Assembly: GCA_900316955.1 (NCBI GenBank)
Contig: ONEX01000021.1
Span: 53,838-117,837, forward strand
Source of the DNA: an uncultured Bacteroidales bacterium
GTDB lineage: Bacteria; Bacteroidota; Bacteroidia; Bacteroidales; UBA932
Direction: 5' to 3'
Length of the DNA: 64,000 nucleotides
Both the position numbers and the translations under genes were made by a program. This document shows positions 1-64,000 of this stretch, in pieces (the stretch's first letter is position 1; the number at the start of each line of letters is the position of its first letter). Below the pieces are notes generated by a model. It did not search any database. It was given only the letters and a program-made list of their open reading frames with translations, and was not told where the DNA came from.

Positions 1-1134
1 ACCACCTACCAGAATGTATGGAAGGGCGAAGGCAAGTACATCGCCATCGACCTGTACAGCGAGGACGGCTATCTCCACGATGGCCAGTATCGCGCTTCTG
101 CCCAGGGCGGTGTCGTCAATGCCGGCGAGTTCGGCATCGGTTACGACGCTACGGTCGAGTGGGGTGACCAGACTTTCACCATGCCTGACTGGGGCACCTG
201 CCTCTGGACGGTTTCCGGTGGCGCCGCGACGGCCGAGAAGATCACCGCCGGCTTGGTGAACGTCACGAGCCGTGAAGAGAAGGTGGATGACAAGGATGTC
301 ACCATCTGGACCATCTACTGGGGCGAGGAATTCCCCAAGGAACTGATCTTCGAGGGCGCCATCCCCGCCCTGACCAAGCCGAAGAAGCCGTCCGGACCCG
401 TCAACCCCGATTACCTCTATACGGAAACGATCACTCCGAACGGAGAAGGCGTCGAGAATCATGCCTTTGACATCACCGATAAGAACAATACCCTGAGAGC
501 CCATATCGAACTCCTGATGGCCGCCGGCGAGACCGATTATGACGGTGCCTATCCGAGCACGTCCTATTCCAGCGAGCCCGGCCAGATGGTCGACGGCTGG
601 GCCTGGGGTGACTTCGGCGGTGGTTCGTACTGGATCAACGATTCCGGTGAAAAGGTGCTGCTCGCCGCAGGTCAATACACGATGAATGTCACCAAGATTG
701 CTGAAGGCGCCTACAACTTCACCTGCGAGCTGTTCAATTACGACGCTGCGGGTCCGGACTTCGTACCGGGCGGTTCAGAAGAAACCCTTCCGGCCAAGGA
801 TGTGGTCTCCGAGCAAGGGGCCGGTGTGGACAAGCACTCCATCACCATCGGCGAGGGCGACAATATCGTGGCCTACTTCGAGCTGCTGACCGCTACCGGC
901 GCTGACTTCGTCGGTTCCTTCGTGAGCACGGAATATGCCGCCGAGCCGGGCATGCTTTGCAACGGCTACAGCTTCCCGGATTGGGGGATCTTCGGCGGTT
1001 CCTATATTATGGTGGACGGCGCCCGTCAGGACGTGGCTCCTGGTGCAACCGTGGAAGTGACCAATGTGAGCGGAAGCGTTTACAAGTTCGTCTGTTCCAC
1101 AGGGGAAACATTCGTGGCGGACGTCACCAAGTAG
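1..1134 (+). CDS. Repeat-containing secreted/surface protein, 3' part
   Basis: The frame is open from the first base, so this is the C-terminal 377 residues of a longer protein whose start lies left of the window. It holds three related units of about 110-120 residues (roughly 1-125, 137-245 and 258-377). Each has a region ending in a short acidic/aromatic motif followed by WG and a G-G-S-Y or equivalent element, and ends in a beta-rich segment with alternating V/T/N. Units 2 and 3 match best (AEPG or SEPG, then D/N-G, then GGSY). There is no catalytic signature and I do not recognise the family. The repeats and the polysaccharide-degrading neighbours suggest an exported glycan-binding or adhesin-like protein, which is inference. 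An intrinsic terminator follows 30 bases after the stop. Confidence 0.75.
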   Translation, partial: TTYQNVWKGEGKYIAIDLYSEDGYLHDGQYRASAQGGVVNAGEFGIGYDATVEWGDQTFTMPDWGTCLWTVSGGAATAEKITAGLVNVTSREEKVDDKDVTIWTIYWGEEFPKELIFEGAIPALTKPKKPSGPVNPDYLYTETITPNGEGVENHAFDITDKNNTLRAHIELLMAAGETDYDGAYPSTSYSSEPGQMVDGWAWGDFGGGSYWINDSGEKVLLAAGQYTMNVTKIAEGAYNFTCELFNYDAAGPDFVPGGSEETLPAKDVVSEQGAGVDKHSITIGEGDNIVAYFELLTATGADFVGSFVSTEYAAEPGMLCNGYSFPDWGIFGGSYIMVDGARQDVAPGATVEVTNVSGSVYKFVCSTGETFVADVTK

Positions 1135-1164
1135 TCGCTGACAAAAACCTGAATCAATGAAATC

Positions 1165-1195
1165 GGGGCCGGCCATTACGGCCGGCCCCTTTTTT
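1165..1195 (+). terminator. Intrinsic terminator
   Basis: A perfect 10-bp GC-rich stem (1165-1174 with 1180-1189), a 5-nt loop and a run of six T. It closes the transcript of the upstream repeat protein. Confidence 0.9.
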
Positions 1196-1211
1196 ATTCC
1201 GGGAATGTTTG

Positions 1212-1219
1212 TATATTTG
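1212..1219 (+). promoter_or_regulatory. Bacteroidetes -7 promoter element
   Basis: TATATTTG matches TAnnTTTG and lies 24 bases before the GH3 start at 1244. It follows the preceding terminator, so the GH3-esterase pair has its own promoter. No convincing -33 TTTG is seen at the usual distance. Confidence 0.65.
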
Positions 1220-1243
1220 TAAAGAATTGTCAATCACTCCTTT

Positions 1244-4668
<3,425 letters not shown>

Positions 4669-4690
4669 CTGACTGACAGAACGTTAAATG

Positions 4691-4722
4691 CAGAGAGGTG
4701 CACCGCGTGGTGCACCTCTCTG
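4691..4722. terminator. Bidirectional terminator-like hairpin with GGTGCACC core
   Basis: A perfect 14-bp stem (4691-4704 with 4709-4722) with a 4-nt loop lies between the convergent esterase genes. T-rich sequence follows on the plus side. The stem carries the GGTGCACC core shared with hairpins at 44937-44962 and 45002-45027. Confidence 0.75.
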
Positions 4723-4748
4723 TGTTTAATTGTTTAGCTGTCAGCTCT

Positions 4749-6023
4749 TTACATCTGCTTCACCAGCCAGTCCATCGGACTGCCGGCGGCGTAGTCGTCC
4801 AGGAGCGGGACCCAGGAGAAATGGGCCATCATCGGGGCGACGCCCCAGCGGACGAGGTCTTCGTCGCTGTAGATGAGCATCTTGTCGTCCTGCGCGCCCA
4901 GGCGCTTGCGAGCCTCGGTATAGGCGTAGGTGCTGGCGACCTTGCAGGTGCGGTCGGTCTCCGCGTGGACGAAGAACATCGGGAGCTTCACGAAAGCGTC
5001 GATGTCCATCGGCGCGAGCGCCATGTCGGTGCCGTTCCACTTATAGACGCAGTCGCCGCGCCAGACTTTCTCCACGTCGTCGGCATACTGGCCGGGATAC
5101 TTCTCCTCGACCTGGTGGATCGGGACGATCGGGTCCATGGCGCAGCACGGGATGGCCGCCTTGAAGCGGTCCGCAAACTGCATCATGAAGCGCATCGTGC
5201 AGCCGCCGCCGGAGGAGGCGCCGGCGCAGAAGAGCTTGCTGCCATCGACCTTGCCCTCGGCGATCAGCTGGTCGATGAAGGCCATCTGGAGGGCGTTGTT
5301 CCGGTCGATGAGTTCGATCTTCTCGGGATACAGCGAGGCGCTGTAGGAGTAGTTCGGATTCGCGAGCGCAAACACGAGGGTGGCGCAGGGGATGCCTTCC
5401 GTGGGCAGGGAAACCAGGCAGCGGTTCGCCGTGGCGACCGTCATCAGGTCCTTGTCATACTCGCCGCCGCCGATCTGCCACACGAGCAGAGGCGCGTTCG
5501 GAATGACCTTGCCGGAAGCGTCCTTCGGCAGGTGCAGCATATACTCCCGCGTCAGGCCGCCGAAGGTGAAAGTACCGGTCTCGCAGTCGTCCAGGATGGC
5601 GATATGCTCGCCGGTGACCTGCGCGGCGGTGACATTGAGGGCGGAGTCCACGGCGCAGTGCAGCTCCCACGGAATGCGCTTGAACCAGCCTTCCGACTTA
5701 CCGGCCTTGTTGAAAGGCTTGGCCTCGATGCGGAGGACGTTCTTGTTGACAGTGAGGACGATGCCGTCGTCGGCGTATTCGACCGGCGCCTGGCCCGTGG
5801 CCGCGTCGATGAAAGCGGCCGGGACGTTGTTCACGAGGTCGAAATCCTCCGCCTTCAACCCCTTCAGGGAACGGGGATTGGACACGGTGATCTCGATGGC
5901 GTCCGCCTCCAGGCCGTAGTCGCCCACGACGGAGTGCAGTTCGACCTTCTCCACCTGGGCAGAAGGCCTGGGACCGCACGCTGCGGCAAGCAGGGCGGCC
6001 CCAAGGATCATAGTTCTGCGCAT
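4749..6023 (-). CDS. Alpha/beta-hydrolase lipoprotein, poly(3-hydroxybutyrate)-depolymerase/esterase-like
   Basis: 424 residues. The signal peptide ends in a lipobox (LAAAC, lipidated Cys16). An N-terminal beta-sandwich-like region of about 125 residues precedes a hydrolase domain with the serine elbow GASSG (Ser270). Repeated cysteines (for example 202, 213, 266, 275) suggest disulfides. A C-terminal HFSW segment could supply the catalytic His. It is the last gene of a three-gene minus-strand operon (esterase, GH3, this gene) and starts 8 bases after the GH3 stop. It is probably an outer-membrane or periplasmic esterase acting on decorated plant oligosaccharides. The family assignment rests on fold-level features only. 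Confidence 0.75.
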   Translation of the reverse strand: MRRTMILGAALLAAACGPRPSAQVEKVELHSVVGDYGLEADAIEITVSNPRSLKGLKAEDFDLVNNVPAAFIDAATGQAPVEYADDGIVLTVNKNVLRIEAKPFNKAGKSEGWFKRIPWELHCAVDSALNVTAAQVTGEHIAILDDCETGTFTFGGLTREYMLHLPKDASGKVIPNAPLLVWQIGGGEYDKDLMTVATANRCLVSLPTEGIPCATLVFALANPNYSYSASLYPEKIELIDRNNALQMAFIDQLIAEGKVDGSKLFCAGASSGGGCTMRFMMQFADRFKAAIPCCAMDPIVPIHQVEEKYPGQYADDVEKVWRGDCVYKWNGTDMALAPMDIDAFVKLPMFFVHAETDRTCKVASTYAYTEARKRLGAQDDKMLIYSDEDLVRWGVAPMMAHFSWVPLLDDYAAGSPMDWLVKQM

Positions 6024-6031
6024 AACGCTTA

Positions 6032-8287
6032 TTAGATGGTAACTTCAGCCTGCTGGCGGATGTCGTCGGAAGCGGCGCCCAAAAGGAGGACGAGCTTGCC
6101 GTGCTCCAGATCCCAGGCGTTCTTGTCGACGTTCCAGTAGCGGAGGTCCTTCACGGGGATTTCGAGGGTGACAGTCTTGGTCTCACCGGCGGCGAGGGTC
6201 ACGCGGTCGAAGGCCTTGAGCTCCTTCGCCGGCCACTCGACGGTAGCTTCCGGACGGGCGACGTACAGCTGGACGACCTCGTCGGCGGTCATGCCGCCCT
6301 TGTTGGTGAGGTTGAAGGTCACCTTCACGACATCCTTCTTCGCGGCGGCCTTGACGGCGCCGTACTCGAAGTCCACATAGGAGAGGCCGTGGCCGAAGGC
6401 GTACATCGGCTTCACGTTCTTGGTGTCATACCAGCGGTAGCCCACGAGGGAGCCTTCCGTGTACTTGGACACGGGCTTCGGCATCTTGGCCATCATCTCC
6501 TGGATCTGCTCCCGGGTCATGCGGGTGCGGTCCTGGCGATACATGAGGGTGAAGAGGTCACCGCCCTGGGTCTTGTCGGGGAAGTTGCCCAGCGCGTAGG
6601 CCGGGGAATCCTCGAGCTTGGCCGGGAAGGTGAACGGGAGCTTGCCGGACGGGGCGATGTCGCCGAAGAGGACCTCGGCGAGGGCGGTGCCGCCTTCGGT
6701 GCCGTTCCACCAGCCCTGGACGATGGCCGGGGAGACGGGCTCGAGCTGACGGAGGTCAGTGGGACCACCGGAGATGAGGACGGTCACGAGGTTCGGGTTG
6801 GCCTCATAGAGGGCGGCGACGACCTCGTTCTGGCCGGTCGGCAGATCGATGTTCTGACGGTCGGAGCCTTCGGTCTCGATGCTCTTGTTGGTACCGCCGA
6901 AGAAGATCACCAGATCGGCTTCCTTGGCGAGGGCGACAGCTTCCGCGCAGAGCTCGGGATCGGCGGCCTCGTCGATGGCGGCGGCCTCCAGCGGGTTCGC
7001 GGTGGCGGACGGAGGTCCCCAGCGGCGGCCCGGGAAGTTCTTGTAACCGGGGGCATACTTCACTTCGACGTCGGAGCCGGCGCGCTTGCAGATGCCCTCA
7101 AGCGGGGTAACCTCATAAAGGGCCTTGACACCGGCGCCCATGCCGCCGCTCTGGGTCTTCAGGACGGCGTTCTGGCCGATGACGGCGATCTTCTTCACGC
7201 TCTTCGCGATCGGGAGCACACCGCCCTGGTTCTTGAGGAGGACGATGGACTTCTCGGCGACCTGCTTGGCGATGTCCTGGCACTCCGGCTGGGAGGTCAT
7301 CTTGGTGTTGGCGACGTCATCCGGAATGGCCTCGATGGCGTAGCGGACGCGGAGGATCTGCTTGACCTTCTCATTGACCATCTCCTCGGTGAGCTTGCCC
7401 ACCTTGATGGAGTCGATGACCGGCTGGCCCAGGTAGTTGGAGCCCGTCATCTGGACGTTCAGGCCGTGGAGCATGGCGCCCATGGTGCTGTGCGTGCCGC
7501 CCCAGTCGGAGACGGTGAAGCCCTTGAAGCCCCACTCGCCGCGGAGGATCTCGTTCAGCAGGTGCTCGTTCTCGGAGCAGTAGTCGCCGTTCACCTTGTT
7601 GTAGGCCGGCATCACGCTCATCGCGCCACCTTCGACGACGGCGCTCTCGAACGGCTTGAGGTAGATCTCGCGGAGGGTGCGCTCATCGATCTGGGCGTCC
7701 ACGGAGCCGCGGTTGGTCTCCTGGTTGTTCACGGCGAAGTGCTTGATGCACACGGCAGTGCCCTTGTCCTGCACACCGAGGGTGTACTGCAGGGAGAGGG
7801 CGGCGGAGAGGATCGGGTCCTCGCTCAGGTACTCATAGGTACGACCGCCCACAGGCAGGCGCTGGATGTTCACGGCCGGGCCGAGGATGACATCCTTGCC
7901 GCGGAGACGGGCTTCCGTGCCCATGCCGGTGCCGTACAGGTAGGCCATCTCCCGGGACCAGGTGGCCGCGAGGGCGCTGCCGGTCGGGAAGTAGGTGGCG
8001 GAGTCGAGTTTCCAGCCCGCGGACTGGAAGCCGTTCGGGACGCCTTCCTCACGGATGCCGAAAGGACCGTCGGCATAGTGCATGTCGGCGATGCCGAGGC
8101 GTTCCACGCCGGCGGAAGACATGTTAGTCTTGCTGTGGAGCATGTTGACCTTCTCTTCCAGGGTCATCTGGGCGATGAGCTGGTCGATTTTCTTGTCATT
8201 GACGGTGAGCTTGTCCTGCGGAGCCTGCGCGGAGCCGCAGGATGCCGCGAGCAGGGCGGTCAACAGAAAGGGAAGTAACTTTTTCAT
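6032..8287 (-). CDS. Glycoside hydrolase family 3 beta-glucosidase lipoprotein
   Basis: 751 residues. Lipoprotein signal with lipobox LAASC (Cys17). The GH3 N-terminal barrel has KHF at 182-184 and the classical nucleophile motif SDWGG with Asp261. The second GH3 domain contains a GSDR-type segment, and a C-terminal fibronectin-III-like domain ends the protein. Length and motifs fit BglX-type beta-glucosidases. It lies between two esterase genes in one operon (33-base gap upstream, 8-base gap downstream). Expected role: trimming cello- or xyloglucan-oligosaccharides at the membrane. Confidence 0.94.
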   Translation of the reverse strand: MKKLLPFLLTALLAASCGSAQAPQDKLTVNDKKIDQLIAQMTLEEKVNMLHSKTNMSSAGVERLGIADMHYADGPFGIREEGVPNGFQSAGWKLDSATYFPTGSALAATWSREMAYLYGTGMGTEARLRGKDVILGPAVNIQRLPVGGRTYEYLSEDPILSAALSLQYTLGVQDKGTAVCIKHFAVNNQETNRGSVDAQIDERTLREIYLKPFESAVVEGGAMSVMPAYNKVNGDYCSENEHLLNEILRGEWGFKGFTVSDWGGTHSTMGAMLHGLNVQMTGSNYLGQPVIDSIKVGKLTEEMVNEKVKQILRVRYAIEAIPDDVANTKMTSQPECQDIAKQVAEKSIVLLKNQGGVLPIAKSVKKIAVIGQNAVLKTQSGGMGAGVKALYEVTPLEGICKRAGSDVEVKYAPGYKNFPGRRWGPPSATANPLEAAAIDEAADPELCAEAVALAKEADLVIFFGGTNKSIETEGSDRQNIDLPTGQNEVVAALYEANPNLVTVLISGGPTDLRQLEPVSPAIVQGWWNGTEGGTALAEVLFGDIAPSGKLPFTFPAKLEDSPAYALGNFPDKTQGGDLFTLMYRQDRTRMTREQIQEMMAKMPKPVSKYTEGSLVGYRWYDTKNVKPMYAFGHGLSYVDFEYGAVKAAAKKDVVKVTFNLTNKGGMTADEVVQLYVARPEATVEWPAKELKAFDRVTLAAGETKTVTLEIPVKDLRYWNVDKNAWDLEHGKLVLLLGAASDDIRQQAEVTI

Positions 8288-8320
8288 TATGGATTCAGGG
8301 TTAGTGATTATTCGGGATGA

Positions 8321-9547
<1,227 letters not shown>

Positions 9548-9579
9548 TTATTTCCTTGTTCAAACCCTTTCCGATCGGG

Positions 9580-11877
9580 TTACCGGATCCCGTACAGATA
9601 GCCCAGGAGGGCCATCTTGCCCCGCATGGTCTCGCGCGGGGTAAACTCGCCGTTCACCCAGAAGTAACGCTGGTTGAAGAAGGATTCCTGGCGGGGCCAG
9701 CCGCCGGTGTTCCAGTCGGGGTAGCACTTCTCCAGGATGATGCGGGCGTCGCCGCCGTTGCCGGCCGACCAGGTCTCGGTGCCGTTGAACGGCGTCTGGC
9801 CGGGATGGGTGCCGGGCTCGCCGTCATTGCGGCCGGTGGAGTAGCAATCCGTGATGTGGCGCTCGCCGAGGCCGGTCATCTCCACGATGTTCGCCGGGTT
9901 GCGGCCGAGGCCCCAGCCGGCTTCGTCGTACATCGCCTGCTCCAGTTCCTTCTTCTGGGCGGGATCCTGCGTGATGGCATGGGCCAGCATCACCAGCTGC
10001 AGGTTCTCGGACACTTGCCAGCGGGGATCGTCCGCGCTGCGGCGGGACGGGCGGGTGAGCCGCGGCTCCATGTTCTTCTTATAGGCCTGGGCGATGACGC
10101 TCCGGGCCATGTTCGCGCAGAGTTCCGGATAGTGCCGTTCGTGCGGGCACGTCAGGTAGGCGGCCGTGCCCCAGACCTGCCACCAGGCGCTGCGGCCGGT
10201 GCCGATGACGGGGGAGTCCGGCCCCTTCACGGTGCTCTCTTCCGCCAGGACATCCTCCCATTCCCGCTCACCGGTGAGGTTGTACAGGTACGCGGCGGCC
10301 AGCTGCTTGAAGTCGCGGCCACGCATGGACCCGTCCCCGATGCCCTGGACATCGTCCAGCTGGAGATTCTCCTGCCTGGAGGCGAAACGGAAGGCCTTGA
10401 CGGCCTCGTCCGTGTAGTATTTCTGCAACTGCTTGTTCCCGCCGATGCGGAAGGCCTCGCCGAGCATCGCGGCGTTCGCGGCGTTGGCCCAGGCGGCCAT
10501 CGTCGTGCAGCCGGCCTGGAACATGACCGTCCAGTCCTTGTCTGGGTTCGTGACGCCCTGCGCGTAGGCCTCGCCGTCGCGGAGGGACAGGAAGAAGTCC
10601 ACCTCGTTCCGGGCCTCGTCCACGATGTCGGGGATGCCGTTGCCGCTTTCCCGGATGCCCAGGTCGTCCTCCGCGAGGCGTCCGCCGGTAAGAATGTAGG
10701 GGAGGAGCAGGTCATAGATGTTGCTCACATGGGCCAGGTGGCGGTCCCAGTCGAAGGCGTCGGAATGGCCGCCGACGACGTTCGGATTGACCGGATTGCC
10801 GGGAAGCCGGTGCGCCCAGAAGGAAGATTCTTCCCGCGCTTTGAAATGCGGCTCGTCCCAGACGTCCCCGCGATTTTTCCGCCAGTCGGGATGCCAGGGG
10901 TGGAGGTCCGTCTTATAGACCACGAAGCCTTCCGGGTCCACGCCGGGCGTAAACTGCGGCTGGCGGGGGACCGGCCACACGTGCTCTGGGTCCTTGGGTT
11001 CTTGCAGGCGCATGTAATAGTAGCCGCGGACGGAGTAGCGGTAGGGCTGGAAGTAGATGTCATCCCGGATCTGGAACTCCATGCTGCGGCCCACGTCCTC
11101 CACGACGAGGCAGTAGCGGCCGGGTTCGGAGCCGGCGAAGTCGATGTTCCAGACGTCGGAGCCGGTGAGGTTCTTACGGCCTGCTTCGTTCGCGCTGTCG
11201 GCGGCGGGCTTCCAGAACTTGACTTCGCCGGCTTTCACGGCGTTCCGGGTATCCAGGTTCAAGAGCCACACGGACTTGCCCTCATAGGCCTTGTAATCCC
11301 GCGCGCCGCCGTCGCCCAGCCACATGTACAGGTCGGCCGCCTTGCGTTCCTCCCGCGTCGAATACCCGAGGATGTTCACGTGGATGGCCTCGGAGAAGGA
11401 AAGCCAGGGGGAATACCGGATCCGGGCGGATTCCGTGTCGGAGCCGCTCGCCGCCGGGATGTGGACCGTGTAGCTGCAGCCTTCCTTCATCGGCTTGGGG
11501 AGGCGGAGGAACAGCCAGTGGTCCAGTTCGGCCGTGAGGGTGTGGTCCCAGTGCATCGGCTTGGACTTGCGGCAGGGAGTGACGGCGACGGTCCCGAAGG
11601 AGGGGTCGTCCTCCGAGGTGACGGTCCATCCGGTCGCGGCCGGGTCCAGCCGCGGGTGGAACACCACGAGGGTGTCGTCGCCGTCGACGAAGGTGTGCCC
11701 GAGGAAAGCGCTGGGGCCGGTCCCGTTGTCCCGGTAGCGGACGTCGCCGTCCTGGAACTGGACGACGAGGGTTTCCTTGTCGATGGCCTGGAGGCCCTTG
11801 AAGCGGGTGGCATGGGCTTTCCCGACAAAAAGGAGGGTCGCCGCGAGGGTGGCGGCAAGCAGGATAATTCGTTTCAT
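9580..11877 (-). CDS. Glycoside hydrolase family 9 (endoglucanase/exo-glucosidase-like), exported
   Basis: 765 residues with a signal peptide (to about AHA, residue 23). An N-terminal Ig-like region is followed by the (alpha/alpha)6 GH9 domain. The SDAFDWD block (Asp373, Asp376, Asp378) stands where GH9 enzymes carry the nucleophilic-water base (DAGD). It is followed by GNGIPDIVDEAR (412-423), a near-perfect GH9 signature. The conserved G-R-N-P block near 640 and a C-terminal N-G-E-F segment with Glu744 as the likely acid complete the active site. The DAGD motif is altered (DAFDWD), so activity should be tested. It acts on beta-1,4-glucan. It is transcribed divergently from the oxidoreductase at 12037. 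Confidence 0.9.
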   Translation of the reverse strand: MKRIILLAATLAATLLFVGKAHATRFKGLQAIDKETLVVQFQDGDVRYRDNGTGPSAFLGHTFVDGDDTLVVFHPRLDPAATGWTVTSEDDPSFGTVAVTPCRKSKPMHWDHTLTAELDHWLFLRLPKPMKEGCSYTVHIPAASGSDTESARIRYSPWLSFSEAIHVNILGYSTREERKAADLYMWLGDGGARDYKAYEGKSVWLLNLDTRNAVKAGEVKFWKPAADSANEAGRKNLTGSDVWNIDFAGSEPGRYCLVVEDVGRSMEFQIRDDIYFQPYRYSVRGYYYMRLQEPKDPEHVWPVPRQPQFTPGVDPEGFVVYKTDLHPWHPDWRKNRGDVWDEPHFKAREESSFWAHRLPGNPVNPNVVGGHSDAFDWDRHLAHVSNIYDLLLPYILTGGRLAEDDLGIRESGNGIPDIVDEARNEVDFFLSLRDGEAYAQGVTNPDKDWTVMFQAGCTTMAAWANAANAAMLGEAFRIGGNKQLQKYYTDEAVKAFRFASRQENLQLDDVQGIGDGSMRGRDFKQLAAAYLYNLTGEREWEDVLAEESTVKGPDSPVIGTGRSAWWQVWGTAAYLTCPHERHYPELCANMARSVIAQAYKKNMEPRLTRPSRRSADDPRWQVSENLQLVMLAHAITQDPAQKKELEQAMYDEAGWGLGRNPANIVEMTGLGERHITDCYSTGRNDGEPGTHPGQTPFNGTETWSAGNGGDARIILEKCYPDWNTGGWPRQESFFNQRYFWVNGEFTPRETMRGKMALLGYLYGIR

Positions 11878-11952
11878 TGCCTAGATCGTTTGATGTCGTT
11901 AAGATAGTCTTTTTCAATAGGATATCCAAGAAATTAAGGATTTTTGTCCAAG

Positions 11953-11976
11953 GCGGGACAATCCCGCGTTTTTTTT
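11953..11976 (+). other. Hairpin plus T-run in the divergent promoter gap
   Basis: A 6-bp stem (11953-11958 with 11962-11967) followed by eight T lies just upstream of the -7 element at 11979, inside the 159-base gap between the divergent GH9 and oxidoreductase genes. It could be a terminator that insulates the two units or part of an operator; the sequence does not decide. Confidence 0.4.
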
Positions 11977-11978
11977 AT

Positions 11979-11986
11979 TATATTTG
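11979..11986 (+). promoter_or_regulatory. Bacteroidetes -7 promoter element
   Basis: TATATTTG lies 50 bases before the oxidoreductase ATG at 12037. It heads the three-gene oxidoreductase/DUF1080/TIM-barrel operon. Confidence 0.65.
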
Positions 11987-12036
11987 TACAATTAACCACC
12001 TTTCCGAAACCAACACAAACACTAATAGCTACCCTT

Positions 12037-13512
12037 ATGGCAAAAGACATTTCAAGAAGGTCTTTCCTGAAGACAGGAACGGCGGCCGCCCTCGGGCTTT
12101 CCATGATTCCCGGCAAAGTTTTCGCCGACAGTGAAAAACGGGCTCCGGCCCCGCTGAACCGCAAACTCAAGATTCTCGGCGTCGGTATCGGCGGCCGGGG
12201 CGCCAGCGTCCTCCGCGGCCTGGAGACCGAGGAGATCATCGGCCTCTGCGACGTGGACTGGAAGTATGCCGCGCACATCTTCGAGCGCTATCCGAACGCC
12301 AAGCGCTACAAGGACTGGCGCGTGATGTTCGATGAGATGCTGGACCAGGCCGATGCCGTGATGGTCGCCACCGCGGACCACACGCACGCCATCATCGCCG
12401 CGAACGCGATCATGGCCGGCAAGCACGTCTATTGCGAGAAGCCCCTCACCCGGACCGTGTACGAGTCCCGCCTCCTGACCAAGCTGGCCGCGAAGTATCG
12501 CGTCGCCACCCAGATGGGTAACCAGGGCGCTTCCGGCGAGGGCGTCCGCAAGATCTGCAACTGGATCTGGAACGGCGAGATCGGCGAGGTCACCCGCGTC
12601 GAGGCCTTCACGGACCGTCCCATCTGGCCCCAGGGCCTGGAGCGTCCCGCCAAGGCGGAGAAGGTTCCCAAGACCCTCGACTGGGACCTCTTCCTCGGAC
12701 CGGCCCCGTACCGTCCGTACCATTCCATCTATACCCCTTGGAACTTCCGCGGCTGGTGGGACTTCGGCACCGGCGCCCTCGGCGACATGGCCTGCCACAT
12801 CCTCCATCCCGTGTTCAAGGCCCTGAAGCTCGGCTATCCGACCAAGGTGCAGGGCAGTTCCACCGCCCTCCTCACCGAGTCCTGCCCGCAGGCCGAGAAG
12901 GTCCGCTTCGTGTTCCCCGCCCGTGACAACATGCCCAAGGTGGCGATGCCCGAGGTGACGGTGACCTGGACCGACGGCGGCATCCTGCCCGACCGTCCGG
13001 AAGGCCTGCCCGCCGGCAAGAACCTGAACGATTCCGGCGGCGCCGTCATCTTCTACGGCACGAAGGACACCCTCATCTGCGGCTGCTACGGCGTGAACCC
13101 GTACCTCCTTTCCGGCCGCAATCCCGAGGTCCCGAAGCTCCACCGCGAGTTCAACCTCGACCATCAGCAGGACTGGGTCCGCGCCTGCAAGGAGGACCCG
13201 GACTTCCGCACCCCGAGCGCGTCCGACTTCGCCGAGGCCGGCCCGTTCAACGAGATGGTGGCGATGGGTGTCGTCGCCGTGCGCCTGCAGGGCCTGAACC
13301 AGGAACTGGAGTGGGACGGCGAGAACATGCGCTTCACCAACATCCCGGCCGGCGCGACCATCAAGACGATGATCCACGACGGCTTCTCCATCACCGACGG
13401 CCATCCCACGTTCGAGAACGTGTACACCGACCCGGTGGACGCCAACAAGTTCGCCCAGGAACTGATCAAGCCCGTCTTCCGCGACGGCTGGAAGCTCCCC
13501 GAAATGCCTTAA
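12037..13512 (+). CDS. Exported Gfo/Idh/MocA-family oxidoreductase (Tat signal)
   Basis: 491 residues from the ATG at 12037. This start lies after the promoter and gives a twin-arginine signal (SRRSFLKTG), so the longer upstream frame is rejected. The Tat signal implies export with its NAD(P)-type cofactor already bound. The Rossmann segment GVGIGGRG (48-55) and the EKP motif (134-136, Lys135 conserved in the family) are visible, followed by the C-terminal beta-sheet domain. It is followed by DUF1080 (24-base gap) and TIM-barrel (4-base gap) genes. In Bacteroides thetaiotaomicron the equivalent gene set (BT2156-BT2159, from memory) cleaves glycosides through 3-keto intermediates. By analogy this enzyme would oxidise the sugar C3 hydroxyl. 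Substrate unknown. Confidence 0.88.
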   Translation: MAKDISRRSFLKTGTAAALGLSMIPGKVFADSEKRAPAPLNRKLKILGVGIGGRGASVLRGLETEEIIGLCDVDWKYAAHIFERYPNAKRYKDWRVMFDEMLDQADAVMVATADHTHAIIAANAIMAGKHVYCEKPLTRTVYESRLLTKLAAKYRVATQMGNQGASGEGVRKICNWIWNGEIGEVTRVEAFTDRPIWPQGLERPAKAEKVPKTLDWDLFLGPAPYRPYHSIYTPWNFRGWWDFGTGALGDMACHILHPVFKALKLGYPTKVQGSSTALLTESCPQAEKVRFVFPARDNMPKVAMPEVTVTWTDGGILPDRPEGLPAGKNLNDSGGAVIFYGTKDTLICGCYGVNPYLLSGRNPEVPKLHREFNLDHQQDWVRACKEDPDFRTPSASDFAEAGPFNEMVAMGVVAVRLQGLNQELEWDGENMRFTNIPAGATIKTMIHDGFSITDGHPTFENVYTDPVDANKFAQELIKPVFRDGWKLPEMP

Positions 13513-13536
13513 AACCTTAAAAACCAATAAAACTCC

Positions 13537-14388
13537 ATGAAAAAGATTCTTTTGCTTGCAGCGGCTGCTGCGCTGATGGTCACCGCCGTTTCCTGCGGCA
13601 ACCAGGGTAAGAAGAAGGCGGCTGAATCCGCCGTTCCCGCCTACACGGTCGTCGACGCCCCCGAGGTGGACCTGGACGACTTCAAGGTCGATGACGAAGG
13701 TTATATCGTCCTCTTCGACGGCACCTCCACGAAGGGATGGCGCGGTTACGGCAAGAAGGAACTTCCTTCCCGCTGGACCATCGACGACGGCGCCCTCAAG
13801 TTCTCCGGAACCGGCAGCGGCGAAGCCCAGACGGGCGAGGGCGGCGACATCATCTTCGCCCATCAGTTCAAGAATTTCACCCTGGAGATGGAATGGAAGG
13901 TCTCCAAGGGCGGTAATTCCGGTATCTTTTACCTCGCCAAGGAAGTCACCACCAAGGACGAGAACGGCAACGACCGCTACGAGCCCATCTACATTTCCGC
14001 GCCGGAGTACCAGGTGCTGGACAATGCGAACCATCCGGACGCCCTCCTCGGCGTGGACGGCAACCGTCAGTCCGCCTCCCTGTATGACATGATCCCGGCC
14101 GTTCCGCAGAACCAGAACCCGTTCGGCGAGTGGAACAAGGTCAAGATCCTCTGCTACAAGGGCACCATCGTGCACTTCCAGAACGACGTGAAGGTCCTCG
14201 AGTACCACCTGTGGACCCAGCAGTGGACCGACATGCTGCAGGCCTCCAAGTTCAGCGAGAAGGACTGGCCCCTGGCCTTCGAGCTCCTGAACAACTGCGG
14301 CGGCGACGACCACGAGGGTTACATCGGCATGCAGGACCACGGCGACGACGTCTGGTACCGCAACATCCGCATCAAGGAGATGGACTAG
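13537..14388 (+). CDS. DUF1080 (3-keto-glycoside lyase/hydrolase-like) lipoprotein
   Basis: 283 residues with a lipoprotein signal (lipobox AVSC, Cys20). The domain begins with the family-typical LFDGTSTKGWRGYG stretch and shows the concanavalin-like pattern of DUF1080: GNSGIFY, then PEYQVLDN, then GEWNKVKI, ending in WYRNIRIKEMD. Related proteins are named 3-keto-disaccharide hydrolases, and the B. thetaiotaomicron homologue eliminates the aglycone from 3-keto glycosides. Its position directly after the Tat-exported oxidoreductase fits this role: the oxidised glycoside would be cleaved here in the periplasm. Confidence 0.9.
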   Translation: MKKILLLAAAAALMVTAVSCGNQGKKKAAESAVPAYTVVDAPEVDLDDFKVDDEGYIVLFDGTSTKGWRGYGKKELPSRWTIDDGALKFSGTGSGEAQTGEGGDIIFAHQFKNFTLEMEWKVSKGGNSGIFYLAKEVTTKDENGNDRYEPIYISAPEYQVLDNANHPDALLGVDGNRQSASLYDMIPAVPQNQNPFGEWNKVKILCYKGTIVHFQNDVKVLEYHLWTQQWTDMLQASKFSEKDWPLAFELLNNCGGDDHEGYIGMQDHGDDVWYRNIRIKEMD

Positions 14389-14392
14389 CCCT

Positions 14393-15280
14393 ATGAAGGT
14401 CCGTTTCATCCTCCTGTCTCTTCTCGCCGTGGCCGGCGTGTGCGCCTGCGGGCCTAAGGAGAAGGCTCCCGTGAAGAAGGACATGTGCATCCAGATGTAC
14501 TCTGCGCGCAGCCTCATCACCCCGGAGAACTATCCCGACATCCTGAAGGAAATGGCCGCCATGGGCTACACGGCCGTGGAAGCCGCCAACTACAACGGCA
14601 ACGAAGGCCTTCTGTACGGTGACGCTCCCGAAACTTTCAAGGAGAAGGTGGAAGCCGCCGGCATGAAGGTGCTCTCCTCCCACGTCTCCCGCGGTCTTTC
14701 CCGCGAGGAACTGGACAGCGGCGACCTCACCGCCGCCCTGGCCTGGTGGGACAAGTGCATCGACGTCCACAAGCGCGCAGGCATGAAGTACATGGTCACG
14801 CCCGCCATCGGCGGCCAGCGCGACCTCAAGGACCTCCAGGTCTACTGCGACTACCTGAACGAAGTGGGCCGCCGCTGCAAGGCCGCCGGCATCCAGTACG
14901 GCTACCACAACCACGCCTACGAGTTTGAGAAGGTCGAAGGCCAGGTCATGTACGACTACATGCTCCAGCACACGGATCCCGACCTGGTGTTCTTCCAGAT
15001 GGACGTGTACTGGGCGGTGATCGGCAAGGCCTCTCCGGTGGACTACTTCAAGCGCTATCCCGGCCGCTTCACCATGCTCCATATCAAGGACGAGTGGGAA
15101 GTGGGCCAGAGCGGCATGGTCGGTTTCGACGCCATCTTCAAGAACGCGGAACTCGCGGGCCTGAAGGACTTCGTCGTGGAGATCGAGCGCTACAACTACG
15201 AAGACATCCGCAAGAGCTTCCAGGAAAGCGCCGACTACCTCCTCAACGCCCCCTTCGTAAAGGCGACCTACGCGGAGTAA
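14393..15280 (+). CDS. Sugar phosphate isomerase/epimerase-like TIM-barrel lipoprotein
   Basis: 295 residues. The signal ends in G-V-C-A-C, an acceptable though not ideal lipobox. The AP-endonuclease-2/xylose-isomerase-like barrel shows metal-site blocks: Y-T-A-V-E, Y-G-Y-H-N-H, F-Q-M-D-V, L-H-I-K-D and V-E-I-E. These are the usual His/Glu/Asp ligands of a divalent metal. In the 3-keto pathway such proteins hydrate or isomerise the enone formed by the DUF1080 enzyme; here that role is inferred from operon context. Last gene of the operon starting at 12037, with a terminator 22 bases downstream. Confidence 0.87.
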   Translation: MKVRFILLSLLAVAGVCACGPKEKAPVKKDMCIQMYSARSLITPENYPDILKEMAAMGYTAVEAANYNGNEGLLYGDAPETFKEKVEAAGMKVLSSHVSRGLSREELDSGDLTAALAWWDKCIDVHKRAGMKYMVTPAIGGQRDLKDLQVYCDYLNEVGRRCKAAGIQYGYHNHAYEFEKVEGQVMYDYMLQHTDPDLVFFQMDVYWAVIGKASPVDYFKRYPGRFTMLHIKDEWEVGQSGMVGFDAIFKNAELAGLKDFVVEIERYNYEDIRKSFQESADYLLNAPFVKATYAE

Positions 15281-15302
15281 CACGCTGTGTATCAAGAGAA
15301 AA

Positions 15303-15332
15303 GGAGCCGACTCATCTGAGCCGGCTCCTTTA
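15303..15332 (+). terminator. Intrinsic terminator
   Basis: Stem 15303-15309 with 15322-15328 plus an inner CTCA/TGAG pairing, then TTTATT. Ends the oxidoreductase/DUF1080/TIM-barrel operon. Confidence 0.8.
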
Positions 15333-15364
15333 TTGTTAGAACGATGATGATTATTAATGATTTG

Positions 15365-15501
15365 TTAGGAGGGGTATAGGGTGTCCGGGGGACTCCGCTT
15401 CGCTCCGGCCCCTCCCATTGTCTCCTGCGTCCCCGCAAGCGGGAACTTGTATCCAACGGGCCCCTCCCCCTATACTTGCGGACACCCTATACCCCTCCTA
15501 A
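15365..15501. repeat. 137-bp element bounded by a perfect 23-bp inverted repeat
   Basis: The arms at 15365-15387 and 15479-15501 are perfect reverse complements. The 91-base interior is rich in short GC palindromes and in C-tracts related to the arms. It fills the gap between two convergent operons and contains no gene. It looks like a MITE-like or REP-like element. Confidence 0.75.
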
Positions 15502-15505
15502 AAGC

Positions 15506-16411
15506 TTACGCTTGGTCCCACTGTTTGCGGAGGAGGTCGACGGCGGCGGTGAGGGTGGTGGCGCGGTCGTCGGAGCGGCAGCCGCATTCGAAGCTGACGT
15601 AGTTGGGGTAGGCGAGCTCCTTGAGGGCGCGGAAGCCGTCGGTGTAGCAGTCCTTGTCCCCGTCTTCGCCCGGCATGACGCGGTTGCCGCGGCTGGCGAT
15701 GTGGACGTGCTGCAGGTAGGGGCCAGCGGCCATGAAGGCGGCGTAGTCGGAGGTTTCTTCCTGCATGTGCCAGAAGTCGCCCATGCACTTGACGCCCGCG
15801 CTGCCGGCGTCGCGGCAGATGGCGGCGGCGTCGCCCACCAGGCGCAGGTAGAAGGCTTCCTTGCGGTTGAGGGGCTCCAGGATGACGGTGGTGCCGCAGC
15901 TGAGGGCGAATTCGCCCAGGTCGTGCATCTGCTGGCAGAGGTAGTCGCGCGTTTCCAGCGTGTGGGGGAGGGCGGGATTCTGCCAGTTGAACACCGGGAC
16001 CATGATGACGCCGGTGGAACCGAGTTCGCCCGCGGCGCGGACGATTTCCCGCATCGAGGTGTCGAACTGCGCTTTCACGGCCGGGTCCTCGGCCAGGATG
16101 AAGCCGTCGAAGCCGGCGCAGATGGCCGAGACTTGGATGCCGCGGCCCTGCAGGGCTTCGCGGATTTCCTGGACGCGGCCGGCGAGGCCCTTGCCGCCGG
16201 GCTCGAAGCCCACGATGCCGAGCTTTTCCATGAAGTCGAGCTTATCAGCGAGGGTTTCGCCTGGGGTGACGCCCTCCTGGAAGGAGAGGCGGAGGGGAAC
16301 GGAAGGCTGCTTCTTCTCCTTGGGGGAGGCGCAGGAGACGAGGGCGCCGGGGGCGGCCACGAGGGCGGCCGCGCCGGCGACGGTAGTTCTCAGAAAGGTT
16401 TTCCTGTCCAT
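15506..16411 (-). CDS. Exported sugar phosphate isomerase/epimerase-like TIM-barrel protein
   Basis: 301 residues. The N-terminus has a Tat-like RKTFLR segment (one of the two arginines replaced by Lys) and a lipobox-like LVSC (Cys27). The barrel carries metal-site blocks G-F-E-P-G, V-I-L-E-P-L-N, M-G-D-F-W-H-M, H-V-H-I-A and F-E-C-G-C, as in the xylose-isomerase-like family. It is the last gene of a minus-strand operon with the oxidoreductase at 16421 (9-base gap) and the cytochrome fusion at 17801. It is a distant paralogue of the lipoprotein at 14393, so the window holds two oxidoreductase/TIM-barrel sets. Confidence 0.85.
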   Translation of the reverse strand: MDRKTFLRTTVAGAAALVAAPGALVSCASPKEKKQPSVPLRLSFQEGVTPGETLADKLDFMEKLGIVGFEPGGKGLAGRVQEIREALQGRGIQVSAICAGFDGFILAEDPAVKAQFDTSMREIVRAAGELGSTGVIMVPVFNWQNPALPHTLETRDYLCQQMHDLGEFALSCGTTVILEPLNRKEAFYLRLVGDAAAICRDAGSAGVKCMGDFWHMQEETSDYAAFMAAGPYLQHVHIASRGNRVMPGEDGDKDCYTDGFRALKELAYPNYVSFECGCRSDDRATTLTAAVDLLRKQWDQA

Positions 16412-16420
16412 ACGCGAAGC

Positions 16421-17779
16421 TTATTTGCCCTTGCCGGGGACCTTGACGGTGTAGGCGCTCATGTCCATCTTGCCCAGTTCCAGCTTCTCCGGAAGGAGAT
16501 CCAGCTCGGCGGCGCTGATGGCATCCCATTCGACCGTTTCGCCGGTGTAGGCGGCGACCCGGCCCATGATCCCGCACAGGGAAGAGATGCCGCATTCGGT
16601 GGCTTCGTTGTGCATTTCGCCCTTCCGGATGTGGTTCACCCAGTCCACGTGCTCGAGGACATAGGCGTTCTCCTGCTTGTAGGTCGCCCGCATGGCGTCG
16701 TAATCGAACTCCCAGATCTTGTTTCCGTCGAGGTCGAAGATGGCGTCGTCGGCCGATTTCCAATAACCCTTCGTGCCCCGGACCTCCTCGCTGACATTGT
16801 TCGAGCAGCCGTCGATCTGGCGGCACATGCTATGGAGGTGGACGCCGTTCTCATATTCGAAATCGACGCTGAAATTGTCGTACTGGTCGCCGGTGATGCG
16901 GCGCTGGCGGCTGCCGAAAGCCGTGGCGCGGACCGGCCGCTTGTACCCGTTCATCCAGTTGAAGACGTCGATATTGTGGACGTGCTGCTCGACGATGTGG
17001 TCGCCGGAGAGCCAGGTCCAGTTCACCCAGTCGCGGATCATCCATTCCATATCGCTCCAGCCCTTCTGGCGCTCGCGGTACCAGAGCATGCCCTGGTTCC
17101 AGTACACGTTGCCGCCGGTGATTTCGCCGATGAGGCCTTCCTGGATTTTCTGGAAGGCTTCCACATAGGGACGCTGGTGGTGGCGCTGGGTGCCGCAGAC
17201 CACGCTCAGGCCCTTGGCCTCGGCCTGCTTGGCGGTGGCCATGATGGTCCGGTAGCCCTTGGCGTCCACGCAGATGGGCTTCTCCAGGAAGGAATGGACC
17301 CCCTTGGAGGTGGCGTACTGGAAATGGATGGGCCGGAACACGGGCGGGGTGGCCACGATGACCATGTCCACGCCGGAGTCGATGACTTTCTGGTAGGCGT
17401 CGAAGCCCATGAAGCAGTTCTCCTCGGGCACCACCTGGCCGAATTCCCGCTCGATGGCTTCGCGCGTATCGCGGATCCGGTCGGGGAAGACGTCGCCGAG
17501 GGCGGTGATGGTGATGCCGTCCGCGGCGGTGAGGAGGTCGCCCACGGCGCCGTTGCCGCGGCCGCCGCAGCCGATCAGGCCGCACTTGAGAGGACGGCCG
17601 TCGATGGCCTTGTCCGGCAGTTCGGGAACGTAATAGGAACCGGGTTCGCGGAGCGGGCTGGCTTTGCCGTCCTTCTTTCCGCCGGAGCAGGCGGTGAGAA
17701 GCTGTCCGCCCACCAGACCGGCCGCGCCGACGACGGCAGTGGTCGTGAGGAAGGACCTTCTGTTCATTTTTGCGCTCAT
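16421..17779 (-). CDS. Exported Gfo/Idh/MocA-family oxidoreductase (Tat lipoprotein)
   Basis: 452 residues. Twin-arginine motif NRRSFLTTT at 6-14 and a lipobox L-L-T-A-C (Cys31), so it should be exported folded with its cofactor and then lipidated. Start could be 17779 or the internal ATG at 17767. The Rossmann segment GLIGCGGRG (67-75) and EKP (166-168) are typical of the family. The C-terminal domain has H-H and W-rich blocks (GDHIVEQHVHNIDVFNW) seen in glycoside-oxidising members. It sits between the cytochrome-FGE fusion (21-base gap) and a TIM-barrel gene, which suggests that re-oxidation of its nicotinamide is coupled to that cytochrome. That link is inference. Confidence 0.88.
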   Translation of the reverse strand: MSAKMNRRSFLTTTAVVGAAGLVGGQLLTACSGGKKDGKASPLREPGSYYVPELPDKAIDGRPLKCGLIGCGGRGNGAVGDLLTAADGITITALGDVFPDRIRDTREAIEREFGQVVPEENCFMGFDAYQKVIDSGVDMVIVATPPVFRPIHFQYATSKGVHSFLEKPICVDAKGYRTIMATAKQAEAKGLSVVCGTQRHHQRPYVEAFQKIQEGLIGEITGGNVYWNQGMLWYRERQKGWSDMEWMIRDWVNWTWLSGDHIVEQHVHNIDVFNWMNGYKRPVRATAFGSRQRRITGDQYDNFSVDFEYENGVHLHSMCRQIDGCSNNVSEEVRGTKGYWKSADDAIFDLDGNKIWEFDYDAMRATYKQENAYVLEHVDWVNHIRKGEMHNEATECGISSLCGIMGRVAAYTGETVEWDAISAAELDLLPEKLELGKMDMSAYTVKVPGKGK

Positions 17780-17800
17780 AGATGCAGTGTTTTATGTGGA

Positions 17801-19321
17801 TTATTCGATATTGTCCGGAACTTCGCACACGACGCGGAAGCCGATGGCCTTGACGTCGGAGTACCACCAGATGCTCTTGGGGTTCTGCGGGTCCGTCCGC
17901 AGCCAGTCGTCGTGGCGGGTGTGGCTGCGCGCGGCGCAGCGCACGGCGCCGGCGTCGTCGGCATAGGAGCCGCCGCGGACGACGAACTCGTCGCCCTCGG
18001 CCGGGCCCTTCGGGTCCTGGGTGCCGTCGGGAATCCGGGCGTAGGCGTCCTCGGCATAGCGGTCGGCGCAGTATTCCATCACGTTGCCGAGCATGTTCTT
18101 GAGGCCGAAGGGATTGGCCTTGACCTCCTTGGGTTCCTGCGTCCGGGACGGGGAATTGCCGCTGTACACCACGTAGCGGGCGATCATCGTCGTATCCGCC
18201 CCGAAGAGGCTGCGGAGGCCCTTGGGATCGAGCTTCTTGGGATCGCCTTCGAAGAAATACGGCGTATCCGTGCCGCCGCGGGCTGCATATTCCCATTCCG
18301 CCTCGGTGGGGAGGCGGTAGGTCTTGCCGGTCTTGAGCGAGAGCCACAGGCAGAAGGTCTCCGCCGCGTAGTGCGTCATCGTGATGGCGGGCCGTTCGCC
18401 CATGCCCCAGCCCTGGTCGGGGAAGCCGAACGGCGGGGTGGGGCCGCTGACGGCGTCCAGTCCGGGCCGGCTGTTCGCCTCGTAGATGACGGAGGGCGGC
18501 GTACGGCCCTCGGACATGGTCTCGTTGTAGAAACTCCAGAACTGCCGCCAGGTAATCTCGGTCTCCGCCATGAAGAAGCGGGAAATGCCGACCCGCTTCT
18601 GCGGGCCTTCGTCGGCGCCGCGCCGCGGCTCGTCCGCGGGGCTGCCGAGCAGAAACTCGCCGCCCGGGATGGCCACCATCCGGATGGCGGCGTTCGTGCC
18701 GGGGACGGTCTCGGTGAAGGATTCGAAACGCTCGGGGACCGCCGGCGCCGTGTAGATCTCCCCGGAGCCGGTGTCCACCTTGCCCTGCAGCTTCTGGTGC
18801 GTATAGCCCTCGATGTAGTGGCCGGCGTTGAGGTGGCAGCTCACGCAGTTGAGCTTGAGCTTCTCGTGATTCTCGTCGTAGTAGAGGTGCGCGGCGATGC
18901 CGTCGTCGCTGATGCCTTCCGGGTACAGGTTCTCGTGGCACTTCACGCAGGAGGCGTTGTAGACGATGCGCGGAGCGTAGTCCACCTGTCGCTTGGCGGC
19001 CCAGTCGATGTCCTCCTTGTCTTTCACCATCTTCGCCCAGATGTCCTTGGCGCCCATCCGGAGCTTGACCATGTAGTAGCGGACGACGCCGTCCTCCTTG
19101 GGAGGCAAATGACAGGCGGCGCAGTCGGTGACTACGCCGCTTTCATTCAGGTAATGGTCCGATTGTTTCCAGAGACGGTCCGCCTCCTCGTGGTAGTGGC
19201 AGCGCATGCAGGAGTCGTTCGTGGACGTGTGCGTGTCCACGCTGACGAGAACCAGCATCAAGGCGACGCCCAGCGCCAGACCGCCCAGGATGGCTCCCCA
19301 GATGATGTGCTTTTTCTTCAT
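17801..19321 (-). CDS. NapC/NirT-type tetraheme cytochrome c fused to an FGE/SUMF1-like domain
   Basis: 506 residues. One N-terminal membrane anchor (about 6-27) is followed by four CxxCH haem sites at Cys38, Cys67, Cys125 and Cys159, the count and spacing of a NapC/NirT/NrfH quinol-oxidising cytochrome. From about 213 the protein is a formylglycine-generating-enzyme-like domain (start MVAIPGGEFLLGS, then RLPTEAEWEYAARGG, LGNVMEYC and RGGSY at 449-453). The active FGE signature has two cysteines after RGGS; here only Cys462 follows, so sulfatase-maturing chemistry is unlikely. The domain may be a binding module. First gene of the operon with the oxidoreductase and TIM-barrel genes; it could take electrons between the quinone pool and the exported enzymes. 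Confidence 0.9.
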   Translation of the reverse strand: MKKKHIIWGAILGGLALGVALMLVLVSVDTHTSTNDSCMRCHYHEEADRLWKQSDHYLNESGVVTDCAACHLPPKEDGVVRYYMVKLRMGAKDIWAKMVKDKEDIDWAAKRQVDYAPRIVYNASCVKCHENLYPEGISDDGIAAHLYYDENHEKLKLNCVSCHLNAGHYIEGYTHQKLQGKVDTGSGEIYTAPAVPERFESFTETVPGTNAAIRMVAIPGGEFLLGSPADEPRRGADEGPQKRVGISRFFMAETEITWRQFWSFYNETMSEGRTPPSVIYEANSRPGLDAVSGPTPPFGFPDQGWGMGERPAITMTHYAAETFCLWLSLKTGKTYRLPTEAEWEYAARGGTDTPYFFEGDPKKLDPKGLRSLFGADTTMIARYVVYSGNSPSRTQEPKEVKANPFGLKNMLGNVMEYCADRYAEDAYARIPDGTQDPKGPAEGDEFVVRGGSYADDAGAVRCAARSHTRHDDWLRTDPQNPKSIWWYSDVKAIGFRVVCEVPDNIE

Positions 19322-19328
19322 GTGGTTA

Positions 19329-19360
19329 GAAGACCTTTCGCAAAAGGTCTTCCAAACTTA
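19329..19360 (-). promoter_or_regulatory. -7 promoter element with hairpin in the 5' leader
   Basis: TAAGTTTG on the minus strand at 19353-19360 fits TAnnTTTG and lies 31 bases before the cytochrome-fusion ATG. Between them is a perfect 10-bp stem (19329-19338 with 19343-19352), 7 bases before the start codon. It would fold in the leader of this mRNA, or act as terminator for the esterase gene upstream. Confidence 0.55.
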
Positions 19361-19385
19361 CGAAAAAAAAGCCGGAATGTCAAGC

Positions 19386-20471
19386 CTATTTGAACAGGGT
19401 GGGGGCGAGGGTCTGGAGGTCGGCGCGCCAGGTGGCCCAGCTGTGGCCGGCCTGGGCGTTCTCCATGTACTCGTACTGGAGGCCGTCCTTGTCCAGCTGC
19501 GCGCGGGTGTTCTTGCAGTTCTGGTAGGCGATGTCGGTGGGACCGCCCTGGGTGAAGACCATGCGCTTGAACTGCTTGTTCATCTTCGCGACGTTCTCCT
19601 TGACCTTGAGGCGGGCGGATTCCGCGGCGGGATCCTGGCCGGGGGCGAAGGAGGCGCTGAGCACCCACACATAGCGGAACAGCTCGGGATGGTTGAAGGC
19701 GGTCTCGATCGTCTCCATGCCGCCCATGGACAGGCCCGCCATCGCGCGGTTGTCCGCGTCCGTCTTCACGTTGTAATTGGCCTCGATGAACGGGATGATG
19801 GAAGTGACCATGTCCTCGGCGAACGGGGGAACCTCGTTGGGCACGTTGGTGATCGTTCCGTTGGGCATCACGACGACCATCGGGACGATCTTACCCTCGG
19901 CGAGGAGGTTGTCCAGGATCCAGCCCGCGGCGCCTACACCGGGCCAGGAGGCGTCGTTGTCGCCGCCGCCGTGGATGAGGTACAGCACCGGCAGTTTCGC
20001 ATTGGACTTCTCATACCCGGCCGGGGTCCAGACGTGCATGCGGCGCATCTCGCCCAGCGTCTTGGAGAAGTAGAACCGCTGCGCCACCGCGCCGTGCGGG
20101 ACATCCTTGATGTAGCTTTCGCCCACGGTCAGGAGCGAGGACTGCTCGGCGGAGAGGGAAGCCTTCGGGTCCTGCACCCGCACGCCGTCCACGGTGAAGT
20201 TGTAGCGGAAAACACCGTCGCCCAGGCCTTCGCAGACGCCTTTCCAGACGCCGTTCTCGGCCTTCTCGAACTTGACGGGCGCGTTCCAGGGCAGGTCGCC
20301 GGAGACGGACACCGTCTTGGCTTCCGGGGCATAGATCTGGAAGAGCACCTTCCCGTCGGGGAGGACGCGGGTGGACTTGAGCGTGTCGTTGGGGGTGGGA
20401 CGGCGGCCCCACTGGGCGGCCATCGGCAGGGTGCAGCACACGGCTGCGAGGAGAATCAGGATGCGTTTCAT
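19386..20471 (-). CDS. Exported CE1-like carbohydrate esterase with N-terminal CBM48-like domain
   Basis: 361 residues from the ATG at 20471. A longer frame would start above the promoter. Signal peptide ends near P-M-A-A-Q. The early-set domain spans about 35-105, and the hydrolase domain has GLSMG (Ser248) and a C-terminal Q-A-G-H-S-W-A-T-W block with the likely catalytic His. Third member of the same esterase family in this locus. Transcribed alone from the promoter at 20492, upstream of the cytochrome operon. Confidence 0.88.
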   Translation of the reverse strand: MKRILILLAAVCCTLPMAAQWGRRPTPNDTLKSTRVLPDGKVLFQIYAPEAKTVSVSGDLPWNAPVKFEKAENGVWKGVCEGLGDGVFRYNFTVDGVRVQDPKASLSAEQSSLLTVGESYIKDVPHGAVAQRFYFSKTLGEMRRMHVWTPAGYEKSNAKLPVLYLIHGGGDNDASWPGVGAAGWILDNLLAEGKIVPMVVVMPNGTITNVPNEVPPFAEDMVTSIIPFIEANYNVKTDADNRAMAGLSMGGMETIETAFNHPELFRYVWVLSASFAPGQDPAAESARLKVKENVAKMNKQFKRMVFTQGGPTDIAYQNCKNTRAQLDKDGLQYEYMENAQAGHSWATWRADLQTLAPTLFK

Positions 20472-20491
20472 ATCAGGGTTTTTGTACGGGA

Positions 20492-20499
20492 CAAAGATA
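20492..20499 (-). promoter_or_regulatory. Bacteroidetes -7 promoter element
   Basis: TATCTTTG on the minus strand, 21 bases before the esterase ATG at 20471; it sets the start choice for that gene. Confidence 0.65.
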
Positions 20500-20561
20500 G
20501 GGCTTTCGGACGGCAAACCTTATCCCGTCCGTACAATTGTTTCCCCGATTGTTCAATGTGA

Positions 20562-21635
20562 TTACGCCTCTTCCAGCAGTCGGACGCCGGCCTGCTCGCC
20601 GATGGCTTGGGTGCGGTTCATCACGGTGGTGAGCATCAGCATGTTGGCGGCGATTTCCTGCACGGTGGCGTCCTCGCTGGCCTTGAGGGAGTACCAGTTC
20701 TTGTCGCGATAGTCCTCGATGGTATCGACAAAGTCCACGCGGTCGCCGAAGCGGCCCCGGATGCTGTCGTGCAGGGCGCCGGTGTACTGGTTGCACAGGG
20801 CCGTGACCTCCTCTTCCATCCCCACCTTGACTTCCTGCGCGCGTACATTGCGATATTGCTCCTTCAGGGGCTCGTACTCCTTGTCCTGGCGGATTTCGGT
20901 CTTGTCGCCGGAAATCTTCAGGATCTCCACCCGGTCGATGTCGCCGTGCTCGGGCTCCAGCTCGCTGGTGATGTCGTGCAGTTTCTGGAACCGGACGCCG
21001 TAGAAGAGGACCTTGCCGTCCTCCAGGGCGTACATGATCTTGCTGAAGTCGATACCCAGGGACACCTTGTAGTAGAACTTGTGGATATAGAGGATCTTGC
21101 GGATGGAGGCTTCCTTCAGGAGGGAGTCCTCGAGGATGGTCTCGAAGAATTTCCGGTCGGGAACGTTGAACTGTTCGCGGTCCAGGGCGTCCACTTCCTC
21201 CTCCTTCACGACGTAGCCCTGCTTCGCGTATTCCATCTGCTCCACCTTGAAGGTGTAGTCCAGCCGGACGGGGAGGGCGCCCGTCTGCACGCGGGTGTCC
21301 AGCTTGTCGGCGAGGGTGCGGTTCTCCAGCTCCAGGACCTCCACCTTCCGCTCCAGTTCGCGGTCCTTCTCCATCTTCTCGATGAGGGCCTGCTGGCGCT
21401 CCATCAGGCTGTCCTGCAGCCAGCTGTTCAGCGGCTTGAAAGCCAGGAAGGTGAGGATGAGGGTGACGGCGTTCGAGAGGACGATCGCGAGGCCCGAGAC
21501 GATCCGCGGAAAGAGCAGGAAGAAAGCGATATTGGCGGCCACCAGCAGGAAGCAGCCGGCGATCCAGAGGGTGTTCTTGACGCTGCGGCCCTTGTCCAGG
21601 GCATATTTGAATATCTTGTCTCCAGTCTTGCTCAT
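20562..21635 (-). CDS. Membrane protein with two TM segments and a coiled coil, function unknown
   Basis: 357 residues. Two hydrophobic helices at about 22-44 and 46-66 are followed by a charged coiled coil (about 75-115: QDSLMERQQALIEKMEKDRE and onward) and a mixed alpha/beta region with a repeated E/K pattern. No signal peptide and no catalytic motif. The topology suggests an inner-membrane hairpin with a large cytoplasmic part. It is divergent from the LolA-like gene and shares a short promoter gap. I do not recognise the family. Confidence 0.8.
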   Translation of the reverse strand: MSKTGDKIFKYALDKGRSVKNTLWIAGCFLLVAANIAFFLLFPRIVSGLAIVLSNAVTLILTFLAFKPLNSWLQDSLMERQQALIEKMEKDRELERKVEVLELENRTLADKLDTRVQTGALPVRLDYTFKVEQMEYAKQGYVVKEEEVDALDREQFNVPDRKFFETILEDSLLKEASIRKILYIHKFYYKVSLGIDFSKIMYALEDGKVLFYGVRFQKLHDITSELEPEHGDIDRVEILKISGDKTEIRQDKEYEPLKEQYRNVRAQEVKVGMEEEVTALCNQYTGALHDSIRGRFGDRVDFVDTIEDYRDKNWYSLKASEDATVQEIAANMLMLTTVMNRTQAIGEQAGVRLLEEA

Positions 21636-21662
21636 GGGTGTGGAAAAAATGCCTTATCCCTG

Positions 21663-21700
21663 CAAAGATATACATTTTCGGAACAATCTTTGTAACTTTG
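21663..21700. promoter_or_regulatory. Divergent pair of -7 promoter elements
   Basis: TATCTTTG on the minus strand (21663-21670) serves the membrane protein at 20562. TAACTTTG on the plus strand (21693-21700) serves the LolA-like gene at 21722. Their core elements are only 22 bases apart. Confidence 0.65.
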
Positions 21701-21721
21701 CAGCCGATTGATTGAAACGAA

Positions 21722-22240
21722 ATGAAAAGACTGCTGATTCTTATCGCCCTCCTGGCCTGCGGCCTGACGGCCTCCGCGCAGGAGCTGAGCTGCACCTTCG
21801 TCCAGAAAAAGACCCTCAAGGCCGTGAACAAAGTCATTCCCGGCGAGGGAAAGATTACTTTCAAGGCCCCCGACTACCTCAATATGACCTACGACGTCCC
21901 GGAAGGGGAGTATCTCCTCATCGAGGGCATGCAGCTCAAGAACTGCGTGAAGGGCAAGGTCATCAACATCGACACCTCCAAGAACCCGCGGATGCGCAAG
22001 ATGCGCAACACCCTGCTGGACTGCATCATGGGCAACTACGAGAAGGCCGCCGAGGAGAACGACGCCACCCTCATCGTCGAACAGAAGGGCGACATCAAGA
22101 CCGTGTCCATGATGGCCCGCAAGCAGCTGCCCACCGGCTACGCGCGCATCATCCTCGACTACAACAAGAAGGGCTTGCCCGTCCGGATGGTCCTGGACGA
22201 GTTCACCGGCATCGAGACCGAGTATACCTTCAAGTACTAG
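21722..22240 (+). CDS. LolA-like periplasmic outer-membrane lipoprotein carrier
   Basis: 172 residues with a signal peptide ending in T-A-S-A-Q (residue 20). The fold-level pattern is that of LolA-like proteins in Bacteroidetes: an early F-V-Q-K-K-T-L segment, then G-K-I-T-F-K-A-P-D-Y-L, then beta-strands ending in a charged C-terminus. It should carry a lipid-modified cargo across the periplasm. LolA-like and MMPL genes often occur together in lipid or aryl-polyene loci; the MMPL gene here is 5 kb away on the other strand in a fatty-acid operon. Its stop overlaps the acyl carrier protein stop in a shared CTAG (22237-22240). Confidence 0.75.
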   Translation: MKRLLILIALLACGLTASAQELSCTFVQKKTLKAVNKVIPGEGKITFKAPDYLNMTYDVPEGEYLLIEGMQLKNCVKGKVINIDTSKNPRMRKMRNTLLDCIMGNYEKAAEENDATLIVEQKGDIKTVSMMARKQLPTGYARIILDYNKKGLPVRMVLDEFTGIETEYTFKY

Positions 22241-22479
22241 ATCTGAGTGCCTTCCTGCTCGAGGTAGGTGACGACGTCGCCCACGGTGTTGAACGTCGCC
22301 AGCGCCTTGTCGGGAATGGTGATTCCATACTGGTCCTCGAGACGCATGAGGAGCTGGAGGATGTCCAGCGAATCGGCGCCGAGGTCTTTTTTTATCTGCG
22401 CGTCCAGCGTGACTTTCGCGGCGTCCACCCGCAGCTGCTTGGCCAGGATGGCCCGGACTTTCTCGTACATCGTTTCCAT
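22237..22479 (-). CDS. Acyl carrier protein
   Basis: 80 residues from the ATG at 22479, which overlaps the plsX stop (TGATG). The phosphopantetheine site is D-S-L (Ser37) in GADSLDILQL, followed by the typical acidic helix and a T-V-G-D-V-V-T-Y-L end. Last gene of the six-gene lipid operon. Linked to PlsX, it is likely the acyl-ACP partner of phospholipid synthesis, or a dedicated ACP of the operon. Confidence 0.93.
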   Translation of the reverse strand: METMYEKVRAILAKQLRVDAAKVTLDAQIKKDLGADSLDILQLLMRLEDQYGITIPDKALATFNTVGDVVTYLEQEGTQI

Positions 22480-23498
22480 CAGTCTTCGTAGTGTTCGTAG
22501 CGGGCGACGGCCTCCTCGATCTTGCCGGAGAGGTGGCTCACCTCCATCCGGTAGGCCTGCTCGATGCATTTCTCCACGGCCACGGCCTTGCTGCTGCCGT
22601 GTCCCTTCACCACCACCTTGGAGGTGCCCAGGAGAACGCTCCCGCCATAGTTCTGGTAATTCATGAACTCCTTCTCCTCCAGGAACATCCGTTTCATCAG
22701 GAGGGCGCCCAGCTTGTACAGGGTGCGGGAGTAGATATCTTTCTTGAGTTTCTTGAGAAGCTCCAGGGCCGTCCCTTCCGTCGTCTTGACGAGGACGTTC
22801 CCGGAGAAACCGTCGGCCACGACCACGTCGTAGGAGCCCGACAGCAGGTCGCGGCTTTCCATGTTGCCCACGAAGTTCACGCAGTCGGTGTCCTGCAGGA
22901 GCGCGTAGGTCTCCTTCCGGATGTCGTCGCCCTTCTCGGCTTCCTTGCCCACGTTCAGGAGCGCCGTCCGGGGATTCTTGATTCCGTACACCTCCTGCAT
23001 ATAGAGGCTCGCCATGATGGCGAACTGGCGCAGGTGGGCGGGCGTCACTTCCACGTTGGCCCCGCTGTCGCAGATGCCCACGATGCCGCCGTCCATGGTC
23101 GGGAGGATGGGGCAGAAGGCCGGACGGATGACGCCTTTGATGCGTCCGAGGCGCACCAGGGCGCCGGTCACGAGGGCGCCTGTGGAACCGGTGGACACCA
23201 TCCCGGCGATGTCGTCCTCGTCCCGGAGCAGGATGATGGCCTTCATCATGGAACTGTTCCGCTTGAGGCGCACCACGTCGGTGGGCTTTTCGTCGCAGCC
23301 GATGACTTCGGGCGCGTGGACGATCTCCAGGCGGGCGGCGTCATAGGCCTTTCCTTCCAGCTCCTTCCGGAGGATGGCCTCGTCCCCGGTGAGGATGAGG
23401 TGCAGGTCCGGATTTTTCGCAAGGGCGGCGAGGGCGCCCGCGACGGGCGCCTGGGGCGAATGGTCGCCGCCGAAACAGTCGACAAGGAGTTTGATCAT
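22479..23498 (-). CDS. plsX: Phosphate acyltransferase PlsX
   Basis: 339 residues. The N-terminus IKLLVDCFGGDHSP is the PlsX signature, with further family blocks V-S-T-G-S-T-G-A-L, N-V-G-K-E and V-A-D-G-F-S-G-N. It converts acyl-ACP and phosphate to acyl-phosphate for glycerol-3-phosphate acylation by PlsY, at the inner face of the membrane. The start overlaps the GNAT stop (ATGA) and the stop overlaps the ACP start. In most bacteria plsX sits with rpmF; here it follows FakA/FakB-like genes, which would supply acyl-phosphate from free fatty acids. Confidence 0.95.
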   Translation of the reverse strand: MIKLLVDCFGGDHSPQAPVAGALAALAKNPDLHLILTGDEAILRKELEGKAYDAARLEIVHAPEVIGCDEKPTDVVRLKRNSSMMKAIILLRDEDDIAGMVSTGSTGALVTGALVRLGRIKGVIRPAFCPILPTMDGGIVGICDSGANVEVTPAHLRQFAIMASLYMQEVYGIKNPRTALLNVGKEAEKGDDIRKETYALLQDTDCVNFVGNMESRDLLSGSYDVVVADGFSGNVLVKTTEGTALELLKKLKKDIYSRTLYKLGALLMKRMFLEEKEFMNYQNYGGSVLLGTSKVVVKGHGSSKAVAVEKCIEQAYRMEVSHLSGKIEEAVARYEHYED

Positions 23499-24625
23499 AC
23501 GAGTTTCTTCACATAGGAGCGGTAGCGCTTGAGCTGTTCCTTGCGGAAGCGCTTCCATTGGTTCAGGATGGCGTAGTTGTCCTCCAGGTTGAGGTTCGTG
23601 TCCGCGAAGCGGAGGTTCGGGTTGTCCCGCAGCATCTTCATGATGGCGACGGAAAAGACCGCGGAGACGCCCCGGTTCGCATATTCGGGATCCACGCCCA
23701 CGAGGCACAGGTCGATGGCGTCGGGCTTCTTCAGGGCCTTCAGGAGGCGGAGGGCGGTGCCCGGCGTGAGCTTGCCCCGGCCCCCGGCGAGGGCGCCGGC
23801 CAGGGCGGGGAAGGTGATGCCGAAGCATACCATCTTGTCGTTCTCGTCCAGGACCACGGCCACGTACTTGGGGTCCACGACCAGCTTGAAATTGTCCAGC
23901 ATCAGCTTCCGCATCCCCTCGGTGAAGGGGACGGTCCCGTACAGGCCCTCGTAGGACTTGTCGATGAGCTCGAAGATGCCGTCGGCATAGCGCTTCAGGA
24001 AGTCGGAACCGCTCTTGGACGGCCCCAGATGCAGTTTGTAGCGGCGGAAGATGAAATCGGAGAGCTGCTCCAGCTCTTCCATCGCCTCCGGGCTTTCGGC
24101 CCCATAGAGCCGGAATCCGACCCAATCCACGTCCTTCTCATAGCCCAGGCGCTCGATGTGCTCGCCGTAGTAGGGCGCGTTGTAGTTCTCCTCGAAAGTG
24201 GCCTGCTGGTCGAAGCCCTCGACGAGAAGGCCCTCCCGCTCCAGGTCGGAGAAGTTCAGCGGGCCGCAGACCGTGTCCATGCCCTTCTCCAGCGCCCATT
24301 TCTCGGCCGTCTCAAACAGGGCTTTCGACACCTCGAAATCGTCGATGGCATCGAACCGGCAGAAGCGGGCGCGCTTCTCCCCGTTCTTCTCGTTCGCCGC
24401 CTTCTGGACGATGGCCATGATGCGGCCGGCGACGGCGCCGTCCTTGTACGCGAGGAAGCAGACGAAGTCGCAGCAGTCGCTGTACACGTAATCCGGACGG
24501 AAGATCTTCTTCTCGTCCATGTACAGGGGCGGAACGAAATTCGGGTTCCCCGCATACAGGTCCAGCGGGAAATCCAGGAACGCTTTCTGCTCCTTCCTGG
24601 TCTCTACTTGCTTGACAGTGATCAT
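23495..24625 (-). CDS. GNAT-superfamily N-acyltransferase-like protein
   Basis: 376 residues. An N-terminal GNAT half (V-P-P-L-Y-M-D-E-K, then A-G-R-I-M-A-I) and a C-terminal GNAT-like half (L-C-L-V-G-V-D-P-E-Y-A-N-R-G-V) are seen, a layout of large GNAT proteins in Bacteroidetes and Actinobacteria. The acyl donor and acceptor are unknown. Its tight position between DegV and PlsX (1-base gap before, ATGA overlap after) suggests an acyl transfer in lipid metabolism, possibly using acyl-ACP or acyl-phosphate. Confidence 0.8.
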   Translation of the reverse strand: MITVKQVETRKEQKAFLDFPLDLYAGNPNFVPPLYMDEKKIFRPDYVYSDCCDFVCFLAYKDGAVAGRIMAIVQKAANEKNGEKRARFCRFDAIDDFEVSKALFETAEKWALEKGMDTVCGPLNFSDLEREGLLVEGFDQQATFEENYNAPYYGEHIERLGYEKDVDWVGFRLYGAESPEAMEELEQLSDFIFRRYKLHLGPSKSGSDFLKRYADGIFELIDKSYEGLYGTVPFTEGMRKLMLDNFKLVVDPKYVAVVLDENDKMVCFGITFPALAGALAGGRGKLTPGTALRLLKALKKPDAIDLCLVGVDPEYANRGVSAVFSVAIMKMLRDNPNLRFADTNLNLEDNYAILNQWKRFRKEQLKRYRSYVKKLV

Positions 24626-24626
24626 T

Positions 24627-25496
24627 TTACCGGTGTTTTGCGTGGAAGCAGACGCCCACCCCGTTCGGCCCGGCGTGGCTGCCGGCCGTCGGGTTGCAGA
24701 CGACGTATTCGATCGGGAAATCGGTCCCGAACCGCTCCTGGATCATCTTGCCCACCTCCTGCGCCAGTTCGGGCGCGTCGGTGTGGCCGATTACGAAGCG
24801 GTGGGCCTTGAAGTCCTCGCCCAGGTCAGCGACTTGCTGCACGAGATGCTCCATCGCCTTGAGGCGGCCCTTCTCCTTGCCGCAGGAAACCATCTTGCCT
24901 TCCTGGCTCATGTAGATGATCGGGCGGATGCCGATGAGCGTGCCCATCGTCGCGGCGAGCCCGCTCACGCGGCCGCTGCGGCGGAAGAACTTCAGGTCGT
25001 CGGCGAAGAAGTACATCGCGAACTTGTCCACCTCGGTCTTGGCCCATTCCAGCACTTCCTCCAAGGTCTTGCCGGCCTTGAAGAGGTCCCCGACCTCGCG
25101 GACGATGGTGTAGCTGATGGTGGTGATGCCCTTGGTGTCGATCTCGTAGAAGTTCCGCTCCGGGTACTTGGCCTTGAGCTCGGCCACGGCCTCGTCCATC
25201 GCGTTGAAGGTGACGGTCATCGCGCGGGAGAAATGGACATACAGGATGTCGTTCCCGGCGGCGAACTCCGGCTCGAAGTACTCGATGTAGCGATCCTTGG
25301 AGATGGCGCTCGTGGTGGGCAGCACCCCGTTGCGGAGCATGTCGTAGAACGGACGGGGCTCGAACTCGTCGAAGTCCACGTACGGGTAGACGGTCTTGGC
25401 GTCCACGCTGTAAGGCATGCTGATGAGGCTGTATCCATATTCCGCCGCGATGGCGGGGGTGATGTCGGTATCGGTGTCGGTGAAGAGTTTAAGCAT
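24627..25496 (-). CDS. DegV-family fatty-acid-binding protein (FakB-like)
   Basis: 289 residues. Near-full-length DegV fold: N-terminal FTDTDTDITPA (the first lobe normally has D-S/T-x-x-D), the T-T-S-A-I-S block that binds the fatty-acid carboxylate in FakB, and the R-R-S-G-R-V-S segment, ending G-P-N-G-V-G-V-C-F. FakB proteins hold a fatty acid for phosphorylation by FakA. A FakA-like gene lies 11 bases upstream, which supports this role. Both are uncommon in Bacteroidetes compared with Firmicutes; this is from general knowledge. Confidence 0.87.
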   Translation of the reverse strand: MLKLFTDTDTDITPAIAAEYGYSLISMPYSVDAKTVYPYVDFDEFEPRPFYDMLRNGVLPTTSAISKDRYIEYFEPEFAAGNDILYVHFSRAMTVTFNAMDEAVAELKAKYPERNFYEIDTKGITTISYTIVREVGDLFKAGKTLEEVLEWAKTEVDKFAMYFFADDLKFFRRSGRVSGLAATMGTLIGIRPIIYMSQEGKMVSCGKEKGRLKAMEHLVQQVADLGEDFKAHRFVIGHTDAPELAQEVGKMIQERFGTDFPIEYVVCNPTAGSHAGPNGVGVCFHAKHR

Positions 25497-25507
25497 AGTT
25501 TAAGGGA

Positions 25508-27127
25508 TTAAAAGAGTACGAGGATATACTCGTAGACCGGCTGGCCTCCGGACTGGAGAATGACTTCGGCGCGGGGATATCGCTTTTCCAGCGCTTCCCG
25601 GACCTTTTCAGACCGGGTGCCGCCTTCGCCGGCGAAGACGAGGATGACGTCGCTGGAGCCGGCGTCCATCGCCTCCGCAAGGGCCTCGACGGCCGCTTCG
25701 GGCGTCGGCCCGGCGGTGAGGATATCCTTGCCGCGGATGCCGAGGTATTCCCCTTCATGGAAGGGGCCGCTGTCGCGGATGGCGCGGGAAACGAGTCCCG
25801 TCGCCACCTCGCCGGCGGCTTCGGTGAGCGCGGCCGCGATGGCGTCGGCGTCGCCCGCCTCGGTGTCCAGGTTCGCGAGGGCGTAGTAGCCTTCGCCCAG
25901 GGTCTTGGCGGGGATGACGCGGATATCGGCCTTGTCATAGATTTCGGCGGCCTGGCGGGCCGTCAGGAGGATGTTGCCGTTGTTGGGGAAGACGAAGACG
26001 GTGTCCGCATTCGCGGCGTCGAAGGCCTCGATGAAGCGCTCCACGGGCGGGTTCATCGTCTGGCCGCCCTCGATGACGATGTCGGCCCCGAGCTCCTTGA
26101 AGGTGTCCACGAGCCCGGCGCCGGAGGCCACGGCCACCACGCCGAAGGCCTTGCGGCCCTTCTTGAACCGCTCGTCCATGTGGTTCTCGTGGTGCTGCAG
26201 GGTCATGTTCTCCACCTTGACGGTGAGGAACTCGCCGTATTGCTGGCAGTGGTTCAGGATTTCGCCCGGGGTCCGGGTATGGACATGGACCTTGACGATG
26301 GAGCCGTCGCGGAAGAACACGAGCGATTCCCCGTTCTGCGACAGCCAGTCGGAGAGGACGGTCTCGTCGAAGGTGTCCAGGTCCACTTTGCTCCGCTGCA
26401 GCCGCAGCAGGAATTCCGTACAGTAGCCGAACTCGAGGACGCTATCCTCCGTGAAGGCGTCCAGGTCCACGTGCTGCGCCGCGGGGGCGGCCTCGTCCGG
26501 GACTTCGGCGGCTTCCCCGTGCAGGACGGCGCGCATGCCCTCGGCGATGTACAGGAGGCCTGCGCCGCCGCTGTCCACGACACCCGCCTTCTTCAGCACG
26601 TCCAGCAGTTCGGGGGTGTGCTGCAGCGACAGGTCCATCGCGGAGATCAGGAGGTCGAAGTATTCATCGAGGTCCTTGCTGCCCGCGGCGGCCTCCGCGC
26701 CTTCCCGGAACACGGTCAGGATGGTGCCCTCGACCGGCTCGGAAACGGCGTGGTAGGACTCCTCGACCCCGGCCAGCATGGCGCGGGAGAAGGCTTCCGC
26801 ATCGGCCTCATGGACATCGGCCAGGCCTTTGGCGAGCCCGGCGAACATGCGGGAAAGGATGACGCCGGAGTTGCCCCGGGCGCCCATCAGCATCCCGGCG
26901 GAGACGGCTTTCGCCACCTCGGGGAGGGTGAGACCGGTCCCTGAGCTTGTCGAAGGGCCGGTCGAAGGGTTGCAGCCGGCCTGGATGGTCATATACATGT
27001 TGTCGCCCGTGTCCCCGTCGGGGATGGGAAAGACATTGAGGTCGTTGATTTCCTGGCGGTGGAGGCCCAGGCGTGCGGCGCCGCCGCGGATGAGGTTCAA
27101 GTAAAGGTTCGCGTCGATCCGGTCCAT
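25508..27127 (-). CDS. DAK2-domain protein, fatty acid kinase A-like
   Basis: 539 residues. An N-terminal DAK2 domain has the metal/ATP site D-L-N-V-F-P-I-P-D-G-D-T-G-D-N-M, and a C-terminal FakA-type region follows (G-Y-C-T-E-F, then D-E-T-V-L-S-D-W, then V-A-S-G-A-G). With the neighbouring DegV protein it would phosphorylate free fatty acids to acyl-phosphates, which PlsX can turn into acyl-ACP. The start directly abuts the MMPL stop. Residues about 53-65 (rich in P, S, T and G) are encoded by an inserted palindromic repeat at 26933-26970 that homologues would lack. Confidence 0.87.
   Translation of the reverse strand: MDRIDANLYLNLIRGGAARLGLHRQEINDLNVFPIPDGDTGDNMYMTIQAGCNPSTGPSTSSGTGLTLPEVAKAVSAGMLMGARGNSGVILSRMFAGLAKGLADVHEADAEAFSRAMLAGVEESYHAVSEPVEGTILTVFREGAEAAAGSKDLDEYFDLLISAMDLSLQHTPELLDVLKKAGVVDSGGAGLLYIAEGMRAVLHGEAAEVPDEAAPAAQHVDLDAFTEDSVLEFGYCTEFLLRLQRSKVDLDTFDETVLSDWLSQNGESLVFFRDGSIVKVHVHTRTPGEILNHCQQYGEFLTVKVENMTLQHHENHMDERFKKGRKAFGVVAVASGAGLVDTFKELGADIVIEGGQTMNPPVERFIEAFDAANADTVFVFPNNGNILLTARQAAEIYDKADIRVIPAKTLGEGYYALANLDTEAGDADAIAAALTEAAGEVATGLVSRAIRDSGPFHEGEYLGIRGKDILTAGPTPEAAVEALAEAMDAGSSDVILVFAGEGGTRSEKVREALEKRYPRAEVILQSGGQPVYEYILVLF
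26933..26970. repeat. In-frame palindromic repeat insert inside the FakA-like gene
   Basis: A CCTGAGCTTGTCGAAGGGCC-type element flanked by CCGG on both sides, with TCGAAGGG occurring twice. It is in frame and adds about 13 low-complexity residues just after the DAK2 metal loop. The same core recurs in metH at 31049-31072. Confidence 0.75.
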
Positions 27128-29614
27128 TTAAGGTTCCAGTGCTTTGATACTCTTCCGGTACCAGCCCCACTTGAGGCACTGGCGGAAGAGGAAGGGTTCC
27201 AGAGAGTAGGTGAGGAGGATGGTGGAGGCCATGCCGATCAGGGTGATGATGCCGATGGACCGGATGGACGGGTGCCGCGCGAAGACGAGCGACAGCACCA
27301 CGATGGCGAGCACGAGGGCGGAGAACACGATCGCCACCTTGTGGAAATCGAGCATTTCCCGCTCTCCGGTGCGCGCCTCCTTGAGGAGACCCTCCATCAC
27401 GAATATGCTGTAATCCACCCCGATGCCGAAGATGAAGGTGGAGATGACGATGTTGATCAGGTTGAACTCCAGGCCCAGGAGGGCCATCAGCCCCTGCAGG
27501 ACGTACCAGCTCAGGAACATCGGCAGGAAGGCCAGGAAAGCCGTAATCGGGTTCCGGAAGGCGATGAGGAGCACCAGGAGCACCAGCAGGGAGGAAATCC
27601 ACTGCGTGGTGTTGAAGTCGTCATGGACGATCTCCACCATGTCGCGGCAGTAGTAGAAAGGCTCCAGGACGAGGGTGTTGGGCCCGGCCACGAGGGCGGC
27701 GGTGACGGTGTCGGCATCCTCCGGGCGGAAGCCCACGGAGGTGAACACCATGTACCGGCCGCTGGCCTGCCGCTCGAGGTAATTGGACACCAGTTCCGGC
27801 GGGAAGACCTCCGCTTCGAAGAGGTTCCCGGGCTCGTAATCGGCGTCGATCAGGGCCTCGAAAGGCTGGAACAGGCCGGCTTCCAGCCCGCTGTGACGGG
27901 CGGCCGCGGCGATCTCGCGCCAAGCCTGCGTCTTCCGTTCCGGGGTCCAGAAGGCCTTCCAGGCGTCGATCCGCACCTGCTGGTCCCGTTCGGACCGGAA
28001 CAGCAGGAACGAGAGCGGGGAATAGCCCTTCACGAGGCCGAGCGCCGCGAGGGAATCCAGCCGCTGCTGCAGGAGGGAGTTGTATTCGAGGGCCTGGTCC
28101 AGGTCGTCGTCGGAGGCGGCGAAGTACAGGTCCATGTGGCCGCTCGCGTTCTTCTGGCTGTAGAGTTCCTGGCTCGCGGTCAGGAGGGGATTGTCATAGT
28201 CCAGGTTCCGGAGGTCGCTGTCGAACTTGACACGATGGCTCAGCGACACGCCCGCGACGACGACCACGAGAAGCCCGATGAGGATCCATTTGTTGCGGTC
28301 CCAGGGGATGTCGTTGATCCTGTCGATGATGTGGAACCCCTTGTACCGCTTGAACTTGACCTGCTCCGGCTTCATGAAGTGGGGCAGGAAGAACAGGGCG
28401 AAGAAGGTGTTGCCCACGAGGGCGAAGGTCGCGAACAGACCGAAGTCCCGCAGCAGGTCGCTCTCCGTGAACAGCAGGCCCAGGAAGGCGCCCACCGTGG
28501 TGATGCAGCCCAGCGTGACGGGGGTGGATTCCTCCCGCAGCATCTGCTCCACGTCGCCCACATAATAGTGGTGGATGAGCACGTGCAGGCAGTAGCTGAT
28601 GGCGACGCCCAGCACGATTGCGCCGAGGCCCAGGGCCATCAGGGACATGAAGCCCTTGACCCAGTACATGCAGGCGAGGGCGAAGACCGACCCGTACAGG
28701 ATGGGGACGACCTGCTGCCAGATGAAAGTCCAGCTGTGGAAGCTCAGGAGCAGGATCACGAGGATGACGAGGAGGGAAACACCCACCGTCATCAGGAGGT
28801 CGCCCTTGATGGTGCTGGCGTTGGACACGCTGCCCAGCGGGGTGCCGTGGGCAAGGACCTTGGCGTCCGGATGGGCGGCCTCGAAGTCCTGGCGGGTCCG
28901 GTTCATGAGGCGGTAGAACTTCGTGCCGGCCCCGGAATCCATCGAATTGAAGCCCGGCGACAGGAAGGCCAGGGCCACCGTCTTGTCCGGGCAGAAGAAG
29001 TGCCCTTCCTCGATGGTGTACCCGCCTACGGAGCCGCCGTCGGAAGGCATGATCTGCTCCAGGAGGATGTTCCGCAGGCCGAGCGGGTCCATGGTGACGA
29101 ACTGGGTGGTTTCGCCGGTCTCATCGGCCTCCAGCAGGGCGAGGTTCTCCTGCATCGCCGCTTCCACGGCTTCCGGCCGGAGCGCCGCCTCGAACGCTGC
29201 GTATAGGGAGGTGTCGATGAAGCAGGGCAGGTGCTCGAAGGCGTAATCCACGGCGCCGAGCATGGTGCCCATGTCCAGCTGGTACAGGATTCCTTCGATA
29301 TGGTGCGACGCGGAGTCCCGCTGGAGCAGGGACTCGCAGTATTCGTCCATGTAGGCGGCCAGGGTGGCGGGGTCCAGCGGGCTGGCCGGATCGGCGGAGG
29401 TGACCTGGATGAACACCTTGTCCTTCAGTCCGATGTCGCTGAAGGCCAGTTCACTGTCCGTGCTGGAGCGGGGGAGGAGCTTGACGATGTCCTCCTCGTA
29501 CCGCAAGCGGACGCCGAAGGCGAGGAACAGCAGGAAACTGCCTGCCAGCAGCAGATACAAGGCGGTCTTGTGCTTCTGGAAATAGCGATAAAGCGGTAGG
29601 AATATCCGATGCAT
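27128..29614 (-). CDS. MMPL/RND-superfamily lipid exporter
   Basis: 828 residues. Two copies of the RND half-unit: a single N-terminal TM (18-34), a large periplasmic loop, then about five TM helices (for example L-L-V-I-L-V-I-L-L-L and F-G-L-F-A-T-F-A-L-V-G), repeated in the C-terminal half with I-F-G-I-G-V-D-Y-S-I-F-V-M-E-G, the MMPL signature. Such proteins export lipids or lipid-linked pigments. First gene of the operon with FakA, DegV, GNAT, PlsX and ACP, so its cargo may be an acyl compound made by these genes. Promoter at 29641. Confidence 0.88.
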   Translation of the reverse strand: MHRIFLPLYRYFQKHKTALYLLLAGSFLLFLAFGVRLRYEEDIVKLLPRSSTDSELAFSDIGLKDKVFIQVTSADPASPLDPATLAAYMDEYCESLLQRDSASHHIEGILYQLDMGTMLGAVDYAFEHLPCFIDTSLYAAFEAALRPEAVEAAMQENLALLEADETGETTQFVTMDPLGLRNILLEQIMPSDGGSVGGYTIEEGHFFCPDKTVALAFLSPGFNSMDSGAGTKFYRLMNRTRQDFEAAHPDAKVLAHGTPLGSVSNASTIKGDLLMTVGVSLLVILVILLLSFHSWTFIWQQVVPILYGSVFALACMYWVKGFMSLMALGLGAIVLGVAISYCLHVLIHHYYVGDVEQMLREESTPVTLGCITTVGAFLGLLFTESDLLRDFGLFATFALVGNTFFALFFLPHFMKPEQVKFKRYKGFHIIDRINDIPWDRNKWILIGLLVVVVAGVSLSHRVKFDSDLRNLDYDNPLLTASQELYSQKNASGHMDLYFAASDDDLDQALEYNSLLQQRLDSLAALGLVKGYSPLSFLLFRSERDQQVRIDAWKAFWTPERKTQAWREIAAAARHSGLEAGLFQPFEALIDADYEPGNLFEAEVFPPELVSNYLERQASGRYMVFTSVGFRPEDADTVTAALVAGPNTLVLEPFYYCRDMVEIVHDDFNTTQWISSLLVLLVLLIAFRNPITAFLAFLPMFLSWYVLQGLMALLGLEFNLINIVISTFIFGIGVDYSIFVMEGLLKEARTGEREMLDFHKVAIVFSALVLAIVVLSLVFARHPSIRSIGIITLIGMASTILLTYSLEPFLFRQCLKWGWYRKSIKALEP

Positions 29615-29640
29615 GCCCGTTGTTTAGCCTAAAAATCCTT

Positions 29641-29648
29641 CAAAGATA
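29641..29648 (-). promoter_or_regulatory. Bacteroidetes -7 promoter element
   Basis: TATCTTTG on the minus strand, 26 bases before the MMPL start; probable promoter of the whole six-gene lipid operon. Confidence 0.65.
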
Positions 29649-29692
29649 AGGCTAATTAACGAGAAAAGAAAATTTGCGTGCGTGCGTGCGCG

Positions 29693-30610
29693 TTAGAAGC
29701 AGTTCCGCAGGACCTCCACCACGTTCGCCGACTTTCCCATCGTGTAGAAGTGCACGGCGGGCACGCCGTGGGCGAGGAGGTCGCGGCACTGGGCGGTGCA
29801 CCATTCGACGCCCAGGCGGCGGACGGCCGCCTTGTCGTCGCCGGCGTCCTTGACCGCGTCGGTCAGTTCGACGGGGATGTCGATGGAGAAGGACTCCGGC
29901 AGGAGTTCCACCTGGCGGGCCGTGGAGAGGGGTTTGAGGCCCGGAATGATGGGCACGGTGATGCCGGCGGCGCGGCAACGGTCCACGAATCGGTAGAAGA
30001 CCGCGTTGTCGAAGAACATCTGGGTGATGATGCAGTCCGCCCCCGCATCGACCTTGCCCTTGAGGTGGAGGATGTCGGTCTCGGGGTTCGCGGCCTCGAA
30101 ATGCTTCTCGGGATAGCCGCCGACGCCGATGCAGAGCTTCTCGCCGCCGTCCATCTGCCGGATGGCGCGCACGAGCTCGTCGGCATGGGCATACCCCCCG
30201 GGAACGGGGTTGAAGCGCTTTTCGCCGGCGAGGGAATCGCCCCGGAGGGCCATCACATTGTCGATGCCCAGGAAATGGAAGTCCTGCACCAGCCATTCGA
30301 TCTCCGCGGCGGTGTTCCCGGCGCAGATGATGTGCGGGACCACTTCCACGTCGTACCGGCTCTGGATGCTGCCGCAGACGGCGACGGGGGAGACGCGGCT
30401 GCGGACGACCTCGCGGAGGAAGGCGCCGTCGCCTTTCGGGGTGAACCGGACCTCGTCGCGGTGGGTCGTGACGTTGATGTAGCGGGGCTTGAACTCCATC
30501 AGGGGAGCGATGTTATCGAGGAGCTCTTCCTTGACGATGCCGCTCTGGGGCGGGATGATCTCCAGGGAGGGGAAGGGATGGCGGGGATCCAGGAAGTCGG
30601 TGATTCTCAT
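29693..30610 (-). CDS. metF: Methylenetetrahydrofolate reductase MetF
   Basis: 305 residues from the ATG at 30610, which overlaps the metH stop (ATGA). A longer frame upstream is the shadow of metH. It begins with P-S-L-E-I-I-P-P (the family's EFFPP equivalent) and has the T-H-R region, A-L-R-G-D (FAD and folate contact) and a D-C-I-I-T-Q-M-F-F-D block. It reduces 5,10-methylene-THF to 5-methyl-THF with FAD and NADH, supplying MetH. Complete and co-transcribed with metH. Confidence 0.95.
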   Translation of the reverse strand: MRITDFLDPRHPFPSLEIIPPQSGIVKEELLDNIAPLMEFKPRYINVTTHRDEVRFTPKGDGAFLREVVRSRVSPVAVCGSIQSRYDVEVVPHIICAGNTAAEIEWLVQDFHFLGIDNVMALRGDSLAGEKRFNPVPGGYAHADELVRAIRQMDGGEKLCIGVGGYPEKHFEAANPETDILHLKGKVDAGADCIITQMFFDNAVFYRFVDRCRAAGITVPIIPGLKPLSTARQVELLPESFSIDIPVELTDAVKDAGDDKAAVRRLGVEWCTAQCRDLLAHGVPAVHFYTMGKSANVVEVLRNCF

Positions 30611-33600
30611 AGCAGATGGGACAGGAAGGCCCGGGCCTCGGCGGGGGAGAAGCCGCGGGCGGATTTGTACAGTTCGTATTGTTTCTCGCCGATGTGGCGG
30701 ATTTCCGGATAGCCGGCCTCGGGGTGGAGGACGACGAAGCCGCAGATGGCGGCGTCGGGAATCATCGCGCAGCTCTCGGTGAGGGTGATGTCGAGTCCTT
30801 CGGGCAGGAGGCCGAGGATGTCGCGCTTGAGGCTGTGGTCCGGACAGGAGGCATAGCCGGCGGCCGGTTTGGCGACTTTCGCGCCTTCGGGCAGGCCTTG
30901 CGCCAGCCGCTTGTCCAGCCAGGTGGACGCGGCCTCGGCCAACGTGACGCGCACCGCGCGCTCCATCATCGAGTCGTAATCGTTCCGGCACGCTTCGCAG
31001 GTGCAGCCGACAGGGTGCAGCTGCGGTCCCTGCGCCTGTCGGTCAACCGGTCCCTGAGCCTGTCGAAGGGCCGGTTGGGCGGCGTGCACGCTGATGGCGA
31101 AAACGCCGAAGGGACCGGCGCCCTCCGCGGGGACGAAGTCCGCGAGGGAGCGGCCGGGGGCTTCTTCCTGCCGGAGCATCGGGAGGCGGCAGGGGCCCAG
31201 GTCGATGGTGTCGCCGTCTCGCCGGGCGGCGAAGAAGCGGGCGGCGAGGCGGACGGAGACGCCGCCGGTGCGGACCATCCGGTCCAGCACGGCGCGTCCT
31301 TCCGCCGTGAGCTCCGCGCTCTCCTTCACGCTCCATACGGCGCGGAACATCGACCAGTCGAAGAGGGAAACGAGCTCCTCCAGCGGCACTTCCGTGAGCG
31401 GAATGTCGGCGGGGACGGTCCGGAGATAACTTTCTGGTTCAAAGCCGGTTTGCACGGTTGCGGGGGCGGTTTTGCGCCCTTCGTGCAGGGCGCGGATGCG
31501 CGCCTGCTCCGCGTGCTGGGCGGCTTCGAAGGCCGCGCGGTCGCGCAGGCACTTCTTCGCCAGTACCGCCCCGGCGGACGCGTCCGGCGCGTAGAAGACA
31601 TGGTCGTACAGCGGGGCGAGCTTCACCGCCGTATGCAGGGCGGACGTGGTGGCGCCGCCGATGAAAAGCGGCGTGTCCAGCCCGCGGGCCGCCATTTCGC
31701 GGCACAGCTCTTCCATCTGGAACAGGGACGGGGTGATGAGCCCGCTCACGCCGATCAGGGCGGCGTGGTGCTTTTCCGCGGCCTTCAGGATGGTTTCCTT
31801 GTCGACCATCACGCCCAGGTCCACCACCTCGAAGCCGTTGCACCGCAGGACGATGCCCGCGATGTTCTTGCCGATGTCGTGGACGTCTCCCTTGACCGTC
31901 GCATGGATGACGACCGGCCGCTGCGCGGCCTGCTCGCCGGCCTTCATGTACGGCTCCAGCAGGGCCACCGCGTCCTTCATCACCTTGGCCGATTTCACGA
32001 CCTGCGGGAGGAACATCTTCCCCTCGCCGAAGCGCCGGCCGACTTCCTCCATCCCCGCCATGAGCGGCCCCTCGATCACCTGCACGGCCGATCCCAGCCG
32101 CTCCCGCGCGGCATTCACGGCCTCCGCAAGCCCCTCCTCCCGGCCGGAGAGGAGGAATGATTCAAGAGAAGACAGATGCCCGGTCGGGGCCGGGCATGAC
32201 GAGTCCGTCACCCCCGACTTGATCGGGGGTCTAGTTTCTGTCAGGCTGGCGGCCGCCAGTTCGGACAGCCTTTCCGTCGCATGCGGATCCCGGCACAGGA
32301 TGAGGTCCTCGACGGCCGTCCGCAGTTCCGGCTCGATGTCGTCGTACTGGAGGATCATCCCCGGATTGACGATGGCCATGTCCAGGCCCGCGCGGATGGC
32401 GTGGTACAGGAACACGGCGTGCATCGCGCTGCGCACCGGATTGTTGCCCCGGAAGGCGAAGGAAAGGTTGGAGATGCCGCCGGAGGTGTACGCTCCGGGG
32501 AGGTGCTGCTTGATCCAGCGGACGGCCTCGATGAAATCGATCCCGTAGCGGTCGTGCTCCGGGATGCCCGTGCCGATGGACAGGACATTGACGTCGAAAA
32601 TGATGTCTTCCGCCGGAATGCCGATGCCGGTCAGGAGGCGGTACGCGCGCTCGCTGACGGCGATTTTCTGCGCGTAGGTGGTCGCCTGGCCCGCTTCGTC
32701 GAAGGCCATCACGACCATCGCGGCGCCCAGCCGGTGGATTTCCCGGGCCTTCGCGAGGAAGGCTTCCTCGCCGTCCTTGAGGCTGATGGAATTGACGATG
32801 CACTTGCCCTGGGCGTTCTTCAGGCCCGCCAGGATGCATTCCCAGTGGGACGAGTCGATCATCAGGGCCGCTTTCGCCACGGCCGGGTCGTTCTGCAGGG
32901 TGCGGACGAAGGTCTCCATCGCCACCGGCCCGTCCAGCATCGCATCGTCCATGTTGATGTCGATGATGTCGGCTCCGCCTTCGATCTGGCCGGCGGCCAC
33001 CTCCAGCGCCGCGTCATAGTCGCCGGCGGCGACGAGGCGCGCGAACTTCCGGCTGCCGGCGACGTTCGTCCGCTCGCCGATGAGGGTGAAGTTCCGCTTC
33101 TGGGTGTCGATGAGATAGGCCTCCAGGCCGCTGACTTTCAGCTCCTTGCGCGCCTCTTTGAGCGGGGTGGGGGAGAGCTCCGGAATGGCCCGGATATGGT
33201 CCGGCGTGGTGCCGCAGCAGCCGCCCGCGATGTTCAGGAGCCCGTCGAACCGGGCCATCTCGGCGGCCATCTGCGCGGGCGTCTGGTCGTACCCGCCCAG
33301 CTCGTTGGGCAGGCCGGCGTTCGGGTAGCAGATCACCGGCACGTCGCTGAAGGACGCGATGTCCTTCACCAGCGGCAGCAGCCCGTCGGCCCCGAGCGAG
33401 CAGTTTACGCCGAAAGCCGCCAGCGGATAGTGCCGCACGGCGGTAAAGAACGCCTCCAGCGTCTGCCCCGTCAGCGTCCTCCCGCTCTTGTCCCCGACGC
33501 TCACCGACACGATGACGGGAAACGGTTCGCCGTCGTTCCGGGCGTTAGTCTCCACCGCGTACAGCGCCGCCTTCACGTTCAGCGCATCGAACGCCGTCTC

Positions 33601-34113
33601 GATGAGCAGCAGGTCCACGCCGCCCTCGATGAGGGCCTCGACCTGCTCGCGGTAGCTCGCCGCCATCTCGTCGAAGCTGTACGGCCGCTCCGCCGGCCGG
33701 GCGATGTCCGGCGCCAGCGTCAGCGACTTGGACGTCGGCCCGATGCTGCCCGCCACCCACACCTTCCGGGGGGCCTTGTCGGCCGCGGCGCGGGCGATCC
33801 GCGCCCCGGCGAGGGCCATCTCCCGCGCATGGGCCTCCAGCCCGTACTCTTTCTGGGAGATGCGGTTCGCACTGAAAGTATTGGTCTCGATGATATCGGC
33901 CCCGGCCGCGATGTAGGCCTCATGCACGGCTGTGATGACATCCGGCCGCGTCAGGTTCAGGCACTCGTTGTCGCCCTTCAGGGGAACGGCCGTATCCACG
34001 AATACACCCCGTCGGAAATCCTCTTCCGCCAGGGTGTATCGCTGAATCTCGGTCCCGGTGGCGCCGTCCAACCGAAGGATGGCCCGCCGGAGCTGTTCCT
34101 GAAAGGCAGTCAT
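30607..34113 (-). CDS. metH: Cobalamin-dependent methionine synthase MetH
   Basis: 1168 residues, full length. Domains in order: homocysteine-binding barrel with the zinc site G-G-C-C-G-T-T-P-D-H-I (about 299-309); pterin-binding barrel with F-T-L-I-G-E-R-T-N-V-A-G-S-R; cobalamin cap and B12 domain with D-V-H-D-I-G-K-N-I; activation domain with the SAM-contact P-A-A-G-Y-x-x-C-P-D-H. Two in-frame repeat inserts are present: about 628-648 between the pterin and cap domains, and about 1013-1029 inside the activation domain. Operon with the lipoprotein at 34123 upstream (9-base gap) and metF. No cobalamin riboswitch is visible upstream. Confidence 0.96.
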   Translation of the reverse strand: MTAFQEQLRRAILRLDGATGTEIQRYTLAEEDFRRGVFVDTAVPLKGDNECLNLTRPDVITAVHEAYIAAGADIIETNTFSANRISQKEYGLEAHAREMALAGARIARAAADKAPRKVWVAGSIGPTSKSLTLAPDIARPAERPYSFDEMAASYREQVEALIEGGVDLLLIETAFDALNVKAALYAVETNARNDGEPFPVIVSVSVGDKSGRTLTGQTLEAFFTAVRHYPLAAFGVNCSLGADGLLPLVKDIASFSDVPVICYPNAGLPNELGGYDQTPAQMAAEMARFDGLLNIAGGCCGTTPDHIRAIPELSPTPLKEARKELKVSGLEAYLIDTQKRNFTLIGERTNVAGSRKFARLVAAGDYDAALEVAAGQIEGGADIIDINMDDAMLDGPVAMETFVRTLQNDPAVAKAALMIDSSHWECILAGLKNAQGKCIVNSISLKDGEEAFLAKAREIHRLGAAMVVMAFDEAGQATTYAQKIAVSERAYRLLTGIGIPAEDIIFDVNVLSIGTGIPEHDRYGIDFIEAVRWIKQHLPGAYTSGGISNLSFAFRGNNPVRSAMHAVFLYHAIRAGLDMAIVNPGMILQYDDIEPELRTAVEDLILCRDPHATERLSELAAASLTETRPPIKSGVTDSSCPAPTGHLSSLESFLLSGREEGLAEAVNAARERLGSAVQVIEGPLMAGMEEVGRRFGEGKMFLPQVVKSAKVMKDAVALLEPYMKAGEQAAQRPVVIHATVKGDVHDIGKNIAGIVLRCNGFEVVDLGVMVDKETILKAAEKHHAALIGVSGLITPSLFQMEELCREMAARGLDTPLFIGGATTSALHTAVKLAPLYDHVFYAPDASAGAVLAKKCLRDRAAFEAAQHAEQARIRALHEGRKTAPATVQTGFEPESYLRTVPADIPLTEVPLEELVSLFDWSMFRAVWSVKESAELTAEGRAVLDRMVRTGGVSVRLAARFFAARRDGDTIDLGPCRLPMLRQEEAPGRSLADFVPAEGAGPFGVFAISVHAAQPALRQAQGPVDRQAQGPQLHPVGCTCEACRNDYDSMMERAVRVTLAEAASTWLDKRLAQGLPEGAKVAKPAAGYASCPDHSLKRDILGLLPEGLDITLTESCAMIPDAAICGFVVLHPEAGYPEIRHIGEKQYELYKSARGFSPAEARAFLSHLL
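31025..31076. repeat. Tandem in-frame palindromic repeat insert inside metH
   Basis: Two adjacent 24-base copies (31025-31048 and 31049-31072) of a GGTCCCTGAGCCTGTCGAAG-type element. AACCGG before and CCGGTT after the second copy form an inverted boundary. It encodes two Q-A-Q-G-P units in the MetH activation domain. Same core as in the FakA-like gene. Confidence 0.8.
32171..32232. repeat. Double-palindrome in-frame insert inside metH
   Basis: Two adjacent hairpins: ATGCCCGG/CCGGGCAT (32176-32183 with 32190-32197) and CCCCCGA/TCGGGGG (32211-32217 with 32223-32229). It is in frame and falls in the linker between the pterin and cobalamin-cap domains. Confidence 0.8.
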
Positions 34114-34122
34114 CAGTCCAGG

Positions 34123-34611
34123 CTAGTTGCTTTCGCTCTCTTTCTGCGGTAAAAGCCTTTTGGCCAGGTGGTAGTTGTACGTCGTCGTGGTATTGCCCAC
34201 CGTCTTCGAAATCACGAGCTTATCCTGGGAAAGCTCGAGGACGTCGTACGTTCCGCTGAGGCGGATGAACTTTTCCATGCTTTGCGCCTGTGTCTTGCCC
34301 TCCCGGAAAGAGATCTTGTGCTGCTGGTCGTTGTAAGTGTAGAAGGAGAAGTCAACGTCGATATGGTCCACGTCCAGGGCGGCAATCGATCCCGTCCACT
34401 CAAAGGCCATCAGGATCGGGGTCAGACACAGGTAGAAGTGCTCGCCGGTGAAGTCCGTTGTCTTATCGCCGACGACCTTGGAGTCCACCTGCCAGATACC
34501 ATAGAGGTTACCGGTGTAGTCGGGGGTGTTGGTCACTCCCTTCTCACAGGAAGTGAAAACGAGCGCGGCGCAGGCCAGAAGGGCGGCCGCAAAAGATTTG
34601 AAGAGTTTCAT
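34123..34611 (-). CDS. Small lipocalin-like lipoprotein, function unknown
   Basis: 162 residues, lipobox F-T-S-C (Cys22). Predicted all-beta with a lipocalin-like start (L-Y-G-I-W-Q-V-D-S) followed by alternating strands and a tail rich in T and N. Such lipoproteins are frequent in Bacteroidales and mostly uncharacterised. It opens the operon with metH and metF, driven by the promoter at 34633. No link to methionine metabolism is visible in the protein itself. Confidence 0.75.
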   Translation of the reverse strand: MKLFKSFAAALLACAALVFTSCEKGVTNTPDYTGNLYGIWQVDSKVVGDKTTDFTGEHFYLCLTPILMAFEWTGSIAALDVDHIDVDFSFYTYNDQQHKISFREGKTQAQSMEKFIRLSGTYDVLELSQDKLVISKTVGNTTTTYNYHLAKRLLPQKESESN

Positions 34612-34632
34612 AACTACTGTCTTTAACCGTTA

Positions 34633-34640
34633 CAAAGGTA
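34633..34640 (-). promoter_or_regulatory. Bacteroidetes -7 promoter element
   Basis: TACCTTTG on the minus strand, 21 bases before the lipoprotein start at 34611; promoter of the lipoprotein-metH-metF operon. Confidence 0.65.
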
Positions 34641-34708
34641 ACAATATTTCTGCATAAACCTTGCCACCGGGGGATTTTTCGGGTGAGTTGTCGGTTGTGG
34701 GGCGGAGT

Positions 34709-34740
34709 TTTGCAAGTGAGCCGAGAATTCGTTATATTTG
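34709..34740 (+). promoter_or_regulatory. Full Bacteroidetes promoter (-33 and -7)
   Basis: TTTG at 34709-34712, a 20-base spacer and TATATTTG at 34733-34740, 30 bases before the iorA start. One of the two best-formed promoters in the window. Confidence 0.8.
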
Positions 34741-34770
34741 CGTGGTTATTAGTTAGAACGTATTCGATCC

Positions 34771-36366
34771 ATGACACAGAAACGATTGCTGCTCGGTGAC
34801 GAGGCGATTGCCTTGGGGGCCTTGCATGCCGGTTTGTCCGGGGTGTATGCCTATCCGGGGACGCCGTCCACCGAAATTACGGAATTCATACAGGGTGACG
34901 CCCTGGCGCGGGAGCGCGGGGTGCGGAGCCGTTGGTGCACGAATGAGAAAACGGCCATGGAGGCGGCCCTGGGCATGTCTTATGCCGGCAAGCGTGCCCT
35001 TGTATGCATGAAGCACGTGGGCATGAACGTGTGCGCCGACGCCTTCGTGAACGCCGGCATCACCGGCGTGAAGGGCGGCCTCGTCGTGGTCGCGGCGGAC
35101 GATCCGTCCATGCATTCCTCCCAGAACGAGCAGGATTCCCGCTTCTACGGGAAGTTCGCCCTGATCCCGATCCTGGAGCCTTCCGACCAGCAGGAATGCT
35201 ACGACATGATGGCCGATGCCTTCCGCCTCTCGGAGGAGGTCCGGCTCCCGGTGCTCGTGCGCATGGTCACCCGGCTGGCCCATTCCCGGGCGGCCGTGGA
35301 GGTCGGGGAACCCGGGCCGCAGAACGGCCTGGCCCCGGATTCGGAGCGCGGCCGCTGGGTCCTGCTGCCCGGCAACGCCAAGCGGCAGTACGCCGCCCTC
35401 ATCGCGAAGCAGCCGGAGCTGCTGCAGCGCTCGGCGGATTCCGCGCACAACGTGCTGGAGCACCGCGGCTCGCCCCTCGGGGTGATCGCCTGCGGCATCG
35501 CCTATAACTACGTCCGCGAAGCCCTTCCGACGGAAGTTTCCGTCCTGAAGGTGTCGCAATATCCGCTCCCGGAAAGCCTCGTCCGCGAACTGGCCGCCGC
35601 TTCCCAGGAACTTCTCGTCGTGGAGGACGGCCAGCCCTTCGCGGAGGAGCAGGTCCGCGGCCTGCTGGGACCGGAGTATCCGGTCTATGGCCGCCTGAAC
35701 GGCCGGCTTCCCCGCACGGGCGAGCTCACCCCGGACAACGTCGCGGTCGCCCTCGGCGAGCCCGCCGGCGCCGTCCACGCCCCCGCCCACAACCTCGCCC
35801 CGCGTCCCCCGCAGCTGTGCCAGGGATGCGGCCACCGCGACGTCTATACCGCGCTGAACCAGGTGCTGGCGGACTACCCGACGGCCCGCGTGTTCGGCGA
35901 CATCGGCTGCTACACCCTCGGTGCGCTGCCGCCGTTCCGCGCCATCGACTCCTGCGTGGACATGGGCGCTTCCATCACGATGGCGAAAGGCGCCGCGGAC
36001 GCGGGTGTCCATCCCGCCATCGCGGTCATCGGCGACTCCACCTTCACGCATTCCGGCATGACCAGCCTCCTGGATGCCGTCAATGACAACGCTGCCATCA
36101 CCGTCATCCTGTCGGACAACCTCACCACCGCGATGACCGGCGGGCAGGACTCCGCGGGCACGCACAAGTTCGAGGCCATCTGCCTCGCCCTGGGCGTGGA
36201 GCGCGAGCACCTGCACGTGGTCATCCCGCTCCCGAAGAACATGGAGGAAATCACCCGCATCATCCGCGAAGAGATCGACTACCAGGGCGTTTCCGTCATC
36301 ATCCCGCAGCGCGAGTGCATGCAGACGCTCGCCCGCAAGAACCGTCAAAAGAAAGCAGCGCAATGA
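34771..36366 (+). CDS. iorA: Indolepyruvate ferredoxin oxidoreductase, alpha subunit
   Basis: 531 residues. The pyrimidine-binding half starts with LLLGDEAIALGALHAG and has Y-P-G-T-P-S-T-E-I. The thiamine-PP half has C-Q-G-C-G-H-R-D-V and G-D-I-G-C-Y-T-L-G. The C-terminal 2[4Fe-4S] ferredoxin domain of archaeal IorA is absent, so a separate ferredoxin is needed. It oxidatively decarboxylates aryl-pyruvates (indolepyruvate, phenylpyruvate) to aryl-acetyl-CoA in the cytoplasm. First gene of a five-gene operon; overlaps iorB (ATGA). Confidence 0.93.
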   Translation: MTQKRLLLGDEAIALGALHAGLSGVYAYPGTPSTEITEFIQGDALARERGVRSRWCTNEKTAMEAALGMSYAGKRALVCMKHVGMNVCADAFVNAGITGVKGGLVVVAADDPSMHSSQNEQDSRFYGKFALIPILEPSDQQECYDMMADAFRLSEEVRLPVLVRMVTRLAHSRAAVEVGEPGPQNGLAPDSERGRWVLLPGNAKRQYAALIAKQPELLQRSADSAHNVLEHRGSPLGVIACGIAYNYVREALPTEVSVLKVSQYPLPESLVRELAAASQELLVVEDGQPFAEEQVRGLLGPEYPVYGRLNGRLPRTGELTPDNVAVALGEPAGAVHAPAHNLAPRPPQLCQGCGHRDVYTALNQVLADYPTARVFGDIGCYTLGALPPFRAIDSCVDMGASITMAKGAADAGVHPAIAVIGDSTFTHSGMTSLLDAVNDNAAITVILSDNLTTAMTGGQDSAGTHKFEAICLALGVEREHLHVVIPLPKNMEEITRIIREEIDYQGVSVIIPQRECMQTLARKNRQKKAAQ

Positions 36367-36935
36367 AGACAGATATCAAACTTGCCGGCGTGGGCGGACA
36401 GGGGATCCTGTCCATCGCCACGGTCATCGGCCAGGCCGCCACGGCCGCCGGCCTGCACCTCAAGCAGGCGGAAGTCCACGGCATGAGCCAGCGGGGCGGG
36501 GACGTGCAGAGCGACCTCCGCCTGTCCACGGACCCCATCCACAGCGACCTGATCCCGCAGGGAGGGGCCGACATCATCCTGTCGATGGAGCCGATGGAAG
36601 CGCTCCGCTACCTGCCTTACCTGGGCCCGGAAGGGGCCGTCGTGACCTCCTCCAAGCCGTTCGTGAACATTCCCGACTATCCCAGCGAGATCGCCCTCCA
36701 GGAAGAGCTGGACGCCCTTCCGCGGGTGACGAAGATGGACATCGACGCGGTCGCGAAGGAACTTCAGGCTCCCCGGAGCGCGAACATGGTGCTCCTCGGG
36801 ATGGCGGCCCGCCACCTCGCCATCGTCTCGCCGGACGACCTCCGCGCGGCCATCCGCACCGTGTTCGGCCGCAAGGGCGAGAAAGTCGTGGAAGACAACC
36901 TCAAAGCATTCGACGCCGGTTATGAAGGTCTTTAG
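36363..36935 (+). CDS. iorB: Indolepyruvate ferredoxin oxidoreductase, beta subunit
   Basis: 190 residues from the ATG at 36363, which overlaps the iorA stop. Gamma-type POR domain with G-V-G-G-Q-G-I-L-S-I-A near the N-terminus and M-S-Q-R-G-G-D-V-Q-S-D, both diagnostic. Pairs with IorA. The 3' end overlaps the aminotransferase by 14 bases, so translation is probably coupled. Confidence 0.94.
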   Translation: MKTDIKLAGVGGQGILSIATVIGQAATAAGLHLKQAEVHGMSQRGGDVQSDLRLSTDPIHSDLIPQGGADIILSMEPMEALRYLPYLGPEGAVVTSSKPFVNIPDYPSEIALQEELDALPRVTKMDIDAVAKELQAPRSANMVLLGMAARHLAIVSPDDLRAAIRTVFGRKGEKVVEDNLKAFDAGYEGL

Positions 36936-38226
36936 TGAAGAATTGGTCGAGGAGGCGCGGGTAGCCTCGCGCGTCGCGGACCTTTCGCAGGCCACCATCG
37001 GTGAAGTCCTGCTCGTGGCCCAGTACCTGGAGCGGAAGACGGGCATCCCCTTCATCCGCATGGACCAGGGCTCCCCGGGCCTGCCGGCGAACCGCTACGG
37101 CGTGGAGGCGGAGAAAGCGGCCCTGGACCGGGGCGTCGGCTCCCAGTATCCGCCCGCCGACGGCGTGCCGGAACTCAAGAAGGCGGCCGCCCGTTTCATC
37201 AAGGCGTTCATCGATGTCGATATCGACCCGCTCGGCTGCATCCCGACGACGGGATCCGTGGCCGGGTCCTTCGGCTCGTTCATCGCCTGCACCCAGCGCA
37301 TCCCGGGAAAGGACAAGGTCCTGTTCATCGACCCGGGCTTTCCGATCCAGAAATCCCAGCTCCGGGTGCTCGGCATCCGCTGGAAGGAATTCGACATCTA
37401 TCCCTACCGCGGCGAAGGCCTCCGCGCGAAGCTGGAGGAAGAGCTCGCGGCTGGCGACGTCGCCGCCATCGTCTATTCCAACCCCAACAACCCCGCCTGG
37501 ATCTGCCTGGAAGAGAGCGAGTTGCAGGTAATCGGCGAACTGGCGACGAAGTACGACGCCATCGTCATGGAGGACCTGGCATACTTCTGCATGGACTACC
37601 GCCGCGAACTGGGAAAGCCCTTCGAGCCGCCCTTCGTCCCCACGGTCGCCCATTACACGGACAATTACATCCTGATGCTGTCCTCGTCCAAGATCTTCAG
37701 CTACGCGGGACAGCGGATGGCGCTCATCGGCATCGGCGACAACCTGTTCACGCGGCATTATCCCGCCCTGGCGGAGCGCTACCACGACGCCGGCATCTTC
37801 GGTCAGACGCTCACCGCCTCCATCCTCTACATGATCACCAGCGGTTGCACCGCCTCCACGCAGTACGCCTATGCGCGCATGCTGGAGCTCTCCTGCGACG
37901 GCGTGATCGATTTCGTGGAGGATACCCGCGAGTACGAGCGCCGCGCGGCCCGGATGAAGGACATCTTCTGCCGGAACGGCTTCCACGTGGTCTATGACCG
38001 CGACGTGACACGCCCGGTGGGGGACGGTTTCTTCTTCACCCTCGGCTACGAGGGCCTCACGGGCGGGGAACTGCTCCGCGAGCTCCTCTATTACGGCGTG
38101 AGCTGCATCTCCCTGTCCACCACCGGAAGCCTGCAGAACGGCGTCCGGGGCTGTACGAGCCGCATGCGCGAAGAGCTTTATCCCGTCCTGGAGGAACGCA
38201 TGAAGGCGTTCCGCGAGGACCATTGA
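36922..38226 (+). CDS. PLP-dependent class I/II aminotransferase
   Basis: 434 residues. Fold-type I features: Y-P-P-A-D-G-V-P-E-L near the N-terminus, V-Y-S-N-P-N-N-P for the PLP ring pocket, and S-S-S-K-I-F-S-Y-A-G-Q-R with the Schiff-base lysine. In this operon it most likely interconverts aromatic amino acids and aryl-pyruvates, feeding IorAB. Substrate specificity is inferred from context. Confidence 0.9.
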   Translation: MKVFSEELVEEARVASRVADLSQATIGEVLLVAQYLERKTGIPFIRMDQGSPGLPANRYGVEAEKAALDRGVGSQYPPADGVPELKKAAARFIKAFIDVDIDPLGCIPTTGSVAGSFGSFIACTQRIPGKDKVLFIDPGFPIQKSQLRVLGIRWKEFDIYPYRGEGLRAKLEEELAAGDVAAIVYSNPNNPAWICLEESELQVIGELATKYDAIVMEDLAYFCMDYRRELGKPFEPPFVPTVAHYTDNYILMLSSSKIFSYAGQRMALIGIGDNLFTRHYPALAERYHDAGIFGQTLTASILYMITSGCTASTQYAYARMLELSCDGVIDFVEDTREYERRAARMKDIFCRNGFHVVYDRDVTRPVGDGFFFTLGYEGLTGGELLRELLYYGVSCISLSTTGSLQNGVRGCTSRMREELYPVLEERMKAFREDH

Positions 38227-38248
38227 CTGAAACAACGAACTTGACGAT

Positions 38249-39559
38249 ATGATCTGGAATCCCAACAAAGAATGCATGAGCCGCGACGAGATGTCCGCGC
38301 TCCAGGGTAAACGCCTGCACAAGATTGTGGAGTACGTGTACCACAACGTCCCCTTCTACCGCCACAAGCTGCAGGAGCTGGACCTGACCCCCGATGACAT
38401 CCGCACCATCGAGGACATCGTGAAACTCCCCTACACGACCAAGAAGGACCTCCGGGACAACTATCCTTTCGGCCTGCAGGCCGCTCCCCAGAGCGAGATC
38501 ATCCGCATCCACGCCTCCTCCGGCACGACGGGCAACCCAACCATCGTGGGCTACACCCGCAAGGACATCGGCGTCTGGAGCGAGTGCATGGCCCGCTGCC
38601 TGACCGCCTACGGCGTCGGCCGCGACGACATCTTCTCCGTCGCCTACGGCTACGGCCTGTTCACCGGCGGCCTGGGCGCCCATAACGGCGTGGAGATGGT
38701 CGGCGCTTCCGTGGTCCCGGCTTCCACCGGCAATACGGAAAAGCACGCGCGGCTGATCCGCGACCTCGGCATCACCGGCATCGCCTGCACCCCGTCCTAC
38801 GCCCTGTACCTGGCGGAGACGATGGAGCAGATGGGCATCACCAAGGACCAGATCAAGCTCCGGGTGGGCGCTTTCGGCGCCGAGCCCTGGACGGAGAAGA
38901 TGCGCGAGGAGATCGAGGAGCGCCTGGGCCTGAAGGGCTTCAACATCTACGGCCTCAGCGAGGTGATGGGCCCGAGCGTCAGCTATGAATGCCAGGCGCA
39001 GCACGGCTCCCACATCAACGAGGACCACTTCTATCCCGAGATCATCAACCCGGTCACCCTGGAGCCGCTGCCGAAGGGCCAGCCCGGCGAACTGGTGTTC
39101 ACGACCCTCACCAAGGAGGGCATGCCGGTCATCCGCTACCGGACGCGCGACCTGTGCTCCCTGATGCCGGGCGAATGCTCCTGCGGGCGCACCAATGTCC
39201 GGATGACCCCGATCGCGGGCCGCAGCGACGACATGCTCATCATCCGCGGTATCAACGTGTTCCCGTCCCAGGTGGAGAGCGTCGTCCTGAGCATGAAGGA
39301 GTTCGCCCCGCGCTATCTCCTCGTCGTGGACCGCATCAACAACCTGGACACCCTGGAGGTGCAGGTCGAGCTCCGGCAGGAGTACTTCACCGCCACCCTC
39401 GACACCCCGGCCGCCATCGACGAACTCAGGAAGAAGCTCGCCGACAAGCTCCGCAGCGTCCTGTCCATCAGCGCGAAGGTCCAGCTCAAGGCCCCGAACG
39501 CCATCGAGCGCAGCCAGGGCAAGAGCGTCCGTGTCATCGACAACCGCAAACTGCAATAA
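38249..39559 (+). CDS. paaK: Phenylacetate-CoA ligase (aryl-acetate:CoA ligase)
   Basis: 436 residues, normal length. AMP-binding motif S-S-G-T-T-G-N-P-T, then Y-G-L-S-E-V-M-G-P and Y-R-T-R-D, and the C-terminal lysine region. It links aryl-acetates and aryl-acyl-CoA. Behind IorAB it could run in the reverse direction, recovering ATP and releasing phenylacetate or indoleacetate, as proposed for amino-acid-fermenting anaerobes. No ring-cleavage paa genes are present, which favours the fermentative reading. Confidence 0.92.
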   Translation: MIWNPNKECMSRDEMSALQGKRLHKIVEYVYHNVPFYRHKLQELDLTPDDIRTIEDIVKLPYTTKKDLRDNYPFGLQAAPQSEIIRIHASSGTTGNPTIVGYTRKDIGVWSECMARCLTAYGVGRDDIFSVAYGYGLFTGGLGAHNGVEMVGASVVPASTGNTEKHARLIRDLGITGIACTPSYALYLAETMEQMGITKDQIKLRVGAFGAEPWTEKMREEIEERLGLKGFNIYGLSEVMGPSVSYECQAQHGSHINEDHFYPEIINPVTLEPLPKGQPGELVFTTLTKEGMPVIRYRTRDLCSLMPGECSCGRTNVRMTPIAGRSDDMLIIRGINVFPSQVESVVLSMKEFAPRYLLVVDRINNLDTLEVQVELRQEYFTATLDTPAAIDELRKKLADKLRSVLSISAKVQLKAPNAIERSQGKSVRVIDNRKLQ

Positions 39560-39570
39560 CACCCCGAACC

Positions 39571-40005
39571 ATGACCCTCAATCAGCTTTCCATCTTCCTC
39601 GAGAACCGCGCCGGAACCCTGACGAAGGTGCTCGACATCTTCAAGGAGGCCGGTCTCCACATCATCGCCTCCTCCATCGCGGACACAGCCCAGTACGGTC
39701 TGGTCCGAATCATCTGCTCGGAGCCGCAGCGCGCCTATCTCGAACTGGAGCGCAACGGCCTGGCCGTGGCCCTGTCCGACGTGTTCGCCATCGAGCTGGA
39801 CGAGCGTCCCGGCCAGATCGCGGAGATCGTCCGCGGCCTGAGCGAGGCCGAGATCGGCATCGTGTACATGTATTCTCTCTTCATCCACGGGAAGGGCCTC
39901 CTCTTCATCCGGACCGATAAGACGGAAGAAGCGCGGGATGTGATCCAGCGCTCCTCCTTGCGTTGCGTTCCGGAAAAGGAACTCCCCGAGTGGGTGGAAT
40001 TGTAA
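39571..40005 (+). CDS. Tandem ACT-domain protein
   Basis: 144 residues starting 11 bases after the ligase stop. Two ACT units: about 1-70 (L-S-I-F-L-E-N-R-A-G-T-L) and about 71-140 (F-A-I-E-L-D-E-R-P-G-Q-I). ACT proteins bind amino acids, so this is likely an aromatic-amino-acid sensor or regulator of the operon's enzymes. It ends 3 bases from the convergent GH3-like gene. Confidence 0.9.
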   Translation: MTLNQLSIFLENRAGTLTKVLDIFKEAGLHIIASSIADTAQYGLVRIICSEPQRAYLELERNGLAVALSDVFAIELDERPGQIAEIVRGLSEAEIGIVYMYSLFIHGKGLLFIRTDKTEEARDVIQRSSLRCVPEKELPEWVEL

Positions 40006-40008
40006 ACC

Positions 40009-42261
40009 CTATTTCCGGTATTTTGCGGTCCGGGCGTCGTCGATGACCCCGGACCAGTTCATTCCGTAGGCAAAGTCCCAGGCATTCCCGTCGGCGTCCA
40101 CGAGCGGACGCATGTCGTGCGGGACGTCCTCCTGCTGCTCTTCCACGGCGCGCATGTCGGCGGGGAGCTGCATCGGCAGGAGGCCGGACGGCTCGACGGC
40201 GCCGGACACGATGTCCAGTACGGCCTGGTTCTGCACGCCGAAGGCGATGAGGACGGCGTCGGCGTAGGGCTCCAGTTCGGAGAGGACCGCCGGACGGGTG
40301 GTTCTCACCACCACGACGACCGGCTTGCCGCCCATCTGCTTTTTCGTCTGGATCACCAGGTCCAGGTCCTTCTCGTTATAGGTCGTGACGGTCTTGCCCT
40401 TGTAGGAACGGTTCGTGAAATCTTCCTTCGGATCGCCGCCGGCGAGGGATTCCTTCCGGGCGAATTCCGCCTTGTAGGGCCGATACTGGAGGCTGATGGG
40501 CACGTAGCCGTTGCCGCCCTTCTTGCGGTCGTTCACGTCATAGCCGCTGCCCGCCTTGGGCTCCTCGATGACCACGAGGGCGAAATCGGCCTCCTCGGGC
40601 TTCTCGGCCCACGCGAAGTATTTCTCCACCAGGGCTTTGTCCACGGGATAGTCCCAGTGCGCGGGTGCGCCCATCGACAGTCCGAACATGCCCGGCATCT
40701 GCGGGAAGTAGCGCTGGGGGACGAAGACCCTCTTTTTCCCGTCATTCCCGGCTTGACCGGGAATCTCGGGCAGCGCCTTCCCGTGGTTCTTCACCATCAC
40801 CACCGACTTCAGCTGCGCCTCGTAGCCGGCCTGCATGAATTCGGGCTTGCCCACGATGGACGCCGTCGTGGCCGGGTCCAGGTACGGGTTCTCGAAGAGC
40901 CCCGTGCGGAAGGAGTTCAGCAGCAGGCGGACGGCCGAGGCCTCGAAGCGGGCGCGGGCCGATTCCTCGCCGAACTGCTTGACCCACATCTGGTAGGCCT
41001 TCAGGACGGGCCCCTTGTCGTTGTTGCCGCCGAACTGGTCCACGCCGGCCTTGATGACCTCGAAGTGGCGTTCCGCCACGGAGAGGCCCTCGACGCCCCA
41101 GCACTTGCCGTCGAAGGCTTCGATGGCCCGGTTGTCGTTCGTCACGCCCCAGTCGGTGCACACGACGCCGTCATAGCCGTATTTCTCGCGGAGCAGGTCG
41201 GTGATGATGTACTTGCTGAAGTTGTTGCCCATGTTGTCTCCGGACGGGTCGATGCCGTAGGAAATCGTGTAGTAGGGCATCACGGCGGCGGCTTTCTGCG
41301 TGCCGCCGTCCAGCTTGAAGGCGCCGTCGACAAAAGCCTTCAGGTGCGTCTCGAAGGCGCCGCCCGGATAGACGGCGTACTTGCCGTAGTTGAAGTGCGC
41401 GTCGCGGCCGGCTTCCTCCGGACCGCCGGAGGGCCAGTGCTTGACCATCGCATTGACGCTCTTCGCGCCCCAGCCGTCCTTCGCGCCCGGCGTGGTCTGG
41501 AAGCCGTCCACATAGGCGCGGGCCATGTCGGTGTCCAGGTCCGGATCCTCGCCGAACGTGCCGTTGAAGCGGCTCCAGCGGGGTTCGGTGGCGAGGTCGA
41601 TCTGCGGGCTCAGCGCCGTGGCGATGCCCAGCGCGCGGTATTCCTCCGAGGCAATTTGGCCGAACTGCTCCACGATGGCCGGGTCGAAGGTGGCGGCGAG
41701 GCCGAGGGGGGTGGGCCAGAGGGAGATCTTGCCGCCGGAACCCAGGTTGAACTCGGCCGTCGCCGCGGTCTCGTTGCGCGGGTCGGAGGAGTTGTTGGCC
41801 GGGATGCCGTGTCCGAGCGGCTCCACGAAGGCCTGCACGTTGTTGTTCCAGCGGGCCGCGGTCTCGGGGCTCTCCACGGTGGTCACGAGGACCGCCCGCA
41901 GGTTATCTTCCTCCAGGAACTTCTTCTGCGGGTCGGTGATCTCCGGCCCCCGGACCGCCTGATGGCCGCTGTACAGCATCAAACCGGCGATTTCCTCGAT
42001 GGAAAGCTGCGCGGCGAGGTCCTTCGCGCGGGCGTCGGCGGGGAGCCGCCAGTCCTCGTACGGGTCCAGCGCGCCGTTGCGGTTCAGGTCCTTGAAGGCG
42101 TAGCCGTCCACGGTGAGGAGGGGAACGCTGGTATAGCCCAGCGTGGCCCCGCCCTTCTGGGTGACGAGCTTGAAGCCGTCGGCTTCGGTTTCCTGCCATT
42201 TGGGGCCGCAGGCCGCGAGCAGCAGGGCGCACGCGGCTGTCAAAGCGATTCGGAGTTTCAT
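40009..42261 (-). CDS. GH3-family lipoprotein with N-terminal EF-hand-like loop
   Basis: 750 residues. Lipobox L-L-A-A-C (Cys18). A calcium-loop-like segment D-L-N-R-N-G-A-L-D-P-Y-E-D-W lies at 58-71. The GH3 barrel has KHW (274-276) and C-T-D-W-G (nucleophile Asp370), then the second GH3 domain. Residues 501-507 (PGQAGND) are encoded by a palindromic repeat inserted in frame at 40741-40764. Divergent from the other two GH3 proteins here. It is probably a beta-glycosidase of unknown specificity. It starts 2 bases after the gene at 42264, so the two form an operon. Confidence 0.9.
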   Translation of the reverse strand: MKLRIALTAACALLLAACGPKWQETEADGFKLVTQKGGATLGYTSVPLLTVDGYAFKDLNRNGALDPYEDWRLPADARAKDLAAQLSIEEIAGLMLYSGHQAVRGPEITDPQKKFLEEDNLRAVLVTTVESPETAARWNNNVQAFVEPLGHGIPANNSSDPRNETAATAEFNLGSGGKISLWPTPLGLAATFDPAIVEQFGQIASEEYRALGIATALSPQIDLATEPRWSRFNGTFGEDPDLDTDMARAYVDGFQTTPGAKDGWGAKSVNAMVKHWPSGGPEEAGRDAHFNYGKYAVYPGGAFETHLKAFVDGAFKLDGGTQKAAAVMPYYTISYGIDPSGDNMGNNFSKYIITDLLREKYGYDGVVCTDWGVTNDNRAIEAFDGKCWGVEGLSVAERHFEVIKAGVDQFGGNNDKGPVLKAYQMWVKQFGEESARARFEASAVRLLLNSFRTGLFENPYLDPATTASIVGKPEFMQAGYEAQLKSVVMVKNHGKALPEIPGQAGNDGKKRVFVPQRYFPQMPGMFGLSMGAPAHWDYPVDKALVEKYFAWAEKPEEADFALVVIEEPKAGSGYDVNDRKKGGNGYVPISLQYRPYKAEFARKESLAGGDPKEDFTNRSYKGKTVTTYNEKDLDLVIQTKKQMGGKPVVVVVRTTRPAVLSELEPYADAVLIAFGVQNQAVLDIVSGAVEPSGLLPMQLPADMRAVEEQQEDVPHDMRPLVDADGNAWDFAYGMNWSGVIDDARTAKYRK
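40740..40768. repeat. In-frame palindromic repeat insert inside the GH3-like gene
   Basis: Arms at 40744-40751 and 40757-40764 pair around CTTGA, making an ATTCCCGG/CCGGGAAT hairpin. Encodes E-I-P-G-Q-A-G-N-D between the two GH3 domains. Confidence 0.75.
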
Positions 42262-42263
42262 GG

Positions 42264-43553
42264 TTATTCGAAGTTGATTTGGATCGTGTAAGGAACGCCG
42301 TTCAGGACGTCCGTGCGGCCGGAGTACTCCACGCCGTATTTGCCCATGGTGGAATCGACCGTGGTGGCGCAGAAGACCGAGAGGTAGTATTTGCCCGGTT
42401 TCGGGTCCTTGATGACCAGGGACTTGGCCACTTTCTCGCCCACATGGGCCCAGGCGGCGTCCCCGGCGAAGGCGAAACCGGTGCGGCTCGCGAAGAGGTG
42501 CAGGTCGAAGTCGTCCTTGTCCAGGAAGCCCTGGAGGTCCACGGTCATCACCTTGACGCCCTTCGGGACGTCGACGGTGAAGTGGTGATACTGGCGGTCG
42601 CCGACGGGGGCGAAGGCGGGATCCTTCCGGTCGGCCATCTCGCGGCGCTCGCCAGGGACCAGCGCGGCCTTGACCACCGGGCCCGCGGTGCCCGCGAGGG
42701 CGTAGCGGACCATCGCGGTCATCAGGCCGAGGTTTTCCGCGTCATAGGCCCCTTCCGGATGCGAGCCGCACAGGACGACGCGGCCGGTCGCGGGGGATTC
42801 CTTATGGGCCCAGACGACGGGGAGACCGTCGATGTCCCGCTCCAGGTCGCGGCCCTTGGTGCTGTACTTCGCGAGAATCTCCGTCCCGGCCGGGGCGTCG
42901 TCCATCCAGGCGAAGCAGCCGCCGTTGTGGCGCACGCTGTCGATGTGCATCCGGGCGTCGAAGTCGAAGCACTTCGCGAGCGGGCCGTCGGGGACGATGT
43001 CCACGGCGGTGTAGGACTTCTCCAGTTTGGTGCTCATCGTATGGCCGGGCCAGAGGCCGAGGTAGGTCTTCGTGTTGCTGATCTTGCCGTCCGCGCTGCG
43101 GGAGCCCAGGCTGGCGACGAAGGCGCCCGCGCAGGAGCCCAGGTAGCTGCCGCCGGCCTTCACGAAGTTCCGGTAGGCCTGGCGCCCGGCGTCCTCCAGC
43201 GACTTCCCGTGGCTGCCGGCGCGGCCGCCGTTCATATAGACCATCCGGAAGCGCGGCGCTCCGTCGGGGTAGAGGAGGATGCCGTTCTCGTCGATGGGGG
43301 AGCCGGCGATGAGCTCCCGCTGCCGCAGGGTGTCCGTCGCCGTGAACTGGTAGGGAAGGGTGTAGCTGTGCTTGGTGGACACGAACGCTTCCAGGGACAG
43401 GTTCAGGTATTCCGTCACGGGAAGGTCCCTCCGGGACGTGAGCATGATGCCGCTGTCCATGAAGATGTCCTTGTAGAAGCCTGGGGTCTGGCTCTGGGCG
43501 CCGGCCGCGAAGCAAAGCGCGGCGGCAAAAGTGGTTAGGAGAAGTCTTTTCAT
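42264..43553 (-). CDS. Exported GATase1-like (BPL-N type) protein with C-terminal beta domain
   Basis: 429 residues with a signal peptide ending near A-G-A-Q (residue 20). The middle region (about 85-270) is class-I glutamine-amidotransferase-like, with the nucleophile elbow Y-L-G-S-C-A-G-A-F (Cys141), the type called BPL_N. The last about 120 residues form a beta-sandwich resembling a bacterial pre-peptidase C-terminal domain (F-D-L-H-L-F-A-S). The function of exported BPL_N proteins is unknown. It precedes the GH3-like gene in one operon with promoter at 43579. Confidence 0.8.
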   Translation of the reverse strand: MKRLLLTTFAAALCFAAGAQSQTPGFYKDIFMDSGIMLTSRRDLPVTEYLNLSLEAFVSTKHSYTLPYQFTATDTLRQRELIAGSPIDENGILLYPDGAPRFRMVYMNGGRAGSHGKSLEDAGRQAYRNFVKAGGSYLGSCAGAFVASLGSRSADGKISNTKTYLGLWPGHTMSTKLEKSYTAVDIVPDGPLAKCFDFDARMHIDSVRHNGGCFAWMDDAPAGTEILAKYSTKGRDLERDIDGLPVVWAHKESPATGRVVLCGSHPEGAYDAENLGLMTAMVRYALAGTAGPVVKAALVPGERREMADRKDPAFAPVGDRQYHHFTVDVPKGVKVMTVDLQGFLDKDDFDLHLFASRTGFAFAGDAAWAHVGEKVAKSLVIKDPKPGKYYLSVFCATTVDSTMGKYGVEYSGRTDVLNGVPYTIQINFE

Positions 43554-43578
43554 CGGATAGATGACTTGGTCATTGGTA

Positions 43579-43586
43579 CAAATATA
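43579..43586 (-). promoter_or_regulatory. Bacteroidetes -7 promoter element
   Basis: TATATTTG on the minus strand, 25 bases before the ATG at 43553. A weaker plus-strand match (TATATTCG, 43640-43647) lies 6 bases before the gltS start. Confidence 0.6.
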
Positions 43587-43653
43587 CGATTTTCAGACGT
43601 TTTTTCGGCCGATTCTTTCCCGCTTCGGTCAAAAATCCGTATATTCGTGGAGT

Positions 43654-44877
43654 ATGACTCTGCAACTGGACCTGTTTCAAAGCGCGGGCGTGGGCGTCGG
43701 CGCCCTGCTCCTGGGAATGCTGTTCACGCGGAACATCCCTTTCCTGAAGCGGTTCTGCATCCCTGCGCCGGTTTCCGGCGGCTTGGTCGTTTCCCTCCTG
43801 ACGCTCCTCCTGTACGCCCTGGGTGTGGAATGCACCTTCGACGGGTCCGTCAAGGACCTGTGCATGATGCTGTTCTTCACGACCGTCGGTTTCCAGTCGG
43901 ACATGAAGGCGCTCAAGCAGGGCGGGAAGCCGCTGCTGGTGATGATCGGCCTCGTGGCCGTGCTCATCGCGGGGCAGAACCTCATCTCCGTGGGCATCGC
44001 CCGCGGGCTGGGGCTGTCGCCGCTGTTCGGCATGGCGGCCGGGTCCATCCCGATGAGCGGCGGCCACGGCACCGCCGGCGGCTTCTCGCCGCTCCTGGAG
44101 GAGCTCGGCCTCACGGGCGCCTCCTCCATCGCGATGGCGGCCGCGACCTTCGGTCTGGTGGCCGGCTCGCTGCTGGGCGGCCCGCTCGGCGAGTCCCTCA
44201 TCCGCCGGCATCACCTTGCGGAGCCCTCGGCCCCGACCAGCGTGATGACGGGCATCGAGGCCTCGGAAGCCGCGCCCGCCGCGCGGAATACGGCCTCCCT
44301 CTCCGAGGAATCGGCCTTCCGCGAGATGGTCCTCGCGGCCTGCGAACTCTTCATCGCGATGGCTTTGGGAACGGGCGTGAGCAAACTGCTGGCATGGACA
44401 GGAATCACCTTCCCGACCTATTTCGGCGCCCTGATCGCCGCCTGCCTGATGCGGAACCTGCTGGGCCTGTCGCCGCGGATTTCGTCCCGGATGTGCCTGG
44501 GCCGCATCGTCTTCATCGGCGACATCTGCCTGCAGCTGTTCCTGGGCATGGCCATGGCCAGCCTGCGGCTGTGGGAGCTGGCCTCCCTCGCCCTGCCGCT
44601 CTGCCTCATCCTGGTGGCCCAGGTGACCTTCATGGCCCTGTACGGCTCCTTCGTCGCCTTCCCGCTGCTGGGCAAGACCTACGACGGCGCCGTCCTCGTG
44701 AGCGGCCTCTGCGGCTTCGGCCTCGGCGCCACCCCCAACGCCATGGCCAACATGTCTGCCGTCTGCTACAAGTACCGCTACACGGTGAACCCCTTCATCA
44801 TCGTCCCCATCATCGGCGCCATGTTCGCCGACCTCATCAACACCGGCATCATCACCCTCTTCCTGAACCTGATCTAG
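43654..44877 (+). CDS. gltS: Sodium/glutamate symporter GltS
   Basis: 407 residues from the ATG at 43654; the longer frame runs through promoter sequence. About ten to twelve TM helices; G-S-I-P-M-S-G-G-H-G-T-A-G-G-F in the first half and G-A-T-P-N-A-M-A-N-M in the second are the pore-loop motifs of GltS. It imports glutamate with sodium. A proline/alanine-rich cytoplasmic loop at about 195-215 separates the halves. It stands alone, with hairpin terminators downstream. Confidence 0.94.
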   Translation: MTLQLDLFQSAGVGVGALLLGMLFTRNIPFLKRFCIPAPVSGGLVVSLLTLLLYALGVECTFDGSVKDLCMMLFFTTVGFQSDMKALKQGGKPLLVMIGLVAVLIAGQNLISVGIARGLGLSPLFGMAAGSIPMSGGHGTAGGFSPLLEELGLTGASSIAMAAATFGLVAGSLLGGPLGESLIRRHHLAEPSAPTSVMTGIEASEAAPAARNTASLSEESAFREMVLAACELFIAMALGTGVSKLLAWTGITFPTYFGALIAACLMRNLLGLSPRISSRMCLGRIVFIGDICLQLFLGMAMASLRLWELASLALPLCLILVAQVTFMALYGSFVAFPLLGKTYDGAVLVSGLCGFGLGATPNAMANMSAVCYKYRYTVNPFIIVPIIGAMFADLINTGIITLFLNLI

Positions 44878-44936
44878 CCTCCCTGCGGTGCACCTCTTCG
44901 GGTGTAACTGATTGATATTTAATGAAATAACTTTAT

Positions 44937-44962
44937 AGAGGTGCACTTTTCGGTGCACCTCT
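44937..44962. terminator. Hairpin of the GGTGCACC family
   Basis: A 10-bp perfect stem (44937-44946 with 44953-44962) and a 6-nt loop TTTTCG. A degenerate version lies just before it at about 44887-44905. It sits between gltS and the convergent small operon. Confidence 0.65.
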
Positions 44963-45001
44963 CGTTGCGTAATTTGTTGAGTATCAATTGATTGGTTGTT
45001 T

Positions 45002-45027
45002 ACTGGTGCACGGCCAGGTGCACCAGT
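45002..45027. terminator. Hairpin of the GGTGCACC family
   Basis: A 10-bp perfect stem (45002-45011 with 45018-45027) around GGCCAG, 22 bases before the XRE gene stop. Third clear member of the family. Confidence 0.65.
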
Positions 45028-45048
45028 GTGTAGCTAAGTCACTGGCAG

Positions 45049-45249
45049 TCAATCGTTTTCGTCAAGTTGGAAGATGGTGTCGACGGGCTTGTGGAAGTGG
45101 CGGGCGATCTTGAGGGCGAGGACGGTGGAGGGGACGTATTTGCCCGATTCGATGGAGTTGATCGTGTTGCGGCTGACGCCGATGGCATCGGCCAGCTGCT
45201 GCTGGGTGATGTCCAGGATTGCCCTTTCTACGCGCACGGAATTCTTCAT
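45049..45249 (-). CDS. Small XRE-family transcriptional regulator
   Basis: 66 residues from the ATG at 45249, whose first bases overlap the stop of the membrane protein (ATGA). It is a single helix-turn-helix: L-D-I-T-Q-Q-Q-L-A-D-A-I-G-V-S-R-N-T-I-N-S-I-E-S-G, followed by Y-V-P-S-T-V-L-A-L-K-I-A. Such one-domain repressors commonly pair with a small membrane protein and autoregulate. Target unknown. Confidence 0.92.
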   Translation of the reverse strand: MKNSVRVERAILDITQQQLADAIGVSRNTINSIESGKYVPSTVLALKIARHFHKPVDTIFQLDEND

Positions 45250-45728
45250 ATCGCCTCCTCCTTCCTGGAGCACCAGAGCATCCACTTGAAAACGAGGTAG
45301 TACAGGCCTGCCGTCGTGAAGGGGGTCAGGCCGAAGAACACCTGCATCGCCCCGTAAACGATTCCCCACCACGATTCCCCGTGACCGAAGCGGAATCCAT
45401 GGTCCAGCGCACCGAACAGCCAGAATCCCAGGAAAAGGAGGAAATTGACATAGGCCGATATGCCGATGGCCCTGAGCCGATACTGGGCAACCATCTCGTC
45501 CTCGACCTTCTCCTTGGACAGGCAGATCAGAAAAGCCGCCGCGATAACCACGAGATAACAGACCATCGTAATGAACCGGCTGTTGTTATTGACCACCGCG
45601 AACATAGGCGTCTCGCGGAAAAAGTAATAGAGAATCTCATAGAACCCCACAACCAGGGGAATCAGAAGCAGGAGCCACCAGCCGACCTTGTGGCAGGCGT
45701 GCGGCAGGAGGATACTTTTCTTTTGCAT
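45246..45728 (-). CDS. Small four-helix membrane protein, unknown function
   Basis: 160 residues from the ATG at 45728. The upstream TTG start would overlap the -7 element and is rejected. Four hydrophobic segments (about 17-36, 51-71, 91-109 and 124-146) with short loops. It forms a two-gene unit with the XRE regulator. The pattern regulator plus membrane protein occurs widely in Bacteroidetes and Firmicutes; function not established. Confidence 0.85.
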   Translation of the reverse strand: MQKKSILLPHACHKVGWWLLLLIPLVVGFYEILYYFFRETPMFAVVNNNSRFITMVCYLVVIAAAFLICLSKEKVEDEMVAQYRLRAIGISAYVNFLLFLGFWLFGALDHGFRFGHGESWWGIVYGAMQVFFGLTPFTTAGLYYLVFKWMLWCSRKEEAI

Positions 45729-45752
45729 GATGTTCGTTTTGTTGTTCTGCTG

Positions 45753-45760
45753 CAAAGGTA
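45753..45760 (-). promoter_or_regulatory. Bacteroidetes -7 promoter element
   Basis: TACCTTTG on the minus strand, 25 bases before the ATG at 45728; decides the start of the membrane protein. Confidence 0.65.
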
Positions 45761-45806
45761 AGTAAATTTTTCAAAATGCCAAACAAACTTGGCAAAAAGA
45801 ATGGCA

Positions 45807-46048
45807 AATTTGGCGAATTGTTGCCTTCTGCTCTTGCCGTGCCGAATAACCAGATTGCGCAGAGCAACTTACCCCAACCCGAAATTCGCGGAGCATATGT
45901 GTGTGCCCCAGACGCATTTGGGAGGCATATCCCGATGCTTTGCCAGCCCAAAATTGTCGCGCGGAGCATCTCAATGTGCCACCGAGGCCCTTGCGGCGGG
46001 GGTGGCGATGCTTCGCGATTTTCGGGTTGGGGACAGGGATTTCGCCAA
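45807..46048. repeat. Long imperfect inverted-repeat element, no gene
   Basis: Arms 45873-45896 and 46008-46031 are reverse complements with 22 of 24 positions matching. Outer arms TTGGCGAA (45807-45814) and TTCGCCAA (46041-46048) extend the symmetry. A further arm-like copy lies at about 45948-45968. I see no coding sequence in 45761-46387; the frames there have no plausible protein. Confidence 0.65.
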
Positions 46049-46206
46049 TTAGCCGCACCAGGAAGGCGATTCTATGCCGTATGCGAAGGGCTGCGGTGCG
46101 CGACATTCCGATATCGGCCCCTGGCGCACAGGAAGAGCCCATCTGGTGGTTTCTGGTGAGTGCCCATGTGCGGCTGTTTGGCGGAATGGCGCCACGGCAG
46201 GAGGAG

Positions 46207-46227
46207 ATCGCGGGTCAAGCCCGCGAT
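46207..46227. repeat. Intergenic palindromic repeat
   Basis: ATCGCGGG (46207-46214), TCAAG, CCCGCGAT (46220-46227). It resembles the element inside the GH3-like gene: 8-bp arms around a 5-base purine/pyrimidine-mixed loop. Confidence 0.6.
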
Positions 46228-46350
46228 GAGGAGGGGCGGGACGGCGGCTGCCCCCTCGGGGGGTGCGGGGTAGTGCTCGTTCGAGACGGCCTTGGTGCGA
46301 AGCGACGGAGGGGGTCCGGGTGCCGCTCGATCGAGACATCCGCAAAACAA

Positions 46351-46386
46351 GAAACGGAGTCTAGCCAGATGGCTAAACTCCGTTTC
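46351..46386 (-). terminator. Former tRNA-Asp terminator, now outside the left end of the element
   Basis: A 16-bp stem with one mismatch (46351-46367 with 46370-46386), followed on the minus strand by a T-rich stretch. It directly abuts the left copy of the 21-bp direct repeat. Before integration it would have stood immediately behind tRNA-Asp. Confidence 0.7.
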
Positions 46387-46387
46387 T

Positions 46388-46408
46388 GCGGTGCGGACGA
46401 GGCTCGAA
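46388..46408. repeat. Left attachment site, tRNA-Asp 3' fragment
   Basis: 21 bases identical to 55074-55094, covering the acceptor and T-arm end of tRNA-Asp, without the rest of the tRNA. Confidence 0.9.
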
Positions 46409-46497
46409 AATCTACAACAACATGCCGCAGATAGCTGTAGAAAACATTATTCTACGTTGATATATTGCAGATGCAGGTATTGGAATTCTCGGAAAAA

Positions 46498-46538
46498 TGT
46501 CACATTTTTGTAACACGAAACAACTAAAACGTGTGACA
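46498..46538. promoter_or_regulatory. Candidate integrase arm-type sites, left end
   Basis: TGTCACA at 46498-46504 and its inverted form GTGTGACA at 46531-46538 lie just before the integrase ATG (46541). Matching TGTCACA copies lie near the right end at 55010-55029. Confidence 0.5.
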
Positions 46539-46540
46539 AA

Positions 46541-47905
46541 ATGACGCTCAAATACCAGATCGCTTTCAAACTCCGCCCTTATGGAAAGGACAACAACTTG
46601 TTCCAAATCCAGCAGCATGCCACTTTCAATGCCCAGCGTTTGATTACTTCGACTGGATGTCAGCTGCATGATATAAACGCCTGGGATACGGATAATCAGT
46701 GCGTCAAGGGCGATTATAAAGGCCCGAAGGGTGAGACCGCCATTTCGATCAACAATACGCTTCGTAATTGTCGGGAGCAGATGGTAACCGCCTTCAAGTA
46801 TTTCGAGGCGAACGACATCAATCCGACAAAAAAACAAGTGGCGGACAAGTATCAAGAGAGGCTGCGGGGCACAGTCCCCAAGAGGCCGGAACCGGAGACA
46901 AAGAAGGAACGTAAACCAAAGGCTCCGGATTTCTTCAGTACTTTTGATCTATTCGTAAAGGAAGGTGGTGAGAAAAACGCTTGGACGGAAGGTACTTTTG
47001 AGAAATGGGCGTCGTTAAAACGTGACTTGCAGGCATTCAAGAAAAACGTCAATTTCTCGGATCTGACGGAATCAACCCTGACTGAGTTCGTCGCCTATTT
47101 GCGAGACAATAAAACGCTGCGCACCCCTCGAAAGAAGAAAGGCGACAGGGAAAAGTACGATCACGATGACATCACCGGTTTAAAGAATGCCACCATCGAG
47201 AAAAAGCTTAGATACCTTCGTTGGTATTTGAACTGGGCGACTGAACGGGGATACAATACTAATCTTACGTACAAGACCTTCAAACCGACCTTGAAGATGA
47301 CCCAGAAGAAGGTCATATACCTTACCAAGGAGGAAATGGCACGTATCCGCAAACTAGAACTTCCTGGAGAACTGGCGTATCTGGACCCTATCCGTGACAT
47401 CTTCCTCTTTTGCTGCTTCTCAGGTCTCAGACACTCTGATGTCAACAACCTTCGTCGAAGTGATGTCAAGGGGGACCATATCGAGATTACAACCGTCAAA
47501 ACGGCGGATAGCATTTCCATTGAGTTGAACGACATTACCAAGGCTATTCTCGATAAGTACAAGGACATCCCTTTCAAGGATAATAAGGCCTTGCCTAACT
47601 ACACCAATCAAGCGATGAATCGGGATCTCAAGGAACTGTGCAAATTGGCCGAAATCAATGATCCTATCCGCATCACATCCTACAAGGGCAATGTCCGTAT
47701 TGACGAAATCCACCCTAAATGGGAACTGGTGGGAACACATACCGGCCGACGCTCCTTTGTTGTCAATGCCCTTTCGCTTGGTATCCCGCCCAATGTAGTA
47801 ATGAAATGGACCGGCCACTCCGATTATAAGGCTATGAAGCCTTACATCGACATCGTGGACTCCATCAAGGCCAGCTCGATGACTAAGTTCAACGGGTTAA
47901 TCTAA
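46541..47905 (+). CDS. Tyrosine recombinase (integrase) of the mobile element
   Basis: 454 residues. N-terminal arm-binding region (1-110), SAM-like core-binding domain (about 130-240) and catalytic domain (about 255-450). Catalytic residues visible: Arg297 (F-S-G-L-R-H-S-D), Lys320, His400 and Arg403 (G-T-H-T-G-R-R), His426 (W-T-G-H-S) and nucleophile Tyr435 (K-P-Y-I-D-I). This is the Bacteroidetes element-integrase layout. It lies 132 bases from the left attachment site and should catalyse integration and excision at tRNA-Asp. It appears intact. Confidence 0.96.
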   Translation: MTLKYQIAFKLRPYGKDNNLFQIQQHATFNAQRLITSTGCQLHDINAWDTDNQCVKGDYKGPKGETAISINNTLRNCREQMVTAFKYFEANDINPTKKQVADKYQERLRGTVPKRPEPETKKERKPKAPDFFSTFDLFVKEGGEKNAWTEGTFEKWASLKRDLQAFKKNVNFSDLTESTLTEFVAYLRDNKTLRTPRKKKGDREKYDHDDITGLKNATIEKKLRYLRWYLNWATERGYNTNLTYKTFKPTLKMTQKKVIYLTKEEMARIRKLELPGELAYLDPIRDIFLFCCFSGLRHSDVNNLRRSDVKGDHIEITTVKTADSISIELNDITKAILDKYKDIPFKDNKALPNYTNQAMNRDLKELCKLAEINDPIRITSYKGNVRIDEIHPKWELVGTHTGRRSFVVNALSLGIPPNVVMKWTGHSDYKAMKPYIDIVDSIKASSMTKFNGLI

Positions 47906-47959
47906 TCGTTTTCGTAATAACTAAGAAATAGTTGTAAATTTGGTTGAAAAACAGAGCCC

Positions 47960-49006
47960 ATGAGCCAGACAGACATAAGCATCAGTTTCCCTTCCGGATT
48001 GTTTAATGACATCTGCCAGATAATCGAAGAGGCGCGGCAGCGGGTTGCCATCAGCGTGAACAGTGAACTCACTCTGATGTACTGGCATATCGGCGAACGC
48101 GTCAATCGCGATATCCTTCATGATAAGAGGGCCGAGTACGGCAAAGCAATAGTGTCAACGCTGTCCGCACAATTGATGGATCTTTACGGCAAGGACTTCA
48201 ATACCCGCAATCTCCGTCGCATGATGCAGTTTGCCCGGGAATTTGCCGATCTCCAGATTGTGTCAACACTGTCGACACAATTGCCGTGGTCAGCATTCTT
48301 AGAGGTCCTGCCGTTGGAAGATGCCCTGGCTCGCGAGTTTTACGTGACAATGGCAGCCAATGAACGATGGAGCGTCCGTAAGTTGCGAGACCAGATGGAT
48401 GGAATGCTCTATGAGCGTACCCTCATCAGTCGGAAACCAGAAGATGCCATACGCTCAGAACTATCTACCGTCAGACAGGGAGGCTCTATTTCTCCGGAAT
48501 TGGTATTCAAGAGTCCCTACTTCCTGGATTTCACCGGCCTCAAGGGGTATTACAGTGAAAAAGACTTAGAGGATATGATTATCAGCGGCATGCAGCAGTT
48601 TCTAATGGAATTGGGCAGCGGTTTTTCTTTCGTGGACAGGCAAAAGCGCATGATTATCGACGGTGAAGATTTCTACTTGGATTTGCTCTTCTACCATCGG
48701 AAATTGCATCGGCTCGTAGCCATAGATCTAAAGAAAACGAAATTCAAAGCTGCCTATAAAGGCCAGATGGAACTCTATCTCCGCTGGTTGGATAAATACG
48801 AACGCCAACCAGGAGAAGAAAGTCCCCTCGGTCTCCTCCTCTGCGCTGCAGGAAACGACGAGCAGATCCAGCTCCTCCAACTAGGTGACGCAGGTATCCA
48901 AGTCTCCCAGTACTACACTGAGTTGCCTGACAAAGGCCTTCTGAAGGCCCAACTCCAGAAGCAAATTGCACAGGCGAAGCTCCGCTTGGAGAATAAGAAA
49001 GAATAA
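47960..49006 (+). CDS. DUF1016/YhcG-type PD-(D/E)XK nuclease-like protein
   Basis: 348 residues. The N-terminal DUF1016 helical domain has Y-W-H-I-G-E-R-V-N and L-R-R-M-M-Q-F-A-R-E-F. The C-terminal nuclease-like domain has F-Y-L-D-L-L-F-Y-H-R followed by A-I-D-L-K-K-T-K-F, where the family usually shows E-L-K; here an Asp stands in the Glu position. YhcG-type proteins are frequent on mobile elements and are thought to act in DNA maintenance or defence; the precise activity is unknown. Independent gene 54 bases after the integrase. Confidence 0.9.
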   Translation: MSQTDISISFPSGLFNDICQIIEEARQRVAISVNSELTLMYWHIGERVNRDILHDKRAEYGKAIVSTLSAQLMDLYGKDFNTRNLRRMMQFAREFADLQIVSTLSTQLPWSAFLEVLPLEDALAREFYVTMAANERWSVRKLRDQMDGMLYERTLISRKPEDAIRSELSTVRQGGSISPELVFKSPYFLDFTGLKGYYSEKDLEDMIISGMQQFLMELGSGFSFVDRQKRMIIDGEDFYLDLLFYHRKLHRLVAIDLKKTKFKAAYKGQMELYLRWLDKYERQPGEESPLGLLLCAAGNDEQIQLLQLGDAGIQVSQYYTELPDKGLLKAQLQKQIAQAKLRLENKKE

Positions 49007-49109
49007 TGTCAGATTTCTGGCAGATTTACTGAGAATCTCTTCCGCTTCCGGAAGGGATTTTTGTTTAACTGCATCTGCTCTTTTTGGATGCCCTTCAGAT
49101 TCTGAGTAC

Positions 49110-49242
49110 CATTTTTTGAGCAAAAGTATACTCGAAACCTCATTTTTTGAGGAAAAATCGCAAAAGGGCGCTTGGAGAAGCCTAGAAGATAGACCTAATC
49201 CATAACTTGAGCCTGGGAAGTGACCCATAATTCCCAGGTTTT
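49110..49242 (+). other. Gap with a direct repeat and a terminator hairpin
   Basis: Within the 333-base gap 49007-49339, CATTTTTTGAG occurs at 49110-49120 and again at 49141-49151. Further right, CCTGGGAA (49212-49219) pairs with TTCCCAGG (49231-49238), followed by four T, forming a terminator for the DUF1016 gene. No gene is seen in this gap. Confidence 0.55.
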
Positions 49243-49339
49243 CGGTCGATTTTTCTTCCGAGGTTGGCAGAATCACACAAAAACATGCCGGTCAGAAAGA
49301 GAATGAAACCAAAGTTGATTAACACAAAACTTCAAGTAT

Positions 49340-49684
49340 ATGGAAACAAAAAACAAGATTGAAGGACTCCTTGAAAAGCCCCTTTGGCAGATGACCGGAG
49401 AGGAATACTGCCAGCTCACTCATTACGCCCTCTCCCTTACCCCGAACGCTGGATCTTCCCAGGCTCCAATCGGGCAGAAAGCTTTAGGAATTCATGCCTT
49501 GGCCGTTGAACTCGGCTGTTCTGATTCCACGGTTTATGGGCTCATGCGCACACCACGTGAGGAAGATGGATCCTTCGAAGGTGGTGGAGTCCTCAAGGAT
49601 GCGATAGTTTCCCGTATCGGGCGACGGATCGTATTCGATGTCGACAAGGCGCGTGAACTTGCCAAGCGAAGCCAGCAGCGATGA
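49340..49684 (+). CDS. DUF3853-family DNA-binding protein
   Basis: 114 residues. The N-terminal L-L-E-K-P-L-W-Q-M-T-G-E-E-Y is the hallmark of DUF3853 proteins on Bacteroidetes elements. A central helix-turn-helix (A-V-E-L-G-C-S-D-S-T-V-Y-G-L-M-R) and a C-terminal V-D-K-A-R-E-L follow. It probably acts as an excisionase-like or regulatory protein. Overlaps the next start by 4 bases (ATGA). Confidence 0.85.
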   Translation: METKNKIEGLLEKPLWQMTGEEYCQLTHYALSLTPNAGSSQAPIGQKALGIHALAVELGCSDSTVYGLMRTPREEDGSFEGGGVLKDAIVSRIGRRIVFDVDKARELAKRSQQR

Positions 49685-50181
49685 GTCAGATCACGAACCT
49701 CCGATACAGCATCACCCTCAATGATGCGCAGCTCGATTATCTATCGGACGAGCAGCAGGATATCCTCCGGATGAAGTGCCTCAAAACCTTCATCCGGATG
49801 GCCGTCCTGGAGGAAACCAAGGTCTCCGGAAAGAACTATTCAGCTGTCCTACAACCCGGGCAATTCAAGGCTTCCAAGGTTGAACTTGCCCGATTGTGGG
49901 GCTGTGACCGTAAGACGGCAACCCGCATAGTCCAGGAGTTCAACCAGATTGGTATTCTCCGGTCGGAATCGTCCAACCGGACCACCATTCACGCGTTGAT
50001 TTGCTTGTCAGTTTGGTTCACCCCTTGGGGAATGAAAAAGAGCAGTTTCTTTAATAGTAAACCTGTGGTTATGCCGCTCGTGAAACCGTCCAGAACCACG
50101 AAGCGTGTCCCACCTGAAACTGCTATCGAAACCGATAAATCCGACTGCGCAAATACGGCGAATCCAGGTGGGACACAGTAG
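49681..50181 (+). CDS. Winged-helix mobilization/replication accessory protein
   Basis: 166 residues. A helix-turn-helix at about 65-100 (A-S-K-V-E-L-A-R-L-W-G-C-D-R-K-T-A-T-R-I-V) follows a helical N-terminal region. The C-terminal third is basic and low-complexity. Comparable small DNA-binding proteins precede the relaxase in Bacteroides mobilizable units. Directly upstream of the hairpin-rich gap that may be oriT, so a role at that site is plausible. Confidence 0.75.
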   Translation: MSQITNLRYSITLNDAQLDYLSDEQQDILRMKCLKTFIRMAVLEETKVSGKNYSAVLQPGQFKASKVELARLWGCDRKTATRIVQEFNQIGILRSESSNRTTIHALICLSVWFTPWGMKKSSFFNSKPVVMPLVKPSRTTKRVPPETAIETDKSDCANTANPGGTQ

Positions 50182-50221
50182 ATTCATCCCCGTGTCTTTC
50201 CCCTTTCCCTTTATTCCTATA

Positions 50222-50575
50222 CCCACGGGAAAGTGGACACGGGAGGCGGAGACCCTCCGGCGGCAGTAACCGGCAGCAAGGATAGCCCCGGTTCACGCAC
50301 TTTCTTCTTCCCTTATATCCTAGATTGAACTCATAATGAAGCCTTAATTTAAGGGAAAGAAGAAAGAAGCGAAACCAGTCCGGAGGGTGGCAGGTTTAAC
50401 AGCAGGGCTCGCCCTGTTATAGCCCACTATAACTACACGCTCCGCTTCCGTAGTTGTGGGCTCTGCCGAGGGCTTGGGCAAGGGACACCCGCCCCTTGGA
50501 TCCCTGGGCAGGGAGCGAGCCTCTCCCTGCACCCTCCGATCAGGGCTCCGCCCCGATAACCCGTCGCCGGTCTTC
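50222..50575. other. Hairpin-rich gap, candidate origin of transfer
   Basis: The 424-base gap before the relaxase has no gene. It holds several stem-loops: CAGGGC/GCCCTG near 50402-50418; a long arm pair AGCCCAC/GTGGGCT with inner ACTAC/GTAGT near 50421-50463; GCAGGGAG/CTCCCTGC near 50511-50531; and GGGC/GCCC near 50543-50555. A relaxase origin is expected in this position. Confidence 0.5.
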
Positions 50576-50605
50576 AACAAGTTTAACAAGTAAAACACAA
50601 TCATC

Positions 50606-51988
50606 ATGAATACAAACGCAACAGCATCCATCCATATCAAACCGTGCAACATCGCCCAGAGCGAAGAACACAACAGGCGGGACGAGCAATACCTTAAGGC
50701 CCTTAACCCCGCCAATATCTATATACGCAAAGACCTGACCTGCCAAAACTCGACCTATGTCCCATCCGATATGAAGGGGACAAGTCTCCAGGAATACTAT
50801 GATTCGCTTAAGGCAATGGTGAAGGCGAAGACCGGCAGGGCGATGCAGGAAAAGGATGTCAAGTATACGGACAAGAATGGCAGGACCCGTGTCCGTAAAG
50901 GAAGCAGCCCCCTCCGCGAAGGCGTGGCAATCATTATGGATAACACGACGATGGGGGATCTAAAGAGATTCACCAACGCCGTAGAAAAGAGGTGGGGCAT
51001 AAAAGCCGTCCAGATACACATCCATCGGGACGAGGGACACTATGAGGATAATGAGCGAAAGAAGACCTGGAAGCCGAATTATCACGCCCACATCGTATGG
51101 GACTGGATGGACCACGATACCGGCAAGTCGCACAAGTTGGGAGAAGCTGATATGTCGGAGATGCAGGATATGCTGGCCGAAATGCTGAATATGCAGCGCG
51201 GGCAGAAGAAGTCCGAGACCAGGGCGGACCATCTGGAGCGAAACGACTTCATCCTTCAGAAACAGGAGAAGGAGAAGAAGCGGCTGGAAGAAGAGAAACG
51301 CAAGGCCCAGAGTGAAAGAGATATCGCCAAGAACCAGGCCCGGCAAGCTACGGAGGAAAAAACAAAGGCCGAGAAGAAGGCACAGGAGGCCAAGAACCAG
51401 GCTCGCAAGGCGCAGCAGGAGAAGGACGAGGCTGATAAGAAAGCCAAAGCCGCCAAAGCCGAACTCACCAGCGCCGAATCAAAGGTCACCGAGAAGCAAA
51501 GTGAGATTGACAGGCTGGAACAAAGGATCAACAGCGAGCAAGCAACACTTGACGGACTGCAGACGGAAGTCGCGGAGAAACGTAGAGAGAAGTACTCGAT
51601 TGATACCAGTAACGAGTGGAAAGACCCGGCCCTTCGTGCCGTTTCAGGCTATCTGGTAGCCACGGATGAGGTAATCAAATTCGCGATCGAAGCGATCCAG
51701 GACTATGCTTATTCCGGTACCGGAGGTCGTGGCGGCAATCACGGAGATTGCTTTCGAGATAATGAAGCCTACATAATCAAGAACGTGATGACGAGGCTGG
51801 CTGCAATTGCGAAAACCACTTTTCAAGCAATTGGTAACTGGCTTGTCTATGTAGCCAGCAGAATAGCAAAGTTTAATGATTGGGAGCTCAACCGTGCTGA
51901 AAGAGGAGTCAAAAGTGTCGCCGATGGTGAGTACGACTGGAGAATCGACAGAATTGATCGTAGCCGTGGCGGTGGAATATCGAGATAA
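50606..51988 (+). CDS. MobV-family relaxase (Mob/Pre type)
   Basis: 460 residues. An N-terminal N-x-A-x-x-S-I-H-I-K segment, then the relaxase core with H-I-H-R-D-E-G-H and N-Y-H-A-H-I-V-W-D, the histidine/metal motif of MobV. From about 205 to 330 a long charged coiled coil (K/E/Q/A heptads) follows, and a non-conserved C-terminal region ends the protein. It nicks oriT and pilots the element during transfer by a helper conjugative machine. Appears complete. Confidence 0.93.
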   Translation: MNTNATASIHIKPCNIAQSEEHNRRDEQYLKALNPANIYIRKDLTCQNSTYVPSDMKGTSLQEYYDSLKAMVKAKTGRAMQEKDVKYTDKNGRTRVRKGSSPLREGVAIIMDNTTMGDLKRFTNAVEKRWGIKAVQIHIHRDEGHYEDNERKKTWKPNYHAHIVWDWMDHDTGKSHKLGEADMSEMQDMLAEMLNMQRGQKKSETRADHLERNDFILQKQEKEKKRLEEEKRKAQSERDIAKNQARQATEEKTKAEKKAQEAKNQARKAQQEKDEADKKAKAAKAELTSAESKVTEKQSEIDRLEQRINSEQATLDGLQTEVAEKRREKYSIDTSNEWKDPALRAVSGYLVATDEVIKFAIEAIQDYAYSGTGGRGGNHGDCFRDNEAYIIKNVMTRLAAIAKTTFQAIGNWLVYVASRIAKFNDWELNRAERGVKSVADGEYDWRIDRIDRSRGGGISR

Positions 51989-52069
51989 CAGCCTATTGCA
52001 GCAAACTGCCGCCACCTCAAACGAGATGACGGCAGTTGCTTTATTACTAACAGTATAATTATCGGATAC

Positions 52070-53650
52070 TCATTGTCCTAAATACGCCTCAATTTTAGTC
52101 CGAGTCTCCGGAATAGACGGCCGCAGGTACTCTCCGAAGTCCACAATCACACCTTCCTTGTCAATCAGAATGTAGAAAGGAATGCCACGTCCGAGGTGGA
52201 GAATCGGGTCAAGCCCAGCCCGCTGGGCATCGGTCAGGTGGTAATTCTCGATTCCGAGGGCGATGGAATCCAGATCATCGGCCCCGGAATCCAACCAGAA
52301 ATTGACCACGCGGAGCGGCTTTCCTTTTTCATCAGCGGCCAGGCTTTGCTGGAAAGGCAGTTCCTGTCGTGAAGCGGGGCACCAGGTGGCGCCGATTGTG
52401 ACATAGACCACCTTTTTTTCTTCCTGGGCAATCACCGACCTTAATAGCTTGAGCCCCTCGTTCTCCTTCATAACAATGGCCTGACCATCTCTGGGCTTAT
52501 CAGCGTTTAGGATGGCTTCGGAAAGTGCCCGAGGGTTCTCCTGCCAGGCCTTCTTGAGAACATACCGGTCCCGGGTAGAGAGTTTCAGCAGCGGATATGT
52601 CACATTTTCATTGAAGTTTGCAAAGCAATCCTCAAAACGATCCACCTCATTTGCTTCCAGCAACTGGTTGTATAAATGAGTGATGAGCATCTGGCGTAGC
52701 ATATCATTCTTAGTCGCCTGTTTCAAGAAATCGCCCTGAGCGGCATAATCATTGGCTAAACGAAGGACTTCTTTCCGGTCAAGGGAGCTGAATAACCACG
52801 TGGCAATATTGGAAGACAACTCAAACAGATTGCCGCTCATGCAATCCTCACTGAAAAGCGGCTCGGCATCTTTTACCTGGAAGCGGGCCGATACGTTTTC
52901 CCCTAGGAAATCCTTATACCCCAGCAGGCCTTGAATGAGCTCAGAATAATAATCAGCCTCAATCTCCTTGCGGCAAAGGGCGATAAGTTCAGGGCTTGGT
53001 TGTGTATCCTGGATGAATTCATTTAAACGGGCAAGATGTGATTCCAACTTTTGTTTAATCGCATCCACAAAAGCATCGGCATGCTTATACTTCCGTAAAA
53101 CAGGTTCCCCTTCCGAATCCAATTCCCACTCCGAAAACCCCGGCCAATCTTTGAGATAGTATCTCACGAAGAAATCATTAAGATTCTCATTGTTCTTCGC
53201 GCCCTTCCCGGAATACACTACCTTCCCTAAATCAGCAAAATCCAGCTCCACGTGAATGGAATCGCCTGGACATACCACCAAATGGTCAATGTATGGCGAC
53301 ATCGAGATAGTCCTCGGCGCGTAAGGCACAAACGAAAACGCAAAGGAATCCTCATAAATGGTCGATGACTGTTTCTCAGATACTCGGTCATAAAACGGAA
53401 TCACGATACTGATTTCCGTCGTTTTTGGATATAACTCCCGGTGGGAGATATGCCCTGTAATCACAGCCGGTCTGGAATAATCAGCTTCATCCCCTTTGAT
53501 ATTCGACGTCTCAAAAACAAATGCCGATTCATCCATTCCCTTTTGCACACCCCTTTGTTTGCAGGAGACGGTTAGGCAAATGGCTATCAACAACACGCCA
53601 GGAAAGAATGCCTTTCCATGGAAATAATCATAATGTATGTGGCGAATCAT
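52070..53650 (-). CDS. Thioredoxin-fold lipoprotein with degenerate CxxC
   Basis: 526 residues. Lipobox L-T-V-S-C (Cys30). A long N-terminal region (to about 390) resembles the beta-sandwich plus helical part of TlpA-like proteins of Bacteroidetes. The C-terminal thioredoxin-like domain has W-C-P-A-S (Cys424), that is CPAS instead of CxxC, so only the nucleophilic cysteine remains. It may act as a peroxiredoxin-like or binding protein rather than a disulfide reductase. Cargo of the mobile element. AT-richer than the chromosome. Confidence 0.8.
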   Translation of the reverse strand: MIRHIHYDYFHGKAFFPGVLLIAICLTVSCKQRGVQKGMDESAFVFETSNIKGDEADYSRPAVITGHISHRELYPKTTEISIVIPFYDRVSEKQSSTIYEDSFAFSFVPYAPRTISMSPYIDHLVVCPGDSIHVELDFADLGKVVYSGKGAKNNENLNDFFVRYYLKDWPGFSEWELDSEGEPVLRKYKHADAFVDAIKQKLESHLARLNEFIQDTQPSPELIALCRKEIEADYYSELIQGLLGYKDFLGENVSARFQVKDAEPLFSEDCMSGNLFELSSNIATWLFSSLDRKEVLRLANDYAAQGDFLKQATKNDMLRQMLITHLYNQLLEANEVDRFEDCFANFNENVTYPLLKLSTRDRYVLKKAWQENPRALSEAILNADKPRDGQAIVMKENEGLKLLRSVIAQEEKKVVYVTIGATWCPASRQELPFQQSLAADEKGKPLRVVNFWLDSGADDLDSIALGIENYHLTDAQRAGLDPILHLGRGIPFYILIDKEGVIVDFGEYLRPSIPETRTKIEAYLGQ

Positions 53651-53706
53651 CTGTTTTCAAAAAAGTCGCAATACTTATGCCGCAAAATAAGGCTGAGACT
53701 CTCCGC

Positions 53707-53796
53707 CTACTCCTTCTTCAATTCCACCGCCGGATAAGACGCGAAAAATACACTGGAGAGCGATACGATGAAGGGTTTAAAGATGTGCCTTTTCAT
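53707..53796 (-). CDS. Possible 29-residue peptide
   Basis: ATG at 53796, stop at 53707; begins MKRHIFKPF and has a hydrophobic middle, ending in a charged tail. No clear promoter or ribosome site. It could be a small exported peptide or the remnant of a lost gene between the two thioredoxin-like lipoproteins. Confidence 0.25.
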   Translation of the reverse strand: MKRHIFKPFIVSLSSVFFASYPAVELKKE

Positions 53797-53820
53797 ATTG
53801 AATCTTTGATAGGTTGGCGA

Positions 53821-54873
53821 CTACTGGAAGATCGTCTTCAGCAGCGCGTCGATTTCTTCGCCGCGCATGCCGTGCTGCACAACCTGGCCGTCGGGGTTGA
53901 AAAGGAAGAGGTGCGGGATGCTTTGGACGTCGAACCGATTGGCCAGATCCTGCCTCGGGTCGAGGATCTGTGGATAGTAGATGCCCAGGTCAGCCATGGC
54001 TTTCTTGGTGCCGTCTATTTTGTCCTTTACGGGGATGCCCAGCACTACCAGGCCCTTGTCCTTGTAGTCGTTGTATGCTTTCACCCCGAACAGGGCCTCA
54101 TCCTTGCAGGGACCACACCAGGAGGCCCAGAAATCGGCCAGGACATACTTGCCTTGGCCGATATAGTCGTCCAGGGTGCCTTCTTTCTCGGTGACGGTGC
54201 CGTCGGCCTGGAGCTGGATGACGGTGGTACCGGACAGGGTCAGGTGTTCGTAATAACCGCCGAGTTTGGCGTCGTTCTTGATTAGGCCGCCGCCCTGTTT
54301 GTACAGGTCGATGAACTCCTCGTCGGGCACGACGTCGATCAGGAAGTTCATGGCCTGGATGCCGACAGGGTCTTCCAAGTGATTGAGATATACTTCCTTG
54401 CAGTGGTCGGCGAGCGTCTTGCGCATCTCTTCCATGACGGCGGCGGCCTCTCCGGATTTCCCGTCCGTGATAAGTCCCATGGCTTTCTCGCTGGCGTCAT
54501 TGTACTGTTGTAAAAGCCACTGCTGGAGTGACGTATATTCTTCCGTCAAGGGGCTGCCGGTCACGGAGGCCGGACCGTCGCCAATCGTCACCTGGATGTC
54601 CTTGACGTTCGGAATCAAGGGAATCCGGATCGACTGATCCTTGGACATGATTCCGCAGACCAACGTGGTACTTTGGTCGGTCGTGAAGGTGAACGCCCCG
54701 TCCTTCACGGCGCAGGAATCGATTGGATTCATTTCCATGTCATACAACCAAACGCTGTCCAGTTGCGATGTGACGACACCATGGATGGTGCATTTGGGCG
54801 TGGAGGAACAAGCCGTCGCGAGCGATGCCGCGGCCGCGATGAGGAGGGTGGGGATGATTCTGAGCTGCTTCAT
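53821..54873 (-). CDS. TlpA-like thiol-disulfide oxidoreductase lipoprotein
   Basis: 350 residues from the ATG at 54873, just below the promoter. Lipobox L-A-T-A-C (Cys22). An N-terminal DUF4369-like beta domain (about 25-110) and a helical segment precede a thioredoxin domain with the intact W-C-G-P-C motif (Cys253 and Cys256) and the cis-Pro loop S-I-P-H-L. It would reduce or isomerise disulfides in the periplasm. It lies inside the right end of the mobile element, with codon composition closer to the chromosome than its neighbours. Confidence 0.92.
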   Translation of the reverse strand: MKQLRIIPTLLIAAAASLATACSSTPKCTIHGVVTSQLDSVWLYDMEMNPIDSCAVKDGAFTFTTDQSTTLVCGIMSKDQSIRIPLIPNVKDIQVTIGDGPASVTGSPLTEEYTSLQQWLLQQYNDASEKAMGLITDGKSGEAAAVMEEMRKTLADHCKEVYLNHLEDPVGIQAMNFLIDVVPDEEFIDLYKQGGGLIKNDAKLGGYYEHLTLSGTTVIQLQADGTVTEKEGTLDDYIGQGKYVLADFWASWCGPCKDEALFGVKAYNDYKDKGLVVLGIPVKDKIDGTKKAMADLGIYYPQILDPRQDLANRFDVQSIPHLFLFNPDGQVVQHGMRGEEIDALLKTIFQ

Positions 54874-54893
54874 GTTACTTAAAACGATCTCTA

Positions 54894-54901
54894 CAAAGAT
54901 A
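54894..54901 (-). promoter_or_regulatory. Bacteroidetes -7 promoter element
   Basis: TATCTTTG on the minus strand, 20 bases before the TlpA-like ATG at 54873; fixes the start. Confidence 0.65.
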
Positions 54902-55009
54902 TGGCTTTTTGGGGACATTCTTTATATGGAGCATACCCCCCCAAAAAAAAACTATGCATACCTGCGCTTACCCGTTATGTGACTGTTTTAAGAAGAAAAA
55001 GGTCGAAAT

Positions 55010-55029
55010 TGTCACATTATTTGTCACAC
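55010..55029. promoter_or_regulatory. Candidate integrase arm-type sites, right end
   Basis: TGTCACA at 55010-55016 and TGTCACAC at 55022-55029, spaced 12 bases, matching the copies near the left end (46498-46538). Confidence 0.5.
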
Positions 55030-55039
55030 GATGATACAA

Positions 55040-55071
55040 AAATGCCCCACAGATTGCTCTGCAGGGCATTT
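55040..55071 (-). terminator. Terminator brought by the mobile element behind tRNA-Asp
   Basis: AAATGCCC (55040-55047) pairs with GGGCATTT (55064-55071), with an inner CAGA/TCTG. On the minus strand the stem ends in a T-run. It lies 3 bases from the tRNA 3' end, inside the element. Confidence 0.8.
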
Positions 55072-55073
55072 AA

Positions 55074-55094
55074 GCGGTGCGGACGAGGCTCGAA
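55074..55094. repeat. Right attachment site within tRNA-Asp
   Basis: Identical to 46388-46408; forms the acceptor and T-arm 3' part of the intact tRNA gene, so integration left the tRNA functional. Confidence 0.9.
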
Positions 55095-55149
55095 CTCGCG
55101 ACCCCCGGCGTGACAGGCCGGTATTCTAAACCGACTGAACTACCGCACC
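55075..55149 (-). tRNA. tRNA-Asp (GTC)
   Basis: 75 nt, folds as a full cloverleaf. The acceptor stem GGTGCGG pairs with CCGCACC, the anticodon stem CCGGC/GCCGG carries the loop CTGTCAC with anticodon GTC, and the T-loop is TTCGAGC. The discriminator is G. CCA is not encoded. Its 3' end is the attachment site of the mobile element. Confidence 0.95.
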
Positions 55150-55228
55150 AATTGTCAGTGAACTTCCCTTTCGGGATTGCAAAGGTACAACTAAAATTTG
55201 ATTCTGCAAATATTTTGAAAGAAATTTT

Positions 55229-55657
55229 TTACTGTACCTCGATCTGCTTGCGGACCTTTTCGGGTTCCACCTTCTTGACCTTGGCGATGGTGACGGTCAG
55301 GACACCGTGCTCCACCTTGGCGGCGATGTCTTCGCGGTTGGCGTCCTCGGGGAGGAGCATCGTCTGCTGGAACTTGGTGTAGGAGAATTCGCGGCGGAGG
55401 TAGTGGCCCTTGCGTTCTTTCTCCTTGTTCTCGACCTTCTTCTCCATGTTGATCACCAGGTCGCCTTCCTCGTCCAGATGGACATTGAAGTCTTCCTTGG
55501 TCATGCCCGGGGCGGCGAGCTCCAGCTCGTAGGCATCGGGGGTTTCGATGACGTTGATGGCCGGCGCGGTGGCTTTCGGACGGTCCATCCAGTTGGTGTC
55601 GAAGAAATCGTTGAAGATGTCGGGCATCCAATTGTTGTTATGTCTTGCAGGTAACAT
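55229..55657 (-). CDS. Hsp20-family small heat-shock chaperone
   Basis: 142 residues. A short N-terminal arm (MLPARHNNNWMPDIF) is followed by the alpha-crystallin domain with P-A-I-N-V-I-E, A-A-P-G-M-T-K-E-D-F and the C-terminal H-G-V-L-T-V-T-I motif. ATP-independent holdase preventing aggregation in the cytoplasm. A close paralogue starts beyond the right edge (63634-64000). An AGGAGA-like ribosome site precedes the start, unusual in this window. Confidence 0.95.
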   Translation of the reverse strand: MLPARHNNNWMPDIFNDFFDTNWMDRPKATAPAINVIETPDAYELELAAPGMTKEDFNVHLDEEGDLVINMEKKVENKEKERKGHYLRREFSYTKFQQTMLLPEDANREDIAAKVEHGVLTVTIAKVKKVEPEKVRKQIEVQ

Positions 55658-55848
55658 GGTTTTAGTCTCCTATATTTTAAGTTTAACTATCTTCTCTTGA
55701 ACCGCCCCGTTAATGAAGCGCGTTCGCCGGAAGAATAGGCAAACCCGGGGCCAGAGCCCGAAAATGGACAAAATGGCAGATGTAACTGCCTTATTGTCAA
55801 TTAGTTATGTCAAATTGGCAGAAAATTGGCCATTTCGTCCAAATTCCG

Positions 55849-55856
55849 TATCTTTG
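55849..55856 (+). promoter_or_regulatory. Bacteroidetes promoter for the UpxY gene
   Basis: TATCTTTG is preceded by TTGG at 55826-55829, about 19 bases upstream. The ATG at 55864 is only 7 bases after it, so the leader must be very short. Confidence 0.65.
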
Positions 55857-55863
55857 TACACCC

Positions 55864-56469
55864 ATGGAAGAAATCAAACGGAACTGGTACGCCCTCAAGG
55901 TGTTCTACGGGAAGGTCTTCGAGATCGAGGACCGGCTCGCGGCCATGGACCTGGAAACCTACATCCCGGTCCGGAAGGACCTGCTCAAGGGCGAGGAGCA
56001 CATGCGCGCCCTGCGCCGTCTGGCTACGCCCGACGACCGCCGGCGCGACAACCAGTTCGTCCAGGAAGGCCCGCTTATCTACAAGCGCGTGCCAGTCGTC
56101 TCTTCCTTGCTGTTCGTCCGCGCGCCCAAGGACCGCCTCAAGGATATCGAGGACTGTGTCAAGGAGAAAGGCTTCGTCTACAAGACGGCGGACCGCAAGA
56201 CGGAAGCAGTCATTCCCGACAAGCAGATGGCCATGTTCCAGCTGGTATGCTCCTCCGGGGCCGAAGGCCTGGAGTTCTTTGCCGACGACGACCTCACCCG
56301 CTACAAGGCGGGCGACCGGGTACGCGTGTTGGAAGGCCCGCTCCAGGGGGCCGAAGGCTACATCAAGCGGATCCGGAAGGACCGCCGCCTGCTCGTCGCC
56401 ATCGAAGGGTTCATCGCCGTGGCGACGTCCTTCATTCCGCCCCAGTTTCTGGAGAAAGTATCAGATTGA
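55864..56469 (+). CDS. UpxY-type (NusG-like) transcription antiterminator
   Basis: 201 residues from the ATG at 55864. The NusG N-terminal domain begins N-W-Y-A-L-K-V-F-Y and keeps S-S-L-L-F-V-R-A, and a KOW-like C-terminal part has G-D-R-V-R-V-L-E-G-P-L-Q-G-A-E-G-Y-I. UpxY proteins bind elongating RNA polymerase and normally lead capsular polysaccharide operons. Here the next plus-strand gene is 2.2 kb away and no polysaccharide genes are present. Its 3' end overlaps the convergent acyltransferase by 38 bases. Confidence 0.88.
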   Translation: MEEIKRNWYALKVFYGKVFEIEDRLAAMDLETYIPVRKDLLKGEEHMRALRRLATPDDRRRDNQFVQEGPLIYKRVPVVSSLLFVRAPKDRLKDIEDCVKEKGFVYKTADRKTEAVIPDKQMAMFQLVCSSGAEGLEFFADDDLTRYKAGDRVRVLEGPLQGAEGYIKRIRKDRRLLVAIEGFIAVATSFIPPQFLEKVSD

Positions 56470-57433
56470 GCCAGTCGTAGAAGAAGCTGTAGGAGAACAG
56501 GAACAGTCCGCCCACGAGCAGTTTCCACCAGCCCGGCATCACCAGCAGCCAGAAGAGCAGCATCAGCGGCGTCACGAAGAGCCGGATGACGAAGCGGATG
56601 GTGTTGTTCCATGCATGGTCCTTCGCCCGTTTGCAAAGGACTTCCGCCGCCACCCACATCGGCAGGCATAACAGGGCCGCGAGGAGGAAGAGGGGAGAGA
56701 GCAGCGCGGCGAGCGCCCGGCGCGGCTTCCACGCGGGTTTCACCGCATCCCACGCCGCCTGGTAATTCTCATCGTCCGGAATATAGGTAATCAGCGACTT
56801 GATCCGCTCGCCCAGCTCCTGCCGGAAGGCGTGGTAGGTTTCGGGCTCGGTGCAGCCCTCATGGGCCTTCAGGAAGGCGTTTACGTCGATGGGCTCGCCG
56901 AATGTCACGGTGTTGGACCAGCGGTAGCGGAAGAAGCTGCGGTTCTCGATGCCGGTCGGGACCACGTACGTCTGCCGCTTCGCCGCGCTGGCGAACGCGA
57001 TGCGGGCGACGCCCTTGCCGATGGGCAGGAGCGAGTGCATCGGCCTGTGCCGGCCCTCGGGGAAGATGCAGAACGGGACGCCGTGCGCGAGGACTTCGTC
57101 CACCTCCGCGAAAGTTTCGAGGTTCTTGAGCACGCTCTGGGCCCCGTCGCGGATGCGCGCCATCGGCACGATCCGGATGTAACGCAGGAACGCTGCGATC
57201 GCGGGCTTCTTGAAGATGTCGGCCCGGGCGCCGAAGACGGTGGGATCCTTCCGGGTGCGGAGGACGACCATCGCGTCCATCAGCGTGCTGGTATGGTTCG
57301 GGGCGATGATGACGGCCCCGTCCTTGGGCAGTTCGCCCTTCACTTTCGCCTTGTGGTAGCTCGCGCGGGTATTCGGGTCGGCGAAGGCCCGGAGGAGGTT
57401 GTACCCGACGCTTTTATCCCAGATATTAGACAT
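56432..57433 (-). CDS. PlsC-like 1-acylglycerol-3-phosphate acyltransferase
   Basis: 333 residues. The PlsC motif N-H-T-S-T-L-M-D and F-P-E-G-R-H-R are visible, so the catalytic H-x4-D and the substrate-phosphate site are intact. Hydrophobic C-terminal segments (about 240-325) anchor it to the inner membrane. It makes phosphatidic acid or acylates another lipid. It overlaps the BASS gene upstream by 8 bases and the UpxY 3' end downstream. Confidence 0.92.
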   Translation of the reverse strand: MSNIWDKSVGYNLLRAFADPNTRASYHKAKVKGELPKDGAVIIAPNHTSTLMDAMVVLRTRKDPTVFGARADIFKKPAIAAFLRYIRIVPMARIRDGAQSVLKNLETFAEVDEVLAHGVPFCIFPEGRHRPMHSLLPIGKGVARIAFASAAKRQTYVVPTGIENRSFFRYRWSNTVTFGEPIDVNAFLKAHEGCTEPETYHAFRQELGERIKSLITYIPDDENYQAAWDAVKPAWKPRRALAALLSPLFLLAALLCLPMWVAAEVLCKRAKDHAWNNTIRFVIRLFVTPLMLLFWLLVMPGWWKLLVGGLFLFSYSFFYDWLNLILSPETGAE

Positions 57434-58367
57434 AGCTGCGGCTGAATAAACCGGCGACGGTCAGGCCGGAAATGATGTGCCAGATGCCCCACCAGGCGGT
57501 GATGACGAGCATGCCGCCGTGGGGCGGGAAGTTCGCGAACAGGGGCGTGCCCAGCAGGAGCACGAGGCCCAGTCCGGAGTTCTGGATGCCCGTTTCGATG
57601 GTCAGAGTCTTGCGGTCCTTCTTGGGGATCTTGAAGAGCGTGCCCACGCCGAAGCCGATGCCCAGGGCGAGGAGGTTGTGGATGAAGACCACGAGGAAGA
57701 TGTACTTGACGCATTTCATGAAGGCGTCCAGGTTGCCGGCGAAGGAGAGGATGACCATCGCGATGAAGAAGATGATGGACATCCACTGCAGGGGCTTCTT
57801 CAGGGCCTTGGCGACCTTGGGCAGGTACCGGGCGGTCAGGATGCCGGCCGCGAGCGGAATGCCCAGGAGAATGAAGATGGTCTTGAACACGTCCCAGAGC
57901 GGGATGGCCAGGGTCGGGACCTCATGCGCGACGGGGGCGAAATGCAGGTATGCGTTGCCCCAGAGCCAGAAGTTGAACGGTGTCATCAGAACGGCGAGGG
58001 CCGTGGAGATGGCGGTCAGGCTCACGGATAGCTCCACGTTGGCCTTCGCGAGGGACGACATGAAGTTGGAGATGTTGCCGCCCGGGCAGGACGCCACGAG
58101 GATCATGCCGAGGCCCATCATCGGCGAGATCCACCAGCTCAGGGAAATGGCGAGGAGGCAGGTGAAGGCGGGCAGCAGGACCAACTGGCACAGCACGCCC
58201 AGCAGGACGGATTTCGGTTTGCTGAACACCTCGATGAAGGTCCCGGGCTTGATGCCCAGCGAAACACCGAACATGACGAAAGCAAGCACGATGTTGATGG
58301 TGTTCATGCCTCCGGCGTTCAGGGTTACCTGGATCTGGTCGATGGAGGCAGCGGTTTCAGGTGACAT
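57426..58367 (-). CDS. Bile acid:sodium symporter (BASS) family transporter
   Basis: 313 residues, about ten TM segments. Family motifs: F-V-M-F-G-V-S-L-G-I near the start, A-S-C-P-G-G-N-I-S-N-F in the core, and E-T-G-I-Q-N-S-G-L-G in the second half. It is a sodium-coupled importer of organic anions; bile acids are only one possible substrate. Operon with the PlsC-like gene; promoter at 58395. Confidence 0.93.
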   Translation of the reverse strand: MSPETAASIDQIQVTLNAGGMNTINIVLAFVMFGVSLGIKPGTFIEVFSKPKSVLLGVLCQLVLLPAFTCLLAISLSWWISPMMGLGMILVASCPGGNISNFMSSLAKANVELSVSLTAISTALAVLMTPFNFWLWGNAYLHFAPVAHEVPTLAIPLWDVFKTIFILLGIPLAAGILTARYLPKVAKALKKPLQWMSIIFFIAMVILSFAGNLDAFMKCVKYIFLVVFIHNLLALGIGFGVGTLFKIPKKDRKTLTIETGIQNSGLGLVLLLGTPLFANFPPHGGMLVITAWWGIWHIISGLTVAGLFSRSYV

Positions 58368-58394
58368 CAGGTTATCGGTTTTGTATTATTAGAG

Positions 58395-58402
58395 CAAAGG
58401 TA
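58395..58402 (-). promoter_or_regulatory. Bacteroidetes -7 promoter element
   Basis: TACCTTTG on the minus strand, 27 bases before the BASS start. Confidence 0.65.
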
Positions 58403-58454
58403 CGCATTTTTTTGCGAAGTTGCGACCTCACTTGCAAATACCAACATATTGGGA

Positions 58455-58485
58455 TTGACCGCTGCCGGAAACCGCCGTACCTTTG
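58455..58485 (+). promoter_or_regulatory. Well-formed promoter with no gene directly behind it
   Basis: TTG at 58455-58457, 20 bases, TACCTTTG at 58478-58485. The DUF1653 gene 175 bases downstream has its own -7 element, and a hairpin lies between (58549-58578). Confidence 0.6.
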
Positions 58486-58548
58486 TATCCGGAAGCGAGC
58501 CAAGTTAGTTTAGTTAAAAGTTTATAGTGTTCCTTTTATTGTTGTAGG

Positions 58549-58578
58549 ACCCTCCTCCCTTGCGAAAGGCAGGAGGGT
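58549..58578 (+). ncRNA. Hairpin ending a possible small RNA
   Basis: ACCCTCCT (58549-58556) pairs with AGGAGGGT (58571-58578), 64 bases after the promoter at 58455. No long T-run follows, so termination here is uncertain. A short untranslated RNA of about 90 nt would result. Confidence 0.3.
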
Positions 58579-58647
58579 TCAGTCTAAGTACTACTTGAAA
58601 TCGTACTTCTCCCGGAGGAATGTACGGATAATTCCCGGAAGAATGCG

Positions 58648-58655
58648 TAACTTTG
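58648..58655 (+). promoter_or_regulatory. -7 promoter element giving an almost leaderless mRNA
   Basis: TAACTTTG ends 5 bases before the DUF1653 ATG at 58661, so the transcript start would be at or next to the start codon. Confidence 0.55.
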
Positions 58656-58660
58656 GGTCG

Positions 58661-58921
58661 ATGGAAAAGTTTTATTGTCATTTCAAGGGAAATGTGTACC
58701 GGCTCGTGGGGATTGCCAAGGATAGCGAGACCCTGGAGGAGCTGGTCGTGTATCAGGCCATGTATGGGGAAGGGCAGATGTGGGTGAGGCCCAAGGATAT
58801 GTTCTTCGGCGAGGTCGAACGCGACGGCAAACGGATGCCCCGCTTCCGGGAGCTGTCCGATAAGGAAGCCCTGGCCCTGGGCCTGAATATCGTCGACGGA
58901 ACCCTGGGTTTGCCGTTCTGA
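58661..58921 (+). CDS. DUF1653 small protein
   Basis: 86 residues from the ATG at 58661. The conserved H-F-K-G-N-V-Y-R-L-V-G-I-A-K-D-S-E-T start, Y-Q-A-M-Y-G and W-V-R-P-K-D-M-F are the DUF1653 pattern. Function unknown; these proteins are small, soluble and cytoplasmic. The stop lies 2 bases before the next gene. Confidence 0.92.
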   Translation: MEKFYCHFKGNVYRLVGIAKDSETLEELVVYQAMYGEGQMWVRPKDMFFGEVERDGKRMPRFRELSDKEALALGLNIVDGTLGLPF

Positions 58922-58923
58922 AG

Positions 58924-60048
58924 ATGGGTAAGCACTTGGTGGGGATAGCATGCCTGGTGGTGTTTCTCCAGGCGTGCGCGAGCCGGGGGGAGCGCTTTCC
59001 CGGAGTTCCGGAGGGGCTTTTTGACCTGACGGATACGGTTACGTTCGGGCTGGCGAGGCTGCCTGAAAGCGAGCGGATCGTGGTCCACGGAAGCGCGGGA
59101 TACGTGAACAATGTTCTTATGACCGCTTTCGATGGAAAGTATTTCTGCATGTGGCAGAGTTCCGAAAAGGACGAGGATACGCCGGATACGCGGGTGGTTT
59201 ATGCGACCAGTGCCGATGGAATGCGTTGGGAGGGGCCCATGGACCTGGCCGTGCCCACCGACAGTACTTTCGTGACGCCCGGAGGTTGGCTCCAGCGCGG
59301 GGAGACCCTCACCGCCGTCCTGAATTACATCTGCGCGCCGGACCGGTCGAAAGGCGGGAGCGCGTGGTATGTATCGACGCAAGACGGCGTGGCGTGGACC
59401 GCGCCGCAGCCGCTCCGGATGGCCGACGGCAGGCCGCTGCCGGGGATCCTGGAACAGGACCCGCTGCGGCTGCCGGGCGGCCGGACCGTCGGGGCGGCGC
59501 ACTTCCGTCCAGGCCTTCGGGTGAATCCTGTGTACACGGACGACCCGGCCGCCCTGACGGGCTGGACGGAGGCCGTCTTCCCGGCCGGGGAGGGGAGCCC
59601 GCTGGAGCCCAGCCAGTACGTCGCCATCGACGGAAAACTTGTGATGCTTTTCCGCGACCAGGCTTCGTCGTTCGTGAAACTCGCCTCCGTTTCGGAGGAC
59701 CAGGGAGCGTCCTGGACCGCGCCGATAAGGACGACCATCCCCGACTCGCGCTCGAAGCAGTGCGCCGGCACGCTTCCGGACGGCCGCGCCTTCTGGGTCG
59801 GTAACCCGACCGGCAGCAAGTCGCGGCGTGCGCTTGCGCTTGCGCTGTCGGCAGACGGCTACCGTTTCGACAAGGCCTTCCTCCTCTCCGGCCCCGCTGA
59901 CCTTCCGCCCCGGCGCCGCGAGGGCCGCTACAAGACCCTCGGCTACAATTACCCCAAAGCCGTCGTCCTCCGCGACACCCTCTGGATCTCGCTGTCCATC
60001 AACAAAGAGGACGCGGTCCTTTACCGCGTCCCGTTGAAGTCGCTCTGA
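58924..60048 (+). CDS. Sialidase-superfamily (BNR-type) lipoprotein
   Basis: 374 residues, lipobox F-L-Q-A-C (Cys18). Predicted six-bladed propeller with repeated S/T-x-D/Q-G-x-x-W elements (Y-A-T-S-A-D-G-M-R-W, V-S-T-Q-D-G-V-A-W, V-S-E-D-Q-G-A-S-W), the BNR/Asp-box pattern. It could be a neuraminidase-like glycosidase or another exported carbohydrate enzyme of this fold. The arginine triad of true sialidases cannot be assigned with confidence. Confidence 0.8.
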   Translation: MGKHLVGIACLVVFLQACASRGERFPGVPEGLFDLTDTVTFGLARLPESERIVVHGSAGYVNNVLMTAFDGKYFCMWQSSEKDEDTPDTRVVYATSADGMRWEGPMDLAVPTDSTFVTPGGWLQRGETLTAVLNYICAPDRSKGGSAWYVSTQDGVAWTAPQPLRMADGRPLPGILEQDPLRLPGGRTVGAAHFRPGLRVNPVYTDDPAALTGWTEAVFPAGEGSPLEPSQYVAIDGKLVMLFRDQASSFVKLASVSEDQGASWTAPIRTTIPDSRSKQCAGTLPDGRAFWVGNPTGSKSRRALALALSADGYRFDKAFLLSGPADLPPRRREGRYKTLGYNYPKAVVLRDTLWISLSINKEDAVLYRVPLKSL

Positions 60049-60063
60049 CCGCGCTCAAGTGTC

Positions 60064-60147
60064 GATGGTGGTCCAGGGGGTGGGACACCGTCGGCGTTTA
60101 ACCCCGTTTTTTGTTGATGGTGGTCCAAGGGATGGACCACCGTCGGC
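60064..60147. repeat. Two tandem hairpin repeats between convergent genes
   Basis: A 32-base unit at 60064-60095 and 60116-60147 (period 52). In the second, GGTGGTCCA (60119-60127) pairs perfectly with TGGACCACC (60133-60141); the first is degenerate. T-runs lie between them. Likely a bidirectional terminator. Confidence 0.65.
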
Positions 60148-60174
60148 ACGTATCGCCGTTTTCGGGGTCGAGGC

Positions 60175-60852
60175 TCAGGCCCAGGTGAAGGTGCCGGGGC
60201 CGGCGCCGAGCTCGAAGTGGAGCTTGACGATGCCGAGGTCGATGGCGGTGTAGCCGGCCATCGAGAAGGAGGTTTTCGCTTCCACGACGTTGCCGGGGTG
60301 GAGGATGAACTTGAATTTCTGCTGGTTGACGGCCGTGGGGGCCAGGAGGGCGGCCTCGAGGCCGTTCCGGAACCAGACGGGCGGGAGGCCTTCGGAGGAT
60401 TCGTAGAAGTTCTCCGCGGGCTTCTGGGGGTGCTGGACGCCGGGCATGGTGCCGTAGCCCAGGGAGATGACGCAGTGGACCATGTCCCCGTCGCGGAGAG
60501 TGAAGGTGCCGGGGATCTTCTTATAAGTGAGCCCCACCCAGCAGGTGTTCAGGCCGATGGTCTGGGCCAGCAGGACGAGCTTCTCGCCGTAGTAGCCGAT
60601 CTTCTCCTCGGCTTCCTTGCCCTTCGGGCCGGCCATCACGAAATAGTTCTGCACGCCGGAGAACTGGCCGTATTTCCACAGGCCGGAGGAGAAGGCCTTC
60701 GGCTCGTTCAGGACCAGCTGGACGTTCAGTCCGCTTTCCGCATTGACAGTGTCCACGGCTTCCCGGAGCTGGGCGACTTTCGCCTTCTCGATGGGCCTGT
60801 CCAGATATTTCCGCACGGAGTGCCGCGCTTTGATCGCTTCGATAAGTTCCAT
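60175..60852 (-). CDS. Nitroreductase-family FMN oxidoreductase
   Basis: 225 residues. The R-H-S-V-R-K-Y start is the FMN-binding hallmark of the family, followed by G-L-N-T-C-W-V-G and L-L-A-P-T-A-V-N-Q-Q. It reduces quinones, nitro groups or flavins with NAD(P)H; the physiological substrate is unclear. Operon with the NUDIX gene (10-base gap). Confidence 0.9.
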   Translation of the reverse strand: MELIEAIKARHSVRKYLDRPIEKAKVAQLREAVDTVNAESGLNVQLVLNEPKAFSSGLWKYGQFSGVQNYFVMAGPKGKEAEEKIGYYGEKLVLLAQTIGLNTCWVGLTYKKIPGTFTLRDGDMVHCVISLGYGTMPGVQHPQKPAENFYESSEGLPPVWFRNGLEAALLAPTAVNQQKFKFILHPGNVVEAKTSFSMAGYTAIDLGIVKLHFELGAGPGTFTWA

Positions 60853-60862
60853 AGGTTCGTTT

Positions 60863-61702
60863 CTAAAATTCGAGTTTTCCGCCGTCTTCCTTCATTTCGT
60901 CGTACTTCTTGCGGTTGAGGCGGAACAAGAGGCCCGGCCGGCCCTGGCGGCCCTTCTGGGGGCGGGCCGCGCCGTATTCGGCCATTTTCGGCAGGGCCCG
61001 CGGAAGGTCGCCGAAATCGGCCTCCTGATGCAGGTCCATGGAGATGGACATGGGCTCGGCGCATTCATAGCATTCCTCGACCGTATCCGCCTCTTCCAGG
61101 ATGCCGGAGGCGAGGAGCTTCCGCTGGAAGTTGCGGCGGTCGAACTTGACGCCGAGGATGGCTTCGTACAGGCGCTGGAGGTCGGGGATGGTGAATTCGT
61201 CGTCCAGGAGGTCGAAGCCGACGGGCTGGAAGTGGATGTCGCGCCGGAGCTGCTCCATGGCCGTCTCGAAGATCTCCCGGTGGTCGAAGGCGAGGGGAGG
61301 GAGGGCGTCGACGGGGAACCAGGCGGCCTCGGCCGCATCGTCGCCGCCCACGACCTCGGAGGGCTTGACGAGGGCGTACCAGGCGATCGTGATCACGCGC
61401 TCGCGCGGGTCGCGGTCCACAGCGGAGAACACGCCGAGCTGGCCGATGGCCGACGGCTCGAGCGCGGTCTCCTCCCGGAGCTCCCGCAGCGCGCCCTCCC
61501 GGGCGGTCTCGTCCATCTTCAGGAAGCCGCCGGGAAAGGCCCATTGCCCTTTGTAGGGCTCGCCGCCGCGGCGCACGAGGAGGACCTTCAGCTTCCAGTC
61601 CTCATAGGTGAAGATGACGCAGTCCGTGGTGACGGCCATGTGCTCGTACTTGTACTGGTACGGGAACTCCGCTCCCGGCACGTATGTGTAGTATTTTCCC
61701 AT
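60863..61702 (-). CDS. NUDIX hydrolase with C-terminal winged helix (NrtR-like)
   Basis: 279 residues from the ATG at 61702. The NUDIX box spans G-G-F-L-K-M-D-E-T through R-E-E-T (G-x5-E-x7-R-E-x2-E-E complete) with the typical Y-K-G-Q-W-A-F-P-G-G-F. A winged-helix-like region follows after about 175 (F-T-I-P-D-L-Q-R-L-Y-E-A-I-L-G). This layout is that of NrtR, a regulator sensing ADP-ribose-type ligands, or of related NUDIX proteins. It faces the vWA and ADP-ribosylglycohydrolase genes across a divergent promoter gap. Confidence 0.88.
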   Translation of the reverse strand: MGKYYTYVPGAEFPYQYKYEHMAVTTDCVIFTYEDWKLKVLLVRRGGEPYKGQWAFPGGFLKMDETAREGALRELREETALEPSAIGQLGVFSAVDRDPRERVITIAWYALVKPSEVVGGDDAAEAAWFPVDALPPLAFDHREIFETAMEQLRRDIHFQPVGFDLLDDEFTIPDLQRLYEAILGVKFDRRNFQRKLLASGILEEADTVEECYECAEPMSISMDLHQEADFGDLPRALPKMAEYGAARPQKGRQGRPGLLFRLNRKKYDEMKEDGGKLEF

Positions 61703-61710
61703 CTCGGAGG

Positions 61711-61718
61711 CAAATTTA
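61711..61718 (-). promoter_or_regulatory. -7 promoter element for the NUDIX operon
   Basis: TAAATTTG on the minus strand, 8 bases before the NUDIX ATG; the leader is very short. Confidence 0.5.
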
Positions 61719-61768
61719 GGCCAATTTCCGTGAAAAATCAACAAAATGTGTTAAAATGACATAAAATA

Positions 61769-61800
61769 TTTGTAGGTTCGGAAAACTCCCCGTATATTTG
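61769..61800 (+). promoter_or_regulatory. Full Bacteroidetes promoter (-33 and -7)
   Basis: TTTG at 61769-61772, a 20-base spacer and TATATTTG at 61793-61800, 29 bases before the vWA gene. The AT-rich gap to the NUDIX gene could hold its operator. Confidence 0.8.
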
Positions 61801-61829
61801 CGTCGAAATGACACAAAACAACAAAAACC

Positions 61830-62543
61830 ATGGAAAAGAACATTGAAAAGACGAAAGTGTACAACGTGATCATCATGGACCGCAGCGGGTCCATGTGGGA
61901 CATCCAGAAGCCGGCCATCATGGGCTTCAACGAGGTGCTCGGGGGCGTGAAGGCCGCCCGGACCAGATATGCGGAGACGCAGGAGCAGTACATCACCCTG
62001 GTCCTGTTCGACAGCGCGTCCATCGACGAGGTCTATTGGAACGCGGACCCGGCGAAGGCCGAACATCTCACGTCCAAGACCTATGTGCCCGGATCCGCGA
62101 CGCCGCTCTACGATGCGATGGGCAGAACCCTCACGAAGCTCGAGAAGGAGCTGAAGGGGGACGAGAACCATTCGGTCCTGGTGACCGTCATCACCGACGG
62201 CTACGAGAACGACTCCCGCGAGTACAGCCTGGCGGCGGTCAAGGCCCTGGTCGAGCACCTGAAGGACGAGGGCTGGTCGTTCGCGTACATGGGCACGGAC
62301 CACGATGTCCATGCGGTCTCCATCGACCTGTCCATCACGAACGTGGTGAAGTTCGAGAAGACGGCGGAGGAAACCCTCGAGACCTTCAAGAAGGAGCGCC
62401 GCGCCCGCGAGCGCTGGGCCGAGGAAGAGTGCCTGTACAACCTGAGCTGCCCCGACGCCACGTTCGAAGACCGCATCCGCGCCCAGAAGGAACGGGCGAA
62501 GCGGTACTACAAGGAAGATCCGAAGCGTCCGGAAAAGAAATAA
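61830..62543 (+). CDS. von Willebrand factor A-domain protein
   Basis: 237 residues, cytoplasmic. The MIDAS motif D-R-S-G-S-M at 17-22 with the later Thr and Asp (G-S-A-T-P-L-Y-D-A-M and I-T-D-G-Y-E-N-D) is intact, so it can bind a metal-dependent ligand. A charged helical tail (E-K-E-R-A-K-R-Y) ends the protein. Sixteen bases upstream of the ADP-ribosylglycohydrolase gene; the two are probably one functional unit. Confidence 0.92.
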   Translation: MEKNIEKTKVYNVIIMDRSGSMWDIQKPAIMGFNEVLGGVKAARTRYAETQEQYITLVLFDSASIDEVYWNADPAKAEHLTSKTYVPGSATPLYDAMGRTLTKLEKELKGDENHSVLVTVITDGYENDSREYSLAAVKALVEHLKDEGWSFAYMGTDHDVHAVSIDLSITNVVKFEKTAEETLETFKKERRARERWAEEECLYNLSCPDATFEDRIRAQKERAKRYYKEDPKRPEKK

Positions 62544-62559
62544 TGCTAACTTTGCGATT

Positions 62560-63417
62560 ATGCTGGGAGCAATCATCGGGGACACCGTAGGGTCTATCTA
62601 CGAGTTCCACAACACGAAAGACTACGATTTCACGCTCTTCACTTCCGAGAGCGGCTACACGGATGACAGCGTCATGACGATGGCTGTCGCCCGGTGGCTG
62701 CTCACGGATCCGGAGCGTACGTACCAGAAACTGGAGGACGCGATGGTGGAATTCGCCGGGAACTGTCCCTGCCCGATGGGCGGGTATGGGACGGGATTCT
62801 ATTTCTGGCTGTTCAATCCAGAAGGACTGCATCCATACGATGGCCAGTACGGGGCTTCCCCTTACGAGTCCCGGACCGGGCGCCATCCCTATGGCTCCTG
62901 GGGCAACGGCTCCGCCATGCGGGCGAGCGCCGTGGGCTGGTTCTTCGACTCCCTGGAGGAAACGGAGCGGGTGGCCGCGGTCTCGGCGGCCGTCACGCAC
63001 AACCATCCGGAGGGCATCAAGGGCGCGCAGGCGACCGCCGCGGCCATCTTCCTGGCCCGGAACGGGAAAACCAAGGACGAGATCCGGGACTATGTCGAAA
63101 AGACTTTCGGCTACGACCTGCACAAGACCTGGGAATATTGGCACCCGATCTATCATTGGGAGGACAGCTGCCAGGGCACGGTCCCGCAGGCGATGATCGC
63201 CTTCCTGGATTCGACGGATTTCGAGGACGCCATCCGCAAGGCCGTCTCCCTGGGCGGGGACTCCGACACGCTGGCCTGCATCACCGGCGGCATCGCCGAG
63301 GCCTTCTACCGGGAAATCCCTGCGCCGATTTCCGACCGTGTCCGCGCCCTCCTGCCGCAGGAGTTTGTCGATATCCTCTCGGAGATGAAGACGCGGACTC
63401 CGTATGGATCGATCTGA
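62560..63417 (+). CDS. ADP-ribosylglycohydrolase family protein
   Basis: 285 residues. N-terminal M-L-G-A-I-I-G-D-T-V-G-S, then Y-T-D-D-S-V-M-T (dinuclear Mg site) and the C-terminal S-L-G-G-D-S-D-T-L-A-C-I motif, all diagnostic of ARH/DraG enzymes. It removes ADP-ribose from protein or another acceptor, or cleaves related ribosyl bonds. Co-transcribed with the vWA gene. Confidence 0.95.
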   Translation: MLGAIIGDTVGSIYEFHNTKDYDFTLFTSESGYTDDSVMTMAVARWLLTDPERTYQKLEDAMVEFAGNCPCPMGGYGTGFYFWLFNPEGLHPYDGQYGASPYESRTGRHPYGSWGNGSAMRASAVGWFFDSLEETERVAAVSAAVTHNHPEGIKGAQATAAAIFLARNGKTKDEIRDYVEKTFGYDLHKTWEYWHPIYHWEDSCQGTVPQAMIAFLDSTDFEDAIRKAVSLGGDSDTLACITGGIAEAFYREIPAPISDRVRALLPQEFVDILSEMKTRTPYGSI

Positions 63418-63470
63418 CTGCCGTCATTCCGGGCGTCGAATGGAAAGTGTTGGTTGTCAAGATGATACAA

Positions 63471-63504
63471 TAAATGCTTTAGGCGGATATGCCTAAAGCA
63501 TTTA
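63471..63504. terminator. Perfect 14-bp hairpin between convergent genes
   Basis: Arms 63471-63484 and 63491-63504 pair perfectly around GGATAT. No T-run follows, so the terminator call is tentative. Confidence 0.55.
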
Positions 63505-63575
63505 GCGTAAAGCAGTGTGGAGTAGGTTGTTACATTCGACGATTCTCTGCGGCGACATAATGGCTGGACAGCAAA

Positions 63576-63608
63576 AAAGGACGTCGTCCTATGCGGGCGG
63601 CGTCCTTT
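63576..63608 (-). terminator. Intrinsic terminator of the Hsp20 gene
   Basis: AAAGGACG (63576-63583) pairs with CGTCCTTT (63601-63608); on the minus strand the stem ends in six T. Confidence 0.75.
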
Positions 63609-63633
63609 GTCAATAGGAGATGTTTCCAAGCCG

Positions 63634-64000
63634 TTACTGGACGGCAATCTGCTTGACGGTTTCGGGTTGCTGAGCCTTCTCCTTCTTGGGGATATGGACG
63701 TTCAGCACGCCGTTTTCCATCTTGGCTTCGATCTTCTCGGCCTCGGCATCCTCCGGCAGCAGGAGCGTCTGCTGGAACTTCTCGTAGGAGAATTCGCGGC
63801 GGAGGTATTTGCCGTGCTTCTTGCCCTCCTTGTTCTCGGATTTCTTCTCCATTTCGATGTGCAGGTTGTTGTCGGCATCGATGTGGACCTTGAAGTCCTC
63901 TTTGGTGAGTCCCGGTGCGGCGAGTTCCACATCGTACTCTTTTTCGTTCTCAATCACATTGATGGCCGGAGCCGTGTAGGTCGTCCGTTCCATCCAGCTG
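63634..64000 (-). CDS. Hsp20-family small heat-shock chaperone, 5' end outside the window
   Basis: The frame stays open to the right edge; the codons before the internal Met at 63993 read S-W, matching N-W-M-D of the paralogue at 55229. So the true start lies beyond 64000. Alpha-crystallin domain: P-A-I-N-V-I-E, A-A-P-G-L-T-K-E-D-F and N-G-V-L-N-V-H-I. Very similar to the other Hsp20 here, so a duplication. Confidence 0.93.
   Translation of the reverse strand, partial: SWMERTTYTAPAINVIENEKEYDVELAAPGLTKEDFKVHIDADNNLHIEMEKKSENKEGKKHGKYLRREFSYEKFQQTLLLPEDAEAEKIEAKMENGVLNVHIPKKEKAQQPETVKQIAVQ

Follow-up and report, generated by a model that had tools for sequence, protein, structure and literature searches.

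The window examined here, a stretch of 64,000 nucleotides from an uncultured Bacteroidales bacterium, carries on its minus strand a gene (17801..19321) that encodes a protein of 506 amino acids in which a NapC/NirT-type tetrahaem cytochrome is joined to a domain of the FGE/SUMF1 type. This architecture, which had been proposed from the letters of the sequence beforehand, is borne out by the open reading frame, by 60 homologues, by four CxxCH motifs and by Pfam, where Cytochrom_NNT (PF03264) matches residues 4-169 (E 6.5e-22, 78.5 bits, cut-off 24.1) and FGE-sulfatase (PF03781) matches residues 214-468 (E 5e-37, 128.4 bits). An AlphaFold2 model calculated from an alignment of 57 rows (pLDDT 86.3, pTM 0.84) has a single N-terminal helix at residues 2-32, corresponding to the one membrane anchor previously described, and drops below a pLDDT of 50 in two stretches, residues 272-280 and 282-292.

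Directly downstream lies a gene for a Gfo/Idh/MocA oxidoreductase (16421..17779, minus strand), recognised by Pfam and by its homologues, whose product has a Rossmann domain (PF01408) and an EKP motif (E166, K167, P168) that is invariant in 56/56 sequences. The sequence-only reading called this protein Tat-exported; the Tat signal stands (TAT_signal match above the cut-off), but the description was incomplete, as a lipobox (LTAC) accompanies the signal and the protein looks like a Tat lipoprotein. The third gene (15506..16411, minus strand) encodes a TIM-barrel protein of the sugar isomerase/epimerase type, similar to 3kws (402 bits), a putative sugar isomerase, and to 6wn6 (86 bits), a 3-keto-D-glucoside 4-epimerase; homologues of at least 150 bits are found in 34 of the 71 fused loci described below. 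Since the closest solved relative of the Gfo protein is a glucuronide-3-dehydrogenase (8tdi, 34 bits) and the third gene resembles the two proteins just named, oxidation of a sugar or uronide at C3 is, judged from these resemblances, the likely chemistry of the Gfo protein. In its Rossmann domain, its EKP motif and the sugar genes around it, this protein is like the periplasmic glycoside 3-dehydrogenases BT_2158, DgpA and 8tdi, but it differs from them in having an FGE/cytochrome neighbour and in scoring 22.5 bits against the BT_2158_fam model, for which the cut-off is 750. BT2158 is itself called a periplasmic glycoside 3-dehydrogenase in the available part of PMC11300592.

A glycoside 3-dehydrogenase that does belong to the BT_2158 family (837.7 bits, cut-off 750) is encoded nearby in a convergent gene row on the plus strand (12034-15280), together with a 3-keto-disaccharide hydrolase and another TIM barrel, and a terminator-like inverted repeat (15300..15331, assigned to neither strand) lies between the two rows. 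An operon shared with these genes is rejected, as only 4 of the 71 fused loci, one of them in the window, have a BT_2158 homologue near the fusion. On the other side, an esterase gene (19386-20516) lies upstream of the fusion on the same strand, and a hairpin (19309..19372, minus strand) that locus L005 also has and L006 lacks spans the fusion start codon. Directly ahead of the start is a TAAGTTTG box, which we take to be a promoter element of the Bacteroides -7 type. The box fits a promoter belonging to the fusion itself and makes it plausible that the fusion leads an operon, as had been suggested, even with same-strand genes upstream.

Distribution of the fusion and its pairing with the Gfo gene

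Searches with the fusion protein gave matches in 58 of 299 sampled genomes of the same family and in 51 of 395 sampled genomes of the phylum; in the order to which the window belongs, the fusion is present in 51 of the 393 genomes sampled. Among the matches listed for the phylum sample, the full fusion occurs only in the genome of the window and in two others (G402 and G1028), the remaining matches starting at residue 191 or later and thus covering the FGE part alone. The FGE part alone extends to Acidobacteria, Planctomycetota, Verrucomicrobiota and other Bacteroidota. Named relatives that carry the fusion, amounting to at least 10 among the 80 loci listed, are bins of Bacteroidales, Bacteroidia and Bacteroidetes, as well as Tannerella, Parabacteroides sp. 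ZJ-118, Sunxiuqinia and Maribellus. At least 124 distinct fused places, counting the window and some fragments, were listed in the family, order and phylum samples; wide flanks were taken for 60 of the 123 places other than the window, picked for long contigs and spread, and these 60, the window and 10 named relatives make up the 71 fused loci to which the following counts refer.

Loss of the gene neighbourhood in most relatives, which the sequence-only reading had named as evidence that would tell against it, is not what is found: when the loci are scored with a Gfo profile derived from them, 67 of the 71 fused loci have a Gfo gene no more than 600 bp away. The corresponding figures are 46/64 for loci whose unfused FGE gene belongs to the same subfamily, defined by the signature DP[QN].P.S.W, and 0/24 for other FGE-family loci; collapsed at 70% identity they become 33/35, 41/52 and 0/24, respectively. 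In 48 of 56 pairs the fusion and the Gfo gene are 2-117 bp apart. The genome of the window holds six Gfo matches, and the fusion is its sole Cytochrom_NNT match (E 0.001); together with the recurrence of the adjacency in 67/71 loci, this argues that the two genes do not lie side by side by chance. The combination of cytochrome, FGE-like domain and Gfo protein is real and recurrent. Four fused loci (L107, L108, L124 and L126) are without a Gfo neighbour, as are 18 of the 64 unfused loci within 600 bp, some of which stop at contig ends. The genome of L126 (G409) carries a second fusion, L127, that does have a Gfo gene, and three genomes (G501, G575 and G589) carry two fusions each, with a Gfo gene at position +1 of both.

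In the reverse direction, starting from relatives of the Gfo protein outside the window (one per genome), 1.5-kb flanks hold an FGE gene in 16 of 29 loci and none in the other 13. The subfamily signature is present in 15 of the 16, and one Gfo gene (L246) adjoins an FGE that keeps a cysteine pair. The distance matrices of the partners are correlated (Spearman 0.73 for 111 pairs, 0.51 for the 67 fused and 0.58 for the 44 unfused), with 0/300 permutations as high, all these values still including the kinship of the species. The FGE-like part and the Gfo protein are thus almost certainly partners. Because unfused homologues of Bacteroidota, Planctomycetota, Verrucomicrobiota and Acidobacteriota stand beside the same Gfo family in 46/64 loci, the two constitute a more widespread module of two proteins, and the cytochrome was an addition to it. 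Fusions of PSCyt1 to FGE, seen in five Verrucomicrobiota loci, were discounted as proof that a cytochrome has been joined independently, and they count for little here, since only one of them (L170) has a Gfo gene alongside.

The order of events was approached with a tree of 67 rows (20 of the 71 fused, 37 of the 64 unfused and 10 of the 24 other FGE sequences, rows with short aligned pieces being dropped and others capped in number), made by a quick method without bootstrap or inferred root and with the motif columns included. In this tree all fused rows fall into a single group (100*) next to the unfused signature rows (99*), and both together exclude the other FGEs (97*). On this arrangement, an FGE-like protein already paired with Gfo probably acquired the cytochrome in a single event. 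The Gfo lipobox is present in 65 of 67 fused pairs versus 2 of 46 unfused pairs; the two fused exceptions (L122 and L141) were positive under an earlier pattern. As the lipobox accompanies fusion to a membrane cytochrome, its distribution is suggestive of a lineage in which both partners came to be tethered to the membrane together. The association between fusion, lipobox and the lack of an adjacent ApbE gene, which is taken up below, is statistically weak, since each may represent one event.

The cytochrome half

The four haem-binding CxxCH sites are encoded on the minus strand at 19196..19210 (residues 38-42), 19109..19123 (residues 67-71), 18935..18949 (residues 125-129) and 18833..18847 (residues 159-163), and by homologue alignment all four are kept in 60/60 fusion homologues. 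Lys86 and Asp93, the ends of a stretch encoded at 19043..19066 (minus strand), align with Lys82 and Asp89 of NrfH (2j7a_C), of which Lys82 presumably sits in the quinol site, and both are invariant in 60/60 fusion homologues. Lys82 and Asp89 are given as conserved residues of NrfH, a protein that anchors its complex and meets the quinone pool (PMC4683180). Contact of the fusion with quinone is accordingly a supported prediction, drawn from the conservation of these equivalents. The first haem site departs from that of NrfH in that it is followed by His44 (19190-19192), giving CxxCHxH and not CxxCHxM; the haem-1 Met of NrfH (Met49) is His in 60/60 fusion homologues. In the available part of PMC10654088 this Met is reported to be essential for menaquinol oxidation, and NapC/NrfH proteins are treated as quinol oxidisers.

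The N-terminal helix, the four CxxCH sites and the Lys82/Asp89 equivalents are thus features that the fusion has in common with NrfH, NapC and CymA (PF03264; 2j7a/2vr0), from which it is set apart by the CxxCHxH at haem 1, the large C-terminal FGE-like domain and the Gfo/Idh neighbour; it is a known type of quinone cytochrome with a new partner module. Incorporation of haem, likewise predicted, is supported by cytochrome-c assembly protein matches in 47 of the 48 fused genomes searched, the one miss being G291. Genes resembling ResB and CcsA follow at positions +3 and +4 in six of the fused loci (one example of each confirmed by Pfam), and in three genomes (G096, G183 and G189) the CcsA of the locus is the only CcsA match.

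A more conventional assignment would make the protein an NrfH homologue serving NrfA, or a sulfatase-maturing FGE, with the Gfo gene an incidental neighbour. NrfH is indeed the closest solved NapC-type cytochrome, the other half does match FGE in Pfam, and NrfA matches occur in 16 of the 48 fused genomes searched; four of the 48 are less than 90% complete. NrfA has no match (E 1e-10) in the remaining 32, including the genome of the window, and a role with NrfA is rejected for these. The fusion also scores 55.2 bits against the NrfH model TIGR03153, where the cut-off is 134.2, and falls below the NCBIfam cut-offs for both NrfH and NapC. With the FGE cysteines gone, as described below, and the Gfo neighbour so regularly present, this assignment is largely refuted and is given next to no weight.

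The FGE-like half and a candidate flavin site

The FGE-like domain (residues 214-468; 17918..18682, minus strand) was originally read as having its two active-site cysteines reduced to one, which is wrong, as both are missing. In profile alignments with human FGE (1y1e), whose catalytic pair is numbered C336 and C341 after the titles of mutant structures, the first catalytic Cys faces a three-residue gap in the fusion family and the second a non-Cys consensus residue. Cys462 of the fusion aligns with the next Cys in the human RCAARS stretch, which is not one of the pair, and is itself present in 34/60 fusion homologues, among which residues 454-461 hold no Cys column of at least three sequences. 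Without the catalytic pair, maturation of sulfatases by this domain is rejected. By its PF03781 match and its fold the domain still belongs with FGE/SUMF1, PvdO, SUMF2, PorK/GldK and EgtB, and it keeps the core motifs RLPTEAEWE and GN..E; it differs from this group in the loss of the Cys pair, in its haems, in a D..[ST]G[PA]T loop and in an extra DPQ.PKS.WW loop. The latter is part of the subfamily signature W..TDPQ.PKS.WW..D (residues 473-489; 17855..17905, minus strand), in which D477, P478, Q479, S483, W485 and W486 are invariant in 57 alignment rows.

When the model of the domain is searched by fold, PvdO (5hha) comes first, followed by FGEs, and the corresponding NCBIfam family is named dihydropyoverdine dehydrogenase. 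Such a match, taken with the invariant signature residues, could mean that the domain is a catalyst that converts the product of the Gfo protein, in the way that PvdO converts dihydropyoverdine, and hands the electrons to the cytochrome. The PvdO model gives the fusion just 93 bits against a cut-off of 500, and a catalytic role of this kind is considered improbable.

Among the unfused relatives, of which 42/64 have a signal-peptide-like start by a crude rule, the genes around the module provide a different clue. As far as the flanks reach, an ApbE gene is present no more than 6 kb away at 25 of the 64 unfused signature loci, at 0/71 fused loci and at 0/24 other FGE loci (Fisher p 3.7e-10 for unfused against fused and 1e-4 against other FGE, both uncorrected for kinship). 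One neighbouring example matches PF02424 (FAD:protein FMN transferase) at 259 bits, a catalytic-type His is aligned in 25/25 of them, and ApbE is encoded somewhere in 48/48 fused genomes searched. The target of ApbE is given as D-x-x-[ST]-G-A-[ST] in section 8 of PMC12052999. In the fusion, a loop DAVSGPT (residues 289-295; 18437..18457, minus strand) is a candidate attachment motif for FMN, with Thr295 as the candidate residue. Across the fused loops, D is found in 71/71, S or T in 68, G in 71, P in 58 or A in 13, and T in 71. The pattern D..[ST]G[AP]T occurs in 68/71 fused proteins versus 1 of 912 background genes (all of at least 250 amino acids), the homologues being non-independent, and the exact D..[ST]GA[ST] occurs in 10/71 fused proteins, 3/64 unfused proteins and 2/912 background genes. 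A looser D..[ST].[AP][ST] is present in 57/64 unfused proteins, 26/912 background genes and 0/24 other FGEs, and in 10 of the 15 signature FGE genes from the reverse search, being absent from 5. Where unfused sequences span this loop (26 near ApbE, 39 not), the first residue is always D and the last always S or T. The Gly is usually replaced, mostly by Arg, including 19 of the 26 pieces near ApbE, so that it is in the very proteins with ApbE next door that the canonical motif breaks down. D-A-V is found at the same loop position in an ordinary FGE, that of T. curvata.

The FGE-like proteins may resemble the known ApbE-flavinylated carriers (FMN-bind, NqrC/RnfG, DUF2271, DUF3570 and flavinylated Flavodoxin_4), as these are presented in the available portions of PMC8238504, PMC11334425 and PMC12052999, in being extracytosolic, in having apbE near some of the unfused genes (25/64, against 0/71 of the fused) and in their D-x-x-[ST]-G-A-[ST]-like motif. 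They differ in that the Ala is often Pro and, in unfused members, the Gly often Arg. According to section 8 of PMC12052999, changes of Gly to Ala and of Ala to Val in the motif leave about 50% flavinylation, and that section does not mention Pro or Arg; the FMN reading is weakest in that Pro and Arg are non-canonical here. Those portions of the three papers mention neither an FGE-fold substrate for ApbE carriers nor formylglycine, and there is likewise no mention of Idh in PMC8238504 and PMC11334425, of FGE-sulfatase in PMC8238504, of SUMF1 in PMC11334425, or of sulfatase and FGE in PMC12052999. The Gfo protein is rejected as the ApbE target, the loose motif occurring in 0/113 adjacent Gfo proteins, and no other gene of the ApbE loci consistently carries a canonical motif. 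Because the FGE-like and Gfo proteins occur in other phyla apart from this cytochrome, and often beside ApbE, the FGE-like part may itself be redox-active. Covalent FMN on it, as suggested by the loop motif, is possible but tentative.

A proposed route from sugar oxidation to menaquinone

From the gene pairs and motifs set out above we infer a contact between the Gfo protein and the fusion, together with its substrate, a bound NAD, a path and direction for the electrons, and the FMN. The fusion would be one of two redox partners in the periplasm, the one anchored in the membrane, and would touch the menaquinone pool through its N-terminal NrfH/NapC-like tetrahaem part. The Gfo lipoprotein would use a tightly bound NAD to oxidise a sugar, most likely at C3, and electrons from the bound NADH would pass through the FGE-like module and the four haems to menaquinone. 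It is fairly possible that FMN held covalently on Thr295 of the DAVSGPT loop would provide the step from two-electron to one-electron transfer, for which a flavin is the usual converter. This sequence, from sugar to NAD in the Gfo protein, to the FGE-like module (perhaps with covalent FMN), to the haems and to menaquinone, is the best explanation and is held with moderate confidence; a link between sugar oxidation and the quinone pool is rated as somewhat probable. A broader proposal is offered with more reserve: FGE-like proteins with the DPQ.PKS.WW signature might form a new type of electron carrier, covalently flavinylated by ApbE and receiving electrons from Tat-exported NAD-dependent sugar dehydrogenases, their fusion to a tetrahaem quinone reductase in Bacteroidales creating an extracytoplasmic sugar:menaquinone path, with other acceptors serving in other phyla.

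On the sequence-only reading the FGE-like part would be no more than a docking module, and the haems would take electrons straight from Gfo-bound NADH. The conserved FGE-Gfo pairing and the lost active site agree with docking, and FGE-like folds are structural elsewhere, as in PorK/GldK and a variable protein of T. denticola. The path so drawn has a gap, in that a two-electron hydride would be passed to one-electron haems with no flavin between them, and direct transfer from hydride to haem normally needs a mediator. Docking also leaves unexplained both the conserved loop motif and the presence of ApbE beside 25/64 unfused relatives, and is regarded as unlikely. The argument from which that path had been drawn, that exported Gfo enzymes otherwise lack an obvious way to recycle the cofactor they bind, does not hold as a general rule: DgpA is different in this respect, regenerating its NAD with 3-oxo-glucose in a ping-pong cycle, according to the available part of PMC11239390.

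The direction of flow in the favoured route, towards menaquinone, is opposed by two observations, as NapC/NirT proteins are quinol oxidisers and the haem-1 Met has become His in 60/60 homologues. In the opposite direction, menaquinol would deliver electrons through the haems to the FGE-like and Gfo proteins, which would reduce a keto-sugar or another periplasmic substrate. Quinol oxidation is what NapC/NrfH proteins are described as doing (PMC10654088, in the part available), and keto-sugars may arise next door through the BT_2158-type genes at 12034-15280. The Met that is tied to quinol oxidation at haem 1 is the very residue replaced by His, which tells against reverse flow as well. Transfer from NADH to menaquinone runs downhill, and the reduction of NAD by menaquinol would run uphill. 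Reverse flow is judged to be slightly less likely still than docking.

Among the titles listed by full-text searches, in a literature from which most subscription papers and bioRxiv are missing, there was none on a NapC-FGE fusion or an FGE-Gfo pair. These bacteria commonly export NAD-dependent sugar oxidoreductases, and the conserved pairing of the cytochrome-FGE and Gfo genes makes directly testable how such enzymes might feed into respiration. The pairing also suggests what a sizeable set of FGE proteins without the cysteines, now placed by profile libraries with sulfatase-modifying factors, may do, and, should the FMN reading be true, an unexpected fold would be added to the flavinylated electron carriers.

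Start region of the fusion gene and its upstream neighbourhood

The gene for the fusion of a NapC/NirT tetrahaem cytochrome with an FGE-like domain begins within a strong hairpin that spans its start codon (19309-19372, minus strand; z -5.6), and a TAnnTTTG box lies immediately upstream. The corresponding hairpin scores z -4.3 in comparison locus L005 and is absent in L006. An open reading frame at 20562-21635 (minus strand) encodes a 357-aa protein that has no Pfam or NCBIfam match at a threshold of 0.01.

Sugar-gene rows in the window and elsewhere in the genome

Convergent to the row of the fusion runs a row of consecutive genes (12034-15280, plus strand) assigned by Pfam and NCBIfam profiles to a BT_2158-family glycoside 3-dehydrogenase, a 3-keto-disaccharide hydrolase and a TIM barrel. 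BT_2158 homologues occur near the fusion at only four of the 71 fused loci. Between the two rows lies an inverted repeat of 15 nt (15300-15331; 93% complementary), which is perhaps a two-way terminator. The window's own genome carries at L270 (C22, 6512-11697) consecutive genes for a Tat-type Gfo/Idh/MocA oxidoreductase (Gfo), a protein resembling 3-keto-disaccharide hydrolases (as judged by eye) and the FMN transferase ApbE (110 bits; lacking a clear signal peptide), followed by a further Gfo frame.

FGE-like relatives in other arrangements

In Verrucomicrobiota (L163, L168, L170, L171, and L184), FGE-like proteins of the same subfamily (the DPQ.PKS.WW type) have either a single PSCyt1 cytochrome c domain or two of them as fusion partners. 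Two Maribacter loci (L162 and L198) carry consecutive FGE-like, YceI, and ApbE genes without Gfo. At L246 (2850-4004), an FGE that retains a Cys pair (GGSFLCNASYC) adjoins a Gfo of the window-type family.
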